Below are positions 1 to 64,000 of a DNA stretch of 64,000 nt, piece after piece. Position numbers and translations under genes: made by a program. The DNA is from Candidatus Poribacteria bacterium (lineage in GTDB: Bacteria; Poribacteria; WGA-4E; PCPOR2b). The notes under the pieces were generated by a model. It did no database searches. It worked only from the letters and a program-made list of their open reading frames with translations, and had not been told where the DNA came from. The stretch's first letter is position 1; each line of letters opens with the position of its first letter. Location: positions 1 through 64,000 of the forward strand of contig JAJEAL010000085.1 of assembly GCA_022822785.1 (NCBI GenBank). The letters run 5' to 3'.

Positions 1-31
1 AGAAACGCTCGAGTCACTGGAAAAGCTGCCA

Positions 32-63
32 GAAACCGAGTTTTTTCTTCAAAACTCGGTTTC
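32..63. terminator. Inverted repeat, probable terminator of an off-window gene
   Basis: Two perfect 13-base arms (32-44 and 51-63) enclose a six-base loop. The arms end in runs of A and T, so transcripts from either strand would carry a stem followed by U-rich sequence. No gene lies to the left inside the window, so it probably ends a gene beyond the edge. The outer bases resemble those of the hairpin at 38079-38125. Confidence 0.5.
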
Positions 64-240
64 TTGTCTGGGGGTTCTACCTCAGTGAACCAATTTATGG
101 CTTTCTATTATCTGGTTACAATGAAATGTCAACAGAACCTACATATTTTGATAATTCACCATAGTTTATTAATCAAGTTTATACGCGTAATCTAACCGTG
201 AAAAGGTTAATTCGCTGATTTGTTGATTGAGGAGAATGAT

Positions 241-1284
241 ATGCACATTTCTGAATTGGATACGCCCGCACTTACGGTAGACCTCGATGTTCTTGAACGT
301 AATATCTATAATATGGCAGCCCTCTGCCGAGAGATTGACATAGACTTGCGCGTTCACACAAAAACCCACAAAGTACCGGAGATTGCTAAAATGCAGGTTG
401 CCGCCGGTTCAAAGGGAATTACGTCTCAAAAGCTTGGCGAAGCGGAGGCTATGGTTGATGGCGGGCTTGATGATATTCTAATTCCTTACAATATTGTTGG
501 CAAGCCGAAGCTGCAGCGACTAACCCAACTTGTCAAACGGGCAAAGATTACCGTAGCTCTTGATTCAGAGATAACCGCTGAAGGGATTTCTGGACAAGCT
601 GTGGCAGATGGTTGCACTGTGCGGGTAGTCATTGAGCAGGATACAGGCGGACGGCGCGTCGGCGTGCAATCCCCCCAAGCCACACTTGAGCTCGCCCAAA
701 AGGTGACGCAGATGCCCGGACTTGATTTTCAGGGCATTATGACCTATTCGAGCAACATACGCGCAAAACCATTTATTGAGGAAACGGTCGACCTTCTAGA
801 GGATGCCGGTATCCCTATCAACATCATCAGTGGAGGCGGGACAGGCGCCGAACAAGCTTCCAAAGATATAGGTTGCACTGAAACGCGCAGCGGTTCATAT
901 GTCTACGAAGGCATGACACGTATTTCTGGTTCGGCAACCCTCAATCCGGATCGATGTGCCTTGCGGATGATTGTGACAGTTGTGAGTACGCCAACTGCAG
1001 ACCGAATTATCGTTGATGGCGGTGCCAAGACGTTCACCAGTTATCCTCCCACCCCTTATGGCCATATCATCGGACATCCTGATGTAAAGATATACGGCAT
1101 GTCGGTCGAACACGGACATCTTGATGTAAGCGAATCGGAGCATAAATTCCGCGTCGGCGACCAATTAGCCATCATCCCGCTACATCAAGGTATGACAAGC
1201 AATTTGCACGACGAGTTGGTAACAGTGAGAAATGAGCAGGTAGAAACGGTTTGGAAAATTGCCGGGCGTGGCAAGGTAAAATAG
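241..1284 (+). CDS. D-threonine aldolase / D-serine dehydratase-like PLP enzyme
   Basis: This is a 347-residue alanine-racemase-N-domain protein of the D-threonine aldolase/D-serine dehydratase (DSD1) type. The fold binds pyridoxal phosphate on a lysine near the N terminus; here the RVHTKTHK stretch (about residues 37-44) matches the family's R-x-H-x-K-T-H-K signature. The C-terminal beta domain contains EHGHLD (about residues 290-295), where the family places metal ligands. A start at 241 is preferred over an upstream TTG at 220 because GGAG lies just ahead of it and the conserved DTPALTVDLD begins right after it. The substrate (D-threonine, D-3-hydroxyaspartate, D-serine or other) cannot be told. 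It converges with the next gene, 22 bases away. Confidence 0.85.
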   Translation: MHISELDTPALTVDLDVLERNIYNMAALCREIDIDLRVHTKTHKVPEIAKMQVAAGSKGITSQKLGEAEAMVDGGLDDILIPYNIVGKPKLQRLTQLVKRAKITVALDSEITAEGISGQAVADGCTVRVVIEQDTGGRRVGVQSPQATLELAQKVTQMPGLDFQGIMTYSSNIRAKPFIEETVDLLEDAGIPINIISGGGTGAEQASKDIGCTETRSGSYVYEGMTRISGSATLNPDRCALRMIVTVVSTPTADRIIVDGGAKTFTSYPPTPYGHIIGHPDVKIYGMSVEHGHLDVSESEHKFRVGDQLAIIPLHQGMTSNLHDELVTVRNEQVETVWKIAGRGKVK

Positions 1285-1306
1285 CCAAAGACAATCAATC
1301 CGAGGT

Positions 1307-2056
1307 TTAGAGCCCGTAAATCGCTTTCAGATTTCCACCAAGGATGCTTGCGGCTTCTTCGCCGGTGAATCCGATATTCCTTATACCGTTTACACCATTC
1401 ACGGCGTCCCCACTAGGTGAGTTAGATCCAAAAACGATTCGATCTGCGCCAATTCGTCCGCCACGTGCAATGTTTTTGATGCTAATTGGTTCTGCAGCAG
1501 CGATAAGGGTTGTGCCGAGATAAATATTGGCATTCTCAACCGCGGCTTGGACAGCCAGTCCCGTCCACTCACGATAACCCATGTGATCCATAATGATTGT
1601 TACATCAGGGTGGCGTTTTGCTAGTGTTCCAATGAACTCTGGTGAGCACCCGCTCATCGGCGAGCCGGAGTGGATGGTAGCGGGAATACCAAGCGACTTG
1701 GCGAGTTCCATTACTGGATCAACACAGGGCGCGTCGAGGCGATAGCGATGCGCTGCCGCCATTAGCTTGACTGTCCGGGCACCAGCATCAACGCATTGCT
1801 TGAGGTCATCGCAAGCAGCGGAACCCATTGTGGGATTAATCAGGCAGCCCGGCACGATACGCGGTTCACCTTTCGCTTCTTCTAGCAGATGTGTGTTAAT
1901 TTCTGCTGGGTTGGGTGGTAATCCGCCGGGAAATACGACACAGACATCAATGCCAGCCTTATCAGCAACGGCTATCAGACCAGTCTTACCGTAAGGCTCA
2001 CCGTTAAATTCGGCGGGCATATAGGCTTCAAAATCCGCAACAAATTGTGTAGCCAT
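1307..2056 (-). CDS. Amidohydrolase-2 family protein with degenerate metal site
   Basis: This is a 249-residue TIM-barrel protein resembling amidohydrolase family 2 (ACMSD/TIM-barrel lactonase-like, PF04909). Recognisable parts are the TIHSGS histidine, the IIMDHMGY histidine and a C-terminal FGSNSP stretch. Two features expected of active members are absent. The N-terminal H-x-H metal pair is missing (the protein opens MATQFVADFEAY), and the usual FG(S/T)D aspartate is asparagine. The start at 2056 has AAGGAG six bases upstream; an in-frame start at 2101 has no such site. It may be a non-metal or inactive member. Alternatively the first strand may have been lost, although a good Shine-Dalgarno sequence sits exactly there. 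Confidence 0.75.
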   Translation of the reverse strand: MATQFVADFEAYMPAEFNGEPYGKTGLIAVADKAGIDVCVVFPGGLPPNPAEINTHLLEEAKGEPRIVPGCLINPTMGSAACDDLKQCVDAGARTVKLMAAAHRYRLDAPCVDPVMELAKSLGIPATIHSGSPMSGCSPEFIGTLAKRHPDVTIIMDHMGYREWTGLAVQAAVENANIYLGTTLIAAAEPISIKNIARGGRIGADRIVFGSNSPSGDAVNGVNGIRNIGFTGEEAASILGGNLKAIYGL

Positions 2057-2226
2057 AGAGTTCTCCTTAGCGTCTATCTGATGCGTTTCCCTCGTTGACA
2101 CGGGGAGAGTTATCTCTTTTGTCCCGTGAGGGAAGTAGAAGGTTAGGTTTTCGGATAGATATCTAATAAAAAAATAGATAGAGAGAAAGTTGATAGATTA
2201 GAGAAACGTTTCCCATATTCACAATA

Positions 2227-2646
2227 TCACCGCTGTACGAGTTCAATGAGAATACCGTCGGGATCTCTTGCACAAACTACCCCTCCGGCATCCGGTGCTC
2301 CGACGGGATCGGACAGGAATTCTACACCTTTTTGCTTCAATTTTTCGACGGTTCCCCACACATCCTCAACAAAAAAGGTGAGCCAACGCACACCAGCGGA
2401 GAAATCGTAGGAAGGCGTTGGTGGCGGCGATTCGATGCCCATCAGTTTAATAAGTGTTTGCCCAGCTTGTAGACGCACTTGGCGAAATCCTCGTGGTGCC
2501 AGCCCAGCTCCGACCGCTACTTCTTCGGGAATCTGGATGTCCAGAACAATTTCCAAGCCTAAGCATTCATGGTAGAAATGTAGTGACTCGTCAAAATTAC
2601 TGCACGTAATAGCGATGTCAACAATGGGATGCGTTAATTGTAACAT
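2227..2646 (-). CDS. VOC superfamily (glyoxalase/dioxygenase-like) protein
   Basis: This 139-residue protein is one vicinal-oxygen-chelate module pair. It begins LTHPIVDIAITCSNFDESLHFYHECLGLE and ends with the typical DPDGILIELVQR strand. VOC proteins bind a divalent metal or act as binding proteins; the substrate cannot be inferred. The ATG at 2646 lies 12 bases after GGAG, while a TTG at 2655 lies only three bases from it, so 2646 is taken as the start. It is a single gene with no obvious partner. Confidence 0.8.
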   Translation of the reverse strand: MLQLTHPIVDIAITCSNFDESLHFYHECLGLEIVLDIQIPEEVAVGAGLAPRGFRQVRLQAGQTLIKLMGIESPPPTPSYDFSAGVRWLTFFVEDVWGTVEKLKQKGVEFLSDPVGAPDAGGVVCARDPDGILIELVQR

Positions 2647-2651
2647 AGCAA

Positions 2652-3016
2652 TCAATCTCTCCTTTCGATGCCAAACACCACCACAAAATAGATTTGGTAG
2701 AATTTCATCGGCATTGTGAAACGTCCACCATGCCTCAAAGGCTCCGGGTGAATTAACTCAATAATTTCCGTGTACCGATTTGGCTGACATTTTCCTCCCT
2801 ATTTAAGCAGCAGGAAAATTATATCATGATAGTGGGATACCGTCGAGAGAAAAGCAAGCAGTTGGTGAGCCCGCAACAGAAAAATGGCTTCGGCTAAACG
2901 TCATATGGGAAGTTGTACCCAATCAATGTTAGCGAACTTGATATATATCACCGCTTGACAATGTTTCTCACACAGTGTTACTATTTTTCAAACAGAAATT
3001 CAAGGAGGATTGATTG
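2652..3016. other. Intergenic stretch with a possible decayed minus-strand ORF and queF promoter
   Basis: Most of the sequence upstream of queF holds no intact gene. On the minus strand an open stretch ending at a TGA at 2652-2654 reads sensibly (…RYTEIIELIHPEPL…) back to about 2790, where a TAG stops it. It has no start codon in frame. A well-placed GGAGG-ATG just upstream is in a different frame, as if one base had been lost or gained. It may be a gene remnant or chance. The queF promoter is listed separately. Confidence 0.25.
2955..2984 (+). promoter_or_regulatory. Candidate sigma70 promoter of queF
   Basis: A perfect TTGACA lies at 2955-2960. After 18 bases there is TACTAT (2979-2984), a four-of-six match to TATAAT. 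Transcription would start about 25 bases before the queF ATG, leaving room for the AGGAGG at 3003-3008. No preQ1 riboswitch-like fold is visible in so short a leader. Confidence 0.45.
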
Positions 3017-3430
3017 ATGGATCATCAATCTTATAGTAGATTACAGGACGACATCCGCGAAATGGAAACGCCGAGCATCGAAACTTGGAAAAACGAGTAC
3101 AGCGATAACGATTACACTATTGAAATCACGAATCCAGAATTCACGGCAGTTTGTCCTAAAACCGGGTTACCGGACTTTGGAACGATTCAGATTACCTATG
3201 TTCCCGATGAACAATGCGTGGAACTCAAATCGCTGAAAGAGTACTTTTTATTTTTCCGGGATGTCGGGATTTTTCATGAGCACGTTGTTAATAAAATTCT
3301 GGCTGATTTTGTTGTGGCGTGCAACCCGCGGCAGGTCGAGATTGTTGGGGATTTTCACATCCGCGGGGGTATGAAAACCGTCGTCCGTGTTAATTATGAA
3401 CGCGAAGACATGCCGCAAATCCAGTCGTAG
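3017..3430 (+). CDS. queF: NADPH-dependent 7-cyano-7-deazaguanine reductase QueF
   Basis: QueF reduces the nitrile of preQ0 to the primary amine of preQ1 in queuosine tRNA modification. This 137-residue copy is the short unimodular type. It shows the catalytic cysteine in AVCPKTG (C46), the aspartate seven residues later (D53), the ELKSLKEY stretch (69-76) that defines the family's NADPH-binding motif, and FHEH (86-89). The ATG at 3017 is eight bases after AGGAGG; a TTG at 3014 is less well spaced. Other queuosine genes are not in this window, so it stands alone. Confidence 0.95.
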   Translation: MDHQSYSRLQDDIREMETPSIETWKNEYSDNDYTIEITNPEFTAVCPKTGLPDFGTIQITYVPDEQCVELKSLKEYFLFFRDVGIFHEHVVNKILADFVVACNPRQVEIVGDFHIRGGMKTVVRVNYEREDMPQIQS

Positions 3431-3494
3431 CGGATATTCAGGGAAGTTATCAGTTTATGGTGATTTTAGAATTACTTAGACACTCCCAATGCAC

Positions 3495-3551
3495 AGCCCC
3501 CCTAAATCCTCCCCCGATTTTATCGGGAGGTGCCACTTATCAGGGGGACTT
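3495..3551. repeat. Interspersed palindromic repeat, long copy
   Basis: A nested inverted repeat: an outer CCCCCTAAATC/…AAGTCCCCCTGATAAG type stem encloses a second hairpin built from CTCCCCCGATTTTATCGGGAG. The outer parts recur at 53581-53612 without the inner hairpin. The element therefore looks like a REP/MITE-like dispersed repeat in two states. It may also act as a terminator between queF and the converging gene at 3662. Confidence 0.55.
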
Positions 3552-3661
3552 TGGCAACTTCTCGAAGATCGGAGTTGTTGGTAAATGTCTACTTATTTAT
3601 CTAATTCACCATAGTTGAAATCTGCCTCCCGCGCAAACCCTTATGCCCCTATACTTCCCAC

Positions 3662-4252
3662 CTACCACCGACTCATCTCAAAATTATGTAATCCGTGCCG
3701 GAATACAACAACGCTGCCTCCGTGCGCTAGAAGCATCTTGATCTCATACTGACTGAACCAACTAATAACCCCCGTGATCATCTCCCCACCTCTGAGGGTT
3801 AGGCACGTCGGAATTTTTTCCCTGCGGCAACGTGCAAGCACACGGTCATCAACCTGAAATCGCTCAGACTTATGAACAATCGAGACCAAATTTTGTGCTT
3901 TTAATCCCGCGTCCACTTCAATATCCTGAATAACGTGGGACATCTCATCCTTTTTGTACATATACTTGATGTTGAATTTTTCAAGATGATGCACGTCTCC
4001 ATCGGCTAGGACAACAAGGGTATAAGTTAGGCGGCGGTTGATGATACCCTCAATGCGTTTCCCATAAAGTTCAAAAACCATCGGCGTTTTTCTCCGAATC
4101 TGCTTTTGGACATAAACACGTCCGTGGCTTTCGGCACGGATTTGGGTTAGCAGCTCTGGAGATAGCTGCCGACGGCTATGATATGAGGATTTACGGTGTT
4201 GATTTGGACGCTTGGATTGACGAAAATTTTTTCGTGGTTGTGAATTTTGCAT
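3662..4252 (-). CDS. Basic protein with two Hfq/Sm-like domains
   Basis: This 196-residue protein has no name I recognise, but two stretches resemble the Hfq/Sm fold. The N terminus (1-50) is rich in R, K, Q and S, as in a disordered RNA-binding tail. Residues about 51-100 read K-x-P-x-x-x-x-L-x-G-x-x-x-x-G-x-I and end in KFNIKY. Residues about 143-192 read K-I-P-T-x-L-T-L-R-G-G-E and end in VVVFRHGLHNF, which parallels the YKHAIST of the Sm2 motif in Hfq. Hfq is normally one domain of 70-100 residues forming a hexamer, so a tandem protein could form a trimer of dimers. The RNA-binding role is inferred. The start has only a weak purine-rich site. The gene is isolated. Confidence 0.6.
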   Translation of the reverse strand: MQNSQPRKNFRQSKRPNQHRKSSYHSRRQLSPELLTQIRAESHGRVYVQKQIRRKTPMVFELYGKRIEGIINRRLTYTLVVLADGDVHHLEKFNIKYMYKKDEMSHVIQDIEVDAGLKAQNLVSIVHKSERFQVDDRVLARCRREKIPTCLTLRGGEMITGVISWFSQYEIKMLLAHGGSVVVFRHGLHNFEMSRW

Positions 4253-4553
4253 CTTTTTTCGTTTTTTAGTGTTAACCCAAAAGGAAATTCTTGTTTAATT
4301 GTATACTTGCTGAGAGATGTTTCTAAAATAACGCAAGCAACACATGTCGGTCTGCCGGGGCTAAGGTTATGCCTCCTCGTTTCGGATATATTTCACATCC
4401 GTCAGAAAAACCCTTTGTATACTCATTAAACGTGTAGGAATGGCAATTCTCAATCTGTTGGGCTTGGAAACTAAGCCATTGCAATTGGGTACTTATCGCC
4501 GAACTAGGGGACCACCCCGCGCATAAACGTCAAGACTCTCTATCAATTCGTTT
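4253..4553. other. Intergenic, no convincing gene
   Basis: About 300 bases separate the Sm-like gene from the terminator of the large TPR gene. A 60-codon plus-strand ORF (4247-4429) has no ribosome-binding site, overlaps the start of the Sm-like gene and encodes no recognisable protein. The stretch presumably holds the minus-strand promoter of the Sm-like gene, but no clear -35/-10 pair is visible. Confidence 0.4.
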
Positions 4554-4554
4554 T

Positions 4555-4594
4555 AACATAAAAAAAGGCGTCTGGGAAAGATATCCCAAACGCC
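4555..4594 (-). terminator. Rho-independent terminator of the large TPR gene
   Basis: On the minus strand, GGCGTTTGGG (one mismatch) pairs with CCCAGACGCC across an eight-base loop and is followed by seven T. It sits 38 bases after the stop codon of the 1565-residue TPR gene. Confidence 0.85.
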
Positions 4595-4631
4595 TCGGTT
4601 GAAATGGAGTTGATGAATCCAGAACATGTGG

Positions 4632-7600
4632 TTATTCGCCGCCACCACCCCCACCGGTACGACGTGGAATGTTCTGCGATCTCATATACTCCGTGATTGT
4701 GGTAATTTGACTTTGCGAGTATCTCAAAGCTGTGTTGACCTGTGTATCGCTAGGTGGGACCTCAGAATATTTACTCCACAGCCCATCAAAGGCGTCAAGC
4801 GCGTCGTTATAGTACTCATCATTCTCACCCGCTAACAACATATACGCTTCACCAATCTGGACTAAAGAAAGGTCGGCGTATTTAGTAGTCGGATAGATTT
4901 TGATGATTTCTCTGAACCCAGCGATGGCATTTTCCACAGCTTCTTTCTGTTGATCTTCAGGCGCCACTTTTGCCCGATCGAAATTGGCAGTGGCTTGAAT
5001 ATACACATCTGCCGAGAGTGCGCTCTTGGTATCGCGCAGGAACAGTTCGGCATTCTCTTTCGATTCCGCATTGATACCGGGAACCGCCAACGCCTTCTCA
5101 TACTGTTCGATCGCCATTGTATAGAAGCGGATACGGTCTTCTTCTGTAGCATCGGGGAGCACCCCTTGGTTGTAGTAGGTGTTACCGATGTTGAGAAATG
5201 CCTCAGCTGCAAAAGGACTGGTTGGGTAGTTCCCCGCGAGAACTTCGTTCACCTCAAAGACCTTTGCTAACCATTTCTCCTTATCCGCTTCATCCTCGGT
5301 ATTTTTCTCAAGCAACGCATAGCAAGTCGAAATTGCGGCGAGGGATTCAGCTGCCTGTTCATGCTGCGGATTGATGTTGCGCACCTTGGTATATTCGCCA
5401 ATAGCGTTCTGGAACTGTTGACCCGCAAAGTACGCCTCACCCGCCTGATACTGCCAGAACGGTGCCTCCGGTGCATTAGGGAATCGTCGAGCGAGGTCCA
5501 TGAACACAGATGCTGACTGCTCAAAGAAGCTAACAGTTTTCTCAGAAAACCCTTCGTCGAAACCGAGCTGCATCCGTCCCAACTCATAATAGGTGGGAGC
5601 GAGATAGCCCAATACGGTCTGGACATTTTTTGCGACATCCGCTTGTGACGAAACAGCGAAAATGCCCTTATCCGCATACTCGACGAATTGCTTCAGCACC
5701 GGAACAGCACTATTGAGGTCATCAGGTAGCTTGATTCCTGTGCCGAGCGAATAGTAGATTTGCCCGGCTGAGAAGAGCGCGTTCTGAATAAACGGACTTA
5801 TGGTATCATCAATCTCATCAGCAGATGCCATATTAGCCGCTTCAACATAGGTGGTAGCGGCTTGTCGGCTCGCATCGATATACGGTTGCAAATCGGTGCC
5901 CGGCTTGTCGGAAAAGAGTTTCCGCGCTTGGTCAAAATAGAGGAAACCGAGATTATATTGTGCCGAAACTTTCTGCGCAGTCGTTTGCGCTGCGTCGCGA
6001 GCAGCGATGGCTTGAGCGATTGCCTCCTCCATACGACCTAACTCCACGTAAAGGTCAGACCGACGAATACCACCGTCGGCCGCCATGGATTGGATGCTAG
6101 CATTAGATTCACCACCGAATTGGTTAATCAAGGTTTCATATGCTTTCAGTGCATTCTCAGCGTCATTCAATCTCTCTTGGTAAATCAACCCCATCCGATA
6201 ATATGCTTGTGCTCGGATGAGCGGATCTTTCGACAGCTGAATCGCGTTTTGATAGTTGAGGAGCGAATCACTATACTGTTTAAGATGCTCGTCCTGAGCA
6301 TACGCTATAGAGAAGTAGGAACGCCCCTTCTGATCGTCATCATCGGTATGCTGAATCACATACTGATATTCTCGCACGGCTGCTGCATGATCGCCAACAG
6401 CAGTATTCAAATCTGCGAGACGGGTATGTGCTTGACTAATGAGATCTTGTCGGGCTTTGTCCTCTGTCTGACCCTCATACGAGGTAGTCTGACGAAATGC
6501 TGCAATCGCTCCATTGTTATCATTAAGCGCGTATTTTGCCAGCCCTATTGTGTAATAGGCACTGATTGCGGCATCAGCATCGGGGTCGCTGTCAGTAACC
6601 TGCATCGCAGTACTTACAGCATTCTGGAATGCAAGCTGCTTTGCACCTTCATCCGTGCTTTTTTGACCGATCTGATAGTAGCAAACCGATGCCTGATATA
6701 GCGCATTTTTCGCGAGCTCATTATTAGGGAACATCTGAACGAATCCTTGATACTCAGCGAGCGCTTTTTCGTGATTACCGTCACCGTAATACAGGTGCCC
6801 AATTTTCAGCTGGGCGCGTGAACGAGAATCTTCTGGCGCACCAGGATTCTGAACAATTCGCCTTAGACTCGCAATGAGTTCGGCTTTCTCTTCTTCAGAT
6901 TCGAGCCCTTGCCTCTCAATAGCGGTCGCTTTGACCAAATCTATATGACCCAAAGTCTTTTGGATTGTGGTGTTATCGCTACTGCCATGCATTTCGTAAG
7001 CAGCATCGGCAATCTCTAGCACCTTTGGCCACACGCTTTCATTTCCAGCTAGCGCCATGTCACGATAAGCGAGTGCTAGTCCGTAATAAGACTCAACCGC
7101 ATTTGGACTATCCGCATAATCCGCAATTGCTTTTTCAAAGGCAGCGACGGATTTATCCAGGAGCGCCGCATCATCATCTGCGGCTTTAGCGGCTCTGTAG
7201 TAACACAACCCAACAAGATACTGTGCATCATCGGCATATTCACCTGTTGGATTACCTGCAACAACGCGTTCGTATTCAGCTGCTGCCTCGGCAAATCGTT
7301 CTTCAGAGCGCAGCAGGTCTGCCAGCTTAATTTCTGCAAGTGACCGGTTATCCGTATCCAGACCGTCCATTATAGACTGATAATGCGCCACAGCTTCGCT
7401 GTTCTTGCCCTCTTTAACAAGACTTTGTGCAATTAGGAGCTGTGCACGTTGATAATTATCGCTGCCTGGGAGGACCGCTTGGTAGAGTTCACGCGCTTTG
7501 CCCCACGCATTTAGTTTTTCGTGGGAGAGTGCTTGATTCATGACACAGGCTTCAACCTGCATTGGACGCTGGGGGAAATCGTCATAACGTCCCTGCTCGA

Positions 7601-9329
7601 CGCCGTCGAGGTAGGTCCCGCTTTCGCCGCCCATAATTTCTGGGCCCTTGAACTTATCGATGGCTTGTTGGTAAGCACTCACAGCCTTTTGGAGCAGCGC
7701 TTCGTTGAAGACCGCGTCTGCATCGCCCTCACGATAGCCCTCCGGTTTGGAGGCTTCATAGTATGATCGCGCTTCCTGAAATTTTCCAATCAATTTGATT
7801 AAGTGGAATTTCGGGAAATCACGATAATCCCAAAGTTTAGCGTATTCCGCGGCGGCATCCTCATACTGCTTAAAGTCATTAAATTTCAGATCTGCAAACT
7901 TCAACTGCACTTCAGCCGCGAGCAGGTCAAGTTCGCTATCCATTCGGTTTTTATCAATAAATTCCCTAGCGACAGTTTCTAGCTCATCCTTTCGTCCAAG
8001 CGCATTCAACGCCCAGATAGCACCATAGAGTGCATGAGACGCAACGGGGTCTGCTGGGAACTCATCGACAGCTTTCTGATACCACATAAGTGCTTCTTCA
8101 TAGGACGCGTTTGCAGCATCTGTTTGACCATCATCCTTCAAGTCAGAAGCTAGCTTATAATTCGACTCCCCCATCTGATAGGTAACATAAGGGATAAAAT
8201 CGGTCTCTTCGGGATGTTCGTTCAGAACACGTTGGTATGCAGCAGCAGCTTCGGCCCAAGCGCTTGACTTGAAGTAGCTATCGGCAATACCAAGTTTCGC
8301 TTCACTAATAAAGTCGCATTCTGGATACTCCTCAAGCAGCACGTTGTATGATTCCACAGCGTTGGTGTAGTCTTGCTGCTCGTAGTAGGTGCGTCCAATA
8401 GTTACCTGAATTTCTGCTTGTAGGTCTCGATCGTCTGTATTCTGCAGAGCGAGTTCATAGTTGACGCGTGCATTGTCATAGTCTTTCTGTTTTGAATAGA
8501 TTGCACCCGTATCAAAATAGGCAGCGGTTACATAGCCACTCGTCGGGTGTTCCGTGATAAATTGGGTATATCTGCCAATTGCCTCTTCATCACGGGCAAG
8601 TTGATTCAAACAGAAGGCGGCTTTGTACATCGCCTCCGCCTGCAAGTCTACGAAAGTCTTAAATTCTTCGGTAGCCAGCTTATCAAATTCGGGGTAAGCC
8701 TGCTCGTAATTTTTTTCGTTGAGGAAGGACTGTGCAATTAGGTGTTGTGCATCATCTTTGAAATCTGAATTGGGAAATCCGTCGAGCACTTCTTTGTATG
8801 CTCGACGCGCTGCATCATATTTTTGCAGTTTATAGTTGAGCTGTCCAATTGCGTACCAAGCATTTTCGACAAACAGACTATTGGGGAAATTTTCAATTAA
8901 GGTGTGGAACTTAGGTTCAGCCAGTTCAAATTTCTCCTGTTTGTAAAGGACGTGTCCCCATAGGTAGGTTAATCCTTCTTGATGCTTCGGTACAGTGGCA
9001 TTCGGTGCAACCTTTTCAATCTGCTCGATTGCATTATCATAGTAGGTAATATCACCGCTCTGCTCAGCCCATTTTGAGTAGCTGACGGCGATTTTGTAAT
9101 TTGCCAGTGTATTGAAGTCTTTATCAATGACCTCAGTTTTTACACCCCATTTAACAGATTCTTCAAGACCTTCATTGTATTTTGCAATTGCCCCTTCGTA
9201 ATCATTTTGACTGTAGAGCTGTTCTGCTTCGTTATAAAGTCGTTCGACCTTTTTCGAGCTGCCTGCGGGCCAGAACAGAACGACAGCTAAAGCGACTCCG
9301 GCAAGGACGCCTAAAAGTCTCGGATTCAT
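4632..9329 (-). CDS. Giant membrane-anchored TPR protein
   Basis: This 1565-residue protein is almost entirely tetratricopeptide repeats. One N-terminal hydrophobic segment (about residues 5-22, LLGVLAGVALAVVLFWPAG) acts as an uncleaved anchor or signal. It is followed by dozens of roughly 34-residue helical pairs of the form A-x-x-x-Y-x-x-(I/V)-L-x-x-(F/Y)-P, of the YbgF/BamD-like kind, as in YDAARRAYKEVLDGFPNS. The C terminus ends in a run of glycines and a glutamate. Such proteins are extracytoplasmic scaffolds; the partner is unknown. AAGGAG stands six bases before the start. It lies downstream of an ECF sigma/anti-sigma pair on the same strand (200-base gap) and ends at a strong terminator, so it may belong to that regulon. 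Confidence 0.85.
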   Translation of the reverse strand: MNPRLLGVLAGVALAVVLFWPAGSSKKVERLYNEAEQLYSQNDYEGAIAKYNEGLEESVKWGVKTEVIDKDFNTLANYKIAVSYSKWAEQSGDITYYDNAIEQIEKVAPNATVPKHQEGLTYLWGHVLYKQEKFELAEPKFHTLIENFPNSLFVENAWYAIGQLNYKLQKYDAARRAYKEVLDGFPNSDFKDDAQHLIAQSFLNEKNYEQAYPEFDKLATEEFKTFVDLQAEAMYKAAFCLNQLARDEEAIGRYTQFITEHPTSGYVTAAYFDTGAIYSKQKDYDNARVNYELALQNTDDRDLQAEIQVTIGRTYYEQQDYTNAVESYNVLLEEYPECDFISEAKLGIADSYFKSSAWAEAAAAYQRVLNEHPEETDFIPYVTYQMGESNYKLASDLKDDGQTDAANASYEEALMWYQKAVDEFPADPVASHALYGAIWALNALGRKDELETVAREFIDKNRMDSELDLLAAEVQLKFADLKFNDFKQYEDAAAEYAKLWDYRDFPKFHLIKLIGKFQEARSYYEASKPEGYREGDADAVFNEALLQKAVSAYQQAIDKFKGPEIMGGESGTYLDGVEQGRYDDFPQRPMQVEACVMNQALSHEKLNAWGKARELYQAVLPGSDNYQRAQLLIAQSLVKEGKNSEAVAHYQSIMDGLDTDNRSLAEIKLADLLRSEERFAEAAAEYERVVAGNPTGEYADDAQYLVGLCYYRAAKAADDDAALLDKSVAAFEKAIADYADSPNAVESYYGLALAYRDMALAGNESVWPKVLEIADAAYEMHGSSDNTTIQKTLGHIDLVKATAIERQGLESEEEKAELIASLRRIVQNPGAPEDSRSRAQLKIGHLYYGDGNHEKALAEYQGFVQMFPNNELAKNALYQASVCYYQIGQKSTDEGAKQLAFQNAVSTAMQVTDSDPDADAAISAYYTIGLAKYALNDNNGAIAAFRQTTSYEGQTEDKARQDLISQAHTRLADLNTAVGDHAAAVREYQYVIQHTDDDDQKGRSYFSIAYAQDEHLKQYSDSLLNYQNAIQLSKDPLIRAQAYYRMGLIYQERLNDAENALKAYETLINQFGGESNASIQSMAADGGIRRSDLYVELGRMEEAIAQAIAARDAAQTTAQKVSAQYNLGFLYFDQARKLFSDKPGTDLQPYIDASRQAATTYVEAANMASADEIDDTISPFIQNALFSAGQIYYSLGTGIKLPDDLNSAVPVLKQFVEYADKGIFAVSSQADVAKNVQTVLGYLAPTYYELGRMQLGFDEGFSEKTVSFFEQSASVFMDLARRFPNAPEAPFWQYQAGEAYFAGQQFQNAIGEYTKVRNINPQHEQAAESLAAISTCYALLEKNTEDEADKEKWLAKVFEVNEVLAGNYPTSPFAAEAFLNIGNTYYNQGVLPDATEEDRIRFYTMAIEQYEKALAVPGINAESKENAELFLRDTKSALSADVYIQATANFDRAKVAPEDQQKEAVENAIAGFREIIKIYPTTKYADLSLVQIGEAYMLLAGENDEYYNDALDAFDGLWSKYSEVPPSDTQVNTALRYSQSQITTITEYMRSQNIPRRTGGGGGGE

Positions 9330-9409
9330 TAGATCTCCTTTCAGATAATAGTTAGAGGAGGTTGTTGTATTAAAATGCTCCCCTTACCCCAGTAGGGTTT
9401 CAAGTTAGG

Positions 9410-9427
9410 GAACGCGGATCCGCGTTC
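9410..9427. repeat. Perfect 18-base palindrome between anti-sigma and TPR genes
   Basis: GAACGCGGATCCGCGTTC is fully self-complementary. It lies about 80 bases before the TPR gene and 100 bases after the anti-sigma gene. With no loop and no T-run it is more likely a protein-binding site, or a hairpin that tunes expression between the two genes, than a terminator. Confidence 0.4.
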
Positions 9428-9528
9428 TGCACAGAAATCGTAGCATATTTTGGCAGGAAACACAAGCTTTTTGTTAAGCTACGGATAGAGGTTAGTTTTC
9501 TACTTTGTTTTTCTTTCAATTAACCTTA

Positions 9529-10500
9529 CTAAAGTTTGACAGAATCATAAACTTCCGTAATTGAGAAGCTGGGTAACGGTACATTCATCAACATCTCAAC
9601 GACACCGTTCAATGAGCGATTACCTCCCCACCCAATTTCCGCTGAGGTTGGCATAACCACAACCCCCAAAGGCTGTGAAAAACTCTCTTTCGCGGCAATT
9701 GGCTCAGGACTTGATAACTGTGCAACTGTCATCAGGTCGGGGGACCCATCATGGACGGTTATGGCTTTCAACGCATCGCTATCATTAATGGGACTGCTAT
9801 CACTGACAGGATCCGGCTGGTAACCCTCCCACCTTAACAGTTCTGCAAGTGATTCAGCAACCTCAATTTCTTTGTCTGAATTTTGCTTACCCTGAACAAC
9901 ATGTTCAGGAGGTGTCTGTGTGATTTCAACAAACCGCTCCCGGTTGCTGATCAGTGCTCTATTTCCGCCTTGGTTCAAGGAAGAGATTGGCTGGACGTTC
10001 AGGACATGCGACAAGTTTGCAGCATCAAAGCGATCTTGTTCTTGAGGTTGGAAGAATTGATCTGTAGATAGGCTAGCGAGCACCGCAAGCAGACTGACAA
10101 GTACAGCGAGCAGCTTCCACGCATAAGCGGGCTGCTGCTTAACCCAGCTCATAGGAAAGTCAATTAGCTTGCCGGACGCATAGATAGATTGATGTAGAAA
10201 CTCTTGGAATCGCCAAGTGATTGATTGTGCAAGCACGGTCGTCCTCCACCAGATAGGACGAGGACGCTCTTCAATTATCCGCTGCAGCTGCTCTCCAAAT
10301 TGATTGTAATAGCCTTCTGGAGGTTGTGGAGGGACATGAAGATGAAGCAGTGCCTTTATTCGCCTCAAAGATTCCAATTCGAGTTGACAATCCTGACAAA
10401 ATCGCAGATGTTCAGCAACGATCATGGTTTGCCGACCTGAAAGTGTATAGTCTATATAATCAGACAAACACCGCTGAATTGAACGACATTGAGGTTTCAT
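9529..10500 (-). CDS. Zinc-finger (zf-HC2) membrane anti-sigma factor
   Basis: This 323-residue protein has the layout of an ECF anti-sigma factor. An N-terminal anti-sigma zinc-finger region (residues 1-60) contains C-x-x-x-L-S-D-Y-I-D and the H-x-x-x-C-x-x-C motif (HLRFCQDC). A linker follows, then one transmembrane helix (LLAVLVSLLAVLASL, about residues 130-145), then an extracytoplasmic C-terminal half with no recognised fold. It would hold the adjacent sigma factor inactive at the membrane until a signal arrives. It starts 86 bases after the sigma gene, with GAGGA before the ATG, which supports an operon. The strongly divergent outer domain should be the sensor. Confidence 0.85.
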   Translation of the reverse strand: MKPQCRSIQRCLSDYIDYTLSGRQTMIVAEHLRFCQDCQLELESLRRIKALLHLHVPPQPPEGYYNQFGEQLQRIIEERPRPIWWRTTVLAQSITWRFQEFLHQSIYASGKLIDFPMSWVKQQPAYAWKLLAVLVSLLAVLASLSTDQFFQPQEQDRFDAANLSHVLNVQPISSLNQGGNRALISNRERFVEITQTPPEHVVQGKQNSDKEIEVAESLAELLRWEGYQPDPVSDSSPINDSDALKAITVHDGSPDLMTVAQLSSPEPIAAKESFSQPLGVVVMPTSAEIGWGGNRSLNGVVEMLMNVPLPSFSITEVYDSVKL

Positions 10501-10586
10501 GTTTTCCTCATTAGGTTTTTATCGCTGCTAGGATAGACCACGTAACAACATGAATATCTGTTGTGTGGTTCCAGTCACTTTATGTG

Positions 10587-11174
10587 CTAGGGGAAATCTG
10601 TTGCGTCTATATAGGGTTTCAACAGATCTTTCAATTTTTGTTTTGCATAATGCAAGCGGGAACGGACGGTTCCTTCGGAACAGTTGAGAATCGAAGCGAT
10701 TTCTGGGTGTGTTAAGCCTTCAAACTCGTGAAGGATAACAACGGTTCTTTGCTTAAGAGGCAAGCTGTTGACCGCTTGGGTAACCCATCTTTGTCGCTCT
10801 TTTCTTTCAGCGTTCAAGTGAGGGTTGTTTGTCAGATCTGCAGTTCGCCTCAGATCTGGATGAATCTCCATTTCATTAGTGGCTGAAAGCGAGGATTCAC
10901 GACGCCGGTCTCGACGCTTGACGAGATTTGTAGCATGGTTAACAACAATACGGTAAAGCCATGTCTCAAAGGCAGCATCTTTACGAAAGCTGTGAATAGA
11001 TTCATACACTTTCAGAAACGTATCTTGCATGACATCATTTGCGTCTTCATGGTTTTTTGTAATCTGCACGGCAACCCGATAAACGAGCCGTTTGTACTTT
11101 TCAACCAGAATCGCTAATGCTGTCATGTCCCCTTCACGGAGTTCATCAATGAGCAACGTTTCGATCCGTTCCAC
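10587..11174 (-). CDS. ECF-type RNA polymerase sigma factor
   Basis: This is a 195-residue group-4 sigma factor. Region 2 (about residues 20-90) has EDANDVMQDTFLKVY and the AFETWLYRIVVNHA stretch typical of promoter melting and -10 recognition. Region 4 (about 135-185) has LPLKQRTVVILHEFEGLTHPE and a helix-turn-helix ending GTVRSRLHYAKQKLK. The length and the absence of a region-3 domain match the RpoE-like ECF class. The start is GTG at 11174 with AAGGAG eight bases upstream; an ATG nearby is out of frame. The next gene is its likely anti-sigma factor. An upstream GAAC…GTC pair (11214-11240) could be its own autoregulated promoter. Confidence 0.95.
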   Translation of the reverse strand: MERIETLLIDELREGDMTALAILVEKYKRLVYRVAVQITKNHEDANDVMQDTFLKVYESIHSFRKDAAFETWLYRIVVNHATNLVKRRDRRRESSLSATNEMEIHPDLRRTADLTNNPHLNAERKERQRWVTQAVNSLPLKQRTVVILHEFEGLTHPEIASILNCSEGTVRSRLHYAKQKLKDLLKPYIDATDFP

Positions 11175-11213
11175 AGCATTTTCTCCTTAGATTTTGCTGC
11201 CCTCGATTCTTTT

Positions 11214-11240
11214 AGACAACTCAGCTTCAAGAACCGTTCA
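11214..11240 (-). promoter_or_regulatory. Candidate ECF-type autoregulatory promoter
   Basis: Reading the minus strand, GAAC (11239-11236) is followed after 18 bases by GTCTAA (11217-11212). This resembles the AAC/GTC pattern that many ECF sigma factors recognise, and it lies about 40 bases before the GTG start of the sigma gene. The match is short and unproven. Confidence 0.3.
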
Positions 11241-11372
11241 AAAATTTTAATCTTTTACAAAAAGCCGGATTGAATAAGTGTTATTTTATCAGATTTTGTG
11301 CTTCTTGTAAAGCCTTTGGTAGTGATTTTTGCTTACAAACTAGTTTGTATAGCGCGTTGGGAATTTGTAACC

Positions 11373-11410
11373 AAAAAAGGGCAACGTGTCTATGACACGT
11401 TGCCCTTTTT
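11373..11410. terminator. Strong bidirectional terminator
   Basis: GGGCAACGTGTC and GACACGTTGCCC form a perfect 12-base stem around a TAT loop, flanked by A6 on one side and T5 on the other. It can end the lipoprotein gene on the minus strand. A transcript entering from the opposite side would also be stopped. Confidence 0.9.
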
Positions 11411-11439
11411 CAAACATCGCAGTAAACAAAACAGTTTGC

Positions 11440-12171
11440 TTACTCTTTGGGTTTGGTAACGAAGGTAATCGATACTGTAGTTGCATTACCGGCGCCATCT
11501 GTGACATCAATTTCAACCTTGTAGGTTGTCTCGTTGGCGATTTCCTGTCCTGCAACTGCGGTCAACGTTGCGGTCTGACCACCCACGTTTGCAATCCAAT
11601 TGAGGTCAGCACCCGCTTCGTCGGTCAGCATAATGCTTCCGGTAATGGCTTCGTCGAAATCAAACCGGAAACCAGCGGCATTGATTGCGGCAGGATCAAC
11701 ATCTGCATCGCCATCAGCTACCGTACCATTCGTAATTGAGGGAGCGGTCACATCTGGGTCAGAAACGGTATACGGACCGACCGCTTGAGAACCGCTGGAG
11801 CCGTCACGGTTTGTCCATCCAACGTTCAGGGTTGCAGACCCTTCCGCCAAGGCGGGAGACGCTGTCCAGTTGAGTCCGGATCCGTCTGCTGCGGTGCCAT
11901 TGACTGTCGCCGCGGTAACGCCCTGATCAAACGTCAGCGAGAACACCTGGTTTGACGGAACTGTAGCACCAGCGGCTGGATCTACCGTAACCATTGTCGC
12001 CGGAGGTGGACCTTCTTCTTCGGCAGCTGCATCATCATCATCATCATTTGCTGCTGCGTCATCATCATTATTGCCATCGCCACCACAACCGGTGACCATA
12101 AAGGCAACAAACATGATGGATATTATAAGGGCTAATACGCCCCAGAATTTGTGCTGCGTGAGTTGATACAT
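11440..12171 (-). CDS. Acidic lipoprotein with Ig-like (Big_5-type) domains
   Basis: This is a 243-residue secreted protein. A hydrophobic signal (about residues 7-26) ends in the lipobox VTGC, so it should be lipidated and anchored to a membrane. A linker made of D, N, A and E runs follows. Then come two Ig-like units of the SbsA/Big_5 kind, marked by VDPAAGATVPSNQVFSLTF and the DETTYKVEI-type strand (here ANETTYKVEI) near the C terminus. Such domains act as spacers or adhesion modules. The ATG at 12171 is taken because GGAG is too close to the alternative at 12180. It has an unusually long upstream region and ends at a perfect terminator, so it is monocistronic. Confidence 0.8.
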   Translation of the reverse strand: MYQLTQHKFWGVLALIISIMFVAFMVTGCGGDGNNDDDAAANDDDDDAAAEEEGPPPATMVTVDPAAGATVPSNQVFSLTFDQGVTAATVNGTAADGSGLNWTASPALAEGSATLNVGWTNRDGSSGSQAVGPYTVSDPDVTAPSITNGTVADGDADVDPAAINAAGFRFDFDEAITGSIMLTDEAGADLNWIANVGGQTATLTAVAGQEIANETTYKVEIDVTDGAGNATTVSITFVTKPKE

Positions 12172-12201
12172 TTGTTTCATGTCTCCTATTGTTTGCCGCA
12201 A

Positions 12202-12605
12202 CTCGTTTTTGTATACTAAGGTTTATGAATGCTACTGTCCTATGAACTTTTCGTAACCCTCGTTTATGTGAAAGTCCCTCAAGTCCAATTGACGACTTCG
12301 TTCTGGCAAGGGCGAGTTGCGACTAAAAAATAATAACTTGCTTCCAACGAAGCTAGACATCCAAGGCATTCATAAAATGGTCATTTTGACCTTTGCGTTT
12401 CTTATCGCGGCGACCTTCTAATGCTTTCGGAAAGCTCTCCGCGTGTGGCCACAACGCAGGCTAAACGTTGTATGTTCATTTAGCCTATCAAACTTTGTGA
12501 TTTTTGTAAAGAAAAATCTTCACATTTTTTTACAAATTTTGATTGCTAAATGTTTGATGAGCGATATTCTACCAAACTTTGCAAAAAAAGTAAAGTGAAA
12601 AAAAC
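12202..12605. other. Long leader region upstream of the lipoprotein gene
   Basis: About 400 bases hold no ORF. The right half (12480-12605) is very A/T-rich and may carry the promoter. The remainder would form a long minus-strand leader for the lipoprotein. It contains several short GC-rich self-complementary stretches, but I cannot match it to a known riboswitch. Confidence 0.35.
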
Positions 12606-12611
12606 GAAAAA

Positions 12612-12905
12612 AGTTGACATACTCCCAAAGCTAAAGCATTGGGATTCTTAATGAGTCCCAGCTTCAACAGTGGAATTGCGCTATCAACAGCACAGTCCCG
12701 ATTCATCGGGATCTTACGGTGCCTAAATTCGGGAAATTCGCTTGGAGAATCCGGTTTCCTAGGCCGATGTTTATACCCCAGCGGGATACCAAGTTAGGCA
12801 ATATAGATTGGCGTATTCCATGAAAATGGAAGCAGATTTTCGTAAGAAGTACAAGTTTTTATTACAAAGATAGAAGGTAGCAGCCTATAGAACGTCTTAA
12901 AATAT
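12612..12905 (-). mobile_element. Decayed IS200/IS605-like end (tnpB-less remnant)
   Basis: The left edge at 12612 reads AGTTGACATACTCCC followed by a hairpin with a CTAAAG loop and GGGATTCTT. On the minus strand this looks like the right end of IS200/IS605-family elements, where a CTTTAG-loop hairpin precedes GTCAAC. To its right, about 290 bases read on the minus strand as a broken basic peptide and omega-RNA-like GC-rich stretches, but no TnpA or TnpB domain is left. The end point at 12905 is approximate. It is a judgement by pattern; another small inverted-repeat element cannot be excluded. Confidence 0.4.
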
Positions 12906-12952
12906 TGAGTAAATCGTTTTGTTTGCTTTTTAGCGGTTGAATCCTTCCATTT

Positions 12953-13891
12953 CTAGAACAGGTTCATCTGTTCTCCTGTGAGATGAGCCGATTGAATTTT
13001 TTCTAGACGATTGGGGTCCGATAACACATCAACGACCTTACCCAGTTGATTCGGCGAAATAGGGTAAGCTCCCTGCTGAATAAGTTTACGTGGGCCCTCA
13101 CTGAATCGAGAGTGCTTATCCCAGTTACAGGCAAACACGAGACGCCCTTGTTCCAAAGCGAAACCCGCTGCGCGAATTGCTCCCCCGTTTGCTATCGATT
13201 CAATAACAATTGTTGCCATTGACAATCCACTGATAATCCGATTTCGCAGGATAAGATTAGCGGGTGTTGGTCGCGTCGTAAAGGGGTGCTCGGAGAAAAG
13301 TGCGCCATTTTCACAGATCTGATCGGCAAGGCCCCGATTTTCGTTCGGATAGATTGACAGCAGATCGCCGCCCACAACGCCAACGGTTGCACCATCGGCG
13401 GATAATGCCCCTAGGTGTGCAGAGGTATCAATCCCCTTGGCAAGTCCACTAACGATGGTCAACCCCGATTGAACAAGGCGTGTTGAAAGTTCGAGTGTTG
13501 CCAAGATTCCCGGCTCTGTGGGAGCTGTTGTACCGACAATAGCGACAGCTTGCTTGCTAATTTGAGATAGATTGCCTTTTTTACAAAGGATTGCTGGAGC
13601 ATTTGAGATTTCTTTGAGCTGCGTCGGGTAGGCTTCCTCTTCAACACAGAGAATGTCAATACCACGACTTTTGAACCACTTGATGTGGCGGCGGAATTCA
13701 GGAACCCGCATCCTTGCTTTTAAGATCCGCGATGCCAACAGCGGGTTAAAGAGTGGGATTCGCGCAATCTCGGACAGCTCTGCATCAAAGACAGCTTCGA
13801 TTGTTCCAAAACGATTGAGCAAACGCTTAATTCGCATTGGTCCGACACCGTCAACTGACGCGAGCGCGAACCAGAATTCTTGTCCGGACAT
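12953..13891 (-). CDS. dprA: DNA processing protein DprA (Smf)
   Basis: DprA loads RecA on incoming single-stranded DNA during natural transformation. The 312-residue product has an N-terminal SAM/helix-hairpin-like part (VDGVGPMRIKRLL). A Rossmann-type DNA_processg_A domain follows, with TIVSGLAKGIDTSAHLGAL, YPNENRGLA, the R-N-R-I-I-S-G-L-S motif and EQGRLVFACN. The first motif, usually V-G-(S/T)-R, is VGTTAPTEPG here. The C-terminal winged helix of longer DprA proteins is reduced or missing. The Shine-Dalgarno sequence is weak. No other competence gene is in the window. Confidence 0.92.
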   Translation of the reverse strand: MSGQEFWFALASVDGVGPMRIKRLLNRFGTIEAVFDAELSEIARIPLFNPLLASRILKARMRVPEFRRHIKWFKSRGIDILCVEEEAYPTQLKEISNAPAILCKKGNLSQISKQAVAIVGTTAPTEPGILATLELSTRLVQSGLTIVSGLAKGIDTSAHLGALSADGATVGVVGGDLLSIYPNENRGLADQICENGALFSEHPFTTRPTPANLILRNRIISGLSMATIVIESIANGGAIRAAGFALEQGRLVFACNWDKHSRFSEGPRKLIQQGAYPISPNQLGKVVDVLSDPNRLEKIQSAHLTGEQMNLF

Positions 13892-14005
13892 AGTTCATTG
13901 CCAGCCTTAGTGTCCTTCTTTCAATCATGCAACAGAACCTGAAGGCACACAATATCAGCATTAAAGCGCACAAACTTCCTCATATTTTAGGCTAGAAATT
14001 GTTAC

Positions 14006-15232
14006 TTAATACACATAACGGCGTGCCAGAATAACAGCGTGCATCTGGTGCTGAGCAACATCGATTCGCAAAGGGGATTCACGGGGATGGTTTTGTACAC
14101 CGCCGATTGCCAGCGGATTATCCGTCGGATGGCCACGGATAAACCTGTTCATCAGTGGGCTGCCAACCTGCCAAGAGGTTAATTTCTTTAATCCAATCTC
14201 AATAACACGACCGAATTTTTCTATATGCTTGGTATCGTTACGCTGCACAGCAACTTCATAGGCATGGACAATCCCTTCATACGCATAGGCGGTGTTACGC
14301 CTTCGGCCTAGGGTTTTATGAACGTCAATCATCCAATTGGCAAGGTCAATGACGTAATCACCGTACTTTTCCGTATCGTGCCAACCAGAGGTAGCAATCT
14401 CAAAGAAAACCATTGAACTCCACTGATAATATCCCTTCGTTATAGGCGAATCTGGATCTTCTTGAAGGGCTTCTTGGATATTGTGTCGATAACCGGCATC
14501 GGCAGAAGCAATAATAATGGATTGCAAATCTTCACGTCCCATATACTTCGCAGCTTTAATTAGTGCAAGTAGAGATTCACCATCAAAGTAGGAAGAGGGC
14601 TGTCCATAGGGGTGTCCGCTGGAGATGCTGTAGCTTTTATGCCAAAGCCCTGCCTTCGGTTCCGTCTGTATACGTGCCCTAATGAGAAACCGAAGGTACT
14701 CTTCGAGCAGTTGTCGATAGTTTTGGAATTTTTCCTCGGAGATATGGTTTTTGGCAGCACGTAGGTAATCAATGTGAGAGAGTGCACAAAGTGCGACAGT
14801 CCCCATGCGTCCGGCTTTTTCCCCCGGATACGCTACATAGCGGTGCCCATCAGGAGTAAGTTTTGAGTTTCGAGCGAAGAAATCCATCGCTTTCTCAACA
14901 GCTGCACCGACCTCTGGATTCGGTGAATCGTGATATATCGTTGCCAATCCCCACATCGCTCCAGCTTGTCGCACCTGATTGTCACCGGGATCGTAAGCCT
15001 TTTCAACCCAATCGTAGATGTAGGTAAAATTGCCCTCTGGCTTTTGGTGATTGAGCAGAAACTGTGTTCCCAGCTCAAGCGAACGGTCGAGGATTGCCCG
15101 GTTCAGCGGCTCTGTTCGCTGAAAATCGCAAGAGAGTAGCAGCACAAAAGAGATTGTGATACTTAGAATCAAGGCGGTATAGCCTGATATTTTTTTCGTT
15201 TTCGTGGCTGAATCTGTACTGTTTTTGTTCAT
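14006..15232 (-). CDS. Lipoprotein with alpha/alpha-toroid domain
   Basis: This 408-residue protein has a signal segment (TALILSITISFVLLLSC), with cysteine about residue 35 as probable lipidation site. The rest is helical repeats typical of alpha/alpha-toroid enzymes such as unsaturated glucuronyl hydrolases, epimerases or lyases. The motif NFTYIYDWVEKAYDPGDNQ-V-R-Q-A-G is shared with its upstream neighbour (RFRYWYDPVTDKF…NFLRQAG), so the two are paralogues. Function is unknown; polysaccharide modification at the cell envelope is a reasonable guess. AGGA in front of its ATG overlaps the stop codon of the neighbour (six-base gap), implying translational coupling. Confidence 0.7.
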   Translation of the reverse strand: MNKNSTDSATKTKKISGYTALILSITISFVLLLSCDFQRTEPLNRAILDRSLELGTQFLLNHQKPEGNFTYIYDWVEKAYDPGDNQVRQAGAMWGLATIYHDSPNPEVGAAVEKAMDFFARNSKLTPDGHRYVAYPGEKAGRMGTVALCALSHIDYLRAAKNHISEEKFQNYRQLLEEYLRFLIRARIQTEPKAGLWHKSYSISSGHPYGQPSSYFDGESLLALIKAAKYMGREDLQSIIIASADAGYRHNIQEALQEDPDSPITKGYYQWSSMVFFEIATSGWHDTEKYGDYVIDLANWMIDVHKTLGRRRNTAYAYEGIVHAYEVAVQRNDTKHIEKFGRVIEIGLKKLTSWQVGSPLMNRFIRGHPTDNPLAIGGVQNHPRESPLRIDVAQHQMHAVILARRYVY

Positions 15233-15238
15233 AACATC

Positions 15239-16573
15239 CTACTGAAAATGACTACCACCTTGCACGGCAGATGGCATTTTATAGATAAAGCGTAGCCCCT
15301 TTGCGAAGCTGCTAATCGCATGTTGTGTGTTGTCAATCCGTAATTGAGAGTCGGTAAGGGTCTTGCGAAAGCCGCCTTGTGCTATATTGGGACGTCTCAA
15401 GGCAGCGGCATCAGATTCCCCGTATTGTAGCATGAGTAACCAACGATATCCCATTTTGGCATGTTCTTGATAGCGCTGCAACCGCTCTTTATCTCCGACC
15501 AGTTGTGCGGCCTGGATGGCGTCTCCCAGTCCCTCCATGTAACTTCCCGTATTGGCGGAAGGTGTTCCATGAAAACTGCCGTAAGTCTCATCATTGGCAT
15601 CCAAATTTTGCTGTGTCAGCAGTTGGTCGGCTAAGAAAAAAACATAGTTGGCGTATTTCATTTCACCAGTCTGTTCATAAAGTGAGGTGAATGCGGAAAT
15701 AGTCCACGGGAGGAACGCATGTGACTTCCATTTTTCTCCATAATAGAACTCTAGGGCCCAATCCATGCTCTGTTTGTAACGGGGATCCCCGAAAACCTGG
15801 TACATGCCTGCTAACGCATACAGTGCTTCACCGGGGTAAATCCTCGATTCCCAACCGGAGTTTTTTTCATATTCGTAGTCGCCGTGATATACATAGGTAC
15901 TTTTATACTGACCGGTGTTATATTTTTCTTGTAGGAACAAGATCATGTTTGCCAATTTCGTCAGGAAGGTATCAAATTCTGTCGTCCCTGTCAGCTGACG
16001 AATTTTAAGCATTGTCAGCATGGGCAGGCTAATTCCGCCGAGTTTCGCTTTCCGGGCAAAAAGGAAGTAAGCTTTATCGGTATTGAGTAACCTTATGGAC
16101 GCCAAAAGATACTGCACACTCTTCCTCGCTGCCTCAAGATAGCGCGGTTCTCCTGTTATCTCATAAACTAATACTAAAGAAAATGAGGTGCCGGCTTGGC
16201 GCAGAAAATTATCATCGGTTTTACTACTGAACTTATCCGTAACGGGATCATACCAATATCGAAATCGTCCATGATGCTCCTGCATAGCGATAATCCAGTC
16301 AGCACCGAGGCGCATTGAATGCTCCAGTGCTTCCGCGGTTACGTGTGCATAGCGTTCCGGTTGTGGTGCCGGAGGGAAAATAGTATGCCAGAACCGCTTT
16401 GTTTCTAAGCGAATAGCCTGACGTTGCTCCGATCCGGAAAGATTTTTCCAATAATTCCACCCCTTAGGGTATTGGCGCGTTAGATAGTAGGCGGCTCCAA
16501 CCCCGGTGACTAGCAAGATTAACAGCACTATAGCAGGCACTCGGAACTTACGGAGCAATCGATTGGTTTTCAT
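15239..16573 (-). CDS. Membrane-anchored alpha/alpha-toroid protein
   Basis: This 444-residue protein has one N-terminal transmembrane helix (VPAIVLLILLVTGVGAAYYL). It has a charged linker and a long helical domain like that of the downstream lipoprotein, including ADWIIAMQEHHGRFRYWYDP and a terminal SQLRIDNTQHAISSFAKGLRF that matches LRIDVAQHQMHAVILARR in the partner. Conserved Q/H/R residues in such positions line the toroid's active cleft in related glycan enzymes, but no exact family can be named. It is the first gene of a two-gene operon. Its upstream sequence is the IS-like remnant at 16580-16722, which must now carry its promoter. Confidence 0.7.
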   Translation of the reverse strand: MKTNRLLRKFRVPAIVLLILLVTGVGAAYYLTRQYPKGWNYWKNLSGSEQRQAIRLETKRFWHTIFPPAPQPERYAHVTAEALEHSMRLGADWIIAMQEHHGRFRYWYDPVTDKFSSKTDDNFLRQAGTSFSLVLVYEITGEPRYLEAARKSVQYLLASIRLLNTDKAYFLFARKAKLGGISLPMLTMLKIRQLTGTTEFDTFLTKLANMILFLQEKYNTGQYKSTYVYHGDYEYEKNSGWESRIYPGEALYALAGMYQVFGDPRYKQSMDWALEFYYGEKWKSHAFLPWTISAFTSLYEQTGEMKYANYVFFLADQLLTQQNLDANDETYGSFHGTPSANTGSYMEGLGDAIQAAQLVGDKERLQRYQEHAKMGYRWLLMLQYGESDAAALRRPNIAQGGFRKTLTDSQLRIDNTQHAISSFAKGLRFIYKMPSAVQGGSHFQ

Positions 16574-16579
16574 CAAAAT

Positions 16580-16722
16580 CTTCGCAGTGGAAACCCCGTT
16601 CTGTAGAGCGGGGAGGAAACTGCGCTCCTTTTCGTTGTAAAATGTCGCTAAAAGCGGAACCTTGCAAGACCCGTGGGGGAGGCAATTATAACAAGCCTCC
16701 TCCTTTAGGGCGGGGTAACTGA
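16580..16722 (+). mobile_element. Second IS200/IS605-like right-end remnant
   Basis: Two hairpins, CCCCG…CGGGG (16595-16614) and a CTCCTCC-TTTA-GGGCGGGG stem ending near 16714, are followed by TAACTGAC. The second has the same TTTAG loop and a similar exit sequence to the element at 12612, but in the opposite orientation. The plus strand from about 16580 reads AVETPFCRAGRKLRS and then a stop, like a worn C-terminal tail of a TnpB protein. No transposase body remains. Edges are approximate. Confidence 0.4.
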
Positions 16723-16882
16723 CTGGTTCTCCCGTTGCGTATTTTCGTTTATTTTATCATGCACCGGGCGAAATTGAAAGTGAAAAACATCTCTGATTCC
16801 TATTCATCTATCCCTCAAGTAGACATGAAGCATCGTATTGAGATTCAATCAGATATAAACGCAATTGAGAGCTCAGGGCGTA

Positions 16883-17539
16883 TTATTTTATAGAGCGTTC
16901 AATAGACCAATGCCGGTCTGAACTTTGGACGACAACAACGTCGGTAAGATTTGTTTGAGCGAGCATCTCTTCGACTTCAAGGAGGGTAAGGGCAGCAAGA
17001 AAGGAATCGTAGAAGAGTTTCTTTTGGTAGGGGGTATCATCAGCAGCGTAAAGATTAACAAGGGCTTGGGCAGCTTCGGGTGTCTCGGGCCGCATTAGGT
17101 CACGGATGAAAATCAGACCGCCGGGGCGGATTACACGACTAATTTCTCGAAAAGCCCCCATCGGATTAGGAATATGGTGGATAATGCTGTTGGAAATTAC
17201 ACCATCAAACGATTGATTGGGATGCGGCAAAGCTTTCGCATCGACATGTTCCAATGCAATCCGATCTGCTAACCCAGCTTCAGCAACGTGCTGTTCTCCG
17301 AGTGCAAGCATGTTGGCTGACAGGTCAATTCCGGTGATTCGGATCTTGGGGCAGCGCTGCGCTAAGAAGATGGGAATTTGAGCGGGACCTGTTCCTAGGT
17401 CGAGAAAATGTCCCTCATTCGCTCCCAATTCAACCACACGGTCTACAAATGCCGCGTTGACGGTCGAGTGATCCATGGCATCATACGCTTCTGCTTCTTC
17501 GCGGGTATCCATGACTTCAGGTTCTAAAATACGTTCCAT
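16883..17539 (-). CDS. Class I SAM-dependent methyltransferase
   Basis: This 218-residue protein carries the Methyltransf_11/25 pattern. Motif I is FLDLGTGPAQIPIFLA (about 45-60), the acidic residue that holds the ribose is in ITGIDLSANML, motif II/III is FDGVISNSIIHHIPNP and the post-motif is SRVIRPGGLIFIRDLMRP. The substrate is unknown; the HHIPNP signature is common in small-molecule and quinone-type methyltransferases. GGGAG lies five bases before the ATG. It is followed on the same strand by nothing close, so it is probably transcribed alone. Confidence 0.88.
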   Translation of the reverse strand: MERILEPEVMDTREEAEAYDAMDHSTVNAAFVDRVVELGANEGHFLDLGTGPAQIPIFLAQRCPKIRITGIDLSANMLALGEQHVAEAGLADRIALEHVDAKALPHPNQSFDGVISNSIIHHIPNPMGAFREISRVIRPGGLIFIRDLMRPETPEAAQALVNLYAADDTPYQKKLFYDSFLAALTLLEVEEMLAQTNLTDVVVVQSSDRHWSIERSIK

Positions 17540-17633
17540 CGACTCTCCCTTTCGGTTATTTTATGGTGCACTCTATTGTCGAATACTCCTCGGAGAAGGG
17601 ACAATAATCTAAGTTTTGGCGCAGTGAACTGGA

Positions 17634-18425
17634 TTATCGTAACAGACCGCTCTCCTTAATGAGACGGGTGACCATTGTCACGTTATCATGAATCTGATTG
17701 GAATGGTCTTTTGTATACATCCCAACCGCGATCGCATCAATTGGCTTGATACGTTCGAGTGCGGACCGAAATGCGGGAAGTGGTTCACTTCTGCCTGCAG
17801 CGAGAACTTTAATTGAGATTACCGGCAGAGGCACAGCTTGAATCGTTGCAATCGCTGCGTTTCGATCGGCGTCGAGATACATCTCACGGTGGCGGGTGTG
17901 ATTGTAAAGCGCACAAACGTAAAAATCAACATCATATCCTTCGTGATAGCACTGTTTCAGAATGCGGGGATCATGCGTTCCTAAACCGGGGGAGAATCCC
18001 AAATCTCGGATGAGTTTCAACGCATCATGCAATGTATCCAACTTTCCTGCATCATAAAGCTGATCCGTTGTTCCTCCATGATGGTAGATGGCTATTGGCT
18101 GGTAATGGGCAATCAATCGAATATGTGCTGCCAGATCTGCATATTCACTTCCTTTCGCTGTCTGTGCAATCCACTGTATTTTTCCACCAGTGTTTCGGTA
18201 CTCATTCAGGACCCGCATAATGTGGCGATCTGCCCGCGCCAGCACGGCGTTAATTCCGCACCGTTCCGCTTCGCGCAGGTCTGCCATAATCTGATCGGCA
18301 GTGTAGTAATCCTCCATCTCCTTCGACTTTGCAGAGGAATGATGGGAAATACCGCTATATGGGTTCCCACCAATAATCAGGCGGCTCACCCGGTGAGATC
18401 CAATGGCAATCGTTGGTAATTTCAT
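17634..18425 (-). CDS. TIM-barrel protein distantly like aldo/keto reductases
   Basis: I cannot assign this 263-residue protein to a named family. The opening VSRLIIGGNPYSG and the closing AIAVGMYTKDHSNQIHDNV echo the start and end of aldo/keto reductase-like barrels. The catalytic D-Y-K-H set is not clearly present, however: the expected WDTA-x-x-Y stretch is replaced by a region with INAVLARADRHIM. IAIYHHGGTTDQL and GFSPGLGTHDP supply conserved-looking histidines. It may be an oxidoreductase relative with a changed active site. Confidence 0.55.
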   Translation of the reverse strand: MKLPTIAIGSHRVSRLIIGGNPYSGISHHSSAKSKEMEDYYTADQIMADLREAERCGINAVLARADRHIMRVLNEYRNTGGKIQWIAQTAKGSEYADLAAHIRLIAHYQPIAIYHHGGTTDQLYDAGKLDTLHDALKLIRDLGFSPGLGTHDPRILKQCYHEGYDVDFYVCALYNHTRHREMYLDADRNAAIATIQAVPLPVISIKVLAAGRSEPLPAFRSALERIKPIDAIAVGMYTKDHSNQIHDNVTMVTRLIKESGLLR

Positions 18426-18630
18426 GGCACACTCACACCTTTACTTTTAGGTTATCAAGTGTAAGCGTCAGTGCAGATTGTGTGCCATGCCAAAAACTAG
18501 GTTTTTACCATATAGAACATCGCTGTTGCACAGAATTGGGCAAACTTACCGCCCCGGTTATTGACAATTTGGTGCGAGTTTATTTACGAACTTGCTAATA
18601 TGCCAACGGATTGTTTCTAGTACATTATAT

Positions 18631-19365
18631 TTAGTATTTTACACGTAGGAGCGACAGACCATGTGGCGGTACGGAAGTCCCAGCGGTCGACCTCTCTCGC
18701 GCATCAAGAATTTCGTTTAACTGATCGACCCCATCGTGTTTGTCGTGCAGTTTCAAGACAGTGCCAACAATCGCGCGAACCATCCCCCGCAAAAAGGCAT
18801 CCGCTTCAATCTCAAAATAGACCAAATCTCCCTCCCGCCAACATCGGCAGTTACAAAGGTCACAGATTGGGTTGATTCGCCCACTACCGGAGCGTTGAAA
18901 AGAAGAGAAATCCCGCACCCCAACCAGTGATTGGCAGGCTGTGTTTGCGCCTTGAACGTCAATTGGCTCAGGAAAAAAGTAAGTATTGTTCCGTAGCAGC
19001 GCGGAAGGGTATGCACGATTGAGGATCGTGTATCGATAGGTCCGACTCACCGCGCTGAACCGGGCGTGGAAATCTGGTGAAACCTCTTCCACGTTAATAA
19101 TAACAATATCTCGCGGCAGGGTAGCATTAAGTGCCTTCTGAAAGGCGAGTGGTGGCATCTGCGAACGCGTGTGGAAATTGGCAACCTGACCGGCGGCATG
19201 CACCCCTGTGTCCGTCCTCCCTGCCCCAATAATTTGCATTTCTGCTTTGATAATCTTTGTGAGCGCGTTCTGGAGGGTCGCCTGAATTGTTTTCACATTG
19301 GGTTGGATTTGCCAACCGTGATAGTTTGTGCCGTCGTATTCGATTGTGACTTTGATATTTCGCAT
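18631..19365 (-). CDS. truA: tRNA pseudouridine(38-40) synthase TruA
   Basis: TruA converts uridines 38-40 of the anticodon arm to pseudouridine. The 244-residue protein has IEYDGTNYHGWQIQP at the start and the catalytic GRTDTGVHA (49-57, with D52 as nucleophile). It also has the YRYTILNR strand and the C-terminal FLRGMVRAIVGT motif. Length is normal for the family. The ATG has no good Shine-Dalgarno sequence. It is divergent from the dioxygenase gene at 19459, and a possible promoter for that gene lies between them. Confidence 0.97.
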   Translation of the reverse strand: MRNIKVTIEYDGTNYHGWQIQPNVKTIQATLQNALTKIIKAEMQIIGAGRTDTGVHAAGQVANFHTRSQMPPLAFQKALNATLPRDIVIINVEEVSPDFHARFSAVSRTYRYTILNRAYPSALLRNNTYFFPEPIDVQGANTACQSLVGVRDFSSFQRSGSGRINPICDLCNCRCWREGDLVYFEIEADAFLRGMVRAIVGTVLKLHDKHDGVDQLNEILDARERSTAGTSVPPHGLSLLRVKY

Positions 19366-19392
19366 TGTGATTTACAGCGTCACGTTTTCCAC

Positions 19393-19421
19393 TTGATTCT
19401 TTTTTTTTTGAATGCTAAACT
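19393..19421 (+). promoter_or_regulatory. Candidate promoter for the dioxygenase operon
   Basis: TTGATT (19393-19398) and TAAACT (19416-19421) are separated by exactly 17 bases containing a T-run, each matching four of six consensus bases. They lie about 38 bases before the ATG at 19459, in the divergent gap with truA. Confidence 0.4.
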
Positions 19422-19458
19422 ATCGTGAAATTGGTTTCTACATTCACAGAGGGAAAAT

Positions 19459-20199
19459 ATGCGGATTAGTGACGCCCAAAAAGCGCAGTTTGCAGAGAAG
19501 GGATTTTTCATCCTTGAGGATATCTTCAGCGAGATGGAGATCGACAATCTCACTGTTGAAATTGAAAAGTACGTTGACGAAGCGAACCAACAGCTTAAGG
19601 TGGCTGGCGGAAAAGGGATAAGCCGTCCGGACGAGATTGTGTTTACCGCTTTCATTGCAGAAAAGAACGAGAAAATTCAATCTTTTGTCAAACAGGATAA
19701 ATTCGTCCGACTGACAACGGATCTCATCGGTCCAGATGTGCGCCTCTATTGGAATCAGGCGGTCTTTAAATATCCTGAAACCCCCCAAGAATTTCCGTGG
19801 CACCAAGACAACGGGTATACCCCTCTTGATCCGGAACAGTATTACACCTGTTGGCTAGCACTTAGTGATTCAACAGTGGAAAACGGTTGTATCTGGGTGT
19901 TGCCCGAAAGTCATAAATTTGGCACACAACCACATAAGCGAACAATGTTAGGGCAGGTCGGATATTCGGGCGACAATCCGGGGGTGTCCGTGCCGCTGAA
20001 AAAGGGAAGTATGGCAGTTTTTTCATCGTTGCTTTTTCATCGGAGTGGTCCGAATCTGACGGAGGGTGTCCGTAAGGCGTATATTATTCAGTATATACCG
20101 GCTCACGCGAGAAACGCAAGAAATAACGACCCCTTTACGGATCGACTCTGGGTTGCAAAAGACGGTAAACGGTATGATGGCGAACCGTTAGATGGGTAA
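19459..20199 (+). CDS. Phytanoyl-CoA dioxygenase (PhyH) family protein
   Basis: This 246-residue Fe(II)/2-oxoglutarate-dependent oxygenase has the double-stranded beta-helix ligands in place. H115 and D117 are in PWHQDNGY, the distal H194 is in LLFHRSGPN, and R205 in RKAYIIQY would bind 2-oxoglutarate. PhyH proteins hydroxylate lipids, amino acids or small metabolites; the substrate is unknown. GAGGG stands a few bases ahead of the ATG. It is followed at short spacing by an acetyltransferase and an aldo/keto reductase on the same strand, forming a probable operon with the DUF3500 gene. Confidence 0.92.
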   Translation: MRISDAQKAQFAEKGFFILEDIFSEMEIDNLTVEIEKYVDEANQQLKVAGGKGISRPDEIVFTAFIAEKNEKIQSFVKQDKFVRLTTDLIGPDVRLYWNQAVFKYPETPQEFPWHQDNGYTPLDPEQYYTCWLALSDSTVENGCIWVLPESHKFGTQPHKRTMLGQVGYSGDNPGVSVPLKKGSMAVFSSLLFHRSGPNLTEGVRKAYIIQYIPAHARNARNNDPFTDRLWVAKDGKRYDGEPLDG

Positions 20200-20237
20200 G
20201 ATTGGCAAGCAGTTTCCGGTGGTTCGGACAGGAGACT

Positions 20238-20675
20238 ATGGAAACTAGCATGGATGATATGACACTCGAATACTCAACCAATGCTGTCAACTGGGCAGAA
20301 TTGGCTGAGGTGTACCGTCTAGCACCGTTGGGCACGTATGATCCAGCGCAGTTAAAACGGGCTTACGAACGGAGCGAGGTTTGCTGCTTTGCATATCGTG
20401 GCACCCAGTTAGTTGCCGCCGGGCGTGCACTGTCCGATGGGGAATATTTCGCATTCATTTGTGATATTGTTGTGCTACCGGAATTTCAACGACAGGGGAT
20501 CGGGACACGCATCATGAATGCGATGTCTGAGAAATTAGCTGCTGAAAAGACTCTCCTCGCCTGTGTGATTGGGCAGGAGGGTTTCTATAGAAACCTGGGG
20601 TTCTTGAGACATAAATCTGTAATGGCACTGTATCCTAATGCCGAATGGTATAAGGAGAACGGGCTTTTGGAGTGA
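20238..20675 (+). CDS. GNAT family N-acetyltransferase
   Basis: This 145-residue protein has the acetyl-CoA-binding core IVVLPEFQRQGIGTRIM (the Q/R-x-x-G-x-G/A loop) and the later EGFYRNLGFLRHKSVMAL strand-helix seen in small GNATs. The acceptor is unknown. The open frame extends to 20202, but GGAG near 20230 and the missing homology upstream favour the ATG at 20238 or 20250. The last codons overlap an in-frame GTG of the next gene, whose probable start is 20687. Confidence 0.85.
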   Translation: METSMDDMTLEYSTNAVNWAELAEVYRLAPLGTYDPAQLKRAYERSEVCCFAYRGTQLVAAGRALSDGEYFAFICDIVVLPEFQRQGIGTRIMNAMSEKLAAEKTLLACVIGQEGFYRNLGFLRHKSVMALYPNAEWYKENGLLE

Positions 20676-20686
20676 AGGAGGATAAC

Positions 20687-21457
20687 GTGGAACGACTTGA
20701 ATACGGAAATACAGGACTCGAAATTTCACGCCTCTGCTTTGGGGCAGGGCATCTGAATAATATCTGTGCGAATTACGCGGAAGGTGGCGACCTGCTGCGT
20801 GAAGCATTTAATCAGGGAATTACCTTTTGGGATACAGCTGAAGGGTATGGAAGCCAGCCACATTTGGGTGCAGCGTTGAAGGGTATTGAACGCGGCCAAG
20901 TCGTTATCCAAACCAAAACTGGAGCCAAGGATTATGATGGTGCCCAGGAAAGCATTCAACGTTCGCTCCGAGAGATGGGAACCGATTATCTTGATGTGCT
21001 TTTGCTGCACGGAATCTCTTCACCTGAAGATTTGGAGTCGCGCGAGGGCGCTCTGTCAGCGTTTCTGGATGCCAAAAGCAAGGGACTTGTCCGTGCCATC
21101 GGCTGCTCAACACATCTCCACACTGGACCGGTCATGGATGCGGTTATCGATCACCCGGAGATTCAGGTCATTTTGGCGACAGCGAACAAAGAAGGGAGAA
21201 TGTTGGAAGGCGGTCCATTGGATCAGCATCTGGAGTATCTCCGGCGGGCTTATGACCTCGGCAAAGGATTGAGTATTATGAAGGTTATTGCAGCGGGGCG
21301 GATTGCTGAATCGGAGTTTGAGGATTGGATTCGTTGGGGATTTGAGTTGGAGATTGCACACGGTATCAATCTCGGGATGTCCAACCGCTCAGAGATTGAT
21401 TTCGATGTGCGAATTGCACGTGAACATGCGAGGCGACGGCTCCGCAAGGTTGCGTGA
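20687..21457 (+). CDS. Aldo/keto reductase
   Basis: This 256-residue NADPH-type oxidoreductase barrel has LEYGNTGLEISRLCFGAGH at the start. The catalytic D and Y are in WDTAEGYG, the lysine in IQTKTG and the histidine in VLLLHGI; GCSTH follows. The C-terminal part lacks the usual NADP-pyrophosphate-binding end and is shorter than typical 300-residue members. GTG at 20687 is chosen because AGGAGG lies five bases before it, although the frame is open from a GTG at 20672 inside the previous gene. It is part of the 19459-22531 run. Confidence 0.88.
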   Translation: MERLEYGNTGLEISRLCFGAGHLNNICANYAEGGDLLREAFNQGITFWDTAEGYGSQPHLGAALKGIERGQVVIQTKTGAKDYDGAQESIQRSLREMGTDYLDVLLLHGISSPEDLESREGALSAFLDAKSKGLVRAIGCSTHLHTGPVMDAVIDHPEIQVILATANKEGRMLEGGPLDQHLEYLRRAYDLGKGLSIMKVIAAGRIAESEFEDWIRWGFELEIAHGINLGMSNRSEIDFDVRIAREHARRRLRKVA

Positions 21458-21502
21458 GAAACGATAAAGGCTTTTGATTCTTCAAACCGAGGAGGTGTAA
21501 AT

Positions 21503-22531
21503 ATGACAGCACATACACATGACGCTTCACCGACATCGACAGTGGTTCCTGCTTCCGAGACGGCTGAGCGGATGGCGATTGCTTGTGCGAATTTTCTAGA
21601 AGCTTTGACACCCGATTTGCGGCGGAAGGCAGAATTTGCGTTTGAAGATGCTGAACGTCAGCGGTGGCACTACATACCGCGTGAGATGTTCAATCGCAAA
21701 GGGGTATATATCCAAGAGATGAATCAAAAACAACGGGAGGCGGCTTTTAATCTGCTCTCTACGGGGTTAAGTCCAACAGGCTATCAAAAGGCAACGGCGA
21801 TTATTGATTTGGAAGCCACACTCGGCGAGCAGGAACGGATGGAAGGGGTAGCGCGGCTCGCACGAGATCCCGAACTTTATGCCTTCAGTTTTTTTGGGGA
21901 TCCGACGAATCACAGTCTTTGGGGCTGGCGAGCGGAGGGGCATCATGTCTCCCTGCATTTTACCGTTGTGAACCGGGCGTTGATTACACCGAATCCGTTC
22001 TTTTTTGGCTCTAATCCGGCAGAGGTTCGACATGGGCCCGACAAAGGATTACGGATTTTGTCTGCGGAAGAAGATCTTGCCAGACAGCTGTTGGAATCTC
22101 TCAATTCGGATCAGAAAAGTAAAACGGTTATCAACGAAACAGCACCTGACGACATTCTGACGCGAGATGTTCCAAAAGTCGAGATTGACGCTGCTGAGGG
22201 GCTAGCTGTTGAATCAATGACAACCATACAACGTGAGGTGCTCGTGCAGCTCATTGACACCTACATCAATCGGCTTCCGGATCAACTAGCGAAAATTGAG
22301 GAGCAGAAGCTGCGCGATGCAGGCATAAATGATATCCACTTCGCTTGGGCAGGACCGGCGAATCGTGGACAGCCGCACTATTATCGTCTTCACGGTTCCT
22401 TCTTCTTTGTGGAATATGACAATACGCAAAATAATGCGAACCATATCCACACCGTTTGGCGACATATCGAAGATGATTTCGGTATAGATTTACTCCGTTC
22501 CCACTATCAAAACGGCCACCATCACGCCTAA
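21503..22531 (+). CDS. DUF3500 family protein
   Basis: This 342-residue protein matches the DUF3500 pattern: a helical N-terminal part (FNRKGVYIQEMNQKQREAAF), LLSTGLSPTGYQKA, and the conserved core SLWGWRAEGHHVSLHFTVV. It ends with FAWAGPANRGQPHYYRLHG and NHIHTVWRHIEDDFG. The many conserved H, W and E suggest a metal or small-molecule site, but the family's activity is not known to me. No signal peptide is visible, so it is probably cytosolic. AGGAGG lies eight bases before the ATG. It is the last gene of the run starting at 19459 and ends at a shared terminator. Confidence 0.85.
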   Translation: MTAHTHDASPTSTVVPASETAERMAIACANFLEALTPDLRRKAEFAFEDAERQRWHYIPREMFNRKGVYIQEMNQKQREAAFNLLSTGLSPTGYQKATAIIDLEATLGEQERMEGVARLARDPELYAFSFFGDPTNHSLWGWRAEGHHVSLHFTVVNRALITPNPFFFGSNPAEVRHGPDKGLRILSAEEDLARQLLESLNSDQKSKTVINETAPDDILTRDVPKVEIDAAEGLAVESMTTIQREVLVQLIDTYINRLPDQLAKIEEQKLRDAGINDIHFAWAGPANRGQPHYYRLHGSFFFVEYDNTQNNANHIHTVWRHIEDDFGIDLLRSHYQNGHHHA

Positions 22532-22547
22532 AATGAGGTCAGACACT

Positions 22548-22588
22548 GTAAAACCGTGCGGAGGCACAGATTCTTCGCACGGTTTTAC
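22548..22588. terminator. Shared convergent terminator
   Basis: Two perfect 13-base arms (22548-22560 and 22576-22588) surround a 15-base loop, with A4 and T4 inside the arms. It follows the DUF3500 gene on one side, and its right arm contains the stop codon of the convergent methyltransferase gene on the other. Confidence 0.75.
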
Positions 22589-23448
22589 GGTTCGAGTCGG
22601 TTCGCCCGAAACCATTCATATATCAACACGCTTCCCGCCACCGCAACGTTGAGCGATTCTACCTTCCCCGTCATTGGCAGCCGGGCCCACTCTTCGGTTT
22701 GTGCACGCACTGCATCCGATATGCCTCGCACATCGTGCCCCAAAACTATGGCGACCCGTCCTTTCCAATTTTCTTGATTCCAGAGTTTCCCGAGATGCGG
22801 ATCCGCTCCCATCGTTCTGAACCCTTTTTCACGCAACCATCCGAAAAGCCTTGGGATGTCCGCCGTTTGGACAAGGGGGATACTGAACAGGGAGCCGTGA
22901 CTGCCTCTAACAGATTTCGGGTGAAAAATATCCACGCAGGGTGGGATGAGGAAAACGGCTGCAGCCCCAACAGCATCTGCGGTACGGAGAATCATCCCAA
23001 GATTGCTTGGCGTTTGTGTTCCATCCAGAACCAGAATCAGTTCGTCATCGGCCAGGGAGATGTCCTGAAACGACACCTCGAATAGGGCGAAAGTTGCGAC
23101 AATGTGCGTCTGTATGACATTGGGCGGTGCCTTATGGGGTGAAGCATATACATTGCCGGCGGCAGCTGATAGTGTATGTAACACTTGCGTTGACACTGCG
23201 ACGAGTGCTGCACCTGCGTTTCGCAATCGGTTGAGCAGCTGCTGAACAGCTTTTTCACGGCATTGTTCCTCACAATAGAAAACTTCGACCGGTTGTATAC
23301 CTGCATCAAGGGCTAGATGCAAGATTTCAAAGCCTTCGACGAGAAAACGTCTCTGCCGCTGTCGGTATTTACGTGCCTGAAGTTTGCGGGCGGCGGCGAC
23401 TCGCTGGTTATTGACACTGGTAATAGTAGAGTGCTGCTGGGTAAACAT
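22585..23448 (-). CDS. SpoU/TrmH-family RNA methyltransferase
   Basis: This 287-residue SPOUT 2'-O-methyltransferase has an N-terminal L30e-like substrate-binding part (NQRVAAARKLQARKYRQRQ) and the knot domain: TPSNLGMILRTADAVGA (motif 1), VLGHDVRGIS (motif 2) and ESLNVAVAGSVLIYE (motif 3). Motif 2 normally reads LGNE or LGSE; here it is G-H-D. It modifies rRNA or tRNA ribose, and the exact site cannot be told (RlmB- or TsnR-like). Its stop codon lies in the shared terminator. The Shine-Dalgarno sequence is weak. Confidence 0.9.
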   Translation of the reverse strand: MFTQQHSTITSVNNQRVAAARKLQARKYRQRQRRFLVEGFEILHLALDAGIQPVEVFYCEEQCREKAVQQLLNRLRNAGAALVAVSTQVLHTLSAAAGNVYASPHKAPPNVIQTHIVATFALFEVSFQDISLADDELILVLDGTQTPSNLGMILRTADAVGAAAVFLIPPCVDIFHPKSVRGSHGSLFSIPLVQTADIPRLFGWLREKGFRTMGADPHLGKLWNQENWKGRVAIVLGHDVRGISDAVRAQTEEWARLPMTGKVESLNVAVAGSVLIYEWFRANRLEP

Positions 23449-23647
23449 AGGATTGTGCTTCTGTTAAGCAACTATTTTCCTGCAGGTTATAGAAGCGTAG
23501 TGTAGGGTTTCACCGCGTCTATTTGTAAGCAGGTGTCGTTGAAAAGCGTAGTTCCGATTGTCGCTGATGGGATTGCTTTTTACCGTTCAGCCTAACTCTG
23601 CGCCGGCAGCGTTTGACGTACGTCCTGTCAAATGTCAATACGGCTAG

Positions 23648-24505
23648 CTAAATACTCGCGAGAACCACACGCTCAATACCGGCATAATCCTGGATGACTT
23701 CACAACGTTGATAGGCTGGTTCGGATTTAATCAGGTCTTGAACAGCGTAGCTTTGGTTGTGACCAATTTCCAAGATGAGTTTTCCTTCCGTATTCAAGTA
23801 CTGGGGTGCATCGGTTACGAGACGCCGAATGATATCAAGTCCATCAACCCCAGCAAAAAGTGCAACCTCCGGTTCGTGCTTCCGAACATCCGGCGGGAGG
23901 GTCGAGGCCTCGTCAACACTCACATAAGGTGGATTGGACGCAATCCAATCAAAATGGGTGTCGGATAGTTGCTGCAACGGTTCAAACAGATCGCCCTGAA
24001 GGAGTGTGAGTCGATCCGCGCAGTTATGGTTGAGCGCATTCCGCTCGGCTACTTCTAGGGCCTCTATTGAGAAATCTGTGGCGATTAGCTCCCAATCGGG
24101 TCGGTGATGAGCAGAGCTGATTGCGATGGCACCACAGCCTGTTCCGATGTCGACGAACCGACACGGTTCCTTCTGAAGTTCTAGCACTGTCTCAACTAGG
24201 ATTTCCGTCTCTGGTCGGGGAATTAGTACACGCGGATCTACATAGAAGTCGAGTGCCATAAACTCTTTGTGGTTTGTGAGGTAACTCACAGGGGTATGGT
24301 CAATCCGCTTTTTAATCAACTCCCGAAATTTTGAGAGTGCCTCTTGGAAAACGGGCATCTCAAAGGAGAGATAGAGTTGCAAGCGACTCTTTTGCAGGAG
24401 GTGTCCGAGCAACAGTTCCGCATCTAACCGCGGGGTGGGGACTTCATGACGTTCAAAGTATTCCGTCGTCCATTCGATAAGGTCAATAACGCGCCAGGTT
24501 TTCAC
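23648..24505 (-). CDS. prmC: Release factor glutamine methyltransferase PrmC (HemK)
   Basis: PrmC methylates the glutamine of the GGQ motif in release factors. The 285-residue protein has the helical N-terminal domain, then RVLIPRPETEILVE, the SAM loop VDIGTGCGAIAI (118-129) and the catalytic NPPYV (191-195). The start is GTG, overlapping the prfA stop codon as GTGA. Translation is therefore coupled to that of its substrate, a common arrangement in bacteria. Confidence 0.97.
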   Translation of the reverse strand: MKTWRVIDLIEWTTEYFERHEVPTPRLDAELLLGHLLQKSRLQLYLSFEMPVFQEALSKFRELIKKRIDHTPVSYLTNHKEFMALDFYVDPRVLIPRPETEILVETVLELQKEPCRFVDIGTGCGAIAISSAHHRPDWELIATDFSIEALEVAERNALNHNCADRLTLLQGDLFEPLQQLSDTHFDWIASNPPYVSVDEASTLPPDVRKHEPEVALFAGVDGLDIIRRLVTDAPQYLNTEGKLILEIGHNQSYAVQDLIKSEPAYQRCEVIQDYAGIERVVLASI

Positions 24506-25572
24506 GACGATAAGTTCTTCAACTGCTCCGCTTGTTCCGCGTCTATCAAGGCATCAATGAAAGTGTCAATCTCTCCATCTAAAACTGCCTCCAACTGATA
24601 AACACTTAAACCGATACGATGGTCTGTCACCCGACTTTGAGGGAAGTTATAGGTGCGAATTTTTTCACTTCGATCGCCGCTGCCAATCATGGACTTCCGC
24701 GTTTGGGCGCGTTCAGCTTCCTGTTCAGCTTGCATCTGTTCAAGTAGGCGGGAGCGCAAAATCTTCATCGCCTTGGCTCTATTTTTATGCTGGGATTTTT
24801 CATCTTGGCAAGATACAGTGAGTCCTGTAGGGATGTATGTAATTCGGATCGCGGAATCGGTTGTATTGACGCTCTGACCGCCTGGGCCCGATGAGCGAAA
24901 CGCCTCAATCCGTAGGTCTTCCGCGTCAATTTTGAGGTCCACCTCCTCTGCCTCCGGCAATACAGCAACGGTTACCGCTGATGTGTGGATTCGCCCGCTA
25001 GCTTCTGTGGTAGGGACGCGCTGCACACGGTGTGTACCGCCCTCAAACTTTAGCCGACTATATGCCCGGTCCCCGCTGATAGAAAAAGCGACTTCTTTGA
25101 AACCTTTTAGTCCGGTGGCATTAGAGTTGAGCAGTTCTATTTTCCAACCTTTATGCTCCGCGTATCTTGAATACATCCGGAAAAGTTCTCCGGCAAATAA
25201 ACTGGCTTCTTCTCCCCCGGTTCCCGCACGGATTTCCACAATCACATTCTTTTCAGCGTTTACATCCTTCGGTAGCAGTAAGATTTTCAGTTCTGTTTCT
25301 AAGTTATCTCTCTGCTCAGTAAGCAAATCGAGCTCCTGCTTAGCAAAGTCAATAAACTCAGCATCGGTCTCCTGTTCAAGCAGCGCAGCGGTCTCGTCAA
25401 TCTCTTTCGCTGTTTTTTGATATGCTGTATACTTCGAAACAATCGGCGCGAGTTCCGCGTGTGACTTCGCAAGTTTTTGTAAGTTTTGCCGATCGGCAAT
25501 TTGCACAGGATCTGCTAAGTTCTTTTCAATTTCTAAATATGTCGCTTCTATCTCTTTTAACTTCTCAAGCAT
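24502..25572 (-). CDS. prfA: Peptide chain release factor 1
   Basis: RF1 reads UAA and UAG and triggers peptide release. The 356-residue product has the PxT anticodon-like motif (P187-T-T in RVPTTEASGR), which marks RF1 and not RF2, and the catalytic GGQ at 231-233. The N-terminal coiled-coil domain and the tail NFPQSRVTDHRIGL are also typical. It overlaps prmC by four bases. No good Shine-Dalgarno sequence precedes the ATG. Confidence 0.98.
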   Translation of the reverse strand: MLEKLKEIEATYLEIEKNLADPVQIADRQNLQKLAKSHAELAPIVSKYTAYQKTAKEIDETAALLEQETDAEFIDFAKQELDLLTEQRDNLETELKILLLPKDVNAEKNVIVEIRAGTGGEEASLFAGELFRMYSRYAEHKGWKIELLNSNATGLKGFKEVAFSISGDRAYSRLKFEGGTHRVQRVPTTEASGRIHTSAVTVAVLPEAEEVDLKIDAEDLRIEAFRSSGPGGQSVNTTDSAIRITYIPTGLTVSCQDEKSQHKNRAKAMKILRSRLLEQMQAEQEAERAQTRKSMIGSGDRSEKIRTYNFPQSRVTDHRIGLSVYQLEAVLDGEIDTFIDALIDAEQAEQLKNLSS

Positions 25573-25592
25573 GATTGAGTACCATCTTAGTG

Positions 25593-26435
25593 TTAAGTCA
25601 ATGTTGACGCGACTGTATCGGTAACATTGAGATTTGGATTCTCCATACCGATGCCGGCTTCACGTCGCTTGTTTGATTCGGTTCGCGCCTTTTTGTACCA
25701 CGCCTCAAACTCCGGTGTCCACGCACTATCATGCAACGTTGCCCGTTTGCGATAGGGGACATAGTTGCCGAGATGCCAGAGGGTATTTCGGTAGAGCGCA
25801 AAATCCCCCGATTCTAGATGCAGCTGTACCGCTCCGGGCATACTGCGACAGTATTCAAGGCAGAGCGGTTCCCGTACTTCGGCGGATTTGCCATCAAGGT
25901 CTATGTTCGGTATGGGGCGGTCTGGGAAACGTTCAATCTCTGCCGGCAGGTCGCGTCTCAGATGGCTGCCCGGGACAACCCATGTCGAACTATCTTCATA
26001 CAACGCGCAGTTAATCTGATTGAACAGATTGATGTCATTGAACGCTTCATCCCACATTGACAACGGTAAGCCTACGGCGTTATCACGCCAATCACGGTGC
26101 CATGGCGTGCAGTATGGCATCTCCGCAGGTTCAAAAAGGATACCAAAATGGTCTCGATTCCCATGACGATGACGTGGTGTTAGCACTCTGGTGATAGCGT
26201 CAACGAGCGGCGGCAGGTTAGCGTAGTCGATGAAAGGCTGTTGATCCAGATCGTAGTGTGCAACGGGTTGGAGGCGCTGCACTTGGGGACCACTTTGTTC
26301 ACGGGCAATCGCTTTCGCCTTGTCGCTGACGAGCCGTAGGTCTCGAATCAATGACGGTGGAAGAATCTTTTGGAAAACGGTGTAACCGAGCATATAGTAT
26401 TGTTCAATATGCTTGTCAGATACTTGAAATGCCAT
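25593..26435 (-). CDS. Phytanoyl-CoA dioxygenase-like protein
   Basis: This is a second, distinct Fe(II)/2-oxoglutarate oxygenase of 280 residues. H113 and D115 in PWHRDWRDN and H221 in TLWHLGNYVPYRKR supply the iron site, with R231 as likely 2-oxoglutarate ligand. It has longer loops than the copy at 19459 and similarity is limited to the core. AAGGA lies about nine bases before the ATG. It sits only 20 bases upstream of prfA on the same strand, so prfA may be co-transcribed with it. The substrate is unknown. Confidence 0.88.
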   Translation of the reverse strand: MAFQVSDKHIEQYYMLGYTVFQKILPPSLIRDLRLVSDKAKAIAREQSGPQVQRLQPVAHYDLDQQPFIDYANLPPLVDAITRVLTPRHRHGNRDHFGILFEPAEMPYCTPWHRDWRDNAVGLPLSMWDEAFNDINLFNQINCALYEDSSTWVVPGSHLRRDLPAEIERFPDRPIPNIDLDGKSAEVREPLCLEYCRSMPGAVQLHLESGDFALYRNTLWHLGNYVPYRKRATLHDSAWTPEFEAWYKKARTESNKRREAGIGMENPNLNVTDTVASTLT

Positions 26436-26576
26436 ACGTTATTTCCTTTTCCGTCCCTTATTTACCGTGAGTTTTTCTTACGAACTCTACGGAGGCGGAT
26501 GGTTACCTCCACAATCACTTGATTTAGGTCTTATCGCCGCAGTGTTTGGCTGCTGGCAGCTGTGTATCAAACCTAT

Positions 26577-26786
26577 TTAATTGTCATCGGGAAGTCCATA
26601 CCTACGGCGGAAGCTTTCCACACGTCCTGCTGTATCGACAATGGTCTGCTGCCCAGAGTAGAATGGATGGCACTTTGAACAAATTTCCACGCGAATCTGA
26701 GGTTTGGTAGAATAGGTTGTATAGGTTGCACCACACACACAATTGATGACACTTTCCATGGTTTCCGGATGGATATCTGATTTCAT
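26577..26786 (-). CDS. rpmE: 50S ribosomal protein L31
   Basis: This 69-residue protein has the L31 signature IHPE at the start, CVCG and [12 protein letters not shown] as zinc-binding cysteines (zinc-containing form), and a basic tail [14 protein letters not shown] 26786 is favoured over an upstream GTG (26798) that overlaps AGGAGG. It lies downstream of rho on the same strand, an order seen in many bacteria. The leader between them can fold into two hairpins. Confidence 0.95.
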
Positions 26787-26808
26787 TAGGATACTCACCT
26801 CCTTACGA

Positions 26809-26881
26809 TCTTAGAATTGTCTAAGAAGATTGGGAAGCCTAAGACAGTTTAACTCTGTAGACTGATTAATAATGGCTTCCC
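26809..26881 (-). promoter_or_regulatory. Structured leader of rpmE, candidate L31 leader or rho terminator
   Basis: On the minus strand GGGAAGCC (26881-26874) pairs with GGCTTCCC (26839-26832) around an inner ACAG/CTGT stem. A second hairpin, TCTTAG/CTAAGA (26826-26809), follows immediately and ends about eight bases before the AGGAGG of rpmE. Ribosomal-protein leader RNAs upstream of rpmE are known in several phyla. Whether this is one, or part of a rho transcript end, is inferred. Confidence 0.45.
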
Positions 26882-26971
26882 CCTTTTGGCAGAGCTCTGA
26901 GAGTTAAATAATCTGCACTTGTAAGTTCTTAGGTACATAATAAACGCATTATGTTTATCTAACAGCGGACG

Positions 26972-28285
26972 CTACCACTGATACCGTCCGCCGCGGGCGG
27001 GCGCACTGGTTTTGGTATTGTTTATCATCATTTCGATAAACTGCTCATTTGTTTGAGTTTTTCCCAAATGTTCGACAAGGAGCTCCATTGACTCAGCAGT
27101 ATTCATCTGTCCCATGAGTTTTCGTAGGATCCAGGCTTTGCTGAGTATCTCCGGCTTCAGCAGCAGTTCCTCGCGTCTAGTTTTGGATTTAGCGATGTCA
27201 ATGGAGGGGAAGATACGTCGTTCTAGCAAAGAACGCTCTAGGTGGATCTCCATGTTTGCCGTACCTTTCAGCTCCTCATAAATATGCTCATCGCCTCGGC
27301 TTTCCGTATCCACTAGGACAGTAGCGATGATTGTTAAACTGCCACCTTCTTCAAACTTACGTGCCGCTCCAATAAATTGACGTGGCTTTAAAAACGCAAG
27401 TGCATCAATACCCCCCGACAATGTCTTCCCACTGTGCGGTGCCACAACATTACAGGCTCGCACGAGGCGTGTCATGCTATCGAGCATAATCACTACATCT
27501 TTGCCATATTCGACCCACCGTTTGGCTTTTTCAATAACCATGTCCGCAACTTGCACATGCCGTTCCGGATGTTCATCAAACGTAGAGCTGATAACCTCCC
27601 CTTTTATGGACCGGGAAACATCTGTTACTTCTTCTGGACGCTCATCAATGAGGAGGAAAATGAGCATGACTTCGGGATGATTCTTCTCAATACCGTGGGC
27701 GATATTCTTTAAGATTGTGGTTTTGCCGCTGTAAGGCGGAGCTACAATCAATCCACGTTGCCCCTTACCGATCGGAGACATTAAATCGACAATGCGTGTT
27801 GAGAACTCCCTCGGATTGTGTTCAAGTCCGAGTCGTTCATAGGGGTATACGGGGGTCAAATTATCGAACAGGATTTTATCCTTTGCAGCCGCTGGATGTT
27901 CACCATTGACTTTCTCGATTTTCAATAGTGCAAAGTAAAATTCATCTTTATCGCCTCCCTTTTTAGGGGGACGGATCTGTCCCTGGACCTCGTGGCCTGT
28001 ACGGAGGTCAAATTTGCGTATTTGCGAGGGAGAGACATAAATATCATCGGTGCTTTGTAAATAATTATAGCTCGATGACCGGAGGAAGCCGTATTTTTCC
28101 GGTAAAATCTCAAGAATACCTTCTCCGAATAACATGCCGCTGCTTTCCGCTTTGGCTTCAAGAATTTTGGCAATGAGCTCTTGCTTACGGAGGCTACTGT
28201 ATCCCGTAAGTCCAAGCTTCCGAGCCATGCCATTCAATTCGGAGATTGTCATCTCTTGGAGTTTGACAATGTCCACATTCTCCAT
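26972..28285 (-). CDS. rho: Transcription termination factor Rho
   Basis: Rho is the hexameric RNA helicase that ends untranslated transcripts. The 437-residue protein has the N-terminal helical bundle (ISELNGMARKLGLTGYSSLRK), then the cold-shock-like RNA-binding domain (GFLRSSSYNYL, DIYVSPSQIRKF). The RecA-like motor carries Walker A APPYSGKTT, Walker B VVIMLDSMTRL, the Q-loop SGGIDALAFLKP and the arginine-finger region. Walker A usually reads APPKAGKT or APPRTGKT; the tyrosine at the first variable site is unusual. ATG 28285 is preferred over ATG 28303 because GAGGAG sits between them. Confidence 0.97.
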   Translation of the reverse strand: MENVDIVKLQEMTISELNGMARKLGLTGYSSLRKQELIAKILEAKAESSGMLFGEGILEILPEKYGFLRSSSYNYLQSTDDIYVSPSQIRKFDLRTGHEVQGQIRPPKKGGDKDEFYFALLKIEKVNGEHPAAAKDKILFDNLTPVYPYERLGLEHNPREFSTRIVDLMSPIGKGQRGLIVAPPYSGKTTILKNIAHGIEKNHPEVMLIFLLIDERPEEVTDVSRSIKGEVISSTFDEHPERHVQVADMVIEKAKRWVEYGKDVVIMLDSMTRLVRACNVVAPHSGKTLSGGIDALAFLKPRQFIGAARKFEEGGSLTIIATVLVDTESRGDEHIYEELKGTANMEIHLERSLLERRIFPSIDIAKSKTRREELLLKPEILSKAWILRKLMGQMNTAESMELLVEHLGKTQTNEQFIEMMINNTKTSAPARGGRYQW

Positions 28286-28303
28286 AGTTTTGTTACTCCT
28301 CAT

Positions 28304-28866
28304 TGCGCGATCCTAACTGTCTATAGATTGTTTAACACTTATATTTTCTTAGGTCAACCCCAAAATTAGCACAGAGCAGTTGCAGCAGGCAATTCATGGT
28401 TGACGCTACACTTTAGGGACAAAATAATATACTCCAAACGATCATATAAAGGGCAAGCAGCAACATCATAGAGAGGAGATATGCAACTATTTACCAGTCG
28501 ACCTCTAATTGGCAATCGTTGGCAGCAGAGTGGAAGGAAATTATCGAAAAGAAAGTTGAGTCAAATTAAGATTAAAGACAAGGATACGCAGAATAAAGGT
28601 TGGTTAAATCATAAATTGTAAGGAATTCCCAAACGGGCGACATCGAAGAGGCATCAAATCAGGGTTTGAAGGCATTCAGGATAATATGAAATATGTGTAG
28701 CAGATAACTGTTGGTGGGAATTATTCCTATTAGTCATTAGATTATACATCAATAGATAGCTTAACGTCAAGGTATTTTATTTAGGTATGCTAAAAATATC
28801 CAAATACACCAATGAATGAAGACTTCAATTTAGTGAATTTACTTAAGTTTTTTCGATTTACAGATT
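28304..28866. other. AT-rich intergenic region
   Basis: About 560 bases lie between rho and the ABC ATPase gene. Apart from the 46-codon plus-strand ORF listed separately, no coding signal is visible. In particular the permease gene expected downstream of the ATPase is absent. Base composition is distinctly richer in A and T than the flanking housekeeping genes. Confidence 0.4.
28481..28621 (+). CDS. Possible 46-residue basic small protein
   Basis: An ATG at 28481 directly follows GAGAGGAGAT and opens a 46-codon frame ending in TAA. The peptide (MQLFTSRPLIGNRWQQSG…) is rich in K and R and has no transmembrane segment. The purine-rich site is very close to the ATG (two bases), and no homologue is known to me. 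It may be a real small gene in the gap left of the ABC ATPase, or chance. Confidence 0.25.
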   Translation: MQLFTSRPLIGNRWQQSGRKLSKRKLSQIKIKDKDTQNKGWLNHKL

Positions 28867-29877
28867 TTACATTTCTGAACCTGCTTCAACCTCTATCTGT
28901 GCTTCACCGTCCACGGCTGTCGTCAATTGCAAGAAAAGCTCCTCAAGCGTCATTTCGATAGAACGCATTTCCAACAAGTTCCAACCGTGTTGGATGATGC
29001 TTGACGAAACCGCTGCGCGAATATCCGTATTCAGTTCATAATTGATGTGGAATCTCGGATTGACGCTATCATTCAAGTCTGGAATTTCGACACGGTTGAC
29101 ACCCGGGAGATTTTCGAGGACGGTTTTGATCTCTGTTTCCGGCCCCGACACTTCAAGATCAAGCGTTTTAGTATTCTCCAATTCTGCTTGTCCGTGATCT
29201 CCAGCATTAATAGAAACAGCACGCCCCTCCGAGAGCCTAATGCCACCAGCGATCTTGCCGTCATTGATGATGATCAGCCGCTCACAGGTCATGCTCGCTT
29301 CAGGGAGGATATGTGTGCTAAGGATGATTGTATGTTCCTTGCCGAGCGCTTTAATCAGTTCACGGATCTCAATAATCTGCCGCGGATCGAGTCCGGAGGT
29401 GGGTTCGTCCAGGACAATGACATCTGGATCGTGAATCAATGCTTGCGCTAAACCGACTCGCTGACGATAGCCTTTGGACAACTGCCCGACAATCTGCCCT
29501 CGCCGCTCCGTTAAGCCACAGGATTCAATCGCTACTTCCAATCGCTCAGCCCGTTTGCTTCGCGGTACACCTTTAATCTTAGATACAAATTCGAGGTAAC
29601 CCGTGACAGTCATTTCTGGATAGAGCGGCACACTTTCGGGGAGATATCCGATATGCTTACGAACTTCCAAAGATTCCTTGAACACATCGTATCCGGCGAC
29701 CATCGCATTGCCGCTGCTCGCGGGCATAAAACAGGTCAGAATTCGCATGGCGGTGGTCTTGCCAGCACCATTGGGTCCTAAAAAACCGATGACCTCGCCT
29801 TTGTCGATACGAAAGGAAATTCCTTTCAGTGCCTGAAACGGTCCGTAATTTTTTGTAAGATTTTCAACTTCGATCAT
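28867..29877 (-). CDS. ABC transporter ATP-binding protein (GldA/NatA-like)
   Basis: This 336-residue ATPase has Walker A GPNGAGKT (34-41), the Q-loop, the signature LSKGYRQRVG, Walker B VIVLDEPTSGLD and the switch histidine in STHIL. An 80-residue C-terminal extension (LDLEVSGPETEIKTVLENLPGV…) is the DUF4162-like regulatory tail of ABC-2 exporters. The family needs an ABC-2 permease, but none follows within 560 bases or precedes it, so it appears orphaned. It could work with a permease encoded elsewhere, such as a GldF/GldG-like gliding or export subunit. Confidence 0.9.
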   Translation of the reverse strand: MIEVENLTKNYGPFQALKGISFRIDKGEVIGFLGPNGAGKTTAMRILTCFMPASSGNAMVAGYDVFKESLEVRKHIGYLPESVPLYPEMTVTGYLEFVSKIKGVPRSKRAERLEVAIESCGLTERRGQIVGQLSKGYRQRVGLAQALIHDPDVIVLDEPTSGLDPRQIIEIRELIKALGKEHTIILSTHILPEASMTCERLIIINDGKIAGGIRLSEGRAVSINAGDHGQAELENTKTLDLEVSGPETEIKTVLENLPGVNRVEIPDLNDSVNPRFHINYELNTDIRAAVSSSIIQHGWNLLEMRSIEMTLEELFLQLTTAVDGEAQIEVEAGSEM

Positions 29878-29960
29878 TCACCGATCTCCGGTAATAAATG
29901 CATAGGACTTCGATTCCAGCTGTATTGATTTTATCTGCGTAAATACTTTGACGGGATTTC

Positions 29961-30027
29961 GGATGCAAAGTTGATTAAACGCATCCCTTTTCAAGTCTGT
30001 TCGCCATTTATTGTTTACTTAATCAAC
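29961..30027. repeat. Inverted repeats upstream of the ABC ATPase gene
   Basis: GGATGC/GCATCC (29961-29966 and 29981-29986) form a hairpin. A longer-range pair, GTTGATTAA (29970-29978) and TTAATCAAC (30019-30027), overlaps it, so two exclusive folds or an operator pair are possible. They lie in the gap between the coiled-coil gene and the ABC ATPase gene, about 85-150 bases before the latter's start. Confidence 0.35.
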
Positions 30028-30141
30028 AAAGTTGATGCAAATGCCTGCTTTACCGTTGAGCATCAGGGCAGTGGAGAGTTCATACTGACACCTCTATTGT
30101 CCAACCTTGTGAGGAGGTGAAGCCTTCGCAAGAATCTGGGG

Positions 30142-30720
30142 CTATTTCAAAAAGAGAAACACCAATGTCGTCACTTGGAGAATTAATAAACCAATTATTC
30201 CAATATTAAGGCGCAAATTGCGTTTTTCAAGTCTGCCAATTCTGTTGAGAATCGTCTTATCGTTTTCAACGGACTCCATTCCGAGTTTTTCAACCTCATC
30301 AAACCTCTCCTTGAATCTAACTTCACCAATTCGGTCTAAGATTGTCTTACCTGTGGTGAGTAATTCAATTGTACCACGAACAATGTTATTAGCAGATTCT
30401 TGAATTATTTTCACACTATTTTTTGTCTCTTCAATTCCGTTGAGAATCGTTTTATCATTTTCAACGGATTCCCCTCCGAGTTTTTCAACTTCATCAAACC
30501 TCTCTTTGAATTGAACTTCACCAACTCGGTCTAAGATTGTCTTGCCTGTGGTAAGTAATTCAGTCGTACCACGGACAATGTTATTAGCAGATTCTTGAAT
30601 TGTTCTCGCGCTATTTTTTCCATCCTCAATTTGATCAACGGCAGGCTTGAGTTTGTTCAACTCTTCTAAAAGATTGTGAACCAACGTTTCTGTTTCTAAA
30701 AAATCAGAATTATCGGACAT
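30142..30720 (-). CDS. Tail-anchored coiled-coil protein with tandem 65-residue repeat
   Basis: This 192-residue protein has no family I can name. Residues 31-95 and 96-160 are two copies of one unit (both contain IQESANNIVRG, LLTTGKTILDR and FKERFDEVEKLG). They differ at few positions and are helical with heptad-like hydrophobics. A third start of the unit (IGRLEKR) leads into a single hydrophobic helix at about 171-191, close to the C terminus. The protein should therefore be tail-anchored with the coiled coil in the cytoplasm. Its ATG lies 11 bases inside the end of the helicase gene, which couples the two. It may be a membrane-linked sensor, effector or tether for that enzyme; this is inference. 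Confidence 0.7.
   Translation of the reverse strand: MSDNSDFLETETLVHNLLEELNKLKPAVDQIEDGKNSARTIQESANNIVRGTTELLTTGKTILDRVGEVQFKERFDEVEKLGGESVENDKTILNGIEETKNSVKIIQESANNIVRGTIELLTTGKTILDRIGEVRFKERFDEVEKLGMESVENDKTILNRIGRLEKRNLRLNIGIIGLLILQVTTLVFLFLK
30241..30630. repeat. 195-base tandem duplication inside the coiled-coil gene
   Basis: Bases 30241-30435 and 30436-30630 encode the two repeat units and remain highly alike in DNA, including many third positions. For example, stretches reading GTTATTAGCAGATTCTTGAAT are the same in both. This points to recent duplication or gene conversion. Confidence 0.8.
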
Positions 30721-33700
30721 TTTGAGTTCCCCCTAAAAATTGTTGATTGAAATTTTTAACGTCTTGAAGCATCCAATTCAACAGATTTTTTTCGGTATAG
30801 ACAGGATTCATATGATATATGGCATGTGCAATCACCCTCGTTTGCAATGTGTTTAGGGCAATTTCAGCAATATCCTCTTGAATCATCTCGAAATTTTGAA
30901 TACTCTCAGACCACTGTTCAAATTTTCTCAGAAATTCCAAAGTAATCTCCTCTCGTTTGGCAATGGGGAGATCTGTGAGATTCTGGAAACCTGAACGAAT
31001 ATCGCTGAGTGCTTGTTTAATCTCTTGATCTTGATTCGGCAGGAGCAATCGGGCAAACCCGCTCAAAAGATATAGGCCAGGATGGCTCGGAAAGCTTTCC
31101 AGAGTTCTTCTGCAGCCCCCCAGAAGCAGACGGGCACCATCTACCTCATTCAGTAATGGTTGATCCAACTCATTATTGATATCCAATACATTCCACCATT
31201 CCTGCGGTTCAATTCGTCTTGCTAGTTGCGAAAGCGGTTCTGTGAACGGCGATTTTTCAAGGTAACTTAATAACGCTTCTCTGATCGTCTCATCTGTGTG
31301 ACAAGTTCTAGCAACTTCAGCCATCGTTTGAATCGCTCTACGGCGTTTTTTTGCAATCTCCTCATATACAAAATCAATCAAGCAGCCCAAGCATTTTTCA
31401 ATTAAGTTCCTGCCTTTGAGTTTTTTAACTTTTTTATTGATTACCGTTCGATCCTGAGTCTTATAACGGGCAATGTAGTCTTGCAATTGTGCGAGATATT
31501 CCTCTTCTGGTCTTCTAACAATTGTTACTTCAAATTGTTTAGGACCGAAATCTATTGTGTAATTCTGAACAACACCGATGATTGAAAGACGGTAGATAGC
31601 TTTTTCTCGCTTCATCTTTATTGAATCACTACCTCCAAATGGAATCTGTATTTCCTCGGACTGGTTAAGTTGTAATGTATCAAGGAAAGGGTAAATCCAA
31701 CCCTCTAATAATTCAAGAATCGCCTTTTTTTCAGCACTTGTGCCTGGAAAGCCTTTTTTCAGAAACCACATCATTCGGTGAATATCGCCTTGCCGAGCCC
31801 GAGGTGGATCCCGCAGTTGTGAGATCTCGTCAATGCTGCGGTGCCCATCTAAAGACCTATCGGCGTTTGCTGCGCTATCGTCCGAAAAAATAATGGCGCA
31901 AATCGAGTTTTTTCTGTCCCTACCAGCCCTTCCTGCTTCCTGATAAAATGCTTCCAATGACTGGGGAATTCCGTAATGGATCGTATAACGAATGTTTGGT
32001 TTATCGATCCCCATACCAAAGGCTTTGGTAGATACCAGAAGGGGAAATTCGTTTGTTTTGAATCTTTGCTGCACACTTCGTTTATGTTCGTTATAGGACC
32101 GTTCTCTATTGTGATTGGGATTCGGCTTGAAGGTCTTTGGAGCTTTACCGCTGTAAAATTCGACAGGAATATCGAGTTCATGGGATAGAAACGTCCACAC
32201 CTTCTCACCAAATGCTCCATTGACATGAGGAACAAAGACAATGCCGGAATGTGTATGGTGTCCATTCGGTTCATAAAAGCTGTCCACATTTAACCGGAGT
32301 TGGTTAGGTATAGCATTTAATATGTCTGAGAGTTTCGATTGCTTTTGATTTGAGGGAACCGTGTAAAGGCTAAATTGCAATTCTGGGCGGTCAAACGTGC
32401 TCAGCTGAATCTTAGCTTCCTCGTCGCCAATTCCGATTTCTCTTTGAATATCTGTTAACACCGCGTAGGATGCCGTTCCAGTCAGCGCAACAATTGTCGG
32501 TGGCATGTCACGAAAACGACAAACGGCTTGCACAGTGCTAGCTAAATTAAGGTACGAAGTTCGGAAATCGTGTCCCCATTCAGAAACACAGTGGGCTTCA
32601 TCAATTACCACATAAGGTACTGAAAAAGCGGTGGTCATTCGACCTAGTTCCTCTTGGAACTTTTTAATCTGCAACCTTTCTGGAGAAATGAATACAATCT
32701 GAAATTCTCCGTTTCCCATTTGCCGAATAATCTTTTCTCGCTCCTTAGTTTCCTGTTCACTATTGATGAACGCGATTCGATCAATCCTATTGGTTTTCAG
32801 GTTTTCCGCTTGGTCAAACATTAACGAACGCAGTGGGTCAACCACCAATGTCACACCGGGCTGCAGCAGCGCAGACAACTGATAACACAACGATTTACCA
32901 GCCCCTGTCGGCAGCAAACCGATAACAGGCTTCTGTGCTAAGGAACGGGTCAAAATCTCAAACTGTCCTTCTCGAAAGTCCTTTTTCCGGAAGAGATTCT
33001 GGAGGAAAAATCGGAGTGGTTTCCGTTTATCGTCAGTCATGGGATAAGCAATGGGTTCGCTAGACTGAATCTGGTCCCGATCTTTCGGTGTATGTACAGA
33101 ACGTATAGAAACAGCTGCACTATGAGAACCCAAAAGTTGATTACATAAACCGGGATCTGGTGTGGTATACCCGTGACGCTGCAGCATGGAAATATCAATC
33201 AGTAAGTCGCCATCAAATGTCTCTGCATTTTGCGAATCCAGCACGTGTGAGTTTGCATGGATGCTAAATTCCGAAAGTTGGCCCTCCGATATGCCGCTAC
33301 TAGCTCTTTCAAATTCGGGAGTTGCGTAAATTAGCAGCTCAACTTGGGGAAGTGGTGTGTTAATCTCAAGCAAACTGTAGAACGCTTGAAGGGTTTGCAA
33401 AAAATCTAAAATGGCAAGTTGGGCACAAGGGACATCTCTTTCAATGATGGCTAACTTCCACTTTGGCTGATTCAATGAAAGTGCTGAATAGCGTAAGGTC
33501 CAAAGAAGTATTTTCTGTAAACGTGCTACAGCAAAAGGAGTCAGAACTAATTGCAAAGCCTTTTGTCCAAGTTCCGTTTCCCATAGTGGAGATTGATAAT
33601 TTTGCTCAATTAGGGCAAAAAACGGGTTTGTTGCAAGTTTATCTCTAAGACGATTTACATCTTGTTCAATTCTTTGTTCCAATCTGCCACATCTTACGTC

Positions 33701-34411
33701 TCGTGCAGGGATTCTGAAAACTTCCCAACCGCTGTTCTTGAGACTTTCATCTCGTCTTTCATCGAGCCTTCGTTGACTTGGTTCCTCGTGTTGTTCACCA
33801 TCAACTTCAAAAACTGCCTTGATTTGATCTGTTTCTAAAGCAAAATCTACTTTCTGTCCGAAAAACTTGGATGCCGCCTTGCGATCAATCAAAGTTTCAA
33901 ATAGTTGTTGGGGCTCAACCAACTGAGTAATATGGCTTCCCAAAAATTTAGGGAGCAAATTGGAGAAAAAGTCCTGTTCCTCATCACTATCAAACGGTTG
34001 GTGGGGCAATTCGATCTCTGGGGTCAAGCGAGGATCAATAATATAGTGCGCTCTCTTTAGTAGGTTCAACCATTCTTCTTCAGTTTCAACGTTAAGGTTC
34101 TGGTGTAGAAACTCAAAACTCCCTGTTTCGGATTCCTCGTCTATAGGGATGTGTGGATGAGACAACCGGGCTAAAGTGCGCTCTACCAGTAAGGAAGGGA
34201 AAGTTGGCAGTCCCCTGCTAAGCAGATTCTCGTAAACAGCAATCAATTTGGAATCCATTGGCGTTAGTTCTTGGGAACCCTGGGGAGGAATAATTTCCTC
34301 ACAACTGAAAGTACACAGACACTTCAGAACAGATTCGAGATCCAATTCGGTTATGTTGGGCTGCAAATTGTGTAAATAGCCTAAATAGAATCCACAATTG
34401 TAGAACTTCAC
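30710..34411 (-). CDS. PD-(D/E)XK nuclease-RecQ helicase fusion protein
   Basis: This is a 1233-residue multidomain protein. Residues about 140-240 resemble a DUF559/Vsr-like nuclease of the PD-(D/E)XK fold: SDEEQDFFSNLL, then VDFAL (D189), then FEVDGEQH (E202, D204, H208) and the ERRDESLKNSGWEVFRI helix-strand. Residues about 310-450 form an unassigned linker domain. Residues about 465-860 are a RecQ-type SF2 helicase with PTGAGKS (501-507), DEAH (604-607), TGTAS (644-648) and QEAGRAGRDR (824-833). A winged-helix-like part (KREKAIYRLSIIGVV) and a 300-residue helical C terminus follow. Zinc cysteines and an HRDC domain of canonical RecQ are not seen. The start is GTG and poorly supported; the frame is open a little further upstream. 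It overlaps the tail-anchored protein gene. A role in DNA defence or repair is inferred. Confidence 0.82.
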   Translation of the reverse strand: MKFYNCGFYLGYLHNLQPNITELDLESVLKCLCTFSCEEIIPPQGSQELTPMDSKLIAVYENLLSRGLPTFPSLLVERTLARLSHPHIPIDEESETGSFEFLHQNLNVETEEEWLNLLKRAHYIIDPRLTPEIELPHQPFDSDEEQDFFSNLLPKFLGSHITQLVEPQQLFETLIDRKAASKFFGQKVDFALETDQIKAVFEVDGEQHEEPSQRRLDERRDESLKNSGWEVFRIPARDVRCGRLEQRIEQDVNRLRDKLATNPFFALIEQNYQSPLWETELGQKALQLVLTPFAVARLQKILLWTLRYSALSLNQPKWKLAIIERDVPCAQLAILDFLQTLQAFYSLLEINTPLPQVELLIYATPEFERASSGISEGQLSEFSIHANSHVLDSQNAETFDGDLLIDISMLQRHGYTTPDPGLCNQLLGSHSAAVSIRSVHTPKDRDQIQSSEPIAYPMTDDKRKPLRFFLQNLFRKKDFREGQFEILTRSLAQKPVIGLLPTGAGKSLCYQLSALLQPGVTLVVDPLRSLMFDQAENLKTNRIDRIAFINSEQETKEREKIIRQMGNGEFQIVFISPERLQIKKFQEELGRMTTAFSVPYVVIDEAHCVSEWGHDFRTSYLNLASTVQAVCRFRDMPPTIVALTGTASYAVLTDIQREIGIGDEEAKIQLSTFDRPELQFSLYTVPSNQKQSKLSDILNAIPNQLRLNVDSFYEPNGHHTHSGIVFVPHVNGAFGEKVWTFLSHELDIPVEFYSGKAPKTFKPNPNHNRERSYNEHKRSVQQRFKTNEFPLLVSTKAFGMGIDKPNIRYTIHYGIPQSLEAFYQEAGRAGRDRKNSICAIIFSDDSAANADRSLDGHRSIDEISQLRDPPRARQGDIHRMMWFLKKGFPGTSAEKKAILELLEGWIYPFLDTLQLNQSEEIQIPFGGSDSIKMKREKAIYRLSIIGVVQNYTIDFGPKQFEVTIVRRPEEEYLAQLQDYIARYKTQDRTVINKKVKKLKGRNLIEKCLGCLIDFVYEEIAKKRRRAIQTMAEVARTCHTDETIREALLSYLEKSPFTEPLSQLARRIEPQEWWNVLDINNELDQPLLNEVDGARLLLGGCRRTLESFPSHPGLYLLSGFARLLLPNQDQEIKQALSDIRSGFQNLTDLPIAKREEITLEFLRKFEQWSESIQNFEMIQEDIAEIALNTLQTRVIAHAIYHMNPVYTEKNLLNWMLQDVKNFNQQFLGGTQNVR

Positions 34412-34712
34412 TTCAAATGCCTCATTATTTGTCTTAGGTAGATTGAATAGGAAGGACCTGTCTCTCCTAGTTTATGAAATCCGATTGAAGCGCAAATTCT
34501 CTTTGCTTCAAGCAGTGATCTAATATCGATCATTGACGTTTTTCAATCCTTTATCCTTCAAAAACTAACTCACTGGCTCGATAAAGATACCACACCACAA
34601 CGAAGATGTCAATCCTTGAAATTCGATTGACCGGCTCTACAATCTTTGATATACTGACACAGTTTAAGACACAGTTCCATTTACTTAAATCAATCTATTT
34701 AAGGAGTGGCGC
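34412..34712. other. Divergent intergenic region
   Basis: Three hundred AT-rich bases lie between the helicase gene and the enolase-superfamily gene. They include a TTGAAGC…GCTTCAA inverted repeat near 34485-34512 and TGATC…GATCA near 34517-34533. These may be operator or promoter elements of the helicase gene. The plus-strand promoter is listed separately. Confidence 0.35.
34627..34655 (+). promoter_or_regulatory. Sigma70-type promoter of the enolase-superfamily gene
   Basis: TTGACC (34627-34632) and TATACT (34650-34655), each five of six to consensus, are separated by 17 bases. Transcription should begin near 34662, about 50 bases before the ATG at 34713. Confidence 0.6.
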
Positions 34713-35840
34713 ATGAAGATTGACAAGATTGAATCTTTTTTCATCGGTGGTGGTTATGTGGTCCGTATCCACACTGATAACGGTATAAGCGGCGTGGGTC
34801 AAACCGCTTGCTGGGGTTATCCTGAAGCGGTCGATAGAATCGTTGCGACCTTTGAAAAATACCTAATTGGCCAGAATCCTTTGCGTATTGAACACCACTG
34901 GCAGTATCTCTATCGCATGGGTCCGTTTCGTGGCACTGCCCTCTGCGGCGCGATCAGTGCGGTGGATATCGCATTGTGGGACATCAAAGGAAAGCATTTT
35001 GGTGTGCCGGTATGGGAGTTGTTGGGAGGCAATTGTCGGGATAAAATTCGTCTACATCTTATGGCTGGAGGATCGACGCCGGAGACGATGCTTCAGGCTG
35101 CGAAAGATGCGGTGGAGGAGGGGTTCACTGCGCTGAAGTTCGATCCGGTGGTCGGTGGTTATCAAGACATGGCGTTGGACCGTTTGGTTAAAACTGCTCG
35201 CGATTTGGTTGCAGCAGCACGGGAGGGTGGAGGCCCCGATCTCGATCTGATTGTCGAAGTCCACCGTAAGCTGACGCCGATGAACGGCATTGTTTTGGCG
35301 GAAGCGTTGACACCGTTTAATATCTACTTTCTAGAAGATCCCATCCAGATTGACAGCATCGTATCGCAGGCGGAGCTCGCCAAACGGATGACCGTTCCTT
35401 TGGGGAATGGTGAACGCTTGACCACTATCTGGGAGTTCCGTGAACTACTCGCCGCCGGTGGACCTCAGTATGTTCGACCGGATGTGGCGTTGGCAGGGGG
35501 ATTGACTCAGTGCAAGAAGATTGCAGCAATCGCCGAATCGTATCACAGCGCGGTTGTCACCCATAATTTCTTGGGACCATTGGTTACGACCGCTTCTTTG
35601 CACCTAGACGCAAGTATTCCTAACTTTATCACCCAAGAATACACCAAAGGCGACGAATCGCCTAACAACGCGGTGTATAAAACCTGCTATCAGCGGGAGG
35701 GCGGTTATATTCCGATTCCCGAAGCACCGGGGCTCGGTGTGGAGTTGGATGATAGTCTGATAGAGCAGAGGCCCTATCAGCCAATGAACACCGGTCAGAC
35801 GCTGCTGCGGGAAGATGGTTCAGTCGCTTACGCTGTGTGA
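34713..35840 (+). CDS. Mandelate racemase/muconate lactonizing family sugar-acid dehydratase
   Basis: This 375-residue enolase-superfamily protein has an N-terminal capping domain and a barrel. The barrel carries LKFDPV (K142), the metal-binding acid-x-H pair E182-V-H184 in VEVHRKLTP, E208 in FLEDP, E234 in NGERL and H284 in VVTHNF. The arrangement is that of the galactonate/mannonate dehydratase group, which removes water from sugar acids. The usual aspartate before x-H is glutamate here. AAGGAG lies seven bases before the ATG, behind a good promoter. It begins a stretch of possible carbohydrate catabolism genes. Confidence 0.88.
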   Translation: MKIDKIESFFIGGGYVVRIHTDNGISGVGQTACWGYPEAVDRIVATFEKYLIGQNPLRIEHHWQYLYRMGPFRGTALCGAISAVDIALWDIKGKHFGVPVWELLGGNCRDKIRLHLMAGGSTPETMLQAAKDAVEEGFTALKFDPVVGGYQDMALDRLVKTARDLVAAAREGGGPDLDLIVEVHRKLTPMNGIVLAEALTPFNIYFLEDPIQIDSIVSQAELAKRMTVPLGNGERLTTIWEFRELLAAGGPQYVRPDVALAGGLTQCKKIAAIAESYHSAVVTHNFLGPLVTTASLHLDASIPNFITQEYTKGDESPNNAVYKTCYQREGGYIPIPEAPGLGVELDDSLIEQRPYQPMNTGQTLLREDGSVAYAV

Positions 35841-35874
35841 TAGACGAGGGGGCAAGGTAGAGTACAACTCACCC

Positions 35875-36582
35875 TCAATTCGGTTTCACGCTTAACAGAT
35901 TGGGCAACACATGTAAGGTCTGGATGGTCTCTCTCCACCGCCCAGTTTGCGTTCCATCCCGGTCTAGCAGAATTGGACGGATACCGGCAGCATGTGCGCC
36001 CATGATATCTGCCTCGAAAGAGTCTCCGATATGAACCGCTTCTTCCGCAGTTACACCAATAGCACTCAAAGCGTATTCAAAGATAGCTGCGTCCGGCTTC
36101 GCGCTCCGTACCCGCTGGTCATGGGAGGCAACGACCACATCAAAATACGGGGCAAGGCCAAGCTCTTCAACCATGGCGTGTAGGGGCGTATCCCAGTTGG
36201 AAATGATTCCCATCTTTAGGTCCATTTGCTGCAATTGGTCCAGCGTTGGCAAGACATCTTCATAAAGGGTGGCGTTGTTACGCGAAAACAGGGCATGTTC
36301 GTATTGCAAGACCTCCCACGCAATCTGCTCTACATGCTCACGCACTCCCAACTTTTTAAGAATAGCGCAGCAGGCGTCAAGTTGCCTGAATATCGTATCC
36401 CGTATATTATTTGTCGGTTTTGAGGCTTCATACGCTTCGGTCAGAATTGCTCGGGCTTCGTCGTAGGCAGACCAATCCAAACGCAGTTGATACCGATTAG
36501 CAATCTTGCGGATGGTTATATGGAGTGGTTGTGTCCAAAAGATAAGCGTGGCAAAGAAATCGAAAAAAACAGTTTTTGTCAT
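35875..36582 (-). CDS. HAD-superfamily hydrolase
   Basis: This 235-residue HAD phosphatase or dehalogenase-like enzyme shows motif I FFDFFATL (nucleophilic D; the second position of D-x-D is F, as in haloacid-dehalogenase-like members with D-x-(Y/F)-x-T). Motif II is IISNWD, motif III is the lysine in SAKPD and motif IV is HIGDSFEADIMGA. A helical C1 cap lies between motifs I and II. AAGGA lies before ATG 36582; a TTG at 36585 is less likely. It converges with the dehydratase gene. The substrate is unknown. Confidence 0.9.
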   Translation of the reverse strand: MTKTVFFDFFATLIFWTQPLHITIRKIANRYQLRLDWSAYDEARAILTEAYEASKPTNNIRDTIFRQLDACCAILKKLGVREHVEQIAWEVLQYEHALFSRNNATLYEDVLPTLDQLQQMDLKMGIISNWDTPLHAMVEELGLAPYFDVVVASHDQRVRSAKPDAAIFEYALSAIGVTAEEAVHIGDSFEADIMGAHAAGIRPILLDRDGTQTGRWRETIQTLHVLPNLLSVKPN

Positions 36583-36719
36583 CAAGTTTCCTTATCATAC
36601 TGACGCGATTTGGTTTCTATATCATTTACTTTTCGACAGCTAAACCCTGAAAAGGTTTACAGCCTTTTTCAAGGTTCGACGATCAAGTTATTTAAGCTGT
36701 TCAGTCAAGGAGGTTTCCT

Positions 36720-38069
36720 ATGATACCGTGGATCTTTACCCATAGCCCACTCGAACATTGGCTGCCCGATTACCGGCGGACATTCGACGCTTGGGAGGAT
36801 GGGGGTGTGCGCGGAATTGTGTTCGGTTATCTACGGTTCACGCAAGATGATGGCACATCAATTCCCACTTTTGTTCCTGATCCGGAGGTGTACAAATCGT
36901 TCGGGGTGAGGCCTCCACCGGAGGCGCCGCGCGACGTGGAGAAAGAAAAGCAATTGCACGCCATGTTAGATGACGCTGCCTCACGTGATTGGCATATTAT
37001 GACCTTTAGTGTTCCCGGCGGCGGTGGGGCACGACCGTTAGAAGAAGACCCTTACGGCGCGGTGGGGTTCGCTGCTAGCGTTCAAGACACGATGAACGCC
37101 TATCCTCAAGCGCACGGTGTTATCATAGACGGTCCTGGGGAGCAGCATTATGAACTAGCCTTCCACCACGGCGGGGAGCTGCTCGAAATCCGTGAACATG
37201 AGCGGCATCGTTTCGCGGCTTTAGGAAAGGATATTGATCGCTTGGAGCGGGGTATCGCACACTTACGGGAACGGCTTCACAACCTGACGCCATCTCTGGT
37301 ACGGTATCATGCGCCGGGTGGGATGCTAGCAGCGTTAACACTGTTTGATATCAATGAGGATGTACTTTACTGGTTGCGGACCCGTCAGGAAACTGCGTTG
37401 GGTTACATGCAGGCTGTACGCACCCAACTCGACCAGTTGGATCGTAAGGTGGAATTGGGCGGCATCCCACGCACGGCGACCTTTTCGTCGCTTACCGGAC
37501 AGAACTATCAACAGATGGCGTCGCTTTTCGACTACATCTTCCCCAAGCACTACTTCTGGCACCGGGGGTTCGATGGGATGTATGGAACAATTGCGCGTTG
37601 GGTACAAAAGCTTTCTGAGTGGAATCCCACGCTGACGGAAGAGGATTGCTTTGCGGTGGTAACGTCGCTATTTGGAATTGAACTGCCGGGGATTCAGTCA
37701 TTAATGGATATGGAATTGGGGTTTCCGGAGGAGTTCTTCTCGGAGGTTGTGTGGAGCGAAACCCAACGTGCACTGGAGGCTATCGGGGACGATGATAAAG
37801 TCGTCGCTTGGGTATCTACGGGACGTAGCCCACATGCCGGCGATGCGATGACCGCAAGAGACCTTCACAACATCTTGACGACCTCCGAGCGTGCGGGATT
37901 GAAACGATTTCTCTTTCACCCGGATCCAGATCTCGGTGCGGCGGAATGGCGAGTGATTTCGGGATTATGCGGGAATCTATGGAAAGAAGACCTGAGTGGA
38001 TATTGGCCCTCCGACACCCAGAAACCAGATTCGTTCAGTGGCGGTAGAAAGCCGCCCCGTTCAGAGTGA
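36720..38069 (+). CDS. Uncharacterised glycoside-hydrolase-like TIM-barrel protein
   Basis: This 449-residue protein is not one I can name. No signal peptide is visible. The start (FTHSPLEHWLPDYRRTFDAW), GVRGIVFGYLRF, the AHGVIIDGPGEQHYE stretch with acidic residues at the end of a strand, and DYIFPKHYFWHRGFDG look like a TIM-barrel family acting on sugars. A catalytic pair cannot be assigned. AAGGAGG stands before the ATG. It is followed by a Gfo/Idh-like gene after a terminator-like hairpin. The adjacent sugar-acid dehydratase and HAD genes make a carbohydrate role plausible. Confidence 0.6.
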   Translation: MIPWIFTHSPLEHWLPDYRRTFDAWEDGGVRGIVFGYLRFTQDDGTSIPTFVPDPEVYKSFGVRPPPEAPRDVEKEKQLHAMLDDAASRDWHIMTFSVPGGGGARPLEEDPYGAVGFAASVQDTMNAYPQAHGVIIDGPGEQHYELAFHHGGELLEIREHERHRFAALGKDIDRLERGIAHLRERLHNLTPSLVRYHAPGGMLAALTLFDINEDVLYWLRTRQETALGYMQAVRTQLDQLDRKVELGGIPRTATFSSLTGQNYQQMASLFDYIFPKHYFWHRGFDGMYGTIARWVQKLSEWNPTLTEEDCFAVVTSLFGIELPGIQSLMDMELGFPEEFFSEVVWSETQRALEAIGDDDKVVAWVSTGRSPHAGDAMTARDLHNILTTSERAGLKRFLFHPDPDLGAAEWRVISGLCGNLWKEDLSGYWPSDTQKPDSFSGGRKPPRSE

Positions 38070-38078
38070 GCGGTACAA

Positions 38079-38125
38079 AGAAACCGAGTAGTAAGGAACA
38101 ACGATCGTCGTTCCCTACGGTTTCT
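38079..38125 (+). terminator. Hairpin, probable terminator or attenuator
   Basis: AGAAACCG (38079-38086) pairs with CGGTTTCT (38118-38125), with a further imperfect GTAAGGAAC/GTTCCCTAC stem inside. It begins ten bases after the stop codon of the preceding gene. The outer arms resemble those of the hairpin at the left window edge. There is no long T-run. Confidence 0.45.
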
Positions 38126-38183
38126 CTGAACAGCCTTTCTATTCACATTAATCTCCATATTTTTTGGACAAAGGAGTTGTATT

Positions 38184-39278
38184 TTGCGGACAAAAAAATA
38201 TAGAGTTGCCGTTGTTGGAGGAGCAGGGACTTGGGGCAATAGGTATCTACACGCTTATGCCAACCATCCAGCCTGCGAAATCGTCGCACTAGTTGACCGC
38301 GCCAAAGACCGCCGAGGGGTTTTCGCCGATCGATACGGGATTGAAACCCTTTTTGATACGCTAGATGAGCTGTTAGATAGAGAAGTTCCTGACATCGTTT
38401 CGGCGATTCTTCCGACATCGCACAACCCCGATACAGTAATAGCGTGCGCCGAGGCTGGCGTCAAAGTAGTTTCATGCGAAAAACCGATATCGGTTGAGCT
38501 ATCCCAAGCAGATGCGATGGTGCGTATTAGCCGTGAACACGGCACCGTTTTCGCCTGCGGAAGCGTCTATACGGGAATTCCATATCTGCTAGAGACGATT
38601 GATTGGATTGGAGCTGGACATATCGGCACACTGACTGGCGCTGCTATTCCGACCGGGTTGCCACGGGAGGTGTCGGGCGGCGGATGCGTTCAACTGACCT
38701 TGCTACGATTGCTCACCGGTATGGAGGTAGAATGGGTCGAAGGTTGGGCGTTACCGCCGGACTCTGACTGGATGCCGCCTGTTGATATTTCGGCGTCGGA
38801 GATTGATTGCCCTGCCTACGGACGCCTAGGATTGTCCGGCGGCATTGTTTGTGAGATTCCTATACCACCAAGTGGACGGGGCGGTGCCTGTCCGGTCACA
38901 GTTACGGGAGCAAATGGGCAGATATGGATAACTGCTTCGGGACCTGTGATTATCCAAGGGAGTGGTGCAGCTTCTACCCCTGTCTATCCCGACTTTCTTG
39001 ACACTCCTGCGCCTGATGACTTCTTTACACGGCGGATTGAGTGGCTTATGCAGGCGCATGATACGGGGCAGGATGTTTTAGACAGTGGGCATGGCTACCG
39101 CCAAGCGTTGGAAATCGCAATTGCGCTAAAGCAATCTGCTCAGTGTGGGCACCGCCGCATCTCTCTGCCGTTGGCAGATCGCTCATCACGGATAGTCCCG
39201 CATCCCTATCGACTGTTGGGTGGTGATGTGGCAGGTTGGGAGAGCATTGGTTATCAGGGACCGCCAAACGCTGAGTAA
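38184..39278 (+). CDS. Gfo/Idh/MocA-type oxidoreductase with altered active site
   Basis: This 364-residue protein starts with an NAD(P)-binding Rossmann domain (VAVVGGAGTWGNRYL). It has the family's E-K-P motif (VVSCEKPIS) and the LREHGTVFACG-like region. In active members the next motif reads G-G-G-x-L-x-D-x-G-x-H-x-x-D; here it is GGGCVQLTLLRLLTG, without the catalytic D and H. It may be a binding or regulatory paralogue, or use another proton donor. The start is TTG, with GGAG about seven bases upstream. It follows the GH-like gene on the same strand. Confidence 0.8.
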   Translation: MRTKKYRVAVVGGAGTWGNRYLHAYANHPACEIVALVDRAKDRRGVFADRYGIETLFDTLDELLDREVPDIVSAILPTSHNPDTVIACAEAGVKVVSCEKPISVELSQADAMVRISREHGTVFACGSVYTGIPYLLETIDWIGAGHIGTLTGAAIPTGLPREVSGGGCVQLTLLRLLTGMEVEWVEGWALPPDSDWMPPVDISASEIDCPAYGRLGLSGGIVCEIPIPPSGRGGACPVTVTGANGQIWITASGPVIIQGSGAASTPVYPDFLDTPAPDDFFTRRIEWLMQAHDTGQDVLDSGHGYRQALEIAIALKQSAQCGHRRISLPLADRSSRIVPHPYRLLGGDVAGWESIGYQGPPNAE

Positions 39279-39398
39279 AATACGTGTTGGATTTTACGAT
39301 ATCTGTGAGATTTTATATGTACTATATACTTGTCGCCCCGTTAGAGCTATGTTGGTTTATTGAACTGAGAACTTTTACTTCTGAAGGAGATACAAACA

Positions 39399-39989
39399 GT
39401 GGAAGCATTTAAGGAACATGTTGGACTTGCAGCACCGTTGAATCGGTTGAATGTAGACACAGATCAGATTATTCCGAAGCAGTTTCTCAAACGGATTGAG
39501 CGCACCGGCTTTGGGGAGTTTCTGTTTTACGATTGGCGTTTTCAGGACAATGGGGAGCCTAATCCGGAGTTTGTCCTGAATGACCCTCGTTATCAGGCAG
39601 CGAGTATTTTGGTTGCCGGGGCGAATTTTGGCTGTGGTAGTTCGCGGGAACATGCACCGTGGGCGTTGCAACAGTATGGGTTCAAGGCGGTTATCGCACC
39701 TTCATTTGCCGATATCTTTCGTAACAACTGCTACAAAAATGGTCTCCTGCCTATTATCCTACCGGCCGATGTGAACGCGGACCTATTGAAGCAGATTGAA
39801 GCACAGGAAGGGTACAAGTTGATGATCGATTTGGAAGCACAGCAGGTCGTTCAGCCTGATGGCACGTCGCATCCCTTCGAGATTGGCGACTTTGAGAAAC
39901 ATTGTTTATTGAATGGTTTGGATGAAGTCGGTTGGACGCTGCAGTTTGATGAGAAGATTTCAGCGTATGAAAGACGAACTGGAGCTTAG
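39399..39989 (+). CDS. leuD: 3-isopropylmalate dehydratase small subunit LeuD
   Basis: LeuD forms with LeuC the aconitase-like enzyme of leucine synthesis. The 196-residue protein has [11 protein letters not shown], the swivelling-domain signature [17 protein letters not shown] and [18 protein letters not shown]. The start is GTG with AAGGAG ten bases before it. The large subunit gene is not adjacent or anywhere in the window, although leuC-leuD normally form a pair. A homoaconitase small-subunit role cannot be excluded, but the length and motifs fit LeuD best. Confidence 0.93.
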
Positions 39990-40062
39990 TGCAACTCGAT
40001 CGATGAGATAATCAAAGCTGGTGGCGTGTTAATCCCCCGTCGGCACATAGGAGGAGATTATT

Positions 40063-42573
40063 ATGGCTGAGAAACAGGTCACACTGCCTATAATAGGGAT
40101 GCACTGTACGAACTGCTCGGAAACCATCGCACGCGAGTTAGGTAAACTAGACGGTGTGGGAACGGCAAACGTCAACTATGCCACAGAGAAAGCAATAGTC
40201 ACTTTCAATTCTTCTGTACTGGATGAGGGTGTCATCATTGAAAGAATTACAGACATCGGTTACGAGGTAGCAACAAGCGAGATTGAGTTGCCCATCACAG
40301 GGATGAACTGTGTCAACTGTGCATCGAGCGTCGAAAAAGCACTTAACCGGCTGCAGCCGGGAGTCGTCTCTGTGAACGTAAATTTCGCCACGGAGAAGGC
40401 ACATATAGCGTACCTCCCCGGTCAGGTGACCCACACCGACTTTATTGCCGCGATTGAAGAGGCAGGTTACGGTGTTATCGAATCAGAACCCGACCAACTG
40501 GTTGATGCTGAACAGGCTGCCCGCGAACAGGAGATTCACGATCAGACGCGCAAGTTCTGGACTGGCGTTGCTTTTTCTCTTCCTCTCTTCCTTTTTAGCA
40601 TGGCGCGTGACTTTTCGCTGCTGGGTACCTGGTCTGATGCCCTGTGGGGCAATTGGCTGATGCTTGTTCTGGCGACACCGGTGCAATTTTATGTCGGATG
40701 GGACTATTACACGGGTGGCTTCAAAGCACTACGCAACGGTGCCGCTAATATGGATGTGCTGGTTGCGATGGGCTCGTCCGCTGCTTTTTTGTACAGTTTA
40801 CCTGTCACCATTGCGTTGACACTAGGCAACACGGCTCTGGGCAGCCACGTCTATTTTGAAACCGCAGCAGTCATCATTACGCTTATCAAACTCGGCAAAC
40901 TACTGGAAGCTCGTGCGAAAGATCAGACGGGGGCTGCGATCAAAAAGTTGATGGGACTACAAGCAAAGACAGCACGTGTAACGCGTAATGGACAAGAGAT
41001 TGACATTCCGATTGAGCAAGTAGCCGTCGGCGATGTGGTCATCGTGCGTCCGGGGGAGCGGATTCCGGTTGACGGGGTTATTATCGAGGGGCATTCGACC
41101 GTCGATGAGAGTATGCTTACCGGGGAAAGTGTGCCGGTAGATAAGGGGCAGGGCGATACGGTGATTGGTGCGACTATCAACAAACAGGGAAGGCTAAAGT
41201 TTGAAGCGCACAAAGTCGGTGCAGAGACCGCACTCGCACAGATTGTTCGACTTGTCCAAGAAGCACAAGGGAGCAAAGCACCAATTCAGCGTCTCGCCGA
41301 TCGGGTGGCGAGTATCTTTGTGCCTGCTGTCATTGCGATTGCCACTTTTACGCTACTGGCTTGGTGGGTTGTCGCGGACGCTGGTTTTACGCCATCAATG
41401 ATTCGGATGGTAGCGGTATTGGTTATCGCTTGCCCTTGCACACTTGGGCTCGCCACACCGACCGCCATCATGGTCGGCACAAGCAAGGGGGCAGCGCAGG
41501 GCATCCTTTTCAAGGACAGTAAGGCACTTGAACTCGCGCATTCGCTCAAGGTAGTTATCCTTGATAAGACCGGCACGATTACGGCGGGTGAGCCATCGGT
41601 AACGGACGTAGTGGCTGCGGCGGAGGGCACCTCACACTTTATTACCCAGGTGTCAGATGATGAGGGAGACAAGGAAGAAGCTGCAATCCTATGGTTGGCT
41701 GCCTCGGCAGAGCGGGGGAGCGAACACCCAATCGGTGAAGCCATCGTACGGTCGGCGCAGGCGCGTGGGTTGCCCCCGGTAGAACCTTCCGAGTTCAAAG
41801 CGTTAGCTGGACACGGTGTTATCGCTCAGGTCAAAGGATATCAGATCGCCTTGGGCAATCTCAAGATGATGAACGAGCGGCATGTTGAGCTCAGCGGTTT
41901 GGAAGCCGAAGCTGCAAAATTGCAGGCAGGTGCGAAAAGCGTAATCTGGGTCGCTGTTAATGGTAAAGCGGTTGGCTTGATTGGTGTAGCGGACACCATC
42001 AAACCCGGTTCCAAGGAGGCAATCGCTCAGATGCACCGTCTGGGTTTGCAAGTGGTGATGGTTACCGGCGATAATCGTGCTACGGCAGAAAGTATTGGTA
42101 ATACTCTCGGAATTGACCACATCCTCTCCGAAATCCTGCCGGAGGATAAGGCGTCGGAAGTAAAAAAACTACAACTGGAAATGAAGCAGCAGTCTCAATC
42201 TATTGGATGTGTGGCAATGGTCGGAGACGGAATCAACGACGCACCGGCGTTGGCTCAAGCGGATGTGGGTATCGCTATTGGCACAGGTACAGATGTCGCG
42301 ATGGAGGCGGCTGATGTTACCTTGATGCGCGGAGATCTCCGGTCTGTGCCGGAAGCGATTGCACTTAGCAAAGCGACTATGCGCGTTATCAGACAAAACT
42401 TGTTCTGGGCTTTCTTCTACAATGTTCTTCTCATCCCGGTAGCAGCGGGTGTGCTGCACCCGTTTACCTTCTTACCAATGATGCTGCGCGCCCTGCATCC
42501 GGTCCTAGCTGCCTTCGCTATGGCTTTTAGTAGTGTGACCGTCGTTGCCAACAGTTTGCGTATCCGAAAGTAA
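40063..42573 (+). CDS. copA: Copper-exporting P1B-type ATPase CopA
   Basis: This is an 836-residue heavy-metal ATPase. It has two N-terminal HMA domains with GMHCTNC (C15, C18) and GMNCVNC. It also has eight membrane segments including the metal-binding CPC (near residue 457, IACPCTLG), the TGES phosphatase loop (near 351) and the phosphorylation site DKTGT (near 501). HP in the N domain (SEHPIGEA) and [10 protein letters not shown] complete the set. The CPC plus HMA set marks Cu(I) export. AGGAG stands before the ATG. No copper regulator or chaperone gene is adjacent. Confidence 0.96.
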
Positions 42574-42615
42574 TTGATTTAGGATTGTAAGCTTTGACTC
42601 CACGAGGAAATCGCC

Positions 42616-44973
42616 ATGAAGATTCGTGACTCACTTCGGAACATCATTGTCTGTGTGATGTGCCTGATTCCCGTCGTAACGGCTTTGGCTGATGACTATT
42701 TCGATCAGATTACAGTTTTCTCCCACGGTCGGATTACCCGCTTTGTCGAACTACCGATAACTGTTTACATTACGCCGGCGTTACAGACAACGGGATACCT
42801 GCCCGCGCTGCGGTACGCGATGCGACAGTGGGAAGCGGTCTCGAATGGCAAAATTCAGTTTCAAGAGTTGGCAACGAATGAGGACGCCGATATTCGGGTC
42901 CGCTGGGGATATAGTGGCGTGGAGAATACGGATATGACCTATGGCAGGGCAGAACTCACACGCCACTATGCTGGGGATTTCTCCGTCGAAATTATCCTCT
43001 CTCTGCCTAAGCCATCCATGACGGACAGGTTATCGCAGGAAGAGATTCGGACGGTTTGTCTGCATGAATTTGGCCATGCTCTTGGACTGTGGGGGCATAG
43101 CCCTAACCCGTTGGATGTGAGTTTCTCGGCGTCCATTGCACAGCGTCCAACCGCCCGAGATCGGGCAACGCTGCTGAGAGTCTACAGCACCCCGCAAGAT
43201 ACGCTTCAACACGACCTTGCCATTAGCGTTTTGAAAAAGCAGATTGAAATTGATCACACACACGCACGTACGCATTATCTGCTAGGTACGATTTACGCTG
43301 ACAAAGGGGACATCGAGCTAGCTGTTGATAGCCTCAAAACCTGTCTTGAAATCAACTCGGACTTCCAGCCAGCACGGGAAACCCTTCTACAGGTATATCA
43401 GAAAGTTGGTCTCTCCCAACCAGCAGTTGATCTGCTTGAGGACACGCTCGAGCAGAAGCCTTCGTCCAACGATTACAACACGATAGGTGTGATGTATTAT
43501 CGGACCGGCGAAATCGATCAATCTATAGCAGCTTTCCGAAAATCGCTCGAAATGCACCCTTACGATCCGATACCGCGAAACAACCTCTATCAGATATATA
43601 GAGAGCAAGGGATCGAGGCGCTAAACGTTAAAGCGTATGAGGAAGCGGCATCATATTTTTATGAAGCGCTCCAATTCAAACCTGATGATGCGATTTTGTT
43701 CCGCCTGATGGGGGATAGCTATGCTAGGGACGGCGATCTCAAACGTGCCATCGCGCAATATCGCAAGGCAGTCGAATTCGATCCCGCCGATTTAGAGATT
43801 AAACAGAATCTCGCCGGATATTTGAGCAATTACGGTGTGGAATTGACAGATGCCCAGCACTGGGAGGAGGCAATTACAGCATATCAGGAGGCGCTGCAAC
43901 TAATCCCAACACTGAACATCGCGTATGCGAACTTGGTGGATGTCTTGTGGAAGCGAGCGAACACACACCGCAAGTCAGGTCATATCGACAAAGCAATTGA
44001 TGCCTATCTCGAACTGATTCAGGTCGATAGGGCTGCCGCCGACGCACACAGCCTACTTGGCGAACTGTATTTGAAAAAAGGGGCATACCCACAGGCGATT
44101 GAAGCATTCCAATCAGCGTTTTCCACGAAACCTGATAATGGGCAATATCGCAAGAATCTTGTCGCTGCCTATCACCATTACGCACAACACCTCGACAACA
44201 AAGCGCGGTACAACGAAGCGATTGATCAGTTACGGCTCGCGCTTGCACTCTCTCCTGAACAGGTGAACCTCCGCTTGAGTCTTATCAATACCTATCAACA
44301 TGCCGGTGACTTTTCAAGTGCCGAAGCCGAGCTGACCCAGCTCTTGGAAGATTCACCGCACGGATTGCAGGGAGAAAATCTCTCAAAAAATCTGCACGTT
44401 GCACGTGGCAATGCACTGATGAACCAGAAAGAATACACTGCCGCGCTTGCTGAATTTGAGAAGATTGATAGTTCAGCAAAAAGTGCAGAAATTTACAACA
44501 CAATCGGCTACCTCCATCTGGTAAAAAAGCAACCGATTGCAGCGCTAGCAGCTTTTGAGTCCGCGTTAGTTCTTGCACCGATGAATAACGTGGCTTTCCA
44601 AAACCTACTATCAATAAAATCCCAATTTGCGAGGCAGCTTGTCGATGATCGGTTCCGCGGAACGAGAATCCTCGACGAGTCGGGACATTCACCGCGCCTT
44701 AAGAACCGGCTTGCCCTCGCCCGAAACAGTCTCGCTGTGTGTTATATCGGTCGCGATGAACTCCTAGACGCTGTGGAGGAATATCGTGCAGCAGTCGAGT
44801 TAGCACCTACGGCAAAGGAAGTAAGAATCGCATTGAGAGGTACAGGCAGACAGCTGATACTGGCACTACAAAAAAAGAATGCGCGCCAGCAGATAGGCGA
44901 GGTGATGGATTGGCTTCAGGAATTGGACGCCGATAATTTAAGCGTCGAAGGGTCACTTGATGGTGGAAATTAG
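42616..44973 (+). CDS. Secreted matrixin-like metalloprotease fused to TPR array
   Basis: This 785-residue protein has a signal peptide (about residues 8-25, cleavage near ALA-DD). Next comes a 160-residue M10-like protease domain with the zinc site HEFGHALGLWGH (H150, E151, H154, H161). The residue expected for the Met-turn is not obvious (DVSFSAS). From about 205 to the end run TPR units such as YNTIGVMYYRTGEIDQSIAAF. Similar G-x-x-G-H variants are known among matrixin-like proteins. The TPR part may present substrates or bind envelope partners. An AGGAAA-type site precedes the ATG. It stands 42 bases after copA, so they may be co-transcribed. Confidence 0.82.
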   Translation: MKIRDSLRNIIVCVMCLIPVVTALADDYFDQITVFSHGRITRFVELPITVYITPALQTTGYLPALRYAMRQWEAVSNGKIQFQELATNEDADIRVRWGYSGVENTDMTYGRAELTRHYAGDFSVEIILSLPKPSMTDRLSQEEIRTVCLHEFGHALGLWGHSPNPLDVSFSASIAQRPTARDRATLLRVYSTPQDTLQHDLAISVLKKQIEIDHTHARTHYLLGTIYADKGDIELAVDSLKTCLEINSDFQPARETLLQVYQKVGLSQPAVDLLEDTLEQKPSSNDYNTIGVMYYRTGEIDQSIAAFRKSLEMHPYDPIPRNNLYQIYREQGIEALNVKAYEEAASYFYEALQFKPDDAILFRLMGDSYARDGDLKRAIAQYRKAVEFDPADLEIKQNLAGYLSNYGVELTDAQHWEEAITAYQEALQLIPTLNIAYANLVDVLWKRANTHRKSGHIDKAIDAYLELIQVDRAAADAHSLLGELYLKKGAYPQAIEAFQSAFSTKPDNGQYRKNLVAAYHHYAQHLDNKARYNEAIDQLRLALALSPEQVNLRLSLINTYQHAGDFSSAEAELTQLLEDSPHGLQGENLSKNLHVARGNALMNQKEYTAALAEFEKIDSSAKSAEIYNTIGYLHLVKKQPIAALAAFESALVLAPMNNVAFQNLLSIKSQFARQLVDDRFRGTRILDESGHSPRLKNRLALARNSLAVCYIGRDELLDAVEEYRAAVELAPTAKEVRIALRGTGRQLILALQKKNARQQIGEVMDWLQELDADNLSVEGSLDGGN

Positions 44974-45105
44974 GGAGCGTGGAAAGATCAGGACCTCCGC
45001 GCATTAAGTCAATTGGAAAGGATAAATGGAGGGGCAACCAATTAACGGATATTTCAATGCGCTGAGATTTTTGGGAATGAAATTGAGGGAGTTGTCAGAT
45101 GAGGG

Positions 45106-45231
45106 ACCGGCAGCAACGCCGGTTCACTGGCGAGTCAGCAAATCCGACTCCGTTTTGTTATGACAGTGGCAGACCTGTATGCCATACAGTTTCGGAAAGA
45201 GTCCGATACTGCTGTTAGCATAAGGTCTGCC
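45106..45231. ncRNA. Structured intergenic RNA candidate
   Basis: Three stems follow each other. The first is ACCGGC/GCCGGT (45106-45123). The second is GAGTC/GACTC (45132-45150). The third is a 64-base composite hairpin (45168-45231) in which GGCAGACCT/AGGTCTGCC, TATGC/GCATA, CAGT/ACTG and CGGA/TCCG stack with small bulges around a short loop. It lies between convergent genes, with no T-run, so a plain terminator is unlikely. The strand is not decided; no known RNA family is recognised. Confidence 0.4.
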
Positions 45232-45252
45232 AAATCCAAACTGGTGGAGAAT

Positions 45253-46212
45253 CTATCCTATGTTCAGGTAACGCGCTGCATCGGCTTCCTGCCATTGGAA
45301 TTGTAGAGGTGTTTTTTCGTGAGGCTTGAAGGGTTTTATCACCTCATCAATAGGTGTACCTAACACATCAATCCGCTCAAGATCTGCGACTCCGTAACCC
45401 ATCTCATTGGCATAGTGGAACAAGCCGATCTGCAACGGCTCAAATCCCATAGTCTTCGTGGTTACAGCGTCTGCAGCAAACACATCGGCACCGGCAACAG
45501 CAATTCCGAGCGGAATCGAATCGGTGCCTCCGGGACCGTTCCCCTGCAAACCAACAGTGCCGTCAATGACTGCAATATCTGGCGACAGATAACGGGATAG
45601 GCGGATGAGATTGATATTTAACATTTGGGCTTCGCGCGGCAGTTCTCGATCCGCATGGCTATAGTAGCCGTGCATCTTGATGCGGTCTGAGAGATGGATT
45701 GTCCCCATAATCATGTTTTTAAGGGCGAGCGTTACCACATCGACATCATGCGTTTTTGCAACTGCGACTGAGATTGTGCAGGGACAGTCGAGCACAGTTT
45801 TGGGCATCCGCACAGGGACTTCGCTGCGATCGGCAAGAACGACAGGAGTCTCCTCCCAGTTTTCATCTTGATGAAGGTCCATTAACTGAATCGGAATGGT
45901 ATATTCATCGAGTAAAGACTTGTAACCGAAATTATCGAAAGCCTCTCCTGAATACGCTTGATTAGCCCCTTCTGCGATGATAATCTCTTTCGGTGGCTCT
46001 GGCACAGTCAACAAGAAATCAATTGCGCCACGGATTGCGTCCACGTGTGTTGAGGCGAGTTGATTTTTGCTGGATAGGAAATTCGGCTTCAACATCACCT
46101 GCTCACGCAACTTGGGTGTGACATCAGCGCGCACGAGATCCAGAGCGGTGAAGACGTTTTGGCGTCGCTCGCCGGTTCGGGCAAGTCCGACCCTCGTTTG
46201 ATTGGTAGCCAT
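45253..46212 (-). CDS. DUF362 domain protein
   Basis: This 319-residue protein matches DUF362: MLKPNFLS, STHVDAIRGAIDFLL, IIIAEGANQAYSGEAFDNFGY, TISVAVAKTHDVDVVTLALKNMIMG and ADVFAADAVTTKTMGF. No ferredoxin-type cysteine cluster is attached, unlike many members. The family is uncharacterised. Some members occur with iron-sulfur proteins or cofactors. AAGGAGG lies six bases before the ATG. It is a single gene next to the structured intergenic region. Confidence 0.88.
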   Translation of the reverse strand: MATNQTRVGLARTGERRQNVFTALDLVRADVTPKLREQVMLKPNFLSSKNQLASTHVDAIRGAIDFLLTVPEPPKEIIIAEGANQAYSGEAFDNFGYKSLLDEYTIPIQLMDLHQDENWEETPVVLADRSEVPVRMPKTVLDCPCTISVAVAKTHDVDVVTLALKNMIMGTIHLSDRIKMHGYYSHADRELPREAQMLNINLIRLSRYLSPDIAVIDGTVGLQGNGPGGTDSIPLGIAVAGADVFAADAVTTKTMGFEPLQIGLFHYANEMGYGVADLERIDVLGTPIDEVIKPFKPHEKTPLQFQWQEADAARYLNIG

Positions 46213-46306
46213 CGGTATCCTCCTTGTTTTTTACCCTTCCACATTCTCCCCACAACAATTGTATCTGAGGAATAGAGCGATTCAGGAAAAGTCGTTAAGT
46301 GATAAT

Positions 46307-46325
46307 GGGCGAGATGGACTCGCCC
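46307..46325 (-). terminator. Small hairpin after the isomerase-like gene
   Basis: GGGCGA and TCGCCC form a six-base GC-rich stem around a seven-base loop, eight bases after the stop codon of the gene at 46333. A short AT-rich tail follows but no T-run, so termination may be partial. Confidence 0.35.
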
Positions 46326-46332
46326 AAACAGT

Positions 46333-47100
46333 CTAAACCAGAGCGTTTAACATCTGGGCAAAGCGAGGAACGGCGGTCATTGCATCCTCGGCGGCTTCAT
46401 ATTCAATTGATATATAGCCTTTGTAACCCTCTGCTTTGAGCATACTGACAATTTTGGAAAAATCTGCTTCCTCCTTGCCGCCAGCTTCCTGTGGAATCTC
46501 AGTTTTTGCATGAGCGGTTACGGCGTAAGGGGCGACACGTGCGAGAGAACCGTAGGGGTCTTGACGGAAATTACCTGTATCCAAATTCACACCGACCCAT
46601 TCCGAGTCAACGGAGGTAACCAAATCGATAACCTGATTAGCTGTAGAGGTAATTCCGCCATGATTTTCCAACGCGAGCAAAACGCCACGGGGTGCAGCGT
46701 ATTCTGCACACTCCTTGAGCCCATCGATCGTCCATTGACGAGCTTCTGCTTCGCTATGCCCTTCAGGTGTCCCTCCAGCGAACAGGCGTAGACAAGGTGC
46801 CCCAAGTTTAACAGAGATGTCAATCCAATCTTTGACATACTCGATTTGTGCGGCACGCTCAGCAGCGTCAGCGTCTGTGAAACGATTACCAACCGCTGCT
46901 GCTGATATTTGTAACCCAAGTAGATAACATTGACGTTTCAAGGCATACAAATAGGCATCATCGGTTGAGGAAAAATAATAGGCGGTCAACTCGACACCAT
47001 CTATGTCCATCTCGACTGCCTTTTGAAGGAAATCCTCAAGACTCATTTGACCACTTGTCAAATACTGACGGAATGAATAGGCGGCACATCCAACTTTCAT
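46333..47100 (-). CDS. Sugar phosphate isomerase/epimerase-like TIM barrel
   Basis: This 255-residue protein of the xylose-isomerase-like (AP_endonuc_2) superfamily has VGCAAYSFRQYL at the start, DIDGVELTAYYF, VLLALENHGG (metal-binding E), VGVNLDTGNF (D, H/N region), THAKTE-like AVTAHAKTE and GYISIEYE. These supply the usual E/D/H/E metal site. Ribosome-binding AGGAGG lies within the end of the VOC gene, whose stop codon is seven bases before ATG 47100, so the two are coupled. The substrate is unknown; a sugar or inositol derivative is likely. Confidence 0.88.
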   Translation of the reverse strand: MKVGCAAYSFRQYLTSGQMSLEDFLQKAVEMDIDGVELTAYYFSSTDDAYLYALKRQCYLLGLQISAAAVGNRFTDADAAERAAQIEYVKDWIDISVKLGAPCLRLFAGGTPEGHSEAEARQWTIDGLKECAEYAAPRGVLLALENHGGITSTANQVIDLVTSVDSEWVGVNLDTGNFRQDPYGSLARVAPYAVTAHAKTEIPQEAGGKEEADFSKIVSMLKAEGYKGYISIEYEAAEDAMTAVPRFAQMLNALV

Positions 47101-47107
47101 GCTTGTT

Positions 47108-47497
47108 CTATGCCTCCTCACGTTCTAGTAGCTCAATTTCATAGCCGTCCGGATCGTCGATAAACGCCATCTTCATGCCACCGGAGGTGAACTGTTCACG
47201 CCAACCGTCGGGCCAAATCTCAATGCCATCTTTCTCTAACGTGTCACAGCATTCGACGAGGTCCGGCACACCAATGGCAAAGTGCATTAAATCCTCTGGC
47301 ACATTGAGTTCATAATCAGGTGAATAGGTTAATTCGAGGGTATGTAGGTTACCGGGCAGCTCTAGGTGTGCAATCTGATTGCCGGCAGGCGATTTGTCGC
47401 TTCGACTTTTCACGACGAAACCTAGATGGTCGCAATACCAATTAATGGATTTATCGAGGTCACTTACTCGAACACGGGTATGTAAAAAGACTGCCAT
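47108..47497 (-). CDS. Glyoxalase I-like VOC protein
   Basis: This 129-residue protein resembles lactoylglutathione lyase. It has LHTRVRVSDLDKSINWY, LGF, LELTYSPDY, LMHFAIGVPDL and FIDDPDGYEIELLE, which give the metal set H6, E55, H72 and a C-terminal E. Such proteins isomerise methylglyoxal-thiol adducts or act on related substrates. AAGGAAAT precedes the ATG. It is translationally coupled to the isomerase-like gene after it, so the true substrate may be a metabolite of that pathway. Confidence 0.85.
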   Translation of the reverse strand: MAVFLHTRVRVSDLDKSINWYCDHLGFVVKSRSDKSPAGNQIAHLELPGNLHTLELTYSPDYELNVPEDLMHFAIGVPDLVECCDTLEKDGIEIWPDGWREQFTSGGMKMAFIDDPDGYEIELLEREEA

Positions 47498-47853
47498 TTG
47501 ATTTCCTTTCTGTTACCGATTTTGGGTAAATCTACTGAGGTAGAAACAACTCTAAATAATGATAACACACGCCCCGCGATCAAGCAAGTTCTTTTAAGAT
47601 CGAACACGACCAGAGAGGATTTATGGCAAATCTTTGTTGCAAAACGGTGTTAGGTATGAGATAGTTAAATGTGTTCACTCAGGCGTCGCTTCATTTAATT
47701 GATGAGGGGTGAAAGGAATAAATGGACGCCTACTACGCTAAAACCCAATCTACGATATTTTGCAGATTAGGAAATCTATGTTACGATGGAACCCGCAGCA
47801 TTTGAGGCAGAGATTACGGCATATAGAGGGCGTCTACTATTAAGAACTTAGAT
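47498..47853. other. Divergent intergenic region without ORFs
   Basis: About 360 bases separate the VOC gene from the TPR gene. They contain no open frame of note and are AT-rich toward the right end, where the TATAAT of the TPR gene lies. Confidence 0.4.
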
Positions 47854-47859
47854 TATAAT
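47854..47859 (+). promoter_or_regulatory. Exact -10 box next to the start codon (leaderless candidate)
   Basis: A perfect TATAAT ends six bases before the ATG at 47866. Initiation seven bases after the box would fall on the A of ATG, giving an mRNA without 5' leader. Consistent with this, no Shine-Dalgarno sequence precedes the gene. A -35 box is not evident. Confidence 0.4.
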
Positions 47860-47865
47860 ACTACA

Positions 47866-49110
47866 ATGAAAAAGATTAAATATTTACCGATTTTTATAGC
47901 GACAGCGCTCATTACGATTTCCATCAGTTTGGCTCAAGAGCCAACGGAAAGCCCTGAATTGGATTCTAAATTGTATGAGCTGCACTTTCAAAAGGGCAAA
48001 GAACACAATGACGATGGAGAAAGAGGGCTCGCCCGGAAGTATTTCCTGATGACAATTTATCTGCACCCGGACCACCCCGGCGCCAACTATCAACTCGGAT
48101 TGATGGCATATAGCGACAACAATTATTCAGCTGCCATCTCATTCCTAGAGCGAGCAAGCATGGGGATGCCCAACAAGATTGAACTTTATTACTGGCTTGG
48201 GGGTGCATATTGGAAGAAGCGTCTAGCAGAAGGGGCGATACGAAGCTACCGAAAAGCGGTGGCACTTGATCCGGAGCATGAGCATCCCTTTTCGCTTTAT
48301 GCGCTAGAAAATCTCGCCGAAGTCTATACCCGAACGGAACGGCTCCACGAATCAATGGAGGCGTATCAGGCTGCACTGAAACGCGAAACAAGAAGCGAGT
48401 GGATCTCCAAGATTAAGGATCAGATTGCGGAGCTCCACTTGACAATGGGCACCTATAAAGATGATGGCAATACACGGTATAATGAGAAGGGCGAAGTCAT
48501 CGGTGGCGTCGGGGATGGGGATATGCGCACCAATCTCTACTTTGAGATAGCGAGACATAGCACTGACCCGGTGAAAGAGGCGATTAATTATCAGAAGTCG
48601 ATCGAAGCGGATCCGGGGATGTATCAGTCGTATTTTAATCTGGGTTGGGCATTGACTCGGCAAGGGAAATACGCTGAAGCGGTTTCTGCTTTCATCCGTT
48701 CCGATGAAGTGTGGCGAACGGACCGAAGCTGGAATTCAGAGGCAATCCCCAAAATTGACGCGCACGCATTTTTAGCACTGTGCTATGTCGAATTAGGAGA
48801 ACCCGAAAAAGCGCTTAATTATGCGGAAATCGCGCTAGATTTTGCTCCAAATTACTATTACGGCTTGCTATATAAAGCGAGAGCATTGATTAAACTGGAT
48901 CGTGCTCAAGAGGGAATATCTATCTTGGAGGGTTTAGTTGACACAAATCCGGACGAAGCAGAAGCATTGTACGCACTCTATAAGGGCTATCGTGCGGCTT
49001 TGAAGCCGAAATTGGCACTTGCTGCACTATACCAAGCTGTCCGCGCTCAAGTGGACAAGCAACAGAAAACACGTTGGGAAGAAGAAATCAACGTGCTGGA
49101 AGAGAAATAA
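47866..49110 (+). CDS. Exported TPR protein
   Basis: This 414-residue protein has a signal peptide (about residues 4-23, ending SLA-Q) and then TPR units. Examples are HPDHPGANYQLGLMAYSDNNYSAAISFLERA, YYWLGGAYWKKRLAEGAIRSYRKAV and YQSYFNLGWALTRQGKYAEAVSAF. A segment near 190-225 (YKDDGNTRYNEKGEVIGGVGDGD) breaks the array. It should be periplasmic or outer-membrane-associated. The partner is unknown. It is followed 48 bases later by the YceI gene on the same strand, so both may be one transcript. Confidence 0.8.
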   Translation: MKKIKYLPIFIATALITISISLAQEPTESPELDSKLYELHFQKGKEHNDDGERGLARKYFLMTIYLHPDHPGANYQLGLMAYSDNNYSAAISFLERASMGMPNKIELYYWLGGAYWKKRLAEGAIRSYRKAVALDPEHEHPFSLYALENLAEVYTRTERLHESMEAYQAALKRETRSEWISKIKDQIAELHLTMGTYKDDGNTRYNEKGEVIGGVGDGDMRTNLYFEIARHSTDPVKEAINYQKSIEADPGMYQSYFNLGWALTRQGKYAEAVSAFIRSDEVWRTDRSWNSEAIPKIDAHAFLALCYVELGEPEKALNYAEIALDFAPNYYYGLLYKARALIKLDRAQEGISILEGLVDTNPDEAEALYALYKGYRAALKPKLALAALYQAVRAQVDKQQKTRWEEEINVLEEK

Positions 49111-49157
49111 TTGTTCATTCTCTTTCTTAAACCTAACTTAAAATAAGGAGAAAAGTA

Positions 49158-49985
49158 ATGACCAGGTTCAGTCGTTATGCCCTGATTATGGGCATAGTTA
49201 CTCTAACGATTTTATCGACGGGGGTTTTTGCTGCTGAGAATCCGTGCAATCCTTGCGGTGGGGAGGCGACGAATCCCTGTAATCCCTGTACCCCTTCAGG
49301 GCTGAAACACTTTGGAGTCGATGATCCCAGAGGCAGAGATGTGCTCACCTTCGATTCTAAGGCACCGCTAGAAAAAATTGTCGGCACCACTAACAAAATA
49401 ACAGGTCACATTCAGGTCAATCCGAAAGACATCACCAAAGGATTAAAAGCATCCTTTGAATTGGACCTCGCCAGCCTGAAGACAGGTATTGACACACGCG
49501 ATGAACACATGCGGGATAACTTTTTGGAGACAGCGAAGTATCCCACAGCAATGCTCACCATAAACAAAGTGACCAAAGCCTCTGATAAGATGCTTATGGA
49601 TGGAAAAACACTCATGGTGGATGCGGAAGGCACTTTGTCGCTACACGGGGTTAAGAATAGTGTCCAGCTAAAAGACATTACGGTCACCTATTTTGACGAG
49701 AGTGAAGCCACCAAGGGCAGATTGCCGGGCGATCTACTGATAATTAACGGGGGGTTTTCACTGAATCTTCCCGATTACAATATTGAGGTTCCTCAATTCA
49801 TTTTCCTCAAACTGGCAGAGACAATCAAGGTGAGCGTGGATTTGGCCGGCTCAACAGCGACAAAAGGGGCTGTCAGTAATCCGTGCAATCCTTGTAATCC
49901 GTGTGCAGGCGTAAATCCTTGTAATCCGTGCAATCCGTGCGGAGGAGCAAATCCTGGCAATCCATGCAACCCGTGTGGAACTTAG
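49158..49985 (+). CDS. YceI-family exported protein with NPC repeats at both ends
   Basis: This 275-residue protein has a signal peptide (ending VFA-AEN), then a short NPCNPC-rich stretch. The YceI lipocalin-like domain (about residues 50-235) has [39 protein letters not shown] and [10 protein letters not shown]. The C-terminal tail is built from repeated NPCNPC(N/G) units. YceI barrels bind isoprenoid-like lipids. Cysteines in N-P-C repeats could bind metal or form disulfides; that is inference. AAGGAG is close before the ATG. The repeats at both ends argue for a deliberate double-tailed design and against a sequencing artefact. Confidence 0.85.
49240..49290 (+). repeat. N-terminal NPC codon repeat
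   Basis: Three to four near copies of AATCCNTGYAAYCC-type codons encode NPCNPC units just after the signal peptide of the YceI protein. They match the longer C-terminal array at 49879-49984. Confidence 0.6.
49879..49984 (+). repeat. C-terminal NPC codon repeat
   Basis: Imperfect nine- and 18-base repeats of AATCCGTGC/AATCCTTGT encode about ten N-P-C or N-P-G triplets at the end of the YceI protein. Synonymous codon differences show the array is selected at protein level or is old. Confidence 0.75.
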
Positions 49986-50009
49986 GATTAGGGAGGAATG
50001 TATCTGTGA

Positions 50010-50030
50010 GGGAGGGTTCCACACCCTCCC
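50010..50030. terminator. GC-rich hairpin after the YceI gene
   Basis: GGGAGGGT and ACCCTCCC pair perfectly around a five-base loop, 25 bases after the YceI stop codon and about 28 before the glycosyltransferase start. There is no T-run, so it may attenuate or protect the transcript more than end it. Confidence 0.4.
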
Positions 50031-50057
50031 ATCTCCAGAAATTTGGAAGCATCTCAA

Positions 50058-50738
50058 ATGAATGTGTCCGTTATCATCCCTGCTTTTAATGAAGAGGAAT
50101 CCATCGGCAAAGTCATCGCCGATATCCCCAAGACGTGCGTTCAAGAGATTATTGTTGTTGACAACGGTTGTCTTGATCGAACAGCTGAAGTAGCTCGCGC
50201 TGCGGGGGCGCGGGTGATAAGAGAAGAACGCAAAGGTTACGGTTCAGCGTGTCTTGCCGGTATTGCTGCGTTGAACGCGCCAGAAATAGTTGTCTTTCTC
50301 GATGGCGACTATAGCGACTTCCCGTCGGAGATGTCGTTGCTCCTACAACCAATTCTTGCCGGGGAGGCAGAGATGGTGATCGGCTCTCGGATACGCGGTG
50401 TGTGTGAGAGAGGAGCTCTACTCCCGCAGGCTCGCTTTGGCAATGCGTTAGCCACCTTTCTAATTCGGTTGCTATTCCGGGTCCGTTACACCGATTTAGG
50501 TCCCTTTCGGGCGATTCGCCATGAACGACTATTAGCAATGGATATGCAGGACAAGACTTTTGGCTGGACGGTTGAGATGCAAGTTAAAGCGGCAAAGATG
50601 GGGTTACGGGTATGTGAAGTGCCAGTTAGCTACCGGAAGCGGATTGGCCAATCGAAAATTACAGGAACGGTTAAAGGAACGATTTTAGCAGGATATAAAA
50701 TCATCATAACAATTCTTCGTTACAGTTTGGCACGATGA
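50058..50738 (+). CDS. Family 2 glycosyltransferase (polyprenyl-phosphate type)
   Basis: This 226-residue GT-A transferase starts VSVIIPAFNEEESIGKVI and has IIVVDNGCLDRT and GYGSACLAGI. The nucleotide-sugar D-x-D is in FLDGDYSDFP, and TDLGPFRAIRHERL follows. The pattern is that of dolichyl- or undecaprenyl-phosphate mannose/glucose synthases, but no C-terminal membrane helices beyond a hydrophobic ILAGYKIIITILRY are present. ATG 50058 is preferred; a TTG lies at 50043. Its stop codon overlaps the start of the Crp/Fnr regulator gene (ATGA). Confidence 0.88.
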   Translation: MNVSVIIPAFNEEESIGKVIADIPKTCVQEIIVVDNGCLDRTAEVARAAGARVIREERKGYGSACLAGIAALNAPEIVVFLDGDYSDFPSEMSLLLQPILAGEAEMVIGSRIRGVCERGALLPQARFGNALATFLIRLLFRVRYTDLGPFRAIRHERLLAMDMQDKTFGWTVEMQVKAAKMGLRVCEVPVSYRKRIGQSKITGTVKGTILAGYKIIITILRYSLAR

Positions 50739-51505
50739 AAAAACTAGAGAAAATTTGGTATCTGAAACATTTTGATATTTTCAAAGATTTGACCGAGAGA
50801 GAAATGGACGTCATTGACCGTATTTCATACATGAAACATTATAGCCGCCGTGACCGAATTTACGGACAAGACGACCCGGGGGATGTAGTTTACCTACTCA
50901 AAGAGGGACGGGTCAAAATTTACAAGCTGTCATCCGACGGGAAGGAGTTAACGTTGGCAGTGCTCGAAGCTGGTGAAATCTTCGGCGAGATGGCATTGAT
51001 TGACGAAGGTCCCCGTAACACAATTGCTGAGGCGTTAGAGGATTCATATATCTGTGTGATACGTCGTCGGGATTTTGAAATGCTGTTGAAGAAGAAGCCA
51101 GACCTAGCAATGCACATCACCAAATTGATTGGACTGCGCAGGCGGGAGATTGAGAATCAGCTTGAAAACTTAGTGTTCCGCAATGCACCGTCTCGACTTG
51201 CTCTCCTGCTGATGTCGTTAGCAGAAAAGCACGGTGTTCGTGATAGTCAGGGCATTATCCTGAACGTGAAGCTTTCGCAGCAGGAACTAGCCAATCTGAT
51301 TGGAACAGCACGGGAGACGACGAGTGCCCTCCTCAATGAGTTCAAACGACTCGGTTTGATAGACATCCGTCACCGACGAATCAAGATTCTGGAGCAGTGG
51401 CAACTAAAAAAAATTGCGGACGCAAAGATGAAGGAGTTTCCAATCAAGGTTGAACCTGAAGGGGAAAGTACAGAAGAAGAAAGTGAGACTGTTGTCCAGC
51501 AGTGA
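50735..51505 (+). CDS. Crp/Fnr-family transcription regulator
   Basis: This 256-residue protein has an N-terminal cyclic-nucleotide-binding domain with GEIFGEMALIDEGPRNTIAEA, in which the E and R that hold the phosphate are kept. A dimerisation helix and a winged helix-turn-helix (SQQELANLIGTARETTSALLNEFKRLGLI) follow. There are no N-terminal cysteines for an iron-sulfur cluster, so a cNMP-binding Crp type is favoured over Fnr. An acidic tail (ESTEEESETVVQQ) is unusual. It overlaps the glycosyltransferase gene by four bases. Confidence 0.92.
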   Translation: MKKLEKIWYLKHFDIFKDLTEREMDVIDRISYMKHYSRRDRIYGQDDPGDVVYLLKEGRVKIYKLSSDGKELTLAVLEAGEIFGEMALIDEGPRNTIAEALEDSYICVIRRRDFEMLLKKKPDLAMHITKLIGLRRREIENQLENLVFRNAPSRLALLLMSLAEKHGVRDSQGIILNVKLSQQELANLIGTARETTSALLNEFKRLGLIDIRHRRIKILEQWQLKKIADAKMKEFPIKVEPEGESTEEESETVVQQ

Positions 51506-51657
51506 TATGCCTCTTTCTTTGATTTGAGGGCCGCGATAGAAATTAATTGTGATAGACTCTTTTTTGTTTTATACTGGTAATGGTTGAAAACAGAGGACTT
51601 CAGTAAAAGTTAGGGCACTTGTGCAATATATATGGAAATGAAACGAAGGTGAAGATA

Positions 51658-52566
51658 ATGGCACTATTTGAAAGACTCGGTATTGTAACGAACATCTGGA
51701 CACAGTGTATGGAGGATGGCGACCGTTTTGAAGTTCTGGCTCGTCAATTTGGCGACGAGGGGTTCAAGGACATGGAGGTGCGTGAGGGGGATTATCTTCG
51801 TAATTCCGAATTTGGCAGCTTGATCGGTGAAATTGAAGCAGCGATGGAACGTTACACAGACGAGGAGTGGAAAGCAATCTGTGATGCGATCTGGAATGGG
51901 AATCAGGATTTAGGGGTTACGGCGGGGGATAACGCCCTTTTTGCGCGTGTCAGTGTATTTGTGGAACTAGCGAGGACTTTGACTCTGAGTTACGCTATGT
52001 CGCACTCGTGGCTCGGCGCCCCTGAAGACCTCGAAGCGGATAATCAACAGATTATCCGAGCGAAAAAGCTGGCGTATCTGCTGTGCCCAGCGAACGCACG
52101 GTTGCGGATTGTCGGACTTGCACCTACCGGTGGAAAAATAGATTCGCAGGCTGCGGTTGCCAATGTAAAACGGTACCGATCGTTGTTACCGAACTGCCCG
52201 ATGGTTTTTGCGGTCGAAAACTCACGACAACCGGCGACCTTTACGCTCGATCTGGCGGTACAGGGCGGCGCTTTGCTGACCTACGACGAGGCAAATACCT
52301 ACCGCGACGATGGCACAACGGTCAACCCGCCGGAGGCGTTCTGGGGTGCTGTGAAAATGGAGAACCTTACGTCGGTACATTTCAAGCAGAAAACAGCAAA
52401 CGGGGTTTTGTCACAGGTCGGCGATGGATATGTCGATTTCGCAGCGATTGGCAAGCGTTTGGCAGCAGAGGACTATAGAGGTGACCTATTGCTCGAAAAT
52501 ACACCAACAGATCAGCCCCTAGAAGATGCGATTGCGAGCCGTGAATATCTATCGAAACTGCTATAG
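51658..52566 (+). CDS. Sugar phosphate isomerase/epimerase-like TIM barrel
   Basis: This 302-residue protein has the order of strands of the xylose-isomerase-like superfamily: FERLGIVTNIW, GFKDMEVREGDY, LRIVGLAPTGGKI, PMVFAVENSRQP (metal E), GGALLTYDEANTY, LTSVHFKQK (metal H) and DLLLENTP (metal E). An acidic loop replaces some usual positions. The frame opens at 51619, but an AAGGTG site favours ATG 51658. Its 3' end overlaps the convergent phosphoesterase gene by 55 bases. Confidence 0.8.
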   Translation: MALFERLGIVTNIWTQCMEDGDRFEVLARQFGDEGFKDMEVREGDYLRNSEFGSLIGEIEAAMERYTDEEWKAICDAIWNGNQDLGVTAGDNALFARVSVFVELARTLTLSYAMSHSWLGAPEDLEADNQQIIRAKKLAYLLCPANARLRIVGLAPTGGKIDSQAAVANVKRYRSLLPNCPMVFAVENSRQPATFTLDLAVQGGALLTYDEANTYRDDGTTVNPPEAFWGAVKMENLTSVHFKQKTANGVLSQVGDGYVDFAAIGKRLAAEDYRGDLLLENTPTDQPLEDAIASREYLSKLL

Positions 52567-53531
52567 CGCGGAGATTGGGAATTGCGTTGCGTCAGGGAAG
52601 TGGTAGCAGCTGACTGTACGCCGGAGGCACGAACAAGGCGGAAGCAAGCAATTTCTGGGGTAGTCATAAATCGGATTGGAACACCTGTGACGCCGAGTCC
52701 ACGACAAACGTAAAGCCTAGACGCTCCGACATAGAAAAGACCGGCGAGATACTTGTTTCCAACCTTGGGAGGGACAAAGGGCAACGAAATTTGTCCGCCG
52801 TGAGTGTGGCCCGACAAAACCAGATCAAATCCGTGGTGGGCAATCAATTCGATTGGTTGTGGGTTGTGCATTAAGAGGAAACGGGGTTCATCGGTCGAAG
52901 GCAGAGACGCTAAAGCGCGCTCTAAATCGAAATCTCCCGCGAGAAAATCGCCGCAGCCAATGAGCCACAAGCGATCGCTTCCCCGCCGTAACAAGGCAGA
53001 TTCGTTCATCAGGACCTTGATTCCTCCCGCTGTTAATGCGTTGATGACTTCAACGCCATCGCCCTTCCAACGATTTCGCAAGGGAAACACATCAGTGTCT
53101 AAGCCATCGTTCCAGTCATTGCTCCAGTCGCTGTTCCAATGGTCATGGTTACCGAGGACAGCATAGGTGGGAATCCCCGCGTCAACAATAATTTCACCGA
53201 TAGCCTGTGCCACCGGCTGTGCATATTCTTCTTCGTTGGTGATATAGTCTCCGGTTAGCACGACCAGATCCGGCTGTAAATCTACCACTTGTCGAAAGCA
53301 AGCTTGAAGATAATCTAGCGTTACCATCGAGCCGTGATGCAAATCTGTGAGTTGGACAATCGAAAACCCTTCAAAGGCGGGTGGCAGATTAGCAACTGAG
53401 ATTTTGTGTTGTGTAATTTCAATCCACTGGGGTTCAATGAAACTCTCAGAATTGGTCAGTGTAATGCCGCTAATCCCCATGTTAAACAGCGACCTATGTA
53501 AGAATCTACTTCTTTCTGCTTTGGGTGACAT
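52512..53531 (-). CDS. Calcineurin-like metallophosphoesterase
   Basis: This 339-residue phosphoesterase of the YaeI/YkuE kind has QLTDLHHG, DLVVLTGDYITN, GNHDHWNSDW, LLMHNP and LSGHTHGGQISLP, the full set of dimetal ligands. The N terminus lacks a clear membrane helix or twin-arginine signal, so location is uncertain. Related enzymes cleave UDP-diacylglucosamine or other envelope phosphodiesters. The last 45 residues after PEIACFRLV are low in homology and lie over the end of the convergent gene. The Shine-Dalgarno sequence is weak. Confidence 0.88.
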   Translation of the reverse strand: MSPKAERSRFLHRSLFNMGISGITLTNSESFIEPQWIEITQHKISVANLPPAFEGFSIVQLTDLHHGSMVTLDYLQACFRQVVDLQPDLVVLTGDYITNEEEYAQPVAQAIGEIIVDAGIPTYAVLGNHDHWNSDWSNDWNDGLDTDVFPLRNRWKGDGVEVINALTAGGIKVLMNESALLRRGSDRLWLIGCGDFLAGDFDLERALASLPSTDEPRFLLMHNPQPIELIAHHGFDLVLSGHTHGGQISLPFVPPKVGNKYLAGLFYVGASRLYVCRGLGVTGVPIRFMTTPEIACFRLVRASGVQSAATTSLTQRNSQSPRYSSFDRYSRLAIASSRG

Positions 53532-53580
53532 AGATAGTATAAGTCCTTATTTTAACAGATATAGGACGCAGCGCGTTCGT

Positions 53581-53612
53581 AAGTCCCCCTGATAAGGGAG
53601 ATTTACGGGGTT
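53581..53612. repeat. Interspersed palindromic repeat, short copy
   Basis: AAGTCCCCCTGATAAG followed by GGAGATTTA-x-GGGG corresponds to the outer parts of the element at 3495-3551 in inverted orientation, lacking its inner hairpin. It lies upstream of the phosphoesterase gene in the divergent gap with 53760. Confidence 0.5.
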
Positions 53613-53759
53613 AAAAATCAAAAATCTACCCCTGTGTGCCGAATTTGCGTAAGTCCTGAAATATATAGAGATATGATTTTTGATAGCATAACACAACCTC
53701 GTTATTTTTGCAAGTAGGCATCTTAAAATACCGAAGTTTTAAGGATTAGGGAGAGAAAA

Positions 53760-54818
53760 ATGGCATTTAGAGTCGGCGTGATTGGGTGTGGTCGCATGGC
53801 AAACACCATCGAAGATGAACAGATAGAAAGAAGGAGACAGCGTCCGTACCGTGGCGGCTTGGCACTCCCTTACTCTCACGCTGCGGGCTACGCTGCCGTC
53901 GATGAGACGGAAATTGTTGCTGCGTGTGACATTCATGAAGGACGACTGACTCATTTCGTGGAACGATGGGAGGTGCCCGCCGCCTACACCGATTATCGCG
54001 AGATGATTGAGAAAGAAAATCTGGATATCGTCAGTGTCACCACGCGCCCCGAACAACATGCGGAGGAGATGGTGTTCGCCGCAGAACACGGTGTTAAGGG
54101 TGTCTACGCGGAGAAACCGCTCTGTATGTCACTGGTGGAAACGGATGCTATCCGAGATGCATTTGAGCGCAATGGGGTTCATTTGGAGTATGGACCCATC
54201 TATCGCCACTGGGCGGCTTATGAGCAAGCGCGGACCATCGCTGAAAGCGGAGAATTGGGGGAAACCCAATCGGTGCTGGGCTTTGAAGGCAAGGCACTCG
54301 AAGGTCATTTCATTGACTTGCTGCTGTATATGCTCGGTGACCCGGAGCCGATATCTATTCAGGGAATCATCTCACAACTCAACCCGGCAGAAGGGGACAC
54401 CTCCGGCATGAAATTTGTCCAAGACACATCAATCTTGACCGCACTGATCAAGTTTGATAACGGAACAACTGCACATGTGGCAGGCACCGGCGTTGGCAGG
54501 GAGATTGAATTGGTCTGCACTAACGGCGTTATCCGCGTCGTAAACGATGGCGAGGCGGTGCAGCTGCGGCGTCGAGATGCGACATCGGATGCGTGGGATA
54601 CGGTCCCGGTTGAGCAGATACCGCCGCGGAGCGGCACTGTGCATCTCATACGCGACCTCATCCACTCAATCAAAACTGGAGAATCCGGCAAAAGCAACCT
54701 CCGGGTAACGCTTCTCAGTCAAGACATCGGATTCGGCATTTACGAATCTCACCTGCGTGGTGGGGTGCCCATCAGGCCGCCCATCCCGAATCGTGAGCGG
54801 TGGGTTTTTAGTTGGTGA
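53760..54818 (+). CDS. Gfo/Idh/MocA-family oxidoreductase
   Basis: This 352-residue protein has a Rossmann start (VGVIGCGRMANT), an insertion rich in charged residues after it (EQIERRRQRPYRGG), then VYAEKPLCMSL with the E-K-P motif. The usual G-x-H catalytic stretch appears only as EGHFIDLLLYMLGD (H retained, family GG lost). The sugar substrate is unknown. GGGAG precedes the ATG. It is convergent with the kinase-like gene. Confidence 0.85.
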   Translation: MAFRVGVIGCGRMANTIEDEQIERRRQRPYRGGLALPYSHAAGYAAVDETEIVAACDIHEGRLTHFVERWEVPAAYTDYREMIEKENLDIVSVTTRPEQHAEEMVFAAEHGVKGVYAEKPLCMSLVETDAIRDAFERNGVHLEYGPIYRHWAAYEQARTIAESGELGETQSVLGFEGKALEGHFIDLLLYMLGDPEPISIQGIISQLNPAEGDTSGMKFVQDTSILTALIKFDNGTTAHVAGTGVGREIELVCTNGVIRVVNDGEAVQLRRRDATSDAWDTVPVEQIPPRSGTVHLIRDLIHSIKTGESGKSNLRVTLLSQDIGFGIYESHLRGGVPIRPPIPNRERWVFSW

Positions 54819-54847
54819 TTCTCTAGTCCGCTGAGTTAATCCCCTGT

Positions 54848-55525
54848 TTACGCTGTTGAATGCTGACGTAACCGCAACAGATCCGCGTCGGTGTAGAACA
54901 GTTCGTATTTCTCTATGAATTCAGCCAGCGTCTCCTCGACAGTCACAGTCGTAGTATCAAGGACGATTCGCTTCTGTATCAACGACGCCTCAAACTCCTC
55001 CTCGAACCGTTGTAGGACATATTCGATGTCTTTCTCCTGCACAACTTGATGGGTATGCGGGTTTTCCTTCATCCGCTTCGCAATCACCTCTGGCGCAGCT
55101 TTGAAAAGGACCAGCACCGCCCCCGGCGCACGCTCAAGGATTTTCTCCTCTATCCGTCGTGCCATTTCTGTCCGCTGCCCTTCCGGGCTTCGGAAGGGTG
55201 CCTTGCTATCTTTCCCCCCATACCCGTAGTACAACGGAGCATAGACCGCTTCTTCGATAACCAAGCCCATCAGGTTGTGATCGGGGTTACTATAGAAAGC
55301 GTCCGAGACGTGATACTCAATCATATAGCGTTGGAGCATCTCTAAGGCTTGGGGATGCAGCGTCAATAACGATTCTTGCGCCTCTGGTGTCAACTCGCTC
55401 GACGGCACGCTCATATGATCATGGAAATGGCTGGTTCCGCCCAACGTGCGCTCTGCCCATTTCATAATCTCCGCCGCTAACGTTGATTTACCGGCATATT
55501 CGCACCCGACAAAAATAAGGTTCAT
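54848..55525 (-). CDS. P-loop kinase-like protein
   Basis: This 225-residue protein starts with Walker A GCEYAGKST (about 7-15), then a long helical region and VLVLFKAAPEVIAKRM, which is like the lid region of nucleotide or small-molecule kinases. HFHDH and DTTTVTVEETLAEFIEKYE resemble other thymidylate/adenylylsulfate-kinase-like P-loops. No precise family is recognised. AAGGAAACTCCTG precedes the ATG. It is a single gene. Confidence 0.7.
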   Translation of the reverse strand: MNLIFVGCEYAGKSTLAAEIMKWAERTLGGTSHFHDHMSVPSSELTPEAQESLLTLHPQALEMLQRYMIEYHVSDAFYSNPDHNLMGLVIEEAVYAPLYYGYGGKDSKAPFRSPEGQRTEMARRIEEKILERAPGAVLVLFKAAPEVIAKRMKENPHTHQVVQEKDIEYVLQRFEEEFEASLIQKRIVLDTTTVTVEETLAEFIEKYELFYTDADLLRLRQHSTA

Positions 55526-55690
55526 CAGGAGTTTCCTTCCATCATTTCTTATGAGAACTCTGGTATCAGTCCTGCCCTAAACATCTCTCTGATATTTGAC
55601 ATTATAGCAAAAACTGAAATAGCGATCAATCTCAAAACAAGCGTAGGTCTCATAGCACCAATCTAAAGCGTGAGCACTAGCAAATGGATC

Positions 55691-55719
55691 TTGACAAATT
55701 AATTCCGGTCGTCTATAAT
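55691..55719 (+). promoter_or_regulatory. Perfect consensus sigma70 promoter of chrA, leaderless
   Basis: TTGACA (55691-55696) and TATAAT (55714-55719) are both exact and are separated by the ideal 17 bases. Initiation seven or eight bases after the -10 box falls at 55726-55727, that is, on or one base before the first ATG of chrA. The transcript should lack a leader, and there is no Shine-Dalgarno sequence. Confidence 0.8.
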
Positions 55720-55726
55720 CGGGAAT

Positions 55727-56869
55727 ATGATGAATAAGATTGGTCAACTTTTAGTGTTATTTCTTAAGTTAGGCGTCACCGCTTTTGGCGGTCCCGCCGC
55801 ACATATCGCCATGATGGAGGATGAGGTTGTTACACGCCGTCGCTGGCTAACGCGTGAGCAATTTCTCGATTTACTTGGTGCAACTAATCTCATCCCTGGC
55901 CCCAATTCCACCGAAATGGCGATTCATATCGGTTTTGTACGTGCACGGATTGCCGGACTCGTTGTTGCTGGTCTCAGTTTTATTCTGCCTGCGGCATTGC
56001 TTACATTGGGGTGTGCGTGGGTTTACGATCGGTTTCAGACAGTACCACAGGCGGAGGCCCTTCTGTACGGCATTAAGCCGGCGGTCATCGCTGTAATTCT
56101 CAGTGCGGTGTGGCGATTGGGCAAAACAGCGGCGAAGGGACCGTTTCTGATTGGCATTGGATTCTTGGTGATGCTGCTTGTGTTGCTTGGCGTCAACGAA
56201 ATTATTGCGCTACTTGGCGGTGGGATTGTAGGCATCCTATGGCAGTTTGGAAGTCGGCTGGGAAAAGGGAAGATGCTACTCGGTTTTGCATGGCTTCCAT
56301 CTAGCAATCTGGCATTGGCGGTTACGTCAGCGCCTTCGTCGTCGGTCACCCTATCTTCGCTTGGCCTTTTCTTTCTCAAAATCGGTTGTGTTTTATTTGG
56401 CAGCGGTTACGTCCTCGTCGCCTTCCTGCAAGGTGGATTGGTTGAACAGTATCAATGGTTGACGCAGCAGCAACTCCTCGATGCCATCGCGATCGGGCAG
56501 TTTACACCGGGCCCCGTCCTTACGACTGCAACGTTTATTGGTTATGTGTTGGCAGGCCCCGCTGGAGCCCTTGTGGCGACCCTTGGCATCTTTGGTCCAT
56601 CATTTTTATTTGTTCTGACGACCAATCCACTTATTCCGCGCCTGCGCCAATCAGCGGTTGCTGGTGCGTTTCTGGATGCGGTCAATGCAAGCGCAATTGG
56701 GTTGATGGCAGCGGTCACAGTTGAGTTAGCGCTCCACACACTAATTGATTGGGGAGCCGGGGTGATTGCACTGATATCGGCAGTCGTGTTATTTCGCTAT
56801 AAAATTAACTCAGCGTGGCTAGTGCTAGGCGGCGCAGGGATCGGCTGGCTGCTGAAGACAGTGATGTAA
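55727..56869 (+). CDS. chrA: Chromate transporter ChrA (CHR family, two-domain)
   Basis: This 380-residue membrane protein has two homologous CHR halves. The first half has KLGVTAFGGPAAHIAMMEDEVV and LIPGPNSTEMAIHIG. The second has FLKIGCVLFGSGYVLVAFL and FTPGPVLTTATFIGY. Each half carries about six hydrophobic helices. CHR proteins export chromate, often by antiport with sulfate; the actual anion is not certain. Two adjacent ATGs (55727, 55730) follow a perfect promoter. lgt follows 103 bases later. Confidence 0.92.
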   Translation: MMNKIGQLLVLFLKLGVTAFGGPAAHIAMMEDEVVTRRRWLTREQFLDLLGATNLIPGPNSTEMAIHIGFVRARIAGLVVAGLSFILPAALLTLGCAWVYDRFQTVPQAEALLYGIKPAVIAVILSAVWRLGKTAAKGPFLIGIGFLVMLLVLLGVNEIIALLGGGIVGILWQFGSRLGKGKMLLGFAWLPSSNLALAVTSAPSSSVTLSSLGLFFLKIGCVLFGSGYVLVAFLQGGLVEQYQWLTQQQLLDAIAIGQFTPGPVLTTATFIGYVLAGPAGALVATLGIFGPSFLFVLTTNPLIPRLRQSAVAGAFLDAVNASAIGLMAAVTVELALHTLIDWGAGVIALISAVVLFRYKINSAWLVLGGAGIGWLLKTVM

Positions 56870-56972
56870 AGTGTAGTATGAGGGAAGCTATGGCAAAGTG
56901 AGATTTCGATGTATTGGGCCGGTTCCCACTTAGTGCAAGATCGACGAATAACCTCAACATCAGAGGAAAATA

Positions 56973-57776
56973 GTGTATCCGACGCTTATTGATTTTGGTC
57001 CCATAGCGATTCACAGCTTCGGCCTTATGATGGCATTAGGATTCCTTGCCGTCTTGTTAGTTTCACAGCACGATTTGGCGAGAAAAGGGTTGGATCCACG
57101 TCCGACGTCATCAATAATCTTCGCAGCTGCGGTCGGAGGACTCATCGGTGCAAAACTTTACTCAGCGCTGCAAGATGGCAAGATTGAGCTTGCTGAACTA
57201 ATTTCAAATAGCGGATTAGTTTGGTATGGCGGTGTCATCGGTGCGCTTGCTGCTGTACTGTTTGTTATCCATCGGTCTCCTAATCCGATTCTGCCGACAA
57301 TTGATACGATTGGTATGGCGACTTTGCTCGGATATGGGATTGGGCGAATCGGATGCTTCCTTTCTGGAGATGGCGATTATGGACCACCTTCAGATCTCCC
57401 ATGGGCGATGGCATTTCCCAACGGCACGGTGCCGACAGCTATTCCGGTTCATCCAACACCGCTTTATGAAACAGGGATGTCGCTGATCGCTTTTGGATTG
57501 CTGTGGTCTATTCGTAAACAGAAAGAAGGTACGCCGGGGTGGCTATTGGGCGGAGCGTTTATCTTGGCAGGGGTTGAACGTTTTATCGCAGAATTTTTTC
57601 GACTAAATCAACCTGCTCTTTTTGGGTTGACAGGGGCACAACTCATAAGTATTTTGATGGTTATTATTGGGGCTTGTCTTATCTACTGGATCACGCATCG
57701 TCCCGTTGCAACAGAGGTAGTGAACGTTTCAACACCGCCTCCCTCCCCTAAACGCAGAAGACGGCGCCGACCATAG
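56973..57776 (+). CDS. lgt: Prolipoprotein diacylglyceryl transferase Lgt
   Basis: Lgt transfers diacylglycerol to the lipobox cysteine of prolipoproteins in the inner membrane. The 267-residue protein has seven hydrophobic stretches. It has the signature GYGIGRIGCFLSGDGDYG (R of GRIG kept, the N/E of the E. coli form replaced as in many non-proteobacterial Lgt), HPTPLYE and GVERFIAEFFR. The C terminus ends in a K/R-rich tail. The start is GTG with GAGGA upstream. It would process the lipoproteins at 11440 and 14006. Confidence 0.93.
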   Translation: MYPTLIDFGPIAIHSFGLMMALGFLAVLLVSQHDLARKGLDPRPTSSIIFAAAVGGLIGAKLYSALQDGKIELAELISNSGLVWYGGVIGALAAVLFVIHRSPNPILPTIDTIGMATLLGYGIGRIGCFLSGDGDYGPPSDLPWAMAFPNGTVPTAIPVHPTPLYETGMSLIAFGLLWSIRKQKEGTPGWLLGGAFILAGVERFIAEFFRLNQPALFGLTGAQLISILMVIIGACLIYWITHRPVATEVVNVSTPPPSPKRRRRRRP

Positions 57777-57824
57777 GAACATAAGATAAATCTGTAGGAT
57801 GCGGACGAATCGTCGTTTCGGCAT

Positions 57825-58034
57825 CTATCGCCGGTCTTGTCGCCCTGTTTTTCGCAGCCCCATCGTAATCTTCACAACCCCCCTTATCATAACAAGCGTT
57901 CCTGCAACTAAAAAGACGATAAGTCCCAATTGCTTAATTTGAAGGGATGGCCGAAGCGCATACCCTATAAACCCACCGATCATTATGAAGATCAGCATGT
58001 TCAAAAGGATTTTGTTCTCGTACCATCTTCGCAT
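57825..58034 (-). CDS. Small two-helix membrane protein
   Basis: This 69-residue protein of unknown function has two hydrophobic helices (ILLNMLIFIMIGGFIGYAL and LGLIVFLVAGTLVMIRGVV) joined by a short basic loop, with charged ends. The frame is open from a TTG at 58067, but AAGGA seven bases before ATG 58034 favours the shorter form. It lies convergent to lgt, and a GATGC…GCATC hairpin near 57797-57824 separates the two ends. Confidence 0.6.
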   Translation of the reverse strand: MRRWYENKILLNMLIFIMIGGFIGYALRPSLQIKQLGLIVFLVAGTLVMIRGVVKITMGLRKTGRQDRR

Positions 58035-58139
58035 CGGTTTTTCCTTGTGAGTTTGGTCATGGTCCAATTACCGTTTTATTCCTTCGGTTTGCTCATCTCC
58101 AAACCCGTGTCCGATTGGTACGCAGCTTGAAAATGTGCA

Positions 58140-59315
58140 TTACTTAAACAAGGCCCGCCGCATTTGTCTCACGGCTTGGCGGATGCGGTCTTCGTTTTCG
58201 ACAAGCGCAATTCGGACGTATCCCTCTCCGTTGTGACCGAAGCCTGCGCCGGGAGAAACACACACTTCGGCTTCATCAAGCAGCCTCATTGCAAAATCCA
58301 TCGAACTCATATGGTGATACGGTTCAGGGATCGGTGCCCACACGAACATCGTTGCCTGCGGCTTTTGCACCTTCCATCCGATCCGATTCAGTCCCTCAAC
58401 TAGCACATCACGGCGAGTTTGATAGGTCTCTGCATTCGCTTCCACAACATCGGCATCAGTTCGTAGTGCCATGATAGCAGCGACCTGAATAGGCGCGAAG
58501 ATACCGTAGTCATAGTAACCTTTAATCCGTGCCAACGCGTCAACCAGATCACGGTTGCCGACAGCAAACCCACAGCGCCAACCTGCCATGTTATAGGATT
58601 TTGAGAGTGAGATAAATTCGACCCCGACATCTTTAGCGCCCTTCGCCTGTAAGAAACTTGGTGCCTTATAGCCATCAAAAACAATGTCAGCATACGCGAG
58701 GTCATGAATAACAATGATATCGTTTCGCTTGGCGAAGTCAACAATTTCTTCAAAGAAGGCGAGTTCAATTACTGCTCCCGTTGGATTATGCGGGAAGCTC
58801 AAGATTAGGACCTTGGGGCGGGGCCATATATCCCTTGAAATCTCATCAAGGCTCGGCACAAACTGATTTTCTTCGCGTAACGGGAGACTGACAACGCTGC
58901 CGCCTGCGATGACAGTTGCGTAAATATGAATCGGAAACGTTGGGTTTGGGACAAGTGCCAGATCCCCTTCATCTATCAATGCGAGTGCGAGATGAGAAAG
59001 CCCCTCTTTGGTGCCAATCACTGAAATTGCTTCATGGTTGGGATCGATTTGAACACCGAAGCGTCGTTCATAATACCAACTGATCTCACGGCGCAGGTTG
59101 AAAATCCCGCGTGATGCGGAATAACGATGGTGGCGAGCTTCTTGAGCGGCTTCGGTCAGTTTATCTACGATGTGTTGTGGGGTCGGTCTGTCAGGGTTGC
59201 CCATCCCCAAATCAATGACATCAATTCCCTGCTGTCGCCTTTCATGGGTCAACTGCTTGAGTTTACCGAACATGTAGGGCGGTAATCGGTTAAGCCGTTT
59301 TGAAAGTGTGTGCAT
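58140..59315 (-). CDS. Class I aminotransferase, AlaC/LL-DAP aminotransferase-like
   Basis: This 391-residue fold-type I PLP enzyme has IDLGMGNPDRPTP, PNPTFPIH, SFPHNPTGAVI, DLAYADIVFDGY and the PLP lysine in FISLSKSYNMAGWRCGF. The sequence is closest in look to the AlaC glutamate-pyruvate aminotransferase group, which can overlap with LL-diaminopimelate aminotransferases. No Shine-Dalgarno sequence is clear. A TATAAT lies about 35 bases upstream on the minus strand but without a good -35. Confidence 0.88.
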   Translation of the reverse strand: MHTLSKRLNRLPPYMFGKLKQLTHERRQQGIDVIDLGMGNPDRPTPQHIVDKLTEAAQEARHHRYSASRGIFNLRREISWYYERRFGVQIDPNHEAISVIGTKEGLSHLALALIDEGDLALVPNPTFPIHIYATVIAGGSVVSLPLREENQFVPSLDEISRDIWPRPKVLILSFPHNPTGAVIELAFFEEIVDFAKRNDIIVIHDLAYADIVFDGYKAPSFLQAKGAKDVGVEFISLSKSYNMAGWRCGFAVGNRDLVDALARIKGYYDYGIFAPIQVAAIMALRTDADVVEANAETYQTRRDVLVEGLNRIGWKVQKPQATMFVWAPIPEPYHHMSSMDFAMRLLDEAEVCVSPGAGFGHNGEGYVRIALVENEDRIRQAVRQMRRALFK

Positions 59316-59515
59316 GATGGCTGACCTGAAAAATTTTGCGGGTTTGGCGGATTATACGTTGGTGGTGGAGCACATAATTTGTCATACAGAGACAACACAA
59401 ATTACGGTGTTGTAAAGGGTAAAACGTTAAATATCAGAAAAAGTTTCTCGTCGATGCACTTGAGGATAGGTGTACGTAAGAACTAATGCCGCTGCTGCAA
59501 ATTGTTATTCCTCCG

Positions 59516-60274
59516 CTACCCCTCTGCAAATCCTCGAATCATCGGGACATCATCTGTCCACAGTCCACCAATCTCATGCCGTAACGACCACTTGACATCG
59601 CGTCGGGTCCGCACAAATCCGCCTTCGACAGTGATGCCTTCCGTTTTGAGGTGTCTAACTTTTCGAGTCAGCGAATGTGAAATGATATTATAAAGCTGGA
59701 AATGATTGATTCGGCTCCAGCCAATGACAACTCGATTGGCGTTGATGGCTTCTGCTACCCTGAGAAAGTTCGCTAGTGGATTGATGATAATCACACTAGT
59801 CTGAATCCTAGGTTCAATCTGTTTTACTTGGATCAGCAATTCCTTGCGTGAATAAAAGGTGAGGATACCGACCTTATCAACGAGGTCAAATTGCTGGATG
59901 CGCTCGACTAAGAGTGGGATGAGATTTTTCGCGTCCTCTTTCGGCTCGATGAAGCACAACAACCCAGTCTCCTTGACGAAAGCGAGCACCTCATCAAGGT
60001 GCGCCACCGGTTCAGGGGAATCGAGGACCTTCAGTTTTTGGACATCCATCCAGTTCAACTCGCTCAACGGAGACGTGCAGCCCGTTACCTCTTCAATACT
60101 ATCCTGATTGAAATCTGTATGGATAATAATCGGTTCCTGATCTTTAGTCAGGCGGACATCACACTCAAAGGCATCTGCGCCATCCTTAAACGCTTGCCTG
60201 AAGGAAACGATTGTATTTTCGGGGGCGCGGTCAAGCCCGCCACGATGGGCGAGTATTTTGACTTCAGTTTTCAT
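59516..60274 (-). CDS. Glycerophosphodiester phosphodiesterase
   Basis: This 252-residue GDPD-family enzyme has the catalytic AHRGGLDRAPENT, FECDVRLTKDQEPIIIH (metal E/D and acid-base H) and the CFIEPK strand. The usual HD after IIH is HTD here. It hydrolyses glycerophosphodiesters to glycerol 3-phosphate and an alcohol. No signal peptide is present, so the cytosolic UgpQ type is likely. It lies 50 bases after the SDR gene at 60325 on the same strand, and ino1 is further upstream on the strand. Confidence 0.92.
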   Translation of the reverse strand: MKTEVKILAHRGGLDRAPENTIVSFRQAFKDGADAFECDVRLTKDQEPIIIHTDFNQDSIEEVTGCTSPLSELNWMDVQKLKVLDSPEPVAHLDEVLAFVKETGLLCFIEPKEDAKNLIPLLVERIQQFDLVDKVGILTFYSRKELLIQVKQIEPRIQTSVIIINPLANFLRVAEAINANRVVIGWSRINHFQLYNIISHSLTRKVRHLKTEGITVEGGFVRTRRDVKWSLRHEIGGLWTDDVPMIRGFAEG

Positions 60275-60324
60275 AAGAACATTTTGAACTTACCGGTTCA
60301 ATCTTCCTGAACATTCGACATTTT

Positions 60325-61056
60325 TCACGCTTCACGTTTTTTAGTCCAGATCTTCTCAAACCGGTCTCGTGGGGCGAATCCGAGAATCCGTTTTGCCTTC
60401 GTATTGGTGAACCGTTGATGTGGCATGTCAGTGAAGATACTGAACACTTCGCATCGTGATGGAAGTGCATCAAGATCGATTTCTAATCCAAGGCGGAACG
60501 CTTCGCCTGCATCTCGCCAAGATACTGCAAATGGTGTTATGTCCGTCCCTTCAGCCGGGTCATCGTGATAGCGGAAATTGTAAAAGAGGTAGCACAGGAC
60601 GTAAATATCGTAGTGTTCGGTGAAGATTTTACAGATTTCCTGTCCGATCCCCTTTGAGATGGGGTATAGCCCCGTTCCCGGTTGAGGAGGAACATCTGGG
60701 TCTATCTCATAATCGTAGTGTTCATAGGTCGGGCCTGTGATTGTAAAGTGAGGTCCTGTATTGATAACCCTTCGGATACCGTGTTCGACAGCCGCCCGCA
60801 TTGTATTATAACAACCACGTGTGCTTACGTCGAAAGCGAGTTGTCGATCATGACGAAGAACGGAGCAATTAACAATTACATCCATCCCTTCGGCTGCCCG
60901 CATGACCTCATCCAAAGATGAGACATCAATCTGCATTGACTCATGCTTGGTATCAATCGGCTTAATATCTGTGATGCGGAGTTGGTAATACGGCTCTAAC
61001 GCTTTTTCAACATGGGGGCCCAGGTAACCGTGTCCACCCAGAATCAATACCTTCAT
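60325..61056 (-). CDS. NAD-dependent epimerase/dehydratase (extended SDR)
   Basis: This 243-residue SDR has the nucleotide motif GGHGYLG (7-13), DVSSLDEV and VIVNCSV. The Y-x-x-x-K pair is in YPISKGIGQE, and the C-terminal substrate part is short. The substrate is presumably a nucleotide sugar or related polyol. AGGAGG precedes the ATG by six bases. The gene starts ten bases after the stop codon of the SDR-like gene at 61067, so the two form an operon. Confidence 0.87.
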   Translation of the reverse strand: MKVLILGGHGYLGPHVEKALEPYYQLRITDIKPIDTKHESMQIDVSSLDEVMRAAEGMDVIVNCSVLRHDRQLAFDVSTRGCYNTMRAAVEHGIRRVINTGPHFTITGPTYEHYDYEIDPDVPPQPGTGLYPISKGIGQEICKIFTEHYDIYVLCYLFYNFRYHDDPAEGTDITPFAVSWRDAGEAFRLGLEIDLDALPSRCEVFSIFTDMPHQRFTNTKAKRILGFAPRDRFEKIWTKKREA

Positions 61057-61066
61057 ACTTCACCTC

Positions 61067-61771
61067 CTAGACGGAAAATTGTGGGTTAAAGTTAAGTGAT
61101 TCTTTCGCTTTGCGAATGAAAAAACGGGAATTGGGGAACTCTGACTGAATGTGAAAGATTTCCCATCTCCTTCCGCCGGAAGTATTGAGGGCGCATTCAA
61201 AGGCATGGATCGCATCATTCATTTCAAGCCACATTGAATCAAACGGTTGATTTGCTGCTGCCTCCGCGGTGACCAACGTGCCAAGTCGGAGACAGGCGAC
61301 GTTTATGCGTGCTTCGCGGGCAAATTCACGACAGGTAAACTCGCCAAGATACTTTGACAAAACAGGTATATCCGTCGTTGGACGCGGACGCCATATTTCA
61401 GTGACCGTCCAATCTTCATCATGTGAATCGAAGAGGTGAAGGGTGCTTGCGTAGATTGCGCGGGGAACGTTCTCTTCAGAGGCTGCCATCAAGAGGTTGT
61501 AGGTACAACGCGTCTGGAAATCAATATCCAAGTTCTCCGGCTGGTTTGATTCTGCGCGAAGGGCAGATGGCATCTCCGCTATATGCACAATGGTATCTAC
61601 TCCCTGAACAAGTTCATTTGTCGCTTCATCATGCCCAAGGTCGCATCGCACAAATTCAAACTCGGTTTCGACATCGATCAGATCCGTCAAACGAACCTGA
61701 TGCTGGTGTGCCAGTGTGTTGGCTAATCCTTGCGCCAAATCAGAAGCGGCTGACGTGATAAGAATATTCAT
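61067..61771 (-). CDS. SDR-like epimerase without the catalytic tyrosine
   Basis: This 234-residue protein is paralogous to the next SDR. It has ILITSAASDLAQGLA as a modified nucleotide-binding motif (glycines partly lost), RCDLGHDEAT, VDTIVHIAEMPS and VLSKYLGEFTCREFA. In that last stretch the Y of Y-x-x-x-K is replaced and only the lysine is left. It is therefore probably a catalytically altered subunit of the downstream enzyme, or acts on its own substrate in another manner. GGAG eight bases before ATG 61771 supports this start over the open frame to 61870. Confidence 0.72.
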   Translation of the reverse strand: MNILITSAASDLAQGLANTLAHQHQVRLTDLIDVETEFEFVRCDLGHDEATNELVQGVDTIVHIAEMPSALRAESNQPENLDIDFQTRCTYNLLMAASEENVPRAIYASTLHLFDSHDEDWTVTEIWRPRPTTDIPVLSKYLGEFTCREFAREARINVACLRLGTLVTAEAAANQPFDSMWLEMNDAIHAFECALNTSGGRRWEIFHIQSEFPNSRFFIRKAKESLNFNPQFSV

Positions 61772-61924
61772 CTTGAAATCTCCAACAGATAGTACGAGCA
61801 ACGATCCACGAAGCCTTCCGCGAGCTTGAGCGGGTTTGCGGATCATTGTCGATAATAAAAACAGGCTCAATATAGCATAACATTAAATCTACGGGCAAAC
61901 AAAATATCGATACAGATTCACGAC

Positions 61925-62275
61925 TCAGACCGTTGCTTCGACGGTAAACCCGCCAACTAGCGAATAGTTGGCTGCATAATGATGGAGTTTAGCGTTAATT
62001 TCCAATATCTCGTCCGGCGTGCGGTGGACGCCTTCTTTTGACCATACCGCGTCATTCGCCTCCACACTTTCCCAGAGCGTCATCCAGATATAATCGTGTT
62101 CGGATTGTGCGACACCGGCGAGATCCCCCTTGTACCCTTTGAGTAGCTCGACATTCAGACAGTGAGGCAGCGCTCGAATTGTAGGTAGAAATTGATGTAG
62201 CATAAAATCTTCAAATTGCTCGCGTTCAACATGCGGCTTTAGTTCAATCGTGTGAATGGCGCGAAAATGTGGCAT
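61925..62275 (-). CDS. Small dimeric alpha/beta-barrel-like protein
   Basis: This 116-residue protein of no named family reads like a ferredoxin-like (dimeric alpha-beta barrel) domain: FRAIHTIELKPHVEREQFEDFM, LPTIRALPHCLNVELLKGYKGD and DYIWMTLWESVEANDAVW. Such proteins include EthD- and monooxygenase-like ligand binders. AAGGAG six bases before ATG 62275 decides the start over the frame at 62299. It follows ino1 by 93 bases on the same strand. Confidence 0.65.
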   Translation of the reverse strand: MPHFRAIHTIELKPHVEREQFEDFMLHQFLPTIRALPHCLNVELLKGYKGDLAGVAQSEHDYIWMTLWESVEANDAVWSKEGVHRTPDEILEINAKLHHYAANYSLVGGFTVEATV

Positions 62276-62368
62276 CTCGTACTCCTTTACCAAAAACAAT
62301 AAAAATGGGAAAGCAAAATACGGCTCTGCTTTCCCACGGGTTTGACTGCAAGTCGTTGATCCAACTCC

Positions 62369-63439
62369 TTATCTGCCACCGATAAAATCTTCTACCATCG
62401 CTAAGGCTTCGGCGTCAGCATATTGACGTGGTGGCGACTTCATGAAGTAAGCACTTGGCCCATAAAGTGCGCCGCTGATCCCGCGGTCCCGTGCAATTTT
62501 GCAGCAACGAATGGCATCAATTGCCACCCCGGCAGAATTCGGTGAATCCCAGACCTCCAGCTTGACTTCAGCTCGTACAGGAATATCACCAAACTCAGTC
62601 CCTTCAATATAGAGATAACACCATTTCCGGTCTTCGAGGAAGGGCACGTAATCACTGGGTCCGATATAGACGTTTTTGGGTTCAACCTCATGGTTGAGTT
62701 GGGAGACGACGGCATCCGTCTTGGAGACACGTTTGGATTCCAATCGCTCTTTTTCCAACATATTTTTGAAGTCCATATTCCCGCCAACGTTCAATTGAGA
62801 AGTACGTTCAAGTTTCACGCCGCGATCACTCATCAGTTTTGCTAGCGCGCGGTGAACGATGGTTGCTCCGAATTGCGCCTTAATATCGTCTCCAACGATA
62901 GGCAAGCCCGCGGCTTCAAACTTTGCACGCCATTCGTCGTTTTTCGCGATGAATACCGGCATACAGTTCACGACTGCACACCCTGCGTCCAATGCCTGCG
63001 CCATATACCATTTTGTCGCTTCTTCACTACCTACGGGTAGATAGTTGATGAGAATATCAGCTTCACTTTCACGCAGAATCTCAGCCACATCAACAATTTC
63101 ATCGGCCGATTCATCGGCACTCTCATGGTAGTATTTGGCAAATCCATCCATTGTGGGCCCACGTTGAACGATTACGTCGGTCTTCGGCACATCTGAGAAT
63201 TTTATGGTGTTGTTGATTTCGGCAAAAATTGCATCGGCGACATCCAACCCGACCTTGTTCTTATCTACATCAAAAGCTGCGACAACTGTAATATCACTCA
63301 CATGATAGGGACCGAACTTAACGTGCATCAGGCCGGGAACTAACTCATCTTCTTTGGCATCTCGATAGTATTCAATACCTTGAACCAAAGAGGAGGCACA
63401 ATTTCCGATACCAACAATTGCGACTCGAATTTCAGGCAT
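62369..63439 (-). CDS. ino1: Inositol-3-phosphate synthase
   Basis: Ino1 turns glucose 6-phosphate into 1L-myo-inositol 1-phosphate using NAD. The 356-residue protein is the short prokaryotic type: [20 protein letters not shown] (NAD binding), [54 protein letters not shown] and the [19 protein letters not shown] motif. AAGGAGG is before the ATG. Neighbouring genes (a barrel protein, SDR pair, GDPD) may use or process inositol compounds, but the spacing allows only a loose grouping. Confidence 0.95.
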
Positions 63440-63543
63440 TTTGGTTATCCTCCTTAGTATCTTATAATTAACATGTCACTGTTGATTATAACATTCTGTA
63501 GGTATAAATTTCCATGTGTATTTGATGGGTTCTGGTGAAGCGG

Positions 63544-64000
63544 TCAAATTGAATCTAATGGAAAAATTGGTCGTCGTACATTCTGATAGGTAAAATGCAG
63601 CGGATTTACCGCCGTCAGGCCAGGCGTATCAACTTCAATAATCCTTCCTGCGATGGGCTCATAGGCTGCGCGATAGGCGATGGCAGCTTTGACAACGATA
63701 TGCTTCACCCCCCGTGGATCAATTCCCAAACTGAAGAGTTGATGCAGGCTGAATGGCACCTGACGCTTGCTAGTTAGTACAATTAAGCTTTTCTCTTCAA
63801 CCTCGACAACTGCGGTAACGCCTTGATCTTGGTATCGCTGCCCACCGTGCCGAGGTTCCGTCTCTTCGTAGTAACCGTCGTGGATGAGACGGACACGCCC
63901 ACGAATTGGGATCGGTGAACCGTGCTGATTATCCGATTTCCCGCCGACGGTCAGATTAATCTCGCCGCGAACACCCGACCGAATACATGCTTCCACCTCT
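63544..64000 (-). CDS. MlrC-like protein, C-terminal part (cut by window edge)
   Basis: This is the C-terminal 150 residues of a longer protein whose N-terminal part lies beyond the window. The pattern matches the C-terminal domain of MlrC (microcystinase C, M81 family): LTVGGKSDNQHGSPIPIRGRV, GVTAVVEVEEKSLIVLTS, GIDPRGVKHIVVKAAIAYRAAY, VDTPGLTAVNPLHF and RRPIFPLD. MlrC family members are putative metallopeptidases or amidases; the substrate is not known. The expected H in VKAAIAYR (often HFRAAY) is not present. Confidence 0.8.
   Translation of the reverse strand, partial: EVEACIRSGVRGEINLTVGGKSDNQHGSPIPIRGRVRLIHDGYYEETEPRHGGQRYQDQGVTAVVEVEEKSLIVLTSKRQVPFSLHQLFSLGIDPRGVKHIVVKAAIAYRAAYEPIAGRIIEVDTPGLTAVNPLHFTYQNVRRPIFPLDSI

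Follow-up and report, generated by a model that had tools for sequence, protein, structure and literature searches.

Close to one end of the stretch of Candidatus Poribacteria contig JAJEAL010000085.1 analyzed here (64,000 nucleotides; the window), a short minus-strand gene raises the question of whether these bacteria carry, in place of ordinary Hfq, a protein with two unlike Hfq domains in a single chain. The sequence-only reading of the locus had proposed a tandem Hfq/Sm-like protein, P0001, with dissimilar halves behind a basic, Q-rich tail. The gene, its parts, and its surroundings are as follows:

3662..4252, minus strand: coding sequence of the tandem Hfq-like protein P0001 (196 amino acids plus stop, ATG start)
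4160..4252, minus strand: basic, Q-rich disordered N-terminal tail (residues 1-31; pLDDT 55-60)
3953..4159, minus strand: domain 1 (D1), a divergent Hfq fold (residues 32-100; helix H32-53 plus five strands in the AF2 model)
3854..3952, minus strand: structured linker (residues 101-133; from the AF2 model and spacer counts)
3665..3853, minus strand: domain 2 (D2), an Hfq domain (residues 134-196; about 134-193 in the model)
3014-3430, plus strand: queF, flanking the P0001 gene (TIGR03139, 157.9 bits)
4565..4596, minus strand: intrinsic-terminator-like hairpin with a T-run, following the upstream TPR-like gene (13 pairs)
4632-9329, minus strand: upstream neighbor, whose repeat-rich product of 1565 residues looks TPR-like by eye

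The P0001 ORF is a real gene, as indicated by dN/dS values of 0.09-0.23 against six relatives, which denote purifying selection, and by intact orthologues found across the phylum Poribacteria; together with the alignment, these rule out a chance ORF or sequence artefact. The gene adjoins queF and the TPR-like gene with no RNA operon around it, and this neighborhood, which includes other ordinary genes, is kept within the genus. Given the hairpin at 4565..4596, the tandem gene may be transcribed as a unit of its own; terminator-like sites in the region numbered 3, versus 1.4 in shuffled sequence. A promoter scan of the region returned three weak sites versus 2.1 expected by chance, and an Rfam scan of the window gave no match. 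Searches with P0001 against plasmids and phages were likewise negative in both. PHROG gave no match for P0001, and of the four proteins tried only L049 matched, via its cold-shock part. A contig search with P0001, suited to close relatives only, recovered 3 loci, all from Candidatus Poribacteria.

To assess the fold, we built an AF2 model of P0001 with 68 sequences drawn from 79 distinct ORFs; the 11 left out comprised eight within larger or fused proteins, two that had no usable start or lay at a contig edge, and one more of type C (see below). Mean pLDDT was 89, rising to about 98 in both halves. Each half was modeled as an N-terminal helix followed by a five-stranded Sm barrel, i.e., the Hfq/Sm fold, with strands 1 to 5 intact in both, including edge strands 4 and 5. 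These are the strands that join subunits in Hfq. The pTM was 0.78 even with about 37 residues disordered, which indicates that AF2 is confident of the mutual placement of D1 and D2. The best 50 matches listed by Foldseek for the full-length model were all Hfq entries. In the VIA comparison, D2 aligned to E. coli Hfq with a Z of 9.1 (rmsd 1.2 over 61 aligned residues), and the last three of the 50 matches listed for the full-length model were spliceosomal entries. D1 modeled alone, with 66 sequences after two of the 68 with insertions had been left out, reached a pLDDT of 91.9, and the best 50 matches listed were again all Hfq entries in Foldseek and VIA alike, the top ones having an E of 2.5e-4 in Foldseek and a Z of 11.1 in VIA (rmsd 1.6, 65 aligned; listed Z 10.0-11.1). 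Structure prediction thus bears out the proposal of a tandem Hfq/Sm protein at 3662-4252. Its two domains stand, but with wider limits than the residues 51-100 and 143-192 first assigned to them, since the model places them at 32-100 and about 134-193.

The tail is basic and Q-rich, as had been read from the sequence, with 9 K/R, 1 acidic residue, and 6 Q in 37 residues. The N terminus of P0001 is shorter than in most relatives and lacks their extra stretch around an xVWRxx motif; the profile match at this end extends upstream through a TAA. Two relatives of the window type (type A; L016:1183-2184 and L015:1381-2283) carry RGG-like arginine-glycine repeats in their tails.

The two halves differ markedly in how far their kinship with Hfq can be read from sequence. 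D2 matched the Pfam Hfq family PF17209 with an E of 9.9e-6 (25.5 bits, just below the cut-off of 27), the Hfq of PDB entry 6gwk with an E of 5.6e-4, and E. coli Hfq with an E of 1.5e-7 in hhalign. P0001 scored 25.9 bits against TIGR02383, whose cut-off is 61.7. Because it falls below the cut-offs of both families, we filed P0001 as an Hfq-fold relative, not as an equivalog member; some poribacterial paralogues and the outgroup protein L106 do exceed the Pfam Hfq cut-off. Across the 68 sequences, Pfam Hfq matched 49 (E <= 0.01) and the cold-shock domain 31. D1 of P0001 gave no Hfq match of its own in HMM searches and no significant hhalign alignment to E. coli Hfq, and even D1 and D2 aligned to each other with an E of only 0.003. 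The halves are unlike, as had been proposed, with D1 too divergent for direct profile matches.

D1 carries a conserved signature, KQ(I)R...TPMxF...Y, plus K92 within KYxYK. A link to ordinary Hfq came from outgroup genome G002, which belongs to another class of Poribacteria and holds a 96-residue single-domain Hfq frame (L106:4155-4442) that passes the cut-offs of both Pfam Hfq (29.5 bits for a cut-off of 27) and Hfq_1, its best family (40.6 for 27). L106 carries the D1 signature (YLLKQMREKTKM ... YYYK) and aligned to D1 in hhalign with an E of 3.1e-7, scoring 30.7 where none of 100 shuffles exceeded 15.9. Assignment of D1 to Hfq follows from the structure model and this bridge. The D1 of type-C proteins matched none of the single-domain Hfq tried. 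G002 also encodes a second Hfq_1-type protein (L107:3978-4385), a 135-amino-acid frame whose N-terminal part is long and charged and which scores 33.3 bits to Hfq_1.

A protein search recovered relatives in 78 of 84 Poribacteria genomes, and tandem proteins likewise occur in 78 of the 84. Classification of the fetched loci with six domain models, which left out one match resembling type B (G080:C1:4087667), distinguished three forms: type A, the window type, in 15 genomes; type B, in which a cold-shock domain precedes the tandem, in 67; and type C, made up of divergent paralogues, in 34. Type-B proteins without the cold-shock domain occur in G003, G012, and G015, and types A and C shared a genome in none of the 84. 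According to this census, 36 genomes encode one tandem protein, 31 two, 10 three, and one five. The six genomes without a tandem fall into two sets: G001 (88% complete) and G006, G007, and G010 (61-79% complete) gave no match at all, and G002 (91%) and G005 (79%) have single-domain forms instead. In G005, one locus (L109:3619-4200) encodes just one Hfq domain, preceded by a cold-shock domain, possibly an intermediate of the type-B form. A match at C54 of the same genome is a stop-broken remnant, and another at G013 C150, lying in a short, stop-broken frame only, was attributed to chance.

The two domains are held at a nearly constant distance. The spacer between the D1 and D2 models measured 27 residues in 127 of 133 tandem rows (A, 15/15; B, 68/71, a 72nd row, the single-domain L106, not being counted as tandem; C, 44/47). 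The exceptions measured 26 (two rows) and 28, 37, 50, and 57 (one each), and some of them reflect partial D1 matches or D1 insertions. Type-C D1 shares only 10-19% identity with D1 of P0001, so a near-fixed spacer despite such divergence argues for a rigid two-domain unit. In a tree of 43 D1, 43 D2 (both sampled from all 15 type-A, 14 type-B, and 14 type-C proteins), and five single Hfq domains over 66 columns, a branch with 100/97 support separated all 43 D1 from the 43 D2 and the five single domains, in an analysis that drew a tool warning for long branches and few columns. Given this clean split, all three forms probably go back to a single duplication that preceded their separation. Mutual information between D1 and D2 gave an overall signal that was largely lost when the A+B and C clades were taken separately, with no ring contact holding within clades.

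Does P0001 coexist with an ordinary Hfq in its own genome (G000)? A search of G000 with PF17209 found only the P0001 gene and one chance-level match (contig C52, E 0.88, within a 1053-residue frame of another kind), and no ordinary single-domain hfq, in line with the earlier impression that the classical gene is not obvious here. The only other Hfq-like gene that a profile search found in G000 encodes a 120-amino-acid protein with a coiled-coil-like N terminus and one Hfq-like half (EVLIFKHALCYI), at L125 (-)1456-1818, corresponding to G000:C89 about 24447-24800(-). This type of protein occurs in 7 of 84 genomes, and by eye the L125 gene lies near nadC-like and microcompartment shell-like genes. 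CsrA was looked for in G000 and not found; two stand-alone cold-shock proteins are present. Type B was not found in G000, although it is present, fused to its cold-shock domain, in seven of the other eight genomes of this family (G015-G022, G019 being the exception).

Retention of RNA-contact residues was scored against the E. coli Hfq sites that we take to be Q8/Q41 and the (Y)KH motif Y55-K56-H57 on the proximal face and Y25/K31 on the distal face. D1 holds a Lys at the K56 site in 63/68 sequences (K92 in P0001) and a His at the H57 site in 3/68; in most type-B and type-C proteins it lacks G34. D2 has His at the H57 site in 64/68 and R/K at the K56 site in 61/68; in P0001, F184-R185-H186 occupies the Y55-K56-H57 site, so that the motif is present in D2, with R185-H186 at the K56-H57 sites, and D1 keeps the Lys alone. 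The other sites are largely lost from D2 (Q8, 0/68; Q41, 8/68; Y25, 0/68; K31, 0/68), P0001 itself having Q168 at the Q41 position. Judged from these residues, D1 and D2 appear to share a redesigned proximal pore, and the distal-face pocket known from Hfq is gone. With only some of these contact residues retained in D2, P0001 cannot be presumed to have the RNA specificity of E. coli Hfq.

We lean toward reading P0001 as a tandem Hfq that arose by in-frame duplication and forms a three-chain, alternating D1/D2 pseudo-hexameric ring, serving as an RNA chaperone in place of ordinary Hfq. In this reading, an in-frame duplication of an ancestral poribacterial Hfq gene would have given two copies that diverged into D1 and D2 while kept at near-fixed spacing. 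Three chains may close into one pseudo-hexameric ring in which D1 and D2 alternate, and six identical RNA sites would thereby become three of each kind, D1 contributing the Lys at the Hfq K56 position (K92) and D2 the pair at the K56-H57 positions (R185-H186). The ring and its basic tail would bind single-stranded RNA and speed RNA-RNA pairing or remodeling, making the tandem protein the lineage's substitute for ordinary Hfq. Cold-shock domains bind single-stranded nucleic acid; the fusions to them in 67 genomes and the RGG-like tails of L015 and L016 point to an RNA role. Computation shows a real, conserved gene with a double Hfq fold, a fixed linker, and one probable origin; that three chains form an alternating ring which binds and chaperones RNA is what we infer.

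The same features bear on other arrangements. Six chains might instead stack as a double ring, one ring of D1 and one of D2, with the linker crossing between them. A linker about 30 residues long, helical in part and near-fixed in length, would suit such a bridge, and D1 and D2 have diverged enough for separate homo-rings; however, some full-length alignments to one Hfq chain run, weakly, from residue 33 into D2, which sets the start of D1 near D2, and the complementary retention of Lys and His fits one mixed pore more simply, so we deem the stacked form unlikely. It is also rather improbable that the protein keeps an Sm fold without forming a ring, D1 serving to bind proteins or as a scaffold and nucleic acid being touched by D2 alone or not at all. 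Loss of H57 from D1 in 65 of 68 rows and of G34 in most B and C forms would fit this, as does the precedent of BB0268/FlgV, once annotated as Hfq, which proved neither Hfq nor RNA-binding according to the part of PMC11607428 available. Unlike FlgV, however, both halves of P0001 match the Hfq fold, their five strands are intact including the edge strands, and K92, KYxYK, and H186 are conserved.

A further possibility, that the tandem is a nucleic-acid sensor or tether in phage defense and not a general RNA chaperone, arises from its paralogues. In ten genomes, type-C proteins, or D2 of that type, are joined to GmrSD, TmtA-like, or UvrD/GajB-like proteins:

L112:1506-3926, L038:5737-8430, L039:5724-8375, and L040:3889-6564: GmrSD-type restriction proteins with the Hfq domain (D2) near their end, followed in three of the four by a cold-shock domain (G055, G057, G071, G078; Pfam)
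L036:3036-6758 and L037:6080-9703: Sacsin/TmtA-like proteins with the tandem at the C terminus (G046, G040; Pfam, with PADLOC for L036)
L042:8142-11855: Sacsin/TmtA-like protein with the tandem near the N terminus (G052; Pfam, PADLOC)
L041:3255-7076, L113:738-4199, and L114:1094-5389: UvrD-type helicases with Hfq-like parts, identified by Pfam for L041 (G044, with S1 and GrpE; GajB in PADLOC) and by eye from similar N termini for the other two (G045, G041)

Five of the fused proteins (L036, L038, L041, L042, and L112) match defense models in PADLOC, which gave no match for L074, and an RNase_H_2 protein of G069 carries the tandem as well. As the fusions recur across different genomes, assembly chimeras are improbable, and the defense-type fusions suggest that phage immunity, too, can draw on Hfq modules. 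Against such a role for P0001 itself, the window type is unfused, sits in an ordinary genus-level neighborhood without a PADLOC match, and shares a genome with type C in 0/84; we give a defense function for it very little credence. We stop just short of endorsing a broader scenario, in which Poribacteria would have swapped a homohexameric Hfq for the alternating-ring tandem and reused the module in two ways: joined to cold-shock domains, it would make a composite chaperone of RNA that most of the phylum has retained; in GmrSD, TmtA-like, and helicase defense effectors, it would be the part that reads nucleic acid or serves assembly.

Eukaryotic Sm/LSm rings are made of unlike subunits and bacterial Hfq rings of identical ones. 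A phylum-wide bacterial Hfq in which the two halves always differ would offer a natural experiment on the effects of broken symmetry in an RNA chaperone. The tandem would also mark a possible seat of sRNA regulation, ordinary Hfq and CsrA not having been found in the genome examined. The question of a three-chain ring, raised for Zymomonas in 2010, is directly testable in the Poribacteria tandem.

Among known systems, P0001 resembles Hfq (PF17209; TIGR02383) in the fold of both halves, the sequence of D2, and the F/Y-R/K-H residues at Y55-K56-H57; it differs in having two unlike domains per chain, in a D2 below the family cut-offs, and in the loss of most of Q8, Q41, Y25, and K31. The Hfq_1 or cyanobacterial Hfq-related family (PF21979, NF047718), the best family of the outgroup L106 at 40.6 bits, is single-domain, and P0001 scores only 16.1 bits against it. 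Cold-shock proteins (PF00313) share their domain with the sister type-B proteins, whereas P0001 has none. Burkholderia Hfq2, as described in the accessible part of PMC7074383, is likewise a second, longer Hfq-like protein (175-216 aa), but it consists of a structured N-terminal region and an unstructured glycine-rich C terminus, not of two domains. FlgV has two transmembrane helices (available text of PMC11607428), where the AF2 model of P0001 has two beta-barrel domains instead. Within a literature search of partial coverage, we found no cold-shock-Hfq fusion, Hfq of Poribacteria, or Hfq-GmrSD fusion.

A known parallel contradicts the idea, implied by the sequence-only reading, that an Hfq with two domains has no precedent. 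Two Sm-like domains are present in the Hfq of Zymomonas mobilis (ZMO0347) and in those of six other Sphingomonadales, and the authors of that work asked whether three tandem chains make the ring, as far as the accessible text of PMC2877685 reports. NCBIfam NF010691 also spans two Hfq repeats, E. coli Hfq matching it at 23-79 and a poribacterial D2 at 114-159, and we infer that NF010691/PRK14091 is this Sphingomonadales tandem. Two Hfq domains in one polypeptide are common to both groups; however, P0001 reaches 28.4 bits against the NF010691 cut-off of 270, the NF010691 repeats lie about 80 positions apart (a derived value) versus 91 residues in P0001 (P57 to P148), and the poribacterial D1 lacks an HMM-detectable Hfq signal of its own. 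The poribacterial duplication is likely independent of the Sphingomonadales one. Two-domain Hfq as such is therefore already known from Zymomonas and other Sphingomonadales; what is new is the phylum-wide replacement proposed here, the strongly unlike halves, and the fusions to cold-shock and defense proteins.
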